A stretch of DNA of 22,156 nt from a virus. Below the pieces are notes generated by a model that was not told the DNA's origin, made no database searches, and worked only from the letters and a program-made list of their open reading frames with translations. The stretch's first letter is position 1, and each line of letters begins with the position of its first letter. Position numbers and translations under genes: made by a program. Shown one piece after another: positions 1 to 22,156 of this stretch. The stretch is taken from IMG/VR virus record IMGVR_UViG_3300025282_000281, positions 1 through 22,156 of that record; one strand, written 5' to 3'.

Positions 1-1478
1 GGTATGAAGTCACCCACCCGCTGACCAGCGCCGTTGCCTTCATAGAGTATGGGGAGGAACTGATCTGTGGGTTTGGTTATGGTTGGGGCTGCAAGGTTAG
101 AGGTCAGAACATTTATATAATCTTCATACCCACTAGGTGCAGAAAACGCATAAGCCGTCTGTCCAAAATTAACACTGGGTGTCCGTCCAGCCGCACCAGC
201 ACCATTACTTACTAGGATATACCAATCTTCAGTTGTTTGGAGACCTGAATATAGACTTTCTGGAGTACCCCCATCGTAATTAGCAAATAACTCTCCATTA
301 ACAGCATCTACAAAAAAACCTATAATCCCTCCCGTGCTATAAGTTCCTAATGATGTCAACACAAACGTGTTATCATGCACCTTTCGGATGCCGCTAGTAG
401 CTTGAACATTCATACCCCATGCGTATACATTAATCCTTGCCTGTGGACTTGCGTCTGCCGTTCTATCCAACCATCCAGACTTAGTTATTATTGCAACAAA
501 AGGATCATAACTATTTGAAGGAGCATCAGGGTCCCACTCCCAACGCCATGTACCAGTACCGGCAGGCATGACAATCGTACAGGCATTTTCTTTCATTGCG
601 GTATTATAAGCGTATTCAAGGTTTCCGTTAGCTAAGACCAATGAGTTAGCATCAGTACTATCCACAGGATTAATAACGCAATAATTCCCAATCGTCGTGC
701 CGCTATCGGTGGGACTGTCGGTGGTTTGGTTTGAGGCAGACATACTAACTGAAGTAAAATCGTTAGCATTACCAGATACGTCCTTACCTAAATCGGAACT
801 ATCTTCAAAATCCAGCCAGAAACCATTCGTGCCAAATGTTAATGCGGAAGGATCTACTGGTATCCATACTCCATCGGAATTAAACTCACCGAAATCAGAA
901 GCGGTATAAATAGTTTCAAGAATCAGAATAGCTTCAGCTTGATAGCCGTTAAAAAAGTCAGCATTAGTATAATTAGTTCGACCAAGACGCTGGGCAACTG
1001 TATGACCAAAAAATCCATCATCACTTGCATCAGGAGCAGACGACGTATTCCATGAAGTAATTTCAACGCCGTTCAGATACATGCTAATGGTAGCACCATC
1101 TCTAGATGCAACCAGATGATACCAAGCTGAAGGATCACGCAAGAGTCGATCAGTTGTGTAATTAGATTGTGTTATACCACCCACACCGAAATCATAAATT
1201 ATCGCACCGTAACCACTACTATTATAATCGCCTAGTCGGATTCGTTCGTAATCATTTCCACTGTCGCCAGCCCATATTATAGTTTCACCATCAGATAATT
1301 TAGCACAAGTTTTAAACCAGATTGAGATTGTCCATTTAGTACGGGTTGTAGATGTACCACTGGGAGTAAAAGTAAGATAATCGGCTGTCCCATCTAACAT
1401 ACATGAGTTATCAATCGTGTAGGCAGCCGCAACTGCCTCTTTACCAAAAAACTGGTTTGATCCGAAGGGTCCAGACAT
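1..1478 (-). CDS. LamG/concanavalin A-like tail adhesin, C-terminus cut by window edge
   Basis: The reading frame is open from an ATG at 1478 to the left edge (about 492 codons), so the C-terminus is missing. The N-terminal part (residues about 15-200) reads like a LamG/concanavalin A-like lectin fold: a strand with KWTISIWFKT, then AWYHLVASRDG and ISMYLNGVEITSW. A junction with the motif DVSGNANDFT follows. The next part (about residues 270-450) resembles a SPRY-like beta-sandwich, with WRWEWDP, GIIGFFVDAVNGELF and PSVNFGQTAYAF. Such proteins are typically fibre tips or surface adhesins that bind glycans. The start lies one base after the stop of the preceding fibre gene, so the two are probably co-translated. 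The fold call is from motif pattern; the ligand is unknown. Depolymerase activity is possible, but I see no catalytic signature. Confidence 0.8.
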   Translation of the reverse strand, partial: MSGPFGSNQFFGKEAVAAAYTIDNSCMLDGTADYLTFTPSGTSTTRTKWTISIWFKTCAKLSDGETIIWAGDSGNDYERIRLGDYNSSGYGAIIYDFGVGGITQSNYTTDRLLRDPSAWYHLVASRDGATISMYLNGVEITSWNTSSAPDASDDGFFGHTVAQRLGRTNYTNADFFNGYQAEAILILETIYTASDFGEFNSDGVWIPVDPSALTFGTNGFWLDFEDSSDLGKDVSGNANDFTSVSMSASNQTTDSPTDSGTTIGNYCVINPVDSTDANSLVLANGNLEYAYNTAMKENACTIVMPAGTGTWRWEWDPDAPSNSYDPFVAIITKSGWLDRTADASPQARINVYAWGMNVQATSGIRKVHDNTFVLTSLGTYSTGGIIGFFVDAVNGELFANYDGGTPESLYSGLQTTEDWYILVSNGAGAAGRTPSVNFGQTAYAFSAPSGYEDYINVLTSNLAAPTITKPTDQFLPILYEGNGAGQRVGDFI

Positions 1479-1479
1479 T

Positions 1480-2955
1480 TTAGGTCACATTAGCTAAGGC
1501 TAACTGGGGAGTGCCGAGAGCAATTTTGTTAGCCGCCCAACAGAAGTATGGAATGACATCGATTGCCGATGCGGCGGTTGAGATCGTCAGGCTTGCACCG
1601 GGAGCATAAAACTGAGTACCAATAGAAAGCGTTCTCGATCCCGTTCCGTCTTGCTCAAATATGATTACACCAGACTGCCCTATACTTTCCGTCGTTGGGT
1701 TAGACAGCGTCACGTTGCCGGTGGCCGTCAAATAGAAGTTCTGGTAGGTATCGAAATCCAGCGTCATAGCACCCGTACTTGTTGCGTTGGCATAGACGCT
1801 CGCATAAGCAGAATTAGCAAAGGCTACCTTGCCACTTGAAACGATACGAAGTTTCTCCGCAGCCGTTGCACCTGCCGTCATAAGGTTGAAGACAAGGTCA
1901 AAATCCTCTGCTGTAGACGACACATCAGTTGTAACTGCGTCTATCGTTACGCCCGTTTCATTATTGCCAGCCGATGTTTCAACAACATAGGCAATACCCG
2001 CACCGATACCCGCAGCAGGACTACCTGAACTGGTACGCTTAACCGTAAGAGGATCAATTACAGTGGTGGTGCCACTATCTTCAATGGCGCTCGTTGTTCC
2101 ACCAGTAACCGAAAAGGCTCCTGCGCCAGTCATGCGGCCAACCTCTGCCGCTGCCGAACCTCCAGTCATGTTCTTGAAAACAAGATCGAAAACTTCGGCA
2201 CCAGAGGAAACATTCGTTGTAAGGGATTCGATAACGCTTCCCGTTTCATTATTGCCAGCAGCAGTCTCCGTTATAAATTCTGCCCCCACACCGATACCGG
2301 CGGCTGGAGTCCCATTGGAAGTGGTGCGCTTAACGGTAAGGGAATTCAAAACAGTATCCGCTGCCGAATCTTCCTTCGTTGTGGTAACCCCCGCCGACGC
2401 CGTTACGGCACCTGTGGCCGCTACCGTACTTCCAGCCGTTACCGCTCCATCAATCGCGGCAGCGCCTGTGCATTCCAAGGTCGTGATTTGAAGATCACTA
2501 ATAGCATTGGCAACGGCCCCATTAGTCGCACCTGCGCCATCGCAGTAAATAATTGTGTTTTTACCATTCTGAATGGTGACGGTAGCTCCAGAAGACCCCT
2601 GCTTCATAACGAGATTATAAGGCCCACTGGAACCAGCATCGGTGGTGGCATTGTCAATAATGAAATACGCTTTCGTATCGTTGGGGGCTATCGTGATGGT
2701 ACATGCTTGACTTAAAGCACCTGTAAACTTGATAACACGATACATGCCGTTTTCAACATTGGAGGCACCATCCGTTGGGGAAGACGCAGCAACTTGCAAC
2801 GTTGCGGTAGAAGCATCTGACAAGGCAACCGCAGTAGAAGACACCAATCGATCAACAATATCCCAGTTGTAATTGGAGGTAGTTCCCCAAGCACCGGACT
2901 GTTCGCCGGTAGCCATCTCCTCAATGCCGTAATTACTCGTAAAACTTGAAACCAT
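1480..2955 (-). CDS. Tail fibre-like protein with an internal 96-residue tandem duplication
   Basis: This 491-residue protein is rich in Ala, Gly, Ser and Thr, as fibre shafts usually are. The N-terminus contains GEQSGAWGTTSNYNWDIVD, which I recall as a recurring N-terminal motif of phage fibre-like proteins and which may be the attachment segment. Residues about 193-276 and 289-374 are two copies of one unit: TVKR at 207 and 304, GNNETG at 234 and 330, FDLVF at 256 and 352. The C-terminal 110 residues are unrelated to the repeat and may be a knob or trimerisation domain. A GAGGTG Shine-Dalgarno precedes the ATG at 2955. It sits between the 23-residue-repeat protein and the lectin-like gene, consistent with a host-recognition cluster. 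The fibre role is inferred from composition, motif and position. Confidence 0.75.
   Translation of the reverse strand: MVSSFTSNYGIEEMATGEQSGAWGTTSNYNWDIVDRLVSSTAVALSDASTATLQVAASSPTDGASNVENGMYRVIKFTGALSQACTITIAPNDTKAYFIIDNATTDAGSSGPYNLVMKQGSSGATVTIQNGKNTIIYCDGAGATNGAVANAISDLQITTLECTGAAAIDGAVTAGSTVAATGAVTASAGVTTTKEDSAADTVLNSLTVKRTTSNGTPAAGIGVGAEFITETAAGNNETGSVIESLTTNVSSGAEVFDLVFKNMTGGSAAAEVGRMTGAGAFSVTGGTTSAIEDSGTTTVIDPLTVKRTSSGSPAAGIGAGIAYVVETSAGNNETGVTIDAVTTDVSSTAEDFDLVFNLMTAGATAAEKLRIVSSGKVAFANSAYASVYANATSTGAMTLDFDTYQNFYLTATGNVTLSNPTTESIGQSGVIIFEQDGTGSRTLSIGTQFYAPGASLTISTAASAIDVIPYFCWAANKIALGTPQLALANVT
1952..2259 (-). repeat. Endpoints of a 288-bp duplication inside the fibre gene
   Basis: The same 20-base word, beginning CCCGTTTCATT on the plus strand, occurs at 1952-1971 and 2240-2259, exactly 288 bases (96 codons) apart. 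It encodes the GNNETG segment of each protein repeat. Identity over that length at the exact repeat register suggests a tandem duplication that is fairly recent or kept similar by gene conversion. The flanking parts of the units have diverged. Confidence 0.8.
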
Positions 2956-2964
2956 AATTCACCT

Positions 2965-3609
2965 CTATGCCGCTATCTGCGTCCAATTAGGAGTTTGAGA
3001 AGTATCAATGGCACTCCATACCAAAGTCGTTGCTATAGATCCTGTGGCCGAAACTCCGGTTACAACAACGGTTTTCGGTAAGACTACTGATCCTATGCTC
3101 CCCGCTAAAGCTGTCGGGGCCGTTACAATAAGATTGAGATCTCCTTGTACCGTTGCTGTTCCCACTGAACTGGCTGCGGTTACAGCTGTCGGTATAACAA
3201 TGGTTGCGGTTACAGCTGTCGCCGTTCCAGCTGAACTTGCTAACGCGGAAGGAGCGCTCGGAGTTACAACGGCTCCTGTTGAAACGGTAACTGAGGCGGC
3301 TGTACTGGCTAATGCAGAAGGAGCCGTTGCAGTAACTATTATCCCTCCCAGTACCGTTATCGTTCCTAGTGAACTCGCCAGAGCAGAGGGCGCGGTAGGA
3401 GTGACCGTCATATCTGTGGCGACGGTAACTGTTCCTGCCGAACTCGCCAGAGCAGAGGGCGCGGTCGGAGTGACCGTCATCCCCGTGGAGATCGTAACTG
3501 AAGCAGCCGTACTGGATAGCGCAGAAGGCGCTGTAATCAGAACCGGCGCTTCTTCTCCCCAAGTTCCGCTGCCCCATGTTTCTCGTCCCCAACCAGTAAG
3601 TTCAGCCAC
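2965..3609 (-). CDS. Repeat-rich structural protein (about eight 23-residue units)
   Basis: This 214-residue protein starts with a Trp/Gly-rich segment (GWGRETWGSGTWGE). Seven to eight degenerate copies of a roughly 23-residue unit follow, with consensus near VTPTAPSALASSAGTVTV. The C-terminal tail ends SQTPNWTQIAA. I recall similar N- and C-terminal caps in small tail or capsid-associated proteins of environmental phages. The repeats predict a beta-rich, elongated structure. The start is GTG at 3609, with an AGG about nine bases upstream; no ATG lies near it. It lies ten bases after the upstream structural gene and nine bases before the fibre gene. A fibre or virion-surface decoration role is inferred; no catalytic motif is visible. 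Confidence 0.7.
   Translation of the reverse strand: MAELTGWGRETWGSGTWGEEAPVLITAPSALSSTAASVTISTGMTVTPTAPSALASSAGTVTVATDMTVTPTAPSALASSLGTITVLGGIIVTATAPSALASTAASVTVSTGAVVTPSAPSALASSAGTATAVTATIVIPTAVTAASSVGTATVQGDLNLIVTAPTALAGSIGSVVLPKTVVVTGVSATGSIATTLVWSAIDTSQTPNWTQIAA
3371..3480 (-). repeat. Near-identical 69-bp tandem units
   Basis: Two 41-base blocks at 3371-3411 and 3440-3480 differ at one base and are offset by exactly 69 bases, or 23 codons. They are the best-conserved DNA copies of the protein repeat array in the surrounding gene. The other units of the array have diverged more, so this pair probably arose by a late duplication or slippage event. Confidence 0.85.
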
Positions 3610-3619
3610 GGTGACTTAC

Positions 3620-4114
3620 CTACGTTATGCGAATGATGGCCGTCGATGACCCATTAGCAGGATACTGAATGGTGAAGTCTCCACTGCTGGAGGATTTATC
3701 ACCACCAAAATCCAATGAACAGACACTAGGATACGCAGCGTGATTAACCGTCGAACCCGTCCCCGCACTACTCAAAGTCGAATTATAGATGACTGCCGAA
3801 CGCGCATTGGAAATGCTTGACGAAGCCCAGGTCGTATCCGCAAAATCAAGGAATGCCGTATCAGAGCTTAACGTGGAAGTGACGCTCGCTAAAGCCGCCC
3901 CACCCGCAGTATAAACACCATCACTGTCGGTCACTTCGTTGGTTGCAACATAACCCGTAGTGTCTTTATCCGTAGTGGCGCTTGAAGTGAACATGGCAAT
4001 TTTGTAGGTATCCGCCCCAATCGCGCTGGAACCAGTGCGAGTGTGCGGGGTCCAAAAATGAATTCCAGACAGGATTTCCTGCTTGAAGGTATTACACATT
4101 GCTGTGGTACTCAT
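3620..4114 (-). CDS. Conserved phage structural protein, 164 residues
   Basis: The N-terminal region has FKQEILSGIHFW, then DTYKIAMFTSSAT, a middle TAGGAALASVT followed by FLDFADTTW, then ARSAVIYNST, and near the end LDFGGDKSSSSGDFTI with a final AIIRI. I recall this order as a widespread small virion-protein family in aquatic and environmental phages, usually found among adaptor and fibre genes. The ATG at 4114 has a strong AAGGAG eight bases upstream and lies one base from the stop of the preceding 96-residue gene. Beta-rich composition and position suggest a tail or neck component. The biochemical role is unknown. Confidence 0.65.
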   Translation of the reverse strand: MSTTAMCNTFKQEILSGIHFWTPHTRTGSSAIGADTYKIAMFTSSATTDKDTTGYVATNEVTDSDGVYTAGGAALASVTSTLSSDTAFLDFADTTWASSSISNARSAVIYNSTLSSAGTGSTVNHAAYPSVCSLDFGGDKSSSSGDFTIQYPANGSSTAIIRIT

Positions 4115-4115
4115 C

Positions 4116-4406
4116 TCACAATCTCCTTATAATTTCAGCCACGTCTTCGTGACCTTGCTCTTTCATCAAAGCCCATATAGTCGTCCTCTCACTCTGGGCC
4201 ATCTTATCAAAATAAAACATCAAAACCTCTTTTATTTTATCACGGTATTCAAGAGCCTGATCCTGAAGAGGCTGTGGGGCCGTATCGGAAATCCCAATGA
4301 TTTTATTCAATGCCATTTCAGCCAGTTGATCTACGCTATGACCTCCGTCCGTGGAGGTGAAGATCTGTACTTCTCCTATACCATTTTGTGCGTCCGCATC
4401 GAACAT
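4116..4406 (-). CDS. Conserved small phage protein, 96 residues
   Basis: This is a mostly helical, acidic protein. Visible segments are HSVDQLAEMALNKIIGI, a central QDQALEYRDKIKEVLMFYF, and the C-terminal EDVAEIIRRL. I recall proteins of this pattern next to adaptor genes in uncultured phages, without a known function. The start ATG at 4406 overlaps the TAA stop of the upstream adaptor-like gene (TAATG), a typical arrangement for translational coupling. It could be a small neck component or an assembly factor; the sequence does not decide between them. Confidence 0.6.
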   Translation of the reverse strand: MFDADAQNGIGEVQIFTSTDGGHSVDQLAEMALNKIIGISDTAPQPLQDQALEYRDKIKEVLMFYFDKMAQSERTTIWALMKEQGHEDVAEIIRRL

Positions 4407-5050
4407 TATTGCACCGGTTTCCGTAACTCATCATAGCGGTATTCATCATGGGTCTGTTTAGCTTCCCCAAGATTTTTCAGCCAATTCAAAGATTCCATGA
4501 AACGGTTGTTATACAACGTCAACAGATCCTGTTCGCCCTTCATAAAGGTATAGGCTTCCACCAAGCTCCCATAAAGAAGCGCCAATTCTGCATTGGTGCC
4601 TAACCAACTCGTTCCGTCAGAAGTGGTTGTAATAGAAGTGGGGCGATAAAAATAATGCAATTCCATCGTGTAAGAGGAATCCGGGGTTGGAGCCAATAAA
4701 AAGGTCGCGTCATCCCAATCAGCATAATACTCAGGTGCCCCCGTAGTGGTTGGGTCAGGCGTAAAATCCTGTAAAAAAGTTACCTGCTTATATAGTAAAA
4801 ATTCGTTCGCAGAATCCTTAACCACGCTTAAAGAATAAGGGGCTAGATAATCTGTGGGTTTCCCTAAAAACTTGTTAGAACTACTGGATGTTCCGACTGA
4901 ATTTTGACGAAAAACGTCTAGTTGACACTCCTTTAGTACTCGTTCTTCCGCATTTAAAATGAAGCGGGATAATTGGCTAACAAAGGTACTTTCAGCATTA
5001 TCCGTATAATCCTGAATAGCCGTTTTAAGAGTGGTGAATGTAAAAGCCAT
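4406..5050 (-). CDS. Putative head-tail adaptor protein
   Basis: This 214-residue protein has an N-terminal helical region (LKTAIQDYTDNAESTFVSQL, then RFILNAEERVLKE) followed by a P-D-YLAPYSL segment, a middle beta part with LLAPTPDSSYTMELHYFYRP, and a long C-terminal helix containing LLYGSLVEAYTFMKGE. This is the pattern I associate with portal-binding adaptor proteins of short-tailed phages (SU10-type adaptor, T7 gp11-like role). It would sit on the portal ring and connect it to the nozzle. It is encoded two genes after the other adaptor/tail-tube-like gene, and its stop overlaps the next start. The family assignment is by remembered motif pattern and context. Confidence 0.6.
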   Translation of the reverse strand: MAFTFTTLKTAIQDYTDNAESTFVSQLSRFILNAEERVLKECQLDVFRQNSVGTSSSSNKFLGKPTDYLAPYSLSVVKDSANEFLLYKQVTFLQDFTPDPTTTGAPEYYADWDDATFLLAPTPDSSYTMELHYFYRPTSITTTSDGTSWLGTNAELALLYGSLVEAYTFMKGEQDLLTLYNNRFMESLNWLKNLGEAKQTHDEYRYDELRKPVQ

Positions 5051-5051
5051 G

Positions 5052-5561
5052 CTACGCGCTCAAAGTGACAGGACCGGCAGATGCCGCACCTCCACCCCCT
5101 TTTATCACCCCTCCAGATGTTTCTGAAGAGCCACTATCGCTTACGTCAAAGCTATACTGATCATCATTCACTTTTGTGATGGAATAGCCACTTGCATATT
5201 CTACAGTAGCCGCCGTAAACCCAAAAGTTGCAACATTTCTAAAACGTACAGTGTCTCCTGTCGAACGCCCATGCCCTGGTTCAAATACGGTAATTACACT
5301 GCTTCCAGAATCCCCTGTTGTAAAAGGATTAAACTGCAAAAGAACTAAAACAGGATTTTCAGTGCGGTCTGGACGCGGATCTCTCAAAGCTTGTGGATCT
5401 CCTACAACACGCACAGGGTTGAGTTGAGGTTGTTTAGCTTCCCATTCATCATAACCTACTAAAAATCCAGTCCATTCCTTCCGCATATGCCTTAATTTAT
5501 ATGCGGCTCCAGATCGATCTGAAATTCCCAAGGCATATTTATTAGAAGCATATTTCGCCAT
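5052..5561 (-). CDS. Phage neck/tail structural protein with FCCH-like beta domain
   Basis: The N-terminal half contains YALGISDRSGAAYKLRHM, a short tract ending VGYDEWEAKQPQL, and DPQALRDPRPDR, a conserved signature I recall from structural proteins of environmental phages. The C-terminal half (about residues 90-145) has VFEPGHGRSTGDTVRFRN then YSITKVNDDQYSF, like the small beta modules often annotated as FCCH-like in phage tail proteins. I chose the ATG at 5561, which gives the N-terminus MAKYASNKYALG and leaves two bases after the upstream stop. A GTG at 5567 that overlaps that stop is also possible. Role in the neck or tail is inferred from its place between the two adaptor-like genes. 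Confidence 0.6.
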   Translation of the reverse strand: MAKYASNKYALGISDRSGAAYKLRHMRKEWTGFLVGYDEWEAKQPQLNPVRVVGDPQALRDPRPDRTENPVLVLLQFNPFTTGDSGSSVITVFEPGHGRSTGDTVRFRNVATFGFTAATVEYASGYSITKVNDDQYSFDVSDSGSSETSGGVIKGGGGAASAGPVTLSA

Positions 5562-5563
5562 GA

Positions 5564-6451
5564 TCACCCGGCATTTAAAAAAGTATATGTTGGAACCAGA
5601 CTAATAGAGGGAATGTCACGATCTTCTTGAGCCGCTCGTTCAAACTCTTCTTCATATAATCCTTTAAGAAGAGCAACTTTATCCGGCACTCGTTTGAGCG
5701 CCAGATAATAAGCCAATCCAGCAGCCAAGCAGGGGTAAAAACGGAACGGCATCTCAACCGTATTGGCTGATGTATCCGCATCATCCATACGAACCAATCG
5801 ATCATAGATTAATTGATCCGTACTATTTTCCGGAGACGGCCACACTAAAACAACCGGCGTAATTTGACGATTTACATAATATTGAACAGGTCGGCCCGTT
5901 GTAGTTTTGTCCGGAATCGTCAGGTAGGTATCGCGACTAACGCTATTAATGGAAATATCCTGTCCACTACGCCTAATCACCGCAGACAAGGTATCAATTG
6001 TAGCTTGAACGTTTTCAAGAGATACAGCGGAAGAAACCGTAGTGGTAGCCCCACTTGTGCCACCCGTAATAGTTTCTGTGGCTACAAAAGTTCCGGAAGG
6101 CACCGTAATAGTCATGGAGGTGGCTGTAGGCGCGGTAATAATTGCCGCTGTGGCCGCGCTAGTACCCCCGGTGATCGTTTCCCCTATAGTGAAACTACCA
6201 CTGGCCGCTACACTAAGGGTTATGGTTCCCACAGGATATTCAAGGATTCCAACAATAAGGTTTTGAGTAACCCGCTCAATGGTCCATTGATTAAGACCAC
6301 GATTAGCCCAATCCGCAAACAGAAAATTCAAGGATCGACGTGCGGTTCTCGCATCGTAACCAGTGCGTAGTTCCAACCCGCAACGTTCAAAAGCCTCTTC
6401 TATGTATTCTGCTACATTAGGCTGAAAATCCTTAGATGCCGACACAGCCAT
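5564..6451 (-). CDS. Putative head-tail connector/tail-tube protein with a repeat insertion
   Basis: This 295-residue protein begins with a helical region containing YIEEAFERCGLELRTGYDA, then a SLNFLFADWANRGLNQWTIE segment. It ends with DTLSAVIRR, GRPVQYYVNRQI, a VWPSP motif, and FRFYPCLAAGLAYYLALKR followed by a helical YEEEFERAAQEDRD. I recall this combination as a conserved connector or tail-tubular family in uncultured phages. Between residues about 78 and 145 two copies of a 35-residue Thr/Gly-rich unit (FTIGETITGGTSAAT, FVATETITGGTSGAT) seem to be inserted into the core fold. The start ATG has only a weak AAGG upstream. The stop is two bases before the next preferred start. The exact position in the virion is not proven. 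Confidence 0.6.
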   Translation of the reverse strand: MAVSASKDFQPNVAEYIEEAFERCGLELRTGYDARTARRSLNFLFADWANRGLNQWTIERVTQNLIVGILEYPVGTITLSVAASGSFTIGETITGGTSAATAAIITAPTATSMTITVPSGTFVATETITGGTSGATTTVSSAVSLENVQATIDTLSAVIRRSGQDISINSVSRDTYLTIPDKTTTGRPVQYYVNRQITPVVLVWPSPENSTDQLIYDRLVRMDDADTSANTVEMPFRFYPCLAAGLAYYLALKRVPDKVALLKGLYEEEFERAAQEDRDIPSISLVPTYTFLNAG

Positions 6452-6471
6452 GAGAAAAGAAACCTTTCATA

Positions 6472-6879
6472 TCAATAATCTTTGATCATTCTCAAGACCA
6501 CGTTGTAGGAATCTCCCGTAGTACCGGCACCTGTTGTTGTAAACAGTACATCTCCTACAGGACTCGTTCCCAAACTAGAAGAGATACCGCCAAAGGCGCT
6601 CATGTCGATGTGATCTGTGAAGTCCGCTGGAAGATGCATCATAAAGATATCGGTACTTGCATCAGAAAGGATTTCTACCGTCAAGCCTTGTGTAGAATAC
6701 CATACCTCCGCAATACGAACAGCGGTACAAGCATCCCCATCCGCGCTAGATTCTAACGCAGATACATCCACTTTCGTAACGGCAGTTTCATTACCTGCGT
6801 CAACATACTGATACGTAAAGCTCATCACCGCTTGTCGAGGACCATCAAGAATGGTGGTCGATGTCACTACATCTGCCAT
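6472..6879 (-). CDS. Conserved phage structural protein, 135 residues
   Basis: This is a beta-rich protein. Segments include ILDGPRQAVMSFTYQYVD, VTKVDVSALE, CTAVRIAEVWYSTQG, FGGISSSLG, and a C-terminal VGDVLFTTTGAGTTGDSY followed by NVVLRMIKDY. I recall this as a common virion-protein family in aquatic phage contigs, located between the capsid and connector genes. The ATG at 6879 has an AGGAG seven bases upstream. That Shine-Dalgarno lies in a ten-base perfect palindrome (6881-6890). A capsid-accessory or neck role is likely from position only; no enzymatic motif is visible. Confidence 0.6.
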   Translation of the reverse strand: MADVVTSTTILDGPRQAVMSFTYQYVDAGNETAVTKVDVSALESSADGDACTAVRIAEVWYSTQGLTVEILSDASTDIFMMHLPADFTDHIDMSAFGGISSSLGTSPVGDVLFTTTGAGTTGDSYNVVLRMIKDY

Positions 6880-6889
6880 GGGAGATCTC

Positions 6890-7075
6890 CTATTCTTTAA
6901 TCAACCCGGAAAGCACCATCGACTTGTGTTTAGCACTACCGGGAGGCGGAATCTCCAAAGAAGCCTTTTTCTTTCGTCCAGGCTTCTTCTTTTCCGTCCA
7001 AGCCTCATTTTCAGGCGTAGCTGGATCGTCTCCCACAAACTTACCTGAAGTAGTCCGTGTTCTGGTTTTTGCCAT
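6890..7075 (-). CDS. Small basic phage protein, 61 residues
   Basis: This short, highly charged protein has a basic N-terminus (MAKTRTRTTSGKFVGDD), an acidic and proline-containing middle, a Lys/Arg tract (KKKPGRKKK) and a C-terminal PPPGSAKHKSMVLSGLIKE. I recall similar small proteins next to virion genes in uncultured phages. The AGGTGA upstream of the ATG at 7075 supports translation. The lysine-rich AT-hook-like GRKKK suggests contact with nucleic acid, but that is inference. Function is unknown. Confidence 0.55.
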   Translation of the reverse strand: MAKTRTRTTSGKFVGDDPATPENEAWTEKKKPGRKKKASLEIPPPGSAKHKSMVLSGLIKE

Positions 7076-7085
7076 GTCTCACCTA

Positions 7086-7865
7086 TTACGGCTGCTTGCC
7101 GTATTGAGTCATACCATCCGTGGTGCGTTGTGCTACCGTCAAGATATAGTCACAATCAACCTTATTGGCCGCAGCTTCACCAGCTACCGCAGCAAGCCAA
7201 GTAGTCATCTGGGTAGTTGGAATAGTTGTAGTTGAAGCGGTCGTTGTAACCAATTTACGATCAACATAGAACTCAACGATGCCCGTTCCACGCACAATGA
7301 AGCCCAACCGACGATCACCACTGATTGTGCCACCGGAAACCGAGCCATCAGCAAAATCAATACCTGTATCGGTGGAAGTTTCAGTACCCCCATTATCGCA
7401 AACAGCATTAATAGAAGCATCACCATCAGAGACCAAGAAACCAATCTGATCATTGGTGGCAAAAGGCACCGTTGCGCTGAATGTGCCGTTTATACAAAGC
7501 CCAACGAAAATATCCATTTGATCCGCATCCGTCGTAACAATGCGAGTTTCAAAGAAAATGTTCTTGTTGGCTTCGGCTTGCCAGATTTCATTGCCTTGAA
7601 TAGCAGCACCAGTGTCATCTGATCCCGTACCAGCAATCTCATACCATCCACCAACGGCATCAGCGAGAATAGCGCCTGTGCCACTTGTGAGTTGTGAATA
7701 GGTCCAATCATTAGTGCCATCCACCGCAATCCCAATAAAATCTTCATACTGGAAGACGTAATCAGGATTGGATTGGATTGGAAGATTAGTGAACCATGTG
7801 CCGCCAGCGGATTGGGTTGCCCCACCGCTATATGCCACTGGTCCTGAAAAACGTGTAGTACCCAT
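7086..7865 (-). CDS. Putative capsid-associated jelly-roll protein, 259 residues
   Basis: The N-terminus MGTTRFSGPVAYSGG, a middle AIQGNEIWQAEANKNIFFET followed by DADQMDIFVGLCI, then DRRLGFIVRGTGIVEFYVDR and a C-terminal DCDYILTVAQRT, match what I recall of a conserved protein encoded directly after the major capsid gene in environmental phages. Alternating beta strands suggest a concanavalin-like jelly roll. It could decorate the capsid or form a head-surface spike. Translation starts at ATG 7865 behind a very strong AAGGAGG. That Shine-Dalgarno forms one arm of the putative RNA structure in the upstream gap, so synthesis of this protein may be controlled separately from the capsid protein. 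The structural role is inferred. Confidence 0.65.
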   Translation of the reverse strand: MGTTRFSGPVAYSGGATQSAGGTWFTNLPIQSNPDYVFQYEDFIGIAVDGTNDWTYSQLTSGTGAILADAVGGWYEIAGTGSDDTGAAIQGNEIWQAEANKNIFFETRIVTTDADQMDIFVGLCINGTFSATVPFATNDQIGFLVSDGDASINAVCDNGGTETSTDTGIDFADGSVSGGTISGDRRLGFIVRGTGIVEFYVDRKLVTTTASTTTIPTTQMTTWLAAVAGEAAANKVDCDYILTVAQRTTDGMTQYGKQP

Positions 7866-7870
7866 GAGTA

Positions 7871-7947
7871 CCTCCTTACGAAAGGTTTCGCCCTAGAGTC
7901 TTCGTAAGCGTCTGCTGGGACAGTCGCTAGGGCTAAAATGCTCCCAG
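7871..7947 (-). promoter_or_regulatory. Candidate structured 5' leader RNA with crossing helices
   Basis: Read on the minus strand, this untranslated leader contains four inverted-repeat pairs. P1 pairs 7927-7933 with 7890-7896 (GCCCUAG/CUAGGGC), then after one A/G mismatch 7935-7937 with 7886-7888. Inside it a hairpin pairs 7921-7928 with 7907-7914 around one A/A mismatch, with a six-base loop at 7915-7920. That loop is complementary to 7942-7947. The segment 7901-7908 is complementary to 7875-7882, which overlaps the AAGGAGG (7871-7877) of the downstream gene. The pairs cross, so a double pseudoknot or a switch between structures is possible. I do not match it to a known riboswitch. Function as a translational control element is inference. 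Confidence 0.45.
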
Positions 7948-7953
7948 AGGAAA

Positions 7954-7976
7954 TGGAGGGGGACGAACCCCCTCCA
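7954..7976 (-). other. Strong 9-bp hairpin after the major capsid gene
   Basis: A perfect nine-base-pair stem (TGGAGGGGG with CCCCCTCCA on the plus strand) closes a five-base loop, nine bases beyond the capsid stop codon. On the minus-strand transcript no U-run follows, so it is not a textbook intrinsic terminator. It could block 3' exonuclease decay of the capsid message, mark a processing point or slow the polymerase. Confidence 0.6.
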
Positions 7977-7984
7977 AACCCGGT

Positions 7985-8893
7985 TTATGCTCCAGGTGAT
8001 CCGAAGACACCGCGAGGATCAGACCAACCGAACACGTAGCGTTCGCGAGCCTTATACCTAACGTTACCGGTGTCAAAATCACCTTCCATCGAAGTCCTAA
8101 CGGCAGTCCGATTAAAGCCCTTCAAGCCATTAGGAGCATCCGTCCGAATAAACCACGCATCCGTGTCGGTAAGGAAATGGTTAACGGCATAACCTTCCGG
8201 AAGCATACCCATGTTCCGAATAGCATTTATGTCGTTATCCGCCGTACCTGGACGCAAGGTCGATTCAAGCAGACGATCAGAGGTGAACTGAAGTTCCTTT
8301 GGAACAATCATTCTCGTCCCCTTAACAGCAACCTTCAGCCCGCGCTCATCAACGAAACCAGCAATATCAATGAGAGCTTGCTCAAGGCTAGTCTCATTAA
8401 GATCCGCTGCTGTTGAAAGCTCGTTCCGGAAGGTGTTTCCGTTAAGAAGAGTATGAGCGGTTGAGCAAAGCTCAAGACCGTCACCACCTGTGTAGGTGCT
8501 GTCGAAAGCGTTATTGAGAACTGCCGCCGCTTTGACCTGCTTGGTTTGGCTCATGCTACGAGCCAGTGCTTTCGTATACCTTGCAGACAAACGATCATAC
8601 AGGTTGTCTTCCACAGCTTCTTCCGTAATGGAGAATGCCAAAGCAATCGTCTCCATCGTGTAACGAGCCGTGTAGACTTCCTGTGCATCGTCATAAGTAA
8701 CAGCAGTGCCTTCGCTCTTCGTCGGGGCGGCTCCAAAGCCACTCAGCATGACCTCTTCTTCAAAAGCACGGTCAGATGTTTCCATATCGAAAATCATCCT
8801 GCTTTCGTCGTCATACTGATCGTACTCAAGACCAAACAAAGCATTAAGGCCGGGTTCTAGCTCTTTAACAAGTTGTGCGCGTGAAATAGCCAT
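7985..8893 (-). CDS. Major capsid protein (HK97-like, Mu gpT-related type)
   Basis: This 302-residue protein has the N-terminal pattern MAISRAQLVKELEPGLNALF and then GLEYDQY, which I recognise from Mu gpT-like major head subunits in environmental phages. Further landmarks are VTYDDAQEVYTARYTMETIA, LAFSITEEAVEDNLYDRLS, the helical RYTKALARSMSQTKQ, and the C-terminal KARERYVFGWSDPRGVFGSP. It should form the icosahedral shell. A separate scaffold gene lies two genes further on; no prohead protease gene is visible. GGAGG eight bases before the ATG at 8893 predicts strong translation. The gene is flanked by a decoration-like gene and a strong 3' hairpin, consistent with high expression. Confidence 0.85.
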   Translation of the reverse strand: MAISRAQLVKELEPGLNALFGLEYDQYDDESRMIFDMETSDRAFEEEVMLSGFGAAPTKSEGTAVTYDDAQEVYTARYTMETIALAFSITEEAVEDNLYDRLSARYTKALARSMSQTKQVKAAAVLNNAFDSTYTGGDGLELCSTAHTLLNGNTFRNELSTAADLNETSLEQALIDIAGFVDERGLKVAVKGTRMIVPKELQFTSDRLLESTLRPGTADNDINAIRNMGMLPEGYAVNHFLTDTDAWFIRTDAPNGLKGFNRTAVRTSMEGDFDTGNVRYKARERYVFGWSDPRGVFGSPGA

Positions 8894-8905
8894 GTGTCAG
8901 CCCTC

Positions 8906-9568
8906 CTACAAGCCGGTTGTCGAAATAGTAGTACCGGCATTAACTGAAGAGGCACCAGCGTTGAAATGATTATTAAACCGCACCATTACTCCAATGCCCG
9001 AAGCCGTGAAATCCTGATTGTCGGGATCTTCACTCCAACCCAGAATTCTCAGTGCAAGAGTATTGGTAGTATTGATACCTGCCACGCCTAGCTGTGCCGC
9101 AGATAGGCCTGTCGTTGTCGAGCCATCTTGTGCCCCATAGTTAGACTCTGAACTAAAGGGCGCATTAGAGAAAACATGCCCTCGTAAAGTAGCCTTCGTT
9201 GTTAGAGACGCATCCGAACAAATCACAAAGACTTGACTAGGATTGTCATAGACTTGCGCTCTAATGGGGTGATTACTATCGGCACCGGAACCGGGCCAAT
9301 AGTTTTTCCAAGTGGGTTTTCCGGTTGTCGAATCCACGTATTCACAGCCCCAGAACACACCAAGTTGACTTACCGAACCGCCAGCCGCTGCTCCGCACCG
9401 GTCAATATAACCGGTAGCAAGAGGAATGACGGGCATACCCTGGTAAATCGCATTAGTGTTTCCGTTAGCAATTTCATACATGGTATAGTTGGAAAACCCA
9501 GTGGTGTTGGAAGCCGTTCCCTCAATCGAAATGGGACGCATTCCAAACGCCTTTTGAGTGTTAGCCAT
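8906..9568 (-). CDS. Putative capsid decoration/stabilisation protein
   Basis: The N-terminus MANTQKAFGMRPISIEG and the series MYEIANGNTNAIYQGMPVIP, GVFWGCEYVDSTTGKPTWKN, IRAQVYDNPSQVFVI then the C-terminal ALRILGWSEDPDNQD resemble a beta-rich virion protein that I recall immediately upstream of the capsid gene in many aquatic phages. Such proteins are thought to decorate or cement the head, or form part of the precursor shell. The gene has a good AAGGAG eight bases before the ATG at 9568, and ends 12 bases before the capsid start codon. The exact structural position is not shown by sequence. Confidence 0.65.
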   Translation of the reverse strand: MANTQKAFGMRPISIEGTASNTTGFSNYTMYEIANGNTNAIYQGMPVIPLATGYIDRCGAAAGGSVSQLGVFWGCEYVDSTTGKPTWKNYWPGSGADSNHPIRAQVYDNPSQVFVICSDASLTTKATLRGHVFSNAPFSSESNYGAQDGSTTTGLSAAQLGVAGINTTNTLALRILGWSEDPDNQDFTASGIGVMVRFNNHFNAGASSVNAGTTISTTGL

Positions 9569-9612
9569 ACCATTTGCTCCTTAAACAAAGCAGAGGTTAC
9601 AAAAAAGAGATC

Positions 9613-10086
9613 CTATTCACTTTTACTAGGACCACCAAATGATACACGCGATTGGCGTTCAGGTTTCTGAATAGCCATCGAATGATGCTGGCTTTCCTTC
9701 ATAAGATCGTTGTCAACGGCTTGCATAGCATCGGCGCTTTGTTGCCGAAAATATTCCTTCCGTTCTTCAGCAGTCTCAATCGGGATACGAGCCAGCAACA
9801 ACCCACCCACTCCAAAGACACCTTCATACTTACCGCTGTCCATAGTCGGAGCCTCAAAATCAGGGTATTCGTCTTTTCGCACCAATTCCCACCCTTCTCG
9901 CATTTTGGCGGAAATATTCTTACGATCATCAAAACCCCTAACTTCGGCTCTTATCCAACGGTGTACAAAGCCTTCTGGTGGATTAGGCGCGTCTAATAAA
10001 GACGGGGGTGCCCAAGGTTTACGCTCCGTCTTGGAAGCGCGAGTCTTGGAAGCGCGTGGAGTCCGATCAGTCGTTGTATCAGTCAT
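9613..10086 (-). CDS. Conserved capsid-module protein, 157 residues
   Basis: The basic, low-complexity N-terminus has a duplicated RASKT. A conserved region follows: PPEGFVHRWIRAEV, REGWELVRKDEYPDFEAP, GVFGVGGLLLARIP, then DNDLMKESQHHSMA and the C-terminal ERQSRVSFGG. I recall this protein between scaffold and capsid genes in uncultured phages, with no known function. I chose the ATG at 10086 because a GGAG sits nine bases upstream. A GTG at 10104 in the same frame overlaps the scaffold stop but has no good Shine-Dalgarno. A role in head assembly or capsid stabilisation is inferred from its neighbours. Confidence 0.65.
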   Translation of the reverse strand: MTDTTTDRTPRASKTRASKTERKPWAPPSLLDAPNPPEGFVHRWIRAEVRGFDDRKNISAKMREGWELVRKDEYPDFEAPTMDSGKYEGVFGVGGLLLARIPIETAEERKEYFRQQSADAMQAVDNDLMKESQHHSMAIQKPERQSRVSFGGPSKSE

Positions 10087-10100
10087 AATACCATTCTCCA

Positions 10101-11006
10101 TCACGTTGCTTCTTTAAGTCGTAGACTGTGTTTCGCGTACTCATCTAATGGAACACCCAGCTTTGTAGCAATCGCTACCTCGCTAGGAGAAAGTCTCACT
10201 GTTTTGCGTCCAGCTTTGCTAGAACGAGTGGCAGAGGCGACGGCCTGTTGAGGACGGCGTCCTTCTGAAATGGGAATATCTGCTCCTCCATTGAACTTAT
10301 GAGGAAAAGCTTCCCGAATCCGTTTATCGATTTCAGCATAGTATGCAGGAGAATTTGTGTCAAAGTTTTCCTCTTCGATCAGTTTCTTGTGAATTCCGAA
10401 AGCTGCGAACGTCATAGCCTCATCTTCACCGAACCAATCGTTATCAGAAGCCCACGCTTCGGCCTTTGGATCAGGGCGAACCGGAGCTTGCGGCATTTGG
10501 GGAGCCGCTTGGGCGGGTGCTTGCGCGGCCATTTGTTGCAAACGGGCCTGTTCCGCTTTCGCCGCTCGCACACGCTCTTCTTCAACCGCCAACTGTGCCA
10601 GCTTCTTATTCAAATCGACTTGAGCCGTGGTGTCGTTGGTCGCTATGGCTGTTTCCAGATCCTTGGAAATAGCTTCGGACTGAGAGGCAATCCGATCCCC
10701 GTACTCGCTCACATACCCTTCGTCCAAGCTGTTGACGCGGGTTTTAAGCTGCGAGTTTTCCTGTTGAACGTTACGGGCATAATGGATTGCAGCTTCTTGC
10801 TGCCGTTCAGCCTCACGCACCTTTTTGGTCAACTTGTCGATGCGCTTCTGAACTTTTTTGCTGTAGTCCACATGCTCGTCGGAATCGTCTTCCTGGGAGA
10901 CAGCAACGGTTTTACTTTCAACCTGGACGGGTTCCTCGTCTATTACAACGGATACGGGATCTCCTTCACTTGGAAGATCGACTAAAGGCTCTTTAGATTC
11001 AGGCAT
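10101..11006 (-). CDS. Capsid assembly scaffolding protein
   Basis: This 301-residue protein is acidic at the N-terminus and strongly helical. It has a coiled-coil region around residues 48-155 (KRIDKLTKKVREAERQQEAA onwards), then an Ala/Gln/Pro linker (residues about 156-177), then DPKAEAWASDNDWFGEDEAM with TFAAFGIHKKLIEEE, and a basic C-terminus with KTVRLSPSEVAIATKLGVPL. Scaffolds typically pair a coiled-coil body with a basic C-terminal tail that contacts the capsid protein. The position between co-chaperonin and capsid genes supports the call. GGAG lies seven bases before the ATG at 11006. No protease motif is visible, so it is probably not a fused protease-scaffold. Confidence 0.8.
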   Translation of the reverse strand: MPESKEPLVDLPSEGDPVSVVIDEEPVQVESKTVAVSQEDDSDEHVDYSKKVQKRIDKLTKKVREAERQQEAAIHYARNVQQENSQLKTRVNSLDEGYVSEYGDRIASQSEAISKDLETAIATNDTTAQVDLNKKLAQLAVEEERVRAAKAEQARLQQMAAQAPAQAAPQMPQAPVRPDPKAEAWASDNDWFGEDEAMTFAAFGIHKKLIEEENFDTNSPAYYAEIDKRIREAFPHKFNGGADIPISEGRRPQQAVASATRSSKAGRKTVRLSPSEVAIATKLGVPLDEYAKHSLRLKEAT

Positions 11007-11020
11007 GGGACTTCTCCATG

Positions 11021-11455
11021 TTAAATATGCAGGATATCTTCAGGGTCCTGTATGACGGCTATGACTTCGTCGTCGTTCAATATGCGTACCTCGCCACCGT
11101 CAATCCTAAAACGAGCGCCAGCATATCTTCCAAAAATGATCCAATCCTTTTCCTTGCACCAGGGGCCGTTGGGAAATTTTTCCTCGTCCTTATACGCCAA
11201 AGGTCCGGTGCGTAAAACATAACCACACACCGTGGCTACCGCTTCACGATCTACCACGGTATCCGGCAAGAATATCCCAGCTTCTGTTTTTCCTTTTCCA
11301 CGATACGGCAGGATCAACAAGCGCCACCCCGTAGGCTTGGGAAGTCGCTCCAATGAGGAATCCTCTATTTTGTCGGGATCAAGGATCTTCTCCTCGACGG
11401 CTATATAAGCATCCTTTAAAGATACGACCGTGTCGTCTTGTGTTGCTTCAGGCAT
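11021..11455 (-). CDS. GroES-like co-chaperonin
   Basis: After a 38-residue extension not found in bacterial GroES, residues 40-135 follow the Cpn10 pattern: KPTGWRLLILP, a mobile-loop region with GKTEAGIFLPD (residues 55-65), then GYVLRTGPLAYKDEEKFPNG and GPWCKEKDWIIF, GRYAGARFRIDGGEVRILND and DEVIAVI. The mobile loop would bind host GroEL, with IFL in place of the usual IVL triplet. No groEL gene is in view, so it probably replaces or competes with host GroES, as T4 gp31 does, to fold capsid protein. It lies directly upstream of scaffold and capsid genes. GAGGA precedes the ATG. The family call is strong; the substrate is inferred. Confidence 0.85.
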   Translation of the reverse strand: MPEATQDDTVVSLKDAYIAVEEKILDPDKIEDSSLERLPKPTGWRLLILPYRGKGKTEAGIFLPDTVVDREAVATVCGYVLRTGPLAYKDEEKFPNGPWCKEKDWIIFGRYAGARFRIDGGEVRILNDDEVIAVIQDPEDILHI

Positions 11456-11456
11456 T

Positions 11457-11645
11457 TTATTCCTCTGTTTTGTCCAGGATTTCTCTTATTTCATCTCTTA
11501 TATAATCTAAACTTTCAATAGAACCAACCAATTGTTTGTATTCGCTGATATCTTTGATAGAGCCACTCAAGAGCATTTCACTAATCCTGGCCCTTCGTTC
11601 GTCTATCATCTTGTTGAGATGCTGGGCCAGTAAAATACCGTCCAC
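11457..11645 (-). CDS. Small helical protein, 62 residues, GTG start
   Basis: The protein is helical and charged, with heptad-like hydrophobics across IDERRARISEMLLSGSI, then a YKQLVGSIESLDYIRDEIRE segment. I recall such short helical proteins in this genomic position, but with no function. The start is GTG at 11645: a strong GGAGGA lies six bases upstream, inside the last codons of the small lipoprotein gene, whose TAG directly abuts the GTG. The two are therefore probably co-translated. It ends one base before the co-chaperonin start codon. Function unknown. Confidence 0.6.
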   Translation of the reverse strand: MDGILLAQHLNKMIDERRARISEMLLSGSIKDISEYKQLVGSIESLDYIRDEIREILDKTEE

Positions 11646-11762
11646 CTAAAGTCCTCCAATTTTCCCAAAATCAACGGGTATCGTTACTTGACAAGCCATA
11701 AGAAGAAACATCAATCCTATAATCATAAAAAGCCAAAAAAGGCTGATCAACCATGTCCTCAT
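11646..11762 (-). CDS. 38-residue predicted lipoprotein in the lysis-like cassette
   Basis: An ATG at 11762 overlaps the holin TGA stop (ATGA). The frame encodes 38 residues and ends in TAG at 11646. The N-terminus is MRTWLISL followed by a run of hydrophobic residues, and residues 20-24 are LLMAC, a lipobox-like signal-peptidase II site with Cys24. The mature peptide would be only 15 residues, C-Q-V-T-I-P-V-D-F and so on, anchored to a membrane lipid. Position right after the holin suggests a lysis function such as a minimal outer-membrane spanin-like partner. The very short mature part and lack of an inner-membrane spanin in view make that uncertain. Confidence 0.6.
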   Translation of the reverse strand: MRTWLISLFWLFMIIGLMFLLMACQVTIPVDFGKIGGL

Positions 11763-12238
11763 GCCCGTTTTTTCTCAATCTGCCACGCCCTGGCTTTCGA
11801 CATGGCCCGATTCCCAAACCAAAATGCCAAAATTGCACTAAAAATTGCCGCCGTCTCCTGGTCCCACGCCATATCCACGGCAATCGTCCAATCCAGGTTC
11901 TGGTTGACGATCATTGCATAGATCAGCGTTCCTTTTGTGGCTGAAAACATCAAGAAGAAGAGGTAAGTAACAACAGGGCGCACAGAACCCCGCAAACTAT
12001 TGATAAATTTGCCAGAATCGATACTTCTATCATGCGCGTAAAGTCCCTTGGTTTCTTCAATTTCCGCTTGAGCGTCAAGCTCCTGCACTTTCAACTTTGA
12101 AAGTTGCTCTGCATATTGAGCCTGTGCGGCGAGCATTTCCAATTGATGAGCATCAGCTTGTTTTTGCTTAAAATACCCAAGAATCTCCGGAATTATGGAG
12201 GTTCCAAAGCCCATTAACGTGCCCAGCAAACTGATCAT
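11759..12238 (-). CDS. Putative holin, GTA-type 3TM family
   Basis: This 159-residue protein has an N-terminal hydrophobic segment (LLGTLMGFGTSIIPEILGYF), a coiled coil of about residues 24-65 rich in Gln, Ala, Glu and Lys, then SLRGSVRPVVTYLFFLMFSA leading into a second membrane helix, and a third around AAIFSAILAFWFGNRA. The arrangement, including the SVRPV motif and FWFG, matches what I recall of the 3TM holin family linked to gene-transfer-agent release. It would open the inner membrane at lysis. Its ATG overlaps the TAA of the upstream membrane-protein gene (TAATG), and its TGA overlaps the lipoprotein start. No endolysin gene is in the window. Confidence 0.75.
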   Translation of the reverse strand: MISLLGTLMGFGTSIIPEILGYFKQKQADAHQLEMLAAQAQYAEQLSKLKVQELDAQAEIEETKGLYAHDRSIDSGKFINSLRGSVRPVVTYLFFLMFSATKGTLIYAMIVNQNLDWTIAVDMAWDQETAAIFSAILAFWFGNRAMSKARAWQIEKKRA

Positions 12239-12555
12239 TAACGTTTGCCATTCATATAGGCCGTCATACCCATATATGCGCCTACCACCCCCGCTTGGCC
12301 GATATAAAACAAGCCAAACAGGTCAGATAGCGCATTAATGCGTGTATCGGGGAATATCGGCAAAAAGACCATCACTGTGAACACAATCATCGAAATCATT
12401 GCAACCCACGCCATATGGCGTTGGGCGTCGGCTTTTTCCTCCGCTGTCTGGTGTTCGTTAATAGCTTTAACGGTTGCTAGTTCCTCGTCACTGACAATAT
12501 CATCCCCATCCACGTCATATCGCTTGGAACGAGGCGTTGTTTTCGCAGCGGCCAC
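12238..12555 (-). CDS. Two-helix membrane protein with an EF-hand loop
   Basis: Residues 14-25 (DVDGDDIVSDEE) fit the canonical 12-position EF-hand loop with acids at 1, 3, 5 and 12 and a hydrophobic residue at 8. A charged helical stretch follows, then two membrane helices at about 49-68 and 80-101, with FLPIFPDTR between them. The protein lies directly upstream of the holin and its stop overlaps the holin start (TAATG), so it is probably part of the same lysis or membrane unit, perhaps a second holin or antiholin. The start is GTG at 12555 with no clear Shine-Dalgarno; no ATG fits. Calcium binding and the lysis role are inference. Confidence 0.65.
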   Translation of the reverse strand: MAAAKTTPRSKRYDVDGDDIVSDEELATVKAINEHQTAEEKADAQRHMAWVAMISMIVFTVMVFLPIFPDTRINALSDLFGLFYIGQAGVVGAYMGMTAYMNGKR

Positions 12556-12559
12556 AAGG

Positions 12560-12751
12560 TTAACAGTCGTAAAAATAATCGTCCCTTAATGCAGCGCCCA
12601 TGCCACGCTTTTTGACATACCGCATATCCCCCTTGGAAACATCGGGAGTGGACACTTCTTTAGGACCGTTATAAGGAACAAACCCCTGGCCCTTAATCAC
12701 TTGCCCCTTGCGAATGACGCCAACACCGTCGCCTTTTTTGTCTTTAGCCAT
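12560..12751 (-). CDS. Small basic conserved phage protein, 63 residues
   Basis: This is a Lys/Gly-rich protein, with KDKKGDGVGVIRKGQVIKGQ near the N-terminus and a conserved-looking C-terminal RYVKKRGMGAALRDDYFYDC. I recall similar short proteins directly after the portal gene in aquatic phages. AGGAG six bases before the ATG at 12751 supports translation. It lies nine bases after the portal stop and four bases before the EF-hand membrane protein. Function is unknown; the Arg/Gly-Ala-Ala-Leu-Arg C-terminus may be a docking segment. Confidence 0.55.
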   Translation of the reverse strand: MAKDKKGDGVGVIRKGQVIKGQGFVPYNGPKEVSTPDVSKGDMRYVKKRGMGAALRDDYFYDC

Positions 12752-12760
12752 AACTTTCTC

Positions 12761-15184
12761 CTACTGCTGTCTCTGTTTCATCAACTCACGTTCGCGAGCC
12801 GCGTTAATGCGGGCGTCTGCGATATCTTCTGCCGATTGTATGCGTTTCTCGCCAAGATCTGCATTAATGGCGGCTTTCTGCTCTTCCAGCTGCAACCGCT
12901 CCTTGTCCATAGCGGATTCGTTGGCATCCCGTCGTGCCCTAATTTCCAGATCCTTCTCTTTCAAGGCAATCAACGGATCTTGTGAAGTCTCTCCACTTAT
13001 CTGATTACTCAATGCTTTTAGCTCCTGCATACCTTCTGCAATTAATTGCGCGACCTGGGATTCAATCTGCATCATTTCTTCCGGCGTAGGCTCGCGGCCA
13101 CCAAGCTGTGGCGACAATTCAGTATAAACCTGCTCCTTCGCCTTCAACGAAACGTGATCCATCACGTGCTTTTGCAACGCCATCGTTACGCCGGGTAACT
13201 GACCCACCATGGAAGAGGAACCGAACACCATATGAGCCATGATGTGCGCGTTATGGTTTTGCCCCTCAAAGGCCATAAGAGGCAGATTTTCCAGGGATTC
13301 CGAATTCTCTAACGCCGGATCTTTAGGCTTTGGATCACCCTGGTCCACAGGCTTGAGAATGTTGTCCACGTCCGGGACGCCAATCGCTTTATACATGCGA
13401 CGGTATGCTTCATACATGTTGTGAAGATCCGGCGCAGATTGCGCCAGCTGAAGCTCCGTTTGAGCCAGTGTGATACGCTGCGACATTGAGAAGATATTCG
13501 GGTCCGAAACCGGGATAATATCGACACGATCATCAAAGTCCTTTGCTTTAACGGTGCGTTCTGCACCTACCACGTTATAAGGATATTCGGGCGGAAGAGA
13601 CTCCCCAAACACCCGCGCCAGCAGCATGAACTCCTCTTTCTGGGCATAATGCAACCGTTTGTGAATAGCGGACATGACTTTCGCGCCCTGTTCCAAAAGC
13701 GCAATCGTCGTTCCCACCGCCGCCTGTTGGTTGCCGTCACCAACCTGAATATCGGAAACGGCTGCAAACCGCCGTCCCGCATCGACACAAAAACCCATCA
13801 ACTGGAACAACGTCTGATCCGCCCCTTTGTAAGGCAGCAGCATCAATGAATCGCGAATAGCGCCACCCGGTGCGTCGATGTCCCTGAATTCGCCGGGAGC
13901 CAGCGGTTCGTCGTCGTTCCGGATGCGTAGACCTCTGGCCTTGAACCCGGCGGGAAGGTTTGAAAGCGTACCGGCGTCGATTAACTGGCGAAGTGCCGCC
14001 GTCGCCGTGCGGCTCAAACCGCCAATCATGTGAATCAGTCCCAGGCCATAGAAGCCAAACCCCGGCAGGAATTTAAAGTGGGCAAAATACTGGATCTTGG
14101 TCTTTTTGGGATCGTCGGGGTTCCAGTTGCGACGAATGCTTAAAACCGTACTATTGTCCTCCGACACGGTAACGATATAAGGCAGCTTAATTCCCGTAGG
14201 CTCTTCGGCCTCGTCGCGGTCTTCATAGCCTTCGATATCCAGATTGACGTGGCACTCCAGCAAAGTCGCGTCCCTATCTAAAAAGGTCGGCTCAATGCCG
14301 CTGATGTCGTCCATCTCGTCCCGTACCTGGGACTGGTCTTTCTGGTGAGGCGTCACCGGAACGTCTTTATAGAAACCAGCCACCTGCTTCTTGCGTAATT
14401 CGTTCTCCGACAACTGAATAACGTGCGTCACGTTTTCAGCCGTCTCCAAATCCGTCGCCGTGTACGGAACGATCAACTCTTCCGCCGGAACGAACTTGCT
14501 GACTGCCCGTCCCAGGAATTCGTCGTAATAGACCTTCTTGAAGGTAGATCCGGACAGCGGCAGATAAAACAACATCTGGTCAACTTCCGGCGTGTATTCC
14601 GTCATCACGCAGGTAAGCTGATAGTTCATGTAATGACGCACCCGTTCCGCCTGATCTTCGACAGCCGGGTCTATCTTACCCATAATCTTGGTGTGAACAG
14701 GCCCCCCTGCGGGAAGCATCTCCCCGAAAGCCTGGGCCTGAAACTGCGTCACCGCTTCGGCCAAAAGCGGATGCGTTACGCCGGTTGCTCCCCGAAACGG
14801 TTCAACCCGGTCTTCATACTTGAAGCCAAGAAGCTCCAATCCGATAGTGTAGGCTTCCTCCCAATCCTTGCGTCCGCTCTTGTTGCTTTCGTATTCGTCC
14901 ATCAGCGTCGAAGAAATGGCCGACAAAACCCTGTCGTCCACCGTTTCGGCCAGATTCTCGTAAAAGCCCTCCTCGCCAACGACCGCGCTGGGATCGAAGT
15001 CGATCACCACGCCGCCGTCTTCCTCCAGTTCGATATTGAGGTCCGGAGTTTGGATGAGGCTCCTGTCTTGCACCTCGACTTCGGCCCCGTCCTCTATTTC
15101 CAATTCAACCGGAGGAATGGCGTCCCTGCGTTCAATTAACGCAGCTGCGCCAAGATTGCTTCTGGGAAGACCGGTCTCAGCCAT
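12761..15184 (-). CDS. Portal protein
   Basis: This is an 807-residue protein with the hallmarks of large P22/podovirus-type portals: an acidic N-terminal region of roughly 100 residues, the helical SGRKDWEEAYTIGLELLGF, then FRGATGVTHPLLAEAVTQF, QAQAFGEMLPAGGPV, and FYLPLSGSTFKKVYYDE. A long helix-rich tail follows, with a charged coiled coil over about the last 85 residues, probably the barrel. It would form the twelve-subunit ring through which DNA is packaged and ejected. The preferred start is the ATG at 15184 (AGGA ten bases upstream), two bases after the stop of the previous gene; a TTG at 15190 is possible. Position downstream of terminase supports the call. Confidence 0.85.
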   Translation of the reverse strand: MAETGLPRSNLGAAALIERRDAIPPVELEIEDGAEVEVQDRSLIQTPDLNIELEEDGGVVIDFDPSAVVGEEGFYENLAETVDDRVLSAISSTLMDEYESNKSGRKDWEEAYTIGLELLGFKYEDRVEPFRGATGVTHPLLAEAVTQFQAQAFGEMLPAGGPVHTKIMGKIDPAVEDQAERVRHYMNYQLTCVMTEYTPEVDQMLFYLPLSGSTFKKVYYDEFLGRAVSKFVPAEELIVPYTATDLETAENVTHVIQLSENELRKKQVAGFYKDVPVTPHQKDQSQVRDEMDDISGIEPTFLDRDATLLECHVNLDIEGYEDRDEAEEPTGIKLPYIVTVSEDNSTVLSIRRNWNPDDPKKTKIQYFAHFKFLPGFGFYGLGLIHMIGGLSRTATAALRQLIDAGTLSNLPAGFKARGLRIRNDDEPLAPGEFRDIDAPGGAIRDSLMLLPYKGADQTLFQLMGFCVDAGRRFAAVSDIQVGDGNQQAAVGTTIALLEQGAKVMSAIHKRLHYAQKEEFMLLARVFGESLPPEYPYNVVGAERTVKAKDFDDRVDIIPVSDPNIFSMSQRITLAQTELQLAQSAPDLHNMYEAYRRMYKAIGVPDVDNILKPVDQGDPKPKDPALENSESLENLPLMAFEGQNHNAHIMAHMVFGSSSMVGQLPGVTMALQKHVMDHVSLKAKEQVYTELSPQLGGREPTPEEMMQIESQVAQLIAEGMQELKALSNQISGETSQDPLIALKEKDLEIRARRDANESAMDKERLQLEEQKAAINADLGEKRIQSAEDIADARINAARERELMKQRQQ

Positions 15185-15186
15185 TA

Positions 15187-17034
15187 TCAAAATATCCTAC
15201 GCTGCATCGACGGAGACAGGGTTGCTTCTCTCAAACGACGAACCCCGCTGCTTGGGCCGTGGTGAACGGGTCCTCCACCTTGATAATTCCGTTCGTCCTC
15301 CCGGCGCTTGGCAAGTTCGTACATGGTTTCACCTTCCTCGCGCACGGATCGCGAACCACGGGGCATGATTTCTCCCGCTTGCGTCCCGCGTCCAATGTAA
15401 CCACCCTGGTCATAACCGTGCAGACGCTTGAACCGTTCGTACATGGATTCACCGGCTTCGCGAACAGGAAGCGAGCCTCGCGGTGCAAGCTCCCCGGCCA
15501 TCGTTCCACGGCCCACGTGACCACCCCGTTGCATTTGCGGAGGAAAAACGTCTCCTTTGATACGCTCACCGGGCGTAAAGGCGGGGTCCTCAACTCCTAA
15601 AAAACCAGGCACCGTAGAAACCGTTTCTTCCATGATCCTTTCGCTAGGCAAAAGGGACCCTTGCGGAGAAGGTGGAGGAACTGCTGGCGCACCAAACTGT
15701 ATAAGAGTTGACCGGACGATATCAAATCGGGGGTCATTTATCTGAGCAAGATACTCCAAATCCCCACGATGCGTTTGAACGAAACCCACTATATCTTCCG
15801 TACTGCCGTGCCGCTGCACATCTACGAGACTTGCTACAATACCTGGGGCCTCCATAGGAATTCCTTGATCAGCCATTGCCGGTCCTCCATCTTGATACTG
15901 CTTAACTACGGGGCCACCTTGATTAATACCCTGGTACTTACGAATTGGCCTACCGCTATAGGGGTCATCTTCAAAAAGAACCCCACCAGGAGTATATGAT
16001 GGGTCCACATCTCGTTTTAGCTGATCTAAAAGGGACTTCAAAATCATGGTATTCCGGCTTTTATTTTCAAAGATGTCCAATCTTCTTTCATCGTCCCACG
16101 ATTTTATGTCGCGCTCTAAATCTCTGTGGCGTTCCTCATATCCAGGGTCCAGAGGAATCTCAGGACCCAGAAGTGGTCCCAGAGACTCACCAAAATCCCA
16201 AGAACCAACCGGTGGTTTAACTTCCATACCAGCCCTTTGTAACAAAGGATTACCAACGTCAGTTCCCGCTTGTAGAAGAGTGTCTTGGGGTCTTGCTTGT
16301 GCCTCTATATCCATACTAGGTGTATGCGCCGGTAATTGAGGCCGATACGCTGCTCCATAACCAACGTTGACCGGCATAATCGGAGTGTTCGTCGTAGCCC
16401 TGTTGTCTCGCAGTCGTTGAATTGCCTGTGATACGGGTCGTCCGATATACCCTCCTTCTCCTTCAGTGGCTCTGATATTAGAGGGTACGTCTCGTTCACG
16501 CATTTCTTGTGGAGCCTGATCATACGGAGATTCATATCCCGGTGGCGCTCGCAACGGAGTCTGAAGTATGTTCTCCCTAAAAGGCTGGTAGTCGGGCCTG
16601 CCTAAGTTAGGTGGTCCCGTATATCCTGGACCTTGCGTTGGTAAAGGTCCTTCTTGAGCAGTCCATTCTGGAAGAAGACCCCTTCCTTCCGCCTTCTTAT
16701 AAAGGTCGTAAAGAGACCCAATACCAGAAAGTACTTTAGGAGCAACAAGGCTGGTTCCCATGGTAAAGGGTGCAGCCAAAAGAGAGGCCCATCCGGGAAG
16801 AGAAACCGGTTTAACTGCATCCCAGGCACCACTAATAAGACTACCCAGCCCACCCCAAAAACCGCCGCCGGGACCTTCCCGCGAAACATCGACAGAAGGG
16901 GGGATGCCACCTTGAGGTGCGTATGAAGTAGGGTCTTCGGTTATAATGTCTTCTTCAAATTCACGTCCCCATCCGCCACCACCACCATAATCGCCAGCGC
17001 CACCATATGTACCAGCTACACCTTCCCCAATCAT
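15187..17034 (-). CDS. Gly/Pro-rich putative internal virion protein with C-terminal repeats
   Basis: I do not recognise a family. The 615-residue product starts with a Gly-rich segment. Residues about 58-115 are a Gly/Ala/Leu-rich, partly amphipathic stretch (WGGLGSLISGAWDAVK, LPGWASLLAAPFTMG) like the membrane-active parts of ejection proteins. A disordered Pro-rich middle follows, with helical DLERDIKSWDDERRLDIFE. The C-terminus has two 40-residue units, GGHVGRGTMAGELAPRGS and GGYIGRGTQAGEIMPRGS, each ending MYE. GGPV and GGYIGR motifs recur elsewhere in it. The ATG at 17034 overlaps the TGA of the basic 49-residue gene (TGATG), with AAGGA upstream. Position next to the portal suggests an internal or ejected virion protein; that is inference. 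Confidence 0.5.
   Translation of the reverse strand: MIGEGVAGTYGGAGDYGGGGGWGREFEEDIITEDPTSYAPQGGIPPSVDVSREGPGGGFWGGLGSLISGAWDAVKPVSLPGWASLLAAPFTMGTSLVAPKVLSGIGSLYDLYKKAEGRGLLPEWTAQEGPLPTQGPGYTGPPNLGRPDYQPFRENILQTPLRAPPGYESPYDQAPQEMRERDVPSNIRATEGEGGYIGRPVSQAIQRLRDNRATTNTPIMPVNVGYGAAYRPQLPAHTPSMDIEAQARPQDTLLQAGTDVGNPLLQRAGMEVKPPVGSWDFGESLGPLLGPEIPLDPGYEERHRDLERDIKSWDDERRLDIFENKSRNTMILKSLLDQLKRDVDPSYTPGGVLFEDDPYSGRPIRKYQGINQGGPVVKQYQDGGPAMADQGIPMEAPGIVASLVDVQRHGSTEDIVGFVQTHRGDLEYLAQINDPRFDIVRSTLIQFGAPAVPPPSPQGSLLPSERIMEETVSTVPGFLGVEDPAFTPGERIKGDVFPPQMQRGGHVGRGTMAGELAPRGSLPVREAGESMYERFKRLHGYDQGGYIGRGTQAGEIMPRGSRSVREEGETMYELAKRREDERNYQGGGPVHHGPSSGVRRLREATLSPSMQRRIF
15317..15560 (-). repeat. 120-bp tandem duplication encoding two 40-residue units
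   Basis: The sequences around 15318 and 15438 share CGTACATGG and neighbouring blocks at an offset of 120 bases. At the protein level the units contain GGYIGRGTQAGEIMPRGS and GGHVGRGTMAGELAPRGS, followed by VREEGETMYE and VREAGESMYE. Synonymous differences between the copies show that the protein motif is better conserved than the DNA, which suggests selection on the unit. Confidence 0.75.
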
Positions 17035-17183
17035 CACGATTTCCTTCGCTTCTTCGGCCTACTCTTGAAGTAGTTGACCTGCTTCTCCCGCTTCACCGCT
17101 TGCGCTCTGGTCGAGTACGTACCCAGATTCTTGCCGCTCTTTGAAACGAGCCGATGTCCACCGGAAACTTTACGAATGGTCAT
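17034..17183 (-). CDS. Very small basic protein, 49 residues
   Basis: An ATG at 17183 opens a 49-residue frame that ends in TGA at 17034, overlapping the next start codon. The product begins MTIRKVSGGHRLVSKSGKNL, continues GTYSTRAQAVKREKQVNYF and ends in a run of Arg and Lys. I recall short phage proteins with the pattern RKV-GGY-L-SK-GK-LG-T-T--A-KRE, which have no known function but are widespread. The coupling and the recognisable pattern make it likely real despite the lack of a clear Shine-Dalgarno. The basic tail may bind DNA. It fills the space between the lysine-rich 65-residue gene and the 615-residue gene. Confidence 0.6.
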   Translation of the reverse strand: MTIRKVSGGHRLVSKSGKNLGTYSTRAQAVKREKQVNYFKSRPKKRRKS

Positions 17184-17192
17184 GGGCGACGG

Positions 17193-17390
17193 TTACTTTT
17201 TCTTCTTCACCGCGCCGCCCTTTTTCTTCTTGACGACGCCGCCGCTTTTCTTTTTGAAGCCGTAAGTGCCTCGCGGCTTGCGTGTCGCCTTGGCGACGGC
17301 AATCCGGCCCTTTTCCGACATCTTCTTGTTGCGTTGGGGGCCGCGTGTCATTCCAAGTGATTCAGCTTTCCGTGCCGTATATGTCGCCAT
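17193..17390 (-). CDS. Lysine-rich small protein, 65 residues
   Basis: The product starts MATYTARKAESLGMTRGPQR, continues with MSEKGRIAVAKATRKPRGTY and ends in a very basic tail with GGVVKKKKGGAVKKKK, where a GG-V-KKKK unit is repeated. The tail resembles histone-like or nucleic-acid-binding extensions. An AAGGA seven bases upstream of the ATG at 17390 supports it. It is followed by another basic micro-gene, suggesting that both neutralise or condense packaged DNA or bind virion proteins; that is inference. No known catalytic domain is visible. Confidence 0.6.
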   Translation of the reverse strand: MATYTARKAESLGMTRGPQRNKKMSEKGRIAVAKATRKPRGTYGFKKKSGGVVKKKKGGAVKKKK

Positions 17391-17404
17391 AATCGTGTCC
17401 TTTT

Positions 17405-17773
17405 CTAATAGCTGACTTCGTTAGAGGGTGATGAATTCATTATAAGACCAACTCCACTCCCGACCACACACCCTTGTTTATCCCCGGAAGTGTGAAGAAT
17501 CAACGTCCAATCTTCGTTTTCCTCGTCAACCCAGACTTCATAAATGTCCTGCTGGTTCTTGCCGATAGCCGACAGCATCAACCTTTCGCCCCCCCACTTC
17601 AAACTTTTCTGCAAATTCTCGTAATTGGTGCAGGGGCTTCGGTGCTGGTAAATGCCGGTGGGAACCAGGGGAATGTAAAGCGGAGAACCGGCAGCTTCAG
17701 GTTCGACCTTGGTCGCGCAACCACTGCATAAGGCTATTGCCAAAGTCGCCACCGGGAGGGTCAACGCCATCAT
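17405..17773 (-). CDS. Small exported/lipoprotein-like phage protein, 122 residues
   Basis: The N-terminus MMALTLPVATLAIALCSGC looks like a signal peptide, with a possible lipidation Cys at 19; CSGC is not an ideal lipobox. The mature part contains two further Cys residues (SPCTNYENL, KQGCVVGSG) that could form a disulfide, a helical NLQKSLKWGGERL, and DIYEVWVDEENEDWTLILHT near the end, a pattern I recall from a small phage protein family with a WT-hydrophobic strand and one conserved Cys. The start is one base after the polyvalent gene stop. Localisation in the envelope is likely; function is unknown. Confidence 0.55.
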   Translation of the reverse strand: MMALTLPVATLAIALCSGCATKVEPEAAGSPLYIPLVPTGIYQHRSPCTNYENLQKSLKWGGERLMLSAIGKNQQDIYEVWVDEENEDWTLILHTSGDKQGCVVGSGVGLIMNSSPSNEVSY

Positions 17774-17774
17774 C

Positions 17775-20700
17775 TCACGCCCCCATAACTAGCGATTGAA
17801 CAGGATTTTTCATAAAATGTCCAATGCCTTGGAAAACGGGCTTTTCGACAGAACCGCCTTGGGCATAACCCGGTATTTGTATCATCTCATCGACGTATGA
17901 TTCCAGAACCTTGGTGCGGTCTAAAACCTCCTGGTCCCAGACAACGTAATTACGAGATCCTTTCTGACCGGGCCGACTAAATTGATCGAAATACTTGAGG
18001 CCGGGAATCCCTATTGCCTCTAAATCTGTCGCTACTTCTATTTTAGGCTTAACCCCTTCCAAAAAGGTTTGAACCTGCTTTCCGGTTAAATCCTCATATT
18101 TTAATCCCCGCGTCTCTGCCTCCGTTCTAAGAAATGAAGACAAACGCTGTGAATCTGTACTTGGACGTTTTTCCAAAGCCTTCATAAGTCCAGGTTGTTC
18201 ACTCAGCGGCATATCCCAGTCTAACATCCTGGCGGCGTCCGCATCCGGAACATCAAGTTTATATAAAGCGCCTTTGTCTACACGTCCTACTTTCAAATCA
18301 AGTCTATAAGCCATGTTTTCCAGAGCCGCCATGTGAGACTGGGGGTTACGGGGAAAATTAAACCATTGCACTACCTTTGCCGGTAGCTCTTCCCCATAAG
18401 CTCTTTTCCACGCTTCCTTAAACGGCACTTCTTTTCCAGCTTCCATTATTCCATATCGCTCAATGTCACTTAGTCTATTTTTATACATTCTTGCAACATC
18501 CGGAATTTCAGCTGCATAAAACCCGTGTCCAAATGCGCCATGGCCTTCACCCGTACCTATGAAGGCTTTACTTGGTCTTCCTTTCGGAAAACCCTTTTCC
18601 GCCAGCCATCGGGTCGGCCCACCATGAAAAACAGTTACGCCAGCCCCTAGCATGTTCATCCCCAGAAGCTCATGAGTTATGCCCTCTGTATAAACCTTCA
18701 TAGCATCTCTAATACGGCCTTGATCCATAAGGGCGTCAGAGGCTTCTCTTTCTCTATCTAGCTGCTCTCGAATCTCAGGAGGATACCTAAACAAGTCCAC
18801 CACAGGTAGTTTGGCCTCTAGACCGACAAGCGGGTCCATGGGATCGCCAACCCAACCGCCTTCTGCAAACTCTGGAAGCGTGACGATGCCGCCGGAAGCC
18901 TTACCGGGATCGTATTTAAATTCCCGCAACGCCCTCATATTGCCAGAATCCAATACGGAGAAAGGCACGTCGCTATATAAAGTGTTGGTTTTGGCGTCCT
19001 CCACGTCAAACGTCATGCCTTCGACACTTTCATCCCCGGCAGCGTCCCACAAGCCGTTTGCGATTTCTCGCAATTTCTTAGACGTTATGTCGTAAGCTTC
19101 CACGTTGTTTCCGGCAACGCGAACATAGCCAAGATGCCTTATTCCGTATTCTCTGGGATGAGAACCAGGATGACCCGAAGCTATGTGTAACTCTTCCTCG
19201 TTGATCCCCAACTTTTTTAATAAGGCTTCTTTTGCTTCAGGCTCGTCTTTGGTCAGCTCGTTACCGTAGGCATCTATTTCTGTCGTTTCCAACTCACGCA
19301 TTTTTCTCAAAATAAACCGACCAACGTCATATGTTAGAATTTCTCTTCCCTCCGGGCTTTCGGTCAGTTCATCATATTCATCCCCAATAGTCTCCGCTTT
19401 ATCGGCCCAGTCTTTCCAATCGACATCGAAATTAGCGTCTATAGCATCGACCAACTTACGTACTACATGTTCCCGGACGATCATGTCGTGGTTGAAATCG
19501 CCAACGTCGCCATCAGCAAATTGCGCTTCTCCTTCGACCAGGAACCACTCGCCCGGTACTTCTTTAAAGGTAGGCTTGAAATCCTTGGTTATGCCCATGA
19601 TTTCGTCGTATTCCCTCCGCGCCTGACGCGCCTCATCAGCTACGCTGCTCGGTGCATTAACCAATCTTTGTGCCGCTTCCGGCAATGTTCCAATGCCTTC
19701 TTCGGGCGGTGGAGAAAGGTCCGGTAAAGGTATGGCCTCTGCCGCTTCCGGCAACGTTCCGATGCCTTCTTCGGGCGTCGGCGTCATTAGTTCCTTGAAG
19801 TATTCCAGTCCCGACTTGTCCAGCCCAAACAATTCATGCGTCTTGGTTTCCTTTAGCCAATCCACCGCGTCCCCAATATTCTGTTTGTATTCGTCTGGAA
19901 TGTAGGGCCACGCTTGCTGGACGGCGGTTATGATAGGAAACATTCTTCGACTGATCTGCTTTAATCCACCGATACCACGCCACATCGGGCCTTTGCCCGT
20001 GGGCCGTGGTTCTTCGCCCGGTTCCCGTAATTGAGAAGCGGCGGAGGCTGCACCCAGTAGGGCGGGTAAATGATGCGGACGACGACGAGGAAACAATTCG
20101 AGAGGGGGTTCAGGGAGTTGTTGAATATTTTCTTTATCTAATACCAAATAGCTTATAGAGCCTGGATCTTCCACGCTGTTCTCGTAAATAATACCGTCAA
20201 AGCCTTTCTTTTTAAATTCTTCAAATGCTCCTGGCATATTTAACAGCATGAACAAATCATGTTCAGATATAGGATTTTCTTCCGTCCCATAAGGATTGTT
20301 AAGGGTTATTTCAAAAGGAATTATTTTTTCTCCCCCTGGCTTCCCTCCTTTCATGCGCGAATAAGTCCCTTCTCTTAGACGATTCTCTGCTGCTTGCGCC
20401 GTTCCAAAATGAAATCCTCCGAAACCTGTTTTCTCAGGAAGACCCTCCTCTCTAGTACCGTGATAGACTTTTCTAACAAGGGGCCGTGGTTCGTCAGCCG
20501 TCTCCGTGGGCCGTGGTTCCTGAAATATGGAGGCCGCATGTTGAAAACCTGTAGGATCTTCAGCTATCTTATCAAGCGCCCTTAATAACTCAGCAGCTTT
20601 CTTAAACTGCCTTTCACCTACAGCAACAGCCGCATCACGGGCTAATTTCTGGGGTCGATTAAATACTGGGATTTTTCTATGCTCATCTGCATATTTCTTC

Positions 20701-21557
20701 ATAAGCTGATGATAACGCTCTCTTATCGTATCAACCGATTCTGATACCCCCTTTGTTTCCCGATTGTAGTGAGCCAGCCCTTCGTGATTTTGTTCTATAA
20801 ATGCTTCAAGATTAGGATTCTCTAGGGTTTGAACCTTACCCGCTATCTTGCTCCTGACTCTTTCGCGCCTAAAGGAACCCCATTCAGCTTCATTAGTTAA
20901 GACGTGTGTTAGGTCTCCTATATGTTCAAGAACGTTATCTAATTCAACAGCAACGCGCGAACCCAACACATCAAGCATAGCTGTTTCTGGGGCACCACGT
21001 TGAGTACTGCTTACAGTCTTAAATGCTTTGAGGGCCTCTGGAGATAGCTGCGTTGGTTCTCCTTTCGATCCAACCCAATGACCTCTCGTGGGCCGTGATT
21101 CATAAAATTGCCTCAAACGCTCTACGGATAAGGGACCCTCAACATCTTCAGCCCCTCTCAAATACCGTAATTCTACGGGTATGGTATCGCGCCCCGACTT
21201 CACCGCCTCTACAACTCTGTGGTTGCCTTCTATAATAAAGGGCTGACCGTCTTCCCTGACAAATACAAGAATAGGGGATGGCTTGTACCCTTCTTCTTGT
21301 ATGCTTTCTTCAATAAGGTTTAATTTTTCACCGCTCTCCCTGTAATCCTCCTCGCCCAATGCACCCGGAATGTCCTTGAGTAAATCAGGAGAGAGGTCCA
21401 AATCTTCACGGAAATATCCCGTAATGTTAGCGGCTCCAACCTTTCTTGTAGAAGTATCTGAAGGAGCCGTCTGATAGTCTTTTTGAGCTTGCTTCAGCTT
21501 ACTCTGGAGCCAATCCCCACCGGGGTTGTCTATATAAAGTTTAGGCAGTTCAGCCAT
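17775..21557 (-). CDS. Polyvalent protein: ParB-like domain plus two ADP-ribosyltransferase-like domains
   Basis: This 1260-residue protein has a ParB/sulfiredoxin-like domain at about residues 75-135 (SPILVFV, then IIEGNHRVVEA at 108-118). A first ART-like domain lies near 360-480: VYHGT at 364, GFHFGT, FEITLNNP and GFDGIIYEN. A second, clearer ART-PolyVal-like domain lies at about 974-1210: VFHGG at 976, GTGEGHGAFGHGFYAAEIPD (1001-1020), LYKLDVPD, LDWDMPLSEQ, NYVVWD. Between them is a conserved-looking region at 660-880 (FLVEGEAQFADGDVGDFNHD) I cannot assign. The ATG at 21557 overlaps the terminase stop by eight bases and has GGAG upstream. Polyvalent proteins are thought to be delivered with phage DNA and to modify host targets. 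Catalysis is inferred, not shown. Confidence 0.75.
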   Translation of the reverse strand: MAELPKLYIDNPGGDWLQSKLKQAQKDYQTAPSDTSTRKVGAANITGYFREDLDLSPDLLKDIPGALGEEDYRESGEKLNLIEESIQEEGYKPSPILVFVREDGQPFIIEGNHRVVEAVKSGRDTIPVELRYLRGAEDVEGPLSVERLRQFYESRPTRGHWVGSKGEPTQLSPEALKAFKTVSSTQRGAPETAMLDVLGSRVAVELDNVLEHIGDLTHVLTNEAEWGSFRRERVRSKIAGKVQTLENPNLEAFIEQNHEGLAHYNRETKGVSESVDTIRERYHQLMKKYADEHRKIPVFNRPQKLARDAAVAVGERQFKKAAELLRALDKIAEDPTGFQHAASIFQEPRPTETADEPRPLVRKVYHGTREEGLPEKTGFGGFHFGTAQAAENRLREGTYSRMKGGKPGGEKIIPFEITLNNPYGTEENPISEHDLFMLLNMPGAFEEFKKKGFDGIIYENSVEDPGSISYLVLDKENIQQLPEPPLELFPRRRPHHLPALLGAASAASQLREPGEEPRPTGKGPMWRGIGGLKQISRRMFPIITAVQQAWPYIPDEYKQNIGDAVDWLKETKTHELFGLDKSGLEYFKELMTPTPEEGIGTLPEAAEAIPLPDLSPPPEEGIGTLPEAAQRLVNAPSSVADEARQARREYDEIMGITKDFKPTFKEVPGEWFLVEGEAQFADGDVGDFNHDMIVREHVVRKLVDAIDANFDVDWKDWADKAETIGDEYDELTESPEGREILTYDVGRFILRKMRELETTEIDAYGNELTKDEPEAKEALLKKLGINEEELHIASGHPGSHPREYGIRHLGYVRVAGNNVEAYDITSKKLREIANGLWDAAGDESVEGMTFDVEDAKTNTLYSDVPFSVLDSGNMRALREFKYDPGKASGGIVTLPEFAEGGWVGDPMDPLVGLEAKLPVVDLFRYPPEIREQLDREREASDALMDQGRIRDAMKVYTEGITHELLGMNMLGAGVTVFHGGPTRWLAEKGFPKGRPSKAFIGTGEGHGAFGHGFYAAEIPDVARMYKNRLSDIERYGIMEAGKEVPFKEAWKRAYGEELPAKVVQWFNFPRNPQSHMAALENMAYRLDLKVGRVDKGALYKLDVPDADAARMLDWDMPLSEQPGLMKALEKRPSTDSQRLSSFLRTEAETRGLKYEDLTGKQVQTFLEGVKPKIEVATDLEAIGIPGLKYFDQFSRPGQKGSRNYVVWDQEVLDRTKVLESYVDEMIQIPGYAQGGSVEKPVFQGIGHFMKNPVQSLVMGA
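19672..19776 (-). repeat. 69-bp duplicated linker in the polyvalent gene
   Basis: The plus-strand blocks starting GCCGCTTCCGGCAA at 19672 and 19741 are offset by exactly 69 bases. They encode two copies of PEEGIGTLPEAA (around residues 595-606 and 618-629), separated by Pro-rich sequence. This looks like an expanded interdomain linker. Confidence 0.8.
19999..21101 (-). repeat. Dispersed 14-base linker word encoding E-P/S-R-P-T
   Basis: GTGGGCCGTGGTTC occurs on the plus strand at 19999-20012 and 20506-20519; a one-base variant (GTGGGCCGTGATTC) is at 21088-21101, and a shorter GGGGCCGTGGTTC at 20480-20492. All are read in the same frame and give EPRPT, EPRPL or ESRPT. They fall just after the ParB-like domain, before the first ART-like domain, and after it. 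Confidence 0.75.
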
Positions 21558-22156
21558 AGTAGCTCCGGAGATATGTTGACGGCTCCTCCTCGCGCCAGTC
21601 GTCGCTCGGCAACTGGACGAAGTTGCCCTGGCGGTAGCGCATCAAAGCCTGTGTCGTGCTGTCAACCAAATCGTCGTACTCGCCAAAGGGGAATGCCGCG
21701 CACTCCTCTATCACTTCGTCGGCCCACCTGTCGTCCGGTGCCCAAATCATCCCGCTTTCAAACAGCGGCGAGACGGAATGCACCCGCGTAATCTTATCGT
21801 TTCCTTTGCTCGGAGTAAAGTTTACCACAGGTATTCCCAACTGCCGCAGTTCCTGCGTCAGCGGCATCCCGGACGCCTTGGCTTCGATTATGACCGTCTC
21901 CGGTTCCCAAAACTTGTATTGCTCCAGCGCCTTCTCCTTCAATTCCGGGAAATCCCACCGGCCCTTCTTCGAGTCCAAAAGAATTAAATTAGCCGGTCCC
22001 TCCTCCTTGGGATAGAAAACCCCCCAGGTGGTAATCGCGGAGTAGTCGGCTGTCTCCTGCTTGGAGAATGCCGTGTCGTAACTCTGAATGACGTACTCCA
22101 GTTGCGGCACTTCCTCCTCCTTCCACCGCTTCCACCACTCCTTCTTTATGATCGCC
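21550..22156 (-). CDS. terL: Terminase large subunit, C-terminal nuclease domain (5' end outside window)
   Basis: The frame is open to the right edge, so the N-terminal ATPase is missing; about 201 residues remain. They begin AIIKKEWWKRW and contain the RNase H-like nuclease: IQSYDTAFSK (first catalytic Asp, fragment residue 27), TVIIEAKASG (Glu at residue 91), and EYDDLVDSTTQAL (Asp cluster at 161-165). The nuclease cuts concatemeric DNA during packaging, at the portal. A GTG at 22110 is internal, not the start. The stop overlaps the start of the polyvalent gene by eight bases, so that protein may be made together with the packaging motor. Confidence 0.9.
   Translation of the reverse strand, partial: AIIKKEWWKRWKEEEVPQLEYVIQSYDTAFSKQETADYSAITTWGVFYPKEEGPANLILLDSKKGRWDFPELKEKALEQYKFWEPETVIIEAKASGMPLTQELRQLGIPVVNFTPSKGNDKITRVHSVSPLFESGMIWAPDDRWADEVIEECAAFPFGEYDDLVDSTTQALMRYRQGNFVQLPSDDWREEEPSTYLRSYYG

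Follow-up and report, generated by a model that had tools for sequence, protein, structure and literature searches.

Compact H-type pseudoknots with a 3′ strand that overlaps or abuts the Shine–Dalgarno sequence form the translational riboswitches SAM-II and preQ1-II, and the S4/alpha operon and T4 gene 32 leaders are autoregulated mRNA pseudoknots, lying at or near the ribosome binding site, that control proteins needed in set amounts. A phage RNA family, Mu-gpT-DE (RF03012), is typed in Rfam as 'Gene; sRNA' and was listed earlier among the families whose published structure is without covarying pairs (PMC7657543); our full-text literature search found no paper on its function.

The window analysed here, a 22,156-nucleotide stretch of a viral record, contains a 119-base gap between two minus-strand genes (7866–7984), which we propose encodes an RNA leader related to Mu-gpT-DE. 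The upstream gene (7985–8893, minus strand) encodes a major capsid protein of 302 residues, which matches PF25209 (1.5e-12) and, weakly, PF10124 (Mu gpT; 4e-05), and is 59–74% identical to the capsid proteins of Roseobacter, Pelagibacter and Planktothrix phages and of phage DSL-LC04. The downstream gene (7086–7865, minus strand) encodes a 259-residue protein, probably a capsid decoration or cement protein, with the N-terminal tag MGTTRFSGPV and a body of predicted concanavalin-A-like lectin fold; the first 52 residues are modelled with low confidence (mean pLDDT 65). Read along the minus strand, the gap holds a terminator-like hairpin of 9 bp (7954–7976) and then the leader, and most relatives show a similar G+C-rich hairpin between the capsid gene and the leader. 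Elsewhere on the minus strand of the window, a phage co-chaperonin GroES gene (11021–11455; PF00166, phrog_3188) is located upstream of the capsid genes, an arrangement shared by related isolates; a large protein at the window end (3–1478) carries a Laminin_G_3/concanavalin-like domain (PF13385), making it a second lectin-like protein beside the 259-residue one; and a 1260-residue protein (17775–21557) has no Pfam match.

In the leader RNA, helices A and C make up one H-type pseudoknot and helices B and D another, the two being interleaved; the helix strands follow one another on the minus-strand RNA in the order A1-B1-C1-A2-C2-D1-B2-D2. Helix A is formed between the 5′ flank (A1, CUGGGA, 7942–7947) and the loop of hairpin C (A2, UCCCAG, 7915–7920). 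Stem B (B1, GCCCUAG, 7927–7933; B2, CUAGGGC, 7890–7896) encloses hairpin C, which has 3 bp (C1, CUG, 7921–7923; C2, CAG, 7912–7914) and is followed by a conserved AC. Helix D (D1, CUUACGAA, 7901–7908; D2, UUCGUAAG, 7875–7882) crosses B and ends inside AAGGAGG, the Shine–Dalgarno sequence of the 259-residue gene (7871–7877), four bases of which (GAGG) remain unpaired. D1 is linked to B2 by a conserved GAC (7898–7900), in which the GA is unpaired and the C probably pairs with the G preceding C1.

A sequence-only reading of this DNA had picked out four complementary pairs within 77 bases of the gap (7871–7947), and all four are present. In a search for the four-helix layout, the 85-nt leader scored −44.6, a value that 20,000 dinucleotide shuffles of the same 85 nt never reached; 113 of them reached −30. 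A folding energy no better than that of shuffled sequence had been named beforehand as an outcome that would count against a structure, and nested folding of the 77 bases gave exactly this (z −0.83, with 43 of 200 shuffles as good); the energy is unremarkable because nested folding is blind to crossing pairs. Nested folding of the whole gap gave a better z of −2.56, but included the upstream terminator-like hairpin.

The leader structure is real: all helices are kept, with compensatory changes, in relatives picked by protein alone. Viral contigs were fetched through the 259-residue protein (73) and through the capsid protein (80). In an alignment of 38 protein-selected leaders, made by sequence alone, 97.5% of cells were paired and two-sided changes were seen at nine of the 21 pairs (shuffle mean 2.5); none of 500 shuffles matched either value, and pairing fell to 31–52% when the 3′ strands were slid as a control. 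Five of the seven pairs of stem B show two-sided changes, and the middle pair of hairpin C changes from UA to CG, with CAG/CUG in two leaders (L277 and L282). Helix A is paired at only 89.5% in this alignment because the spacer length varies; an alignment-free test found the upstream complement of the loop-C pentamer in 75 of 76 leaders, the single failure being a leader cut off by the end of its contig, compared with 3 of 532 controls in which pentamers were taken from other leaders.

The same behaviour was found when the 88 window-type leaders were placed on a tree of 130 capsid proteins, on which many branches are weak and the counts of changes are approximate. The loop pentamer changes 10 times with its complement kept in all 88; the D1 pentamer changes seven times with its complement found after B2 in 86 of 88 (controls, 2 of 264); and pair 3 of stem B changes between CG and UA nine times, in no case becoming broken or nonstandard. 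Predicted pairs also fill the top 16 places of a ranked covariation table, but the rows of that table were selected by the pairing itself, and the claim of conservation relies instead on the layout test of capsid-sampled leaders (below) and on the loop-complement, 38-leader and capsid-tree tests. Across these leaders, covariation supports A (7942–7947/7915–7920), B (7927–7933/7890–7896), inner C (7921–7923/7912–7914) and D (7901–7908/7875–7882), and with them the earlier proposal that the ribosome binding site of a head-protein gene lies in a structured leader whose helices cross.

Some of the finer detail of that proposal did not survive. The 7-bp stem B is upheld by covariation, but the three A–U pairs that were thought to extend it past a mismatch occur in only one of 37 distinct cores. 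Similarly, the inner 3 bp of hairpin C hold, but the outer pairs beyond its A/A mismatch are not conserved; the G there closes B instead, across a C·U mismatch at a position that is C–G in 8 of 88 relatives. Nor is the suggestion that the RNA switches between states supported: the A1:B1 hairpin, the dominant element of the minimum-energy fold, is kept in one of the 37 distinct cores, and a conserved two-state switch is therefore unlikely.

The leader fold recurs in many marine and freshwater phages with very different sequences. When 43 dissimilar leaders were sampled only through the neighbouring capsid gene, 25 gave a layout score of −30 or better, compared with 1.0% of 8,600 shuffles; by the layout search the family includes the Pelagibacter phages HTVC027P and HTVC023P (L194 and L198), DSL-LC04 (L199), a Manatee Spring sequence (MW202675, L206) and many pelagiphage-like contigs, and their stems share almost nothing with those of the window. 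A covariance model built from a window-like set with B and C only (R1) picked up 11 divergent leaders, located at the same site, with E < 0.001, and its second-round successor (R2) reached the pelagiphage and G+C-rich types; the leaders found by these window-derived models sit upstream of a gene bearing the N-terminal tag. Throughout, the constant core is B, A, C(loop)C, AC, 7–9 nt, GA, B. Direct blastn searches of annotated phages with the leader gave only weak, chance-like matches of 30 nt, and the window-type pattern had no exact match in 84,980 bacterial and archaeal species genomes. In one leader (L244, 3986–4078), the A, B, C and D pairing can all be read by eye without the AC and GA core bases, which suggests that the core bases are replaceable; its R1 score is only 17.5 bits.

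No described motif had been recognised in the gap, and Rfam bears this out for the window itself: nothing credible was found, RF03012 did not match at its gathering threshold (49 bits) or at E ≤ 10, and no Rfam 15 riboswitch model matched. The motif is nevertheless not an isolated new one, as had been supposed, because RF03012 occurs in sister phages, where it occupies the same position and has the same core. Most of the leaders outside the window-type layout have the simpler form CCUG-A-hairpin-AC-nnnnGCCAcGA-CAGG-AG, and among leaders of this form RF03012 matches five at 60–77 bits (L197, from Roseobacter phage CRP-902, L241, L246, L251 and L264), with L249 and L271 just under threshold. Leaders of the RF03012 type occupy the same slot as the window type, before the same tag-bearing gene, and the two types are intermixed on the capsid tree. 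A core grammar, written after inspecting both types, fits 29 of the 43 leaders, drawn from both, compared with 22 of 4,300 shuffles, and window-type leaders fit it if a 1×1 mismatch inside B is allowed. The two types are bridged by L277 and L282, which have the form CUG-A-CAG..CUG-AC..GA-CAG and complete A and D helices. A pairing of the loop with CCA in Mu-gpT-DE, visible in L197, L241, L251 and L262 and absent in L245, L249 and L259, is not claimed. The window leader is probably an elaborated variant or relative of Mu-gpT-DE, a link that rests on the shared core and position; we do not call it a member, because the window and RF03012 do not match directly and models R1 and R2 did not match the Mu-gpT-DE leaders.

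The genes that follow the leader begin with a tag such as M-A-N-T-T-F-S-G-P-V-R-S (common form M-x-TTFSGPV), and their bodies form 16 clusters; a few of these clusters consist of genes that lack the tag. On the capsid tree the RNA type changes 16 times and the body 55 times, and two of the body families (b1 and b2) are each found with five or more RNA types. The homologue in DSL-LC04 is annotated 'cement protein', and fold matches of a 153-residue tag protein (L246) include capsid or cement chains of Pam1 (7eel_H), GP4 and KHP40, at low confidence (E about 1e-3). The tag is thus most likely a plug-in capsid anchor. It was also observed, in the longer form M-x-TTFSGPVRS..GF, joined to many unrelated bodies among the downstream genes (L075–L284 and the window gene at 7086–7865), and phrog_36974 matches only the first 32–36 residues of two members.

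Of 145 distinct leaders, 125 have a Shine–Dalgarno match that starts within helix D and 18 more have one that starts 0–5 nt after it, so that D overlaps or abuts it in 143; in the L247, L280 and L199 lineages it is unpaired, 3–5 nt past D. In Mu-gpT-DE leaders it is the CAGG strand of stem B that overlaps or abuts the Shine–Dalgarno sequence, and the main argument for translational control is that different helices of related RNAs meet the same ribosome site. We therefore favour, as moderately probable, the view that the gap encodes a cis-acting 5′ leader that controls translation of a cement or decoration gene, and that it is an elaborated relative of Mu-gpT-DE. On this proposal the leader would fold into the two interleaved pseudoknots, helix D, reaching into the Shine–Dalgarno sequence, would limit binding of the 30S subunit, and the folded leader would set the amount of cement protein relative to capsid protein; the fold would, that is, lower or regulate translation. 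Because cement bodies swap freely under the same leader, any putative ligand should be common to all these phages, such as the tag, the capsid protein, the ribosome or a small molecule, and of these our favourite candidates are the tag and the major capsid protein. A broader and distinctly tentative form of the idea is a superfamily of double-pseudoknot phage leaders, with Mu-gpT-DE as the minimal form, that senses free capsid protein or the universal cement tag; were it true, cement synthesis would be matched to shell assembly, with bodies swapped and one control device kept.

A stable pseudoknot next to a start site may also act constitutively, and the leader might, without any ligand, protect the cement mRNA at its 5′ end or fix an accessible Shine–Dalgarno geometry. 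In nine of 16 leaders from non-window lineages a −10 element lies 4–12 nt before A1 (6.5% of shuffles), so that in several lineages the RNA probably starts its own transcript, a placement that suits a cis-acting leader as well as a stability element; a −10 element was found in none of 10 window-type leaders, and the main text of the HTVC027P transcriptome paper (PMC12753301) was found to contain nothing on the leader region. The four unpaired Shine–Dalgarno bases in the window and the unequal rates of RNA and body change, which speak against a body-specific ligand, also fit a constitutive element. However, the Shine–Dalgarno sequence is overlapped directly, and the unpaired core bases (A, AC and GA) are strongly conserved among very divergent stems, suggesting a tertiary or binding core, and we regard this explanation as rather unlikely.

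The same conserved unpaired bases, together with compact pseudoknots whose 3′ helix lies on the Shine–Dalgarno sequence as in several translational riboswitches, might instead indicate that a late structural gene is controlled by a riboswitch that senses a metabolite or an ion. This seems improbable, given that the gene context is always one class of virion protein and that, with no match of the window-type pattern among the bacterial and archaeal genomes searched, there is no host gene context. Still less probable is a small RNA that acts in trans and is produced from the region behind the capsid gene, for which the Rfam typing of the likely relative RF03012 and the preceding terminator-like hairpin could be cited. 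Against it, the 3′ helix of nearly every leader enters the Shine–Dalgarno sequence a few bases from the start codon, nothing resembling a terminator was found between the RNA and that codon, and in four leaders (L194, L195, L250 and L253) with 625–644 bases between the capsid and tag genes the RNA stays beside the tag gene; that it follows the tag gene where insertions of other genes have parted this from the capsid gene argues for cis action. Finally, a DNA recombination junction, with leader and tag kept as homology for swapping cement bodies, would suit the frequent exchange of bodies downstream of a constant leader and tag but is scarcely credible, since compensatory changes and near-total divergence of the stems with pairing kept point to selection on RNA structure rather than on DNA identity; body swapping may be a by-product.

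If the leader is, as we favour, a translation-control element, it offers a specific, testable idea of how capsid and cement proteins are kept in proportion in these phages. A unit made of RNA and tag would account for the exchange of unrelated decoration domains with capsid attachment and expression control preserved. The results also suggest that the 53-base motif, which Rfam lists as a possible small RNA, lies at the margin of a far bigger family of elaborate 5′ leaders that extends across ocean and freshwater phages, cultured pelagiphages included; this family has deep covariation and isolates (HTVC023P, HTVC027P, CRP-901/902 and DSL-LC04) in which it can be found.

In comparison with known systems, the leader resembles those of the S4/alpha operon and T4 gene 32 in having a pseudoknot at or near the ribosome binding site, but it differs from them in topology and sequence, and its putative target varies in the body, with only the N-terminal tag constant. 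With SAM-II and preQ1-II it shares a compact H-type pseudoknot at the Shine–Dalgarno sequence; in contrast to them, it has two interleaved pseudoknots, a phage structural-gene context and no match to an Rfam riboswitch. Mu-gpT-DE is smaller, with 53 positions, a longer hairpin and a 4-bp stem B that itself holds the Shine–Dalgarno sequence, so that the role played by helix D in the window falls there to the 3′ strand of the outer stem, and the RF03012 model has neither a 5′ strand pairing to the loop nor a separate helix D, both of which the window has. The two nevertheless share the slot after a Mu gpT-like capsid gene and before a tag-bearing gene, the core B-A-C..C-AC-N7–9-GA-B, and a helix over the Shine–Dalgarno sequence.

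Follow-up and report, generated by a model that had tools for sequence, protein, structure and literature searches.

A polyvalent-type protein with ParB-like and ADP-ribosyltransferase-superfamily modules in the hypervariable terminase–portal slot of phages

The window, a stretch of viral DNA of 22,156 nt, carries a gene (P0001; 17775..21557) for a multidomain, polyvalent-type protein of 1260 amino acids, situated between the genes for terminase and portal. In related phages, this terminase–portal slot is hypervariable, the modules of the P0001 protein are reshuffled within it, and the proteins encoded there have a C-terminal tag in common; these three observations are new here. Such reshuffled modules behind a common tag suggest cargo that is loaded into the virion and delivered on infection. 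In HTVC023P-type phages, the large cargo gene of this slot is probably what P0001 represents, its polyvalent product probably being loaded into the head and ejected with the DNA. All features described below lie on the minus strand.

The ORF listing, the translation and the junction sequence present P0001 as a single intact open reading frame, the ATG of which overlaps the stop codon of a C-terminal fragment of the terminase large subunit gene (21550..22155; PF17289, E 2e-10; PHROG 38, E 6e-33). This fragment forms the upstream edge of the slot, and a gene for an SU10-type portal protein (12761..15190; PF23899, E 3e-12; PHROG 1216, E 2e-57) the downstream edge. The terminase–portal location that an earlier note on this DNA had claimed for P0001 thus holds. 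P0001 does not adjoin the portal gene: two further slot genes intervene, one specifying a lipoprotein-like protein of 122 amino acids with an LCSGC lipobox in its sequence (17405..17773; PHROG matches weak only), the other a GG-repeat protein of 616 amino acids directly upstream of the portal (15187..17037), recognised from its sequence and from the C-terminal parts of relatives at loci L007, L014 and L223. The source phage is marine.

No domain was recognised directly when the whole P0001 protein was scanned with Pfam and NCBIfam, so the domain identities given here derive from relatives. Given that blindness, the earlier note, which had read the domains from motifs only, made a good reading: its motifs are all located in the protein (EGNHR at residue 110, VYHGT at 364, FHFGT at 382, VFHGG at 976, GHGFYAAE at 1010 and NYVVWD at 1203), and two ADP-ribosyltransferase (ART)-superfamily domains and a ParB-like domain do occur on one chain within the packaging block. 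The domains are not chance resemblances: the module profiles match P0001 with E-values of 6e-53 (ParB), 1e-34 (first ART, hereafter ART1), 2e-100 (C-terminal ART) and 5e-60 (residues 663–879). As every profile includes the query, these scores contain some circularity; independent evidence comes from the relatives encoded at viral loci, which number 61, 11, more than 500 and 31, respectively. Among the traits of phage polyvalent proteins are 2–15 distinct effector domains per polypeptide and a location with the late or virion genes in terminase–portal phages. P0001 has that location and combines a ParB-like domain, the MID module, ART1, an uncharacterised domain and the C-terminal ART, each of which also occurs in separate contexts. 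A portal-fusion, MuF or peptidase domain was not found in P0001, which we count against the cargo reading.

The ParB-like domain (residues 5–147; 21117..21545) matches PHROG ParB families (E 5e-4), and E-G-N-x-R, the arginine-bearing active-site motif of the ParB/Srx superfamily, is invariant in all 33 members compared. Pfam ParB_N yields weak matches in four of these 33 (best E 0.0039); as the domain stays below the gathering score (13.5 vs. 26.3 bits), we label it ParB-like only. It is followed by the helical MID module (residues 170–347; 20517..21050), which by tblastn and profile matches is shared with gp47 of Salicola phage SCTP-2 and with L002, L020 and L281. LINK (residues 504–603; 19749..20048) is a recurrent segment between domains, found at 25 viral loci and always in the terminase–portal slot where both markers are visible.

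ART1 (residues 355–480; 20118..20495) is homologous to ART-PolyVal (hhalign probability 99.7, E 1e-26; two of the reference rows have above-cut-off PF18760 matches) and aligns with the ART-PolyVal (PF18760)/N4-ART clade over its whole length in profile comparison. No Pfam match in P0001 reaches the PF18760 gathering score for ART1, and we therefore describe it as a divergent relative, not as a formal member of the family. The H-Y-D active site is absent from it: His366 and Asp454 are conserved, whereas His383 occupies the position aligned with the tyrosine, as a histidine does in 10 of 11 ART1 relatives according to residue counts. Because the usual catalytic tyrosine is replaced, enzymatic activity of ART1 is uncertain, as judged from its sequence, and this too counts against the cargo reading.

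The C-terminal ART (residues 950–1232; 17862..18710) resembles the ART-PolyVal/N4-ART (H-Y-D) clade in its HG[TSG] and G-x-Y strands, and none of its 62 relatives (alignment A4) departs from His978, Tyr1014 and Asp1191, Asp1191 being presumably the third residue of the triad. It differs from ART-PolyVal by large insertions, with the match at sequence level confined to the first ~50 residues; it does not pass the PF18760 gathering score (no match in P0001; the relative L088 attains 30.0 vs. 31.2). An ART fold for residues 960–1215, proposed from motifs, is supported by the AlphaFold model, the core of which has a pLDDT of about 90. VIA-align relates the model with Z 6–10 to a phage ejectosome chain and ART enzymes. 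The best solved match is chain 9k3a_B, an ART-like fold within the cyanophage A4 pre-ejectosome, a solved virion ejection complex (Z 10.0; 4.6 Å over 156 residues; 17% identity); the likeness is structural only, no sequence match to 9k3a being found, and the other rows are ART-fold enzymes (Z 6–8.5). In BFVD, fold matches are to ART-PolyVal-like proteins (E 2e-12 and 7e-12). Foldseek against PDB gave nothing usable for the 621-residue model carrying this domain, because half of the model is of low confidence; VIA-align worked on the same model. Of 80 loci of the C-terminal ART family, 51 have genes for terminase, portal, scaffold or capsid within the fetched stretch, and in several (L092, L106, L112, L133 and L144) the ART gene is flanked by those for terminase and portal. 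A search for plasmid carriers returned weak matches only.

The region at residues 660–880, previously set apart as a large unassigned stretch, is more than that: residues 663–879 (18921..19571; AlphaFold pLDDT 80.5) correspond to a single conserved domain family, which also occurs by itself. Judging by sequence conservation across the 31 viral loci, the family is real and phage-wide, and its ADGDVGD..H motif is invariant; the counterpart in L223 is 48% identical. Neither sequence searches, nor Foldseek with the AlphaFold model of region 645–900, nor VIA-align (best Z 4.3) found a relative in PDB, a null result that does not prove a new fold, and tblastn of the region in phages gave a chance match only. 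The domain is likely of an enzymatic type.

The slot itself varies far more than its borders. Where terminase is 83–92% and portal 72–78% identical, the interval between them is hypervariable, and in 43 relatives with terminase 72–91% identical it measures from −17 to 5356 bp and differs in gene content, which includes LPD23, ART-PolyVal, DUF6884 and, in phage DSL-LC04, PcfJ. The ParB, LINK, uncharacterised and C-terminal ART modules change their order among relatives: ParB-LINK-ART (L189), ParB-LINK-ARTC (L235), ART-LINK-ParB (L191) and unknown-LINK-ParB-LINK-ART (L223), while MID recurs in another combination, ParB-LINK-MID (L281). The slot content is dispensable, since the terminase gene directly abuts the portal gene in L033, L038, L039 and L042, and also in phage CRP-901. 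This dispensability, together with the H-Y-D residues invariant in the C-terminal ART, makes it very improbable that P0001 is mainly structural (ejection- or portal-associated) with ART-like and ParB-like folds that are inactive scaffolds, even though 9k3a is an ejectosome protein and the ART1 relatives mostly carry histidine for tyrosine.

The P0001 protein carries near its end GGSVEKPVF (residues 1234–1242; 17832..17858), a divergent copy of the tag GGFVDKPLY. All 28 matches to this GG-x-V-x-K-P-L-Y type of tag, with some contigs repeated among them, are C-terminal and in slot proteins, where shuffling predicts 0.33; the search space was 2.3 million residues, and none was found outside the slot. 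The P0001 copy deviates, reading KPVF and standing 18 residues before the stop, as against 1–9 elsewhere, and the gene that separates P0001 from the portal gene does not end in the related GGIMSL tag, unlike in relatives; we count both against the cargo reading. Tag and linker could also be kept at the level of DNA, as recombination junctions or for coupling to the start of the next gene, rather than as a protein address: the tags lie at gene ends beside the next start codon, and module order is shuffled at them. We think this unlikely, as synonymous codons replace one another where the residues of the tag are invariant (TCN vs. AGT serine in GGIMSL among them) and as tags are also present on proteins whose next gene differs. 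A ribosome-binding site as the sole cause of the tag is rejected because of the same codon variation. Within the protein reading, what looks like an address might instead be a conserved terminus belonging to a single chassis, because most of the tag-bearing proteins have other modules in common.

Paired GG motifs, GGIVTLPEFAEGGWV (residues 889–903; 18849..18893), separate the uncharacterised domain from the C-terminal ART, and GG contexts recur across slot proteins. GG-x is an assembly-protease site in some eukaryotic viruses; a protease that could cut there was considered for the slot and none was found. As a signature of the slot, GG dipeptides alone were rejected, being weakly enriched (11.0 vs. 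8.7 per 1000 residues in slot and control proteins); specificity resides in the extended motifs only.

The combination of domains is no previously undescribed effector arrangement, as had been supposed: multi-ART and ParB polyvalent proteins are already published, and close relatives combine ParB and ART in several orders. According to the survey by Iyer et al. (2017; PMC5512222), phage polyvalent proteins have up to 12 ARTs per chain as well as ParB domains; like P0001, they join at least two unrelated effector domains, including ART and ParB, shuffle their modules and lie beside packaging or virion genes. P0001 differs in that no metallopeptidase was found, and its group adds a recurrent linker and a common C-terminal tag with variable effectors, an organisation that the accessible text of the survey does not describe. 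Either ART1 or the C-terminal ART has homologues in the large polyvalent protein of Planktothrix phage Pag-Yong1, in gp225 of Tunturiibacter phage Tunturi_5, which adjoins the portal gene, and in Sulfitobacter phage phiGT1_5, in a head gene cluster; these have other domain partners, and no ParB, LINK or tag was found alongside.

The position of P0001 fits a virion-delivered effector, because surveys place polyvalent and ART proteins beside terminase and portal genes (PMC5512222; PMC9503650) and because of the match to the pre-ejectosome chain. Alternatively, P0001 might act late inside the infected cell, unpackaged, in host modification, exclusion of other phages or counter-defence, its position reflecting late expression only. 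That packaging of P0001 is something we infer leaves room for such a role, and PMC9503650 raises the idea that ARTs encoded close to packaging genes counteract immunity that targets the packaging machinery; we nevertheless hold it to be rather improbable, given that distant phages repeatedly place such genes in the terminase–portal interval, that the C-terminal ART structurally matches a virion ejection-complex chain and that packaged precedents exist. The Dar proteins of P1 (DarA, Hdf, DdrB) are packaged in the head and ejected with the DNA against host defence, and P0001 is likened to them by description, as is its ParB-like domain to DdrB, described as a ParB-domain polyvalent protein. T4 Alt is likewise a head-packaged, injected ART, unlike P0001 in its R-S-E-type active site, its different ART clade and its single effector.

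As head-loaded cargo, the P0001 protein, its modules joined by LINK and closed by the short tag, would be made late, at the same time as the head proteins, and enter the head close to the portal, the C-terminal tag and/or the linker serving as address. After its ejection along with the DNA, a host target would be ADP-ribosylated early in infection, at least by the C-terminal ART. To our knowledge, the sorting of effectors into podovirus-type heads is poorly known beyond T4, P1, N4 and jumbo phages. Tentatively, the whole slot could be a modular loading platform, in which the tags (GG-x-V-D-K-P-L-Y and the related GG-I-M-S-L and GG-V-x-S-L-x-D-x-A-x-N-M) and the repeated linker send any interchangeable effector into the head or portal region for packaging and injection. 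If this is true, a tag on the interchangeable cargo of abundant marine phages would make the question of sorting directly testable and the cargo predictable from sequence alone. The slot also brings together a range of candidate enzymes for counter-defence, a widespread uncharacterised domain among them.

The gene for the 1260-aa multidomain protein P0001 (17775-21557, minus strand; ORF listing and translation) occupies the hypervariable slot between the terminase and SU10-type portal genes, its ATG overlapping the terminase stop. Every motif that the earlier note had listed is present in P0001 at the position given there. Two genes separate it from the portal gene: a 122-aa lipoprotein-like protein of the packaging block with a lipobox in its sequence (LCSGC; 17405-17773, minus strand), which shows weak PHROG similarity to an Rz-like spanin (E 0.07), and a 616-aa GG-motif-rich protein (15187-17037, minus strand) built of imperfect tandem repeats of ~40 aa, each with a GG motif (QRGGHVGRGT..., DQGGYIGRGT...). 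A 324-aa relative of the latter, ending in GGGIMSLRR, occurs in the related locus L223.

The virus record, 22,156 bases long, is a fragment whose head and tail genes lie on the minus strand, and its GC content is 48.9%. The portal's nearest sequenced-phage relatives are in Pelagibacter phages HTVC027P and HTVC023P, phage 023Pt_psg01 and phage DSL-LC04 (50-53% identity), followed by Roseobacter phages CRP-901/902 (41-42%), and on sequence grounds we assign the phage to the HTVC023P-type group. Genome assemblies of Verrucomicrobiota, Rhodobacteraceae, Pelagibacteraceae and SAR86 contain portal relatives. A 144-aa gene (11021-11455) sits where HTVC027P, HTVC023P and DSL-LC04 have an annotated co-chaperonin GroES. 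Near the tail genes, 2965-3609 encodes a protein of degenerate repeats (TAPSALASxxxxxTVxT); the other strand has an open frame of 213 aa there.

Among 43 relatives in which both markers are present (terminase 72-91%, portal 59-78% identical), slot length ranges from -17 to 5356 bp and gene content varies; CRP-901 has no gene separating terminase from portal, and no full-length relative of the whole of P0001 was found in these slots. Cargo in other members includes LPD23, ART-PolyVal, PcfJ and DUF6884, the last recurring in slot genes of L040, L063, L067 and L074 (E 1e-7 to 1e-11), where most of the proteins concerned bear the GGVVxLKDKAVNM-type tag. Close relatives found by scanning with the ParB-like domain (terminase 83-91%, portal 72-77% identical) carry shuffled modules in their slot genes: ParB-LINK-ARTPolyVal (L189), ParB-LINK (L190), ARTPolyVal-LINK-ParB (L191), LINK-ParB (L222), unknown-LINK-ParB-LINK-ARTC (L223), ParB-LINK-ARTC (L235, L236), ParB-LINK-MID (L281), LINK-ARTPolyVal-LINK (L286) and LINK-ARTC (L282, L284). 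P0001 has the fullest combination seen, ParB-MID-ART1-LINK-unknown-ARTC.

The ParB-like domain (residues 5-147; PHROG ParB families, E 5e-4; weak Pfam ParB_N match) has relatives in 61 viral loci and keeps E-G-N-x-R in 33/33 sequences. MID (170-347), a module whose sequence suggests that it is helical, is shared with SCTP-2 gp47, L002, L020 and L281. ART1 (355-480) matches ART-PolyVal rows in profile comparison (probability 99.7, E 1e-26). Its homologues include Tunturi_5 gp225, which adjoins its phage's portal gene and matches PF18760 at 5e-32 across the stretch homologous to ART1, and a gene that carries the annotation "large polyvalent protein". His366 and Asp454 are invariant in ART1, and histidine occupies the tyrosine position in 10/11 sequences.

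The recurrent LINK module (504-603) was found in 25 loci, always in the slot where both markers are visible. The domain at 663-879 (the "unknown" module), present in 31 viral loci, lies either inside proteins of 2000-3300 aa, among them some above 3000 aa, or alone in ORFs of about 230-390 aa. Small solo ORFs (L253:4986-5624; L258:4971-5639; L254:4980-5600) occur in large contigs of phages, up to 479 kb in length. Its predicted model is confident (pLDDT 80.5, pTM 0.73), and sequence and structure searches of the PDB found no relatives. Since ADGDVGD..H is invariant across the family, a metal or catalytic site is suggested, and we name this domain as a target for structure determination and assay. 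A direct repeat, PEEGIGTLPEAA in two copies, lies at the junction of LINK with this domain (residues 597-630; window 19668-19769). Two slot genes may have fused at these residues to give P0001.

The C-terminal ART (950-1232) belongs to a family in >500 viral contigs, with H978, Y1014 and D1191 kept in 62/62 sequences. In the predicted model, the best structural match of the ART region is 9k3a_B ("Cyanophage A4 pre-ejectosome"; Z 10.0), followed by enzymes of ART fold (Z 6-8.5); viral predicted structures named ART-PolyVal-like also match (E 2e-12 and 7e-12). Terminase, portal, scaffold or capsid genes lie nearby in 51/80 loci with this family, some in the exact order terminase-ART-portal. Published surveys report the same placement: ARTs are often neighbours of terminase and portal genes, and some 44% of phage ARTs have contexts suggestive of head packaging (PMC9503650). 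The archaeal Methanosarcina virus MetMV carries the family within a 3006-aa protein (L085:793-9810).

In the window's subgroup, slot proteins close with the tag GG-[FLM]-V-D-K-P-L-Y-x-x-x-R-M-[IV]-G. A search of 2.33 million residues (all six-frame ORFs of all loci) with the pattern GG.[VIL].[KR][PS][LVIM][YFW], composed after examples had been seen, gave 28 matches vs 0.33 by shuffling; the independent cases are fewer, as some contigs are near-duplicates or copies of the same contig. All 28 lie in the slot, <=18 residues from a stop; most tag-bearing proteins (three body clusters) also have other modules in common. The P0001 copy, GGSVEKPVF, 18 residues before the stop, is the most divergent. 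Synonymous codons vary at invariant tag positions, which argues for selection on the protein. In L190 (4917-9022) the KPLY tag ends three consecutive slot genes (437, 122 and 779 aa), as if it marked separate cargo items. A second tag, GG[VI]VxLxDxAxNM, closes the portal-adjacent gene in outer HTVC023P-type relatives (29 ORFs at E <0.05, all upstream of the portal) on bodies of differing domains; a third, GG[IL]MSLRR-stop, terminates that gene in the window's subgroup. Several relatives (L222:746-1390, L223:1634-2389, L236:1742-2641, L015:3-539) have a first slot gene with another ending, GGLASLPQIS[HQ]SGLYR[AV]MGRG-stop.

Most likely, P0001 would be made late as a multi-effector cargo protein, loaded into the head and ejected together with the DNA. 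Packaging in the head followed by ejection is established for T4 Alt and for the Dar proteins of P1. The C-terminal ART of P0001 would most likely modify a host target, and DNA may be the substrate on which its ParB-like domain acts; we hypothesise that tag and linker form the address for loading. PMC5512222 describes polyvalent proteins carrying a single ART or many, as well as ParB domains. P0001 adds a member to this polyvalent class. Its chassis, in which modules vary within one hypervariable slot around a recurrent linker and a common C-terminal tag, is a variant that is not described in the passages of the polyvalent-protein and ART literature consulted, nor was it found by a literature search on such slots.
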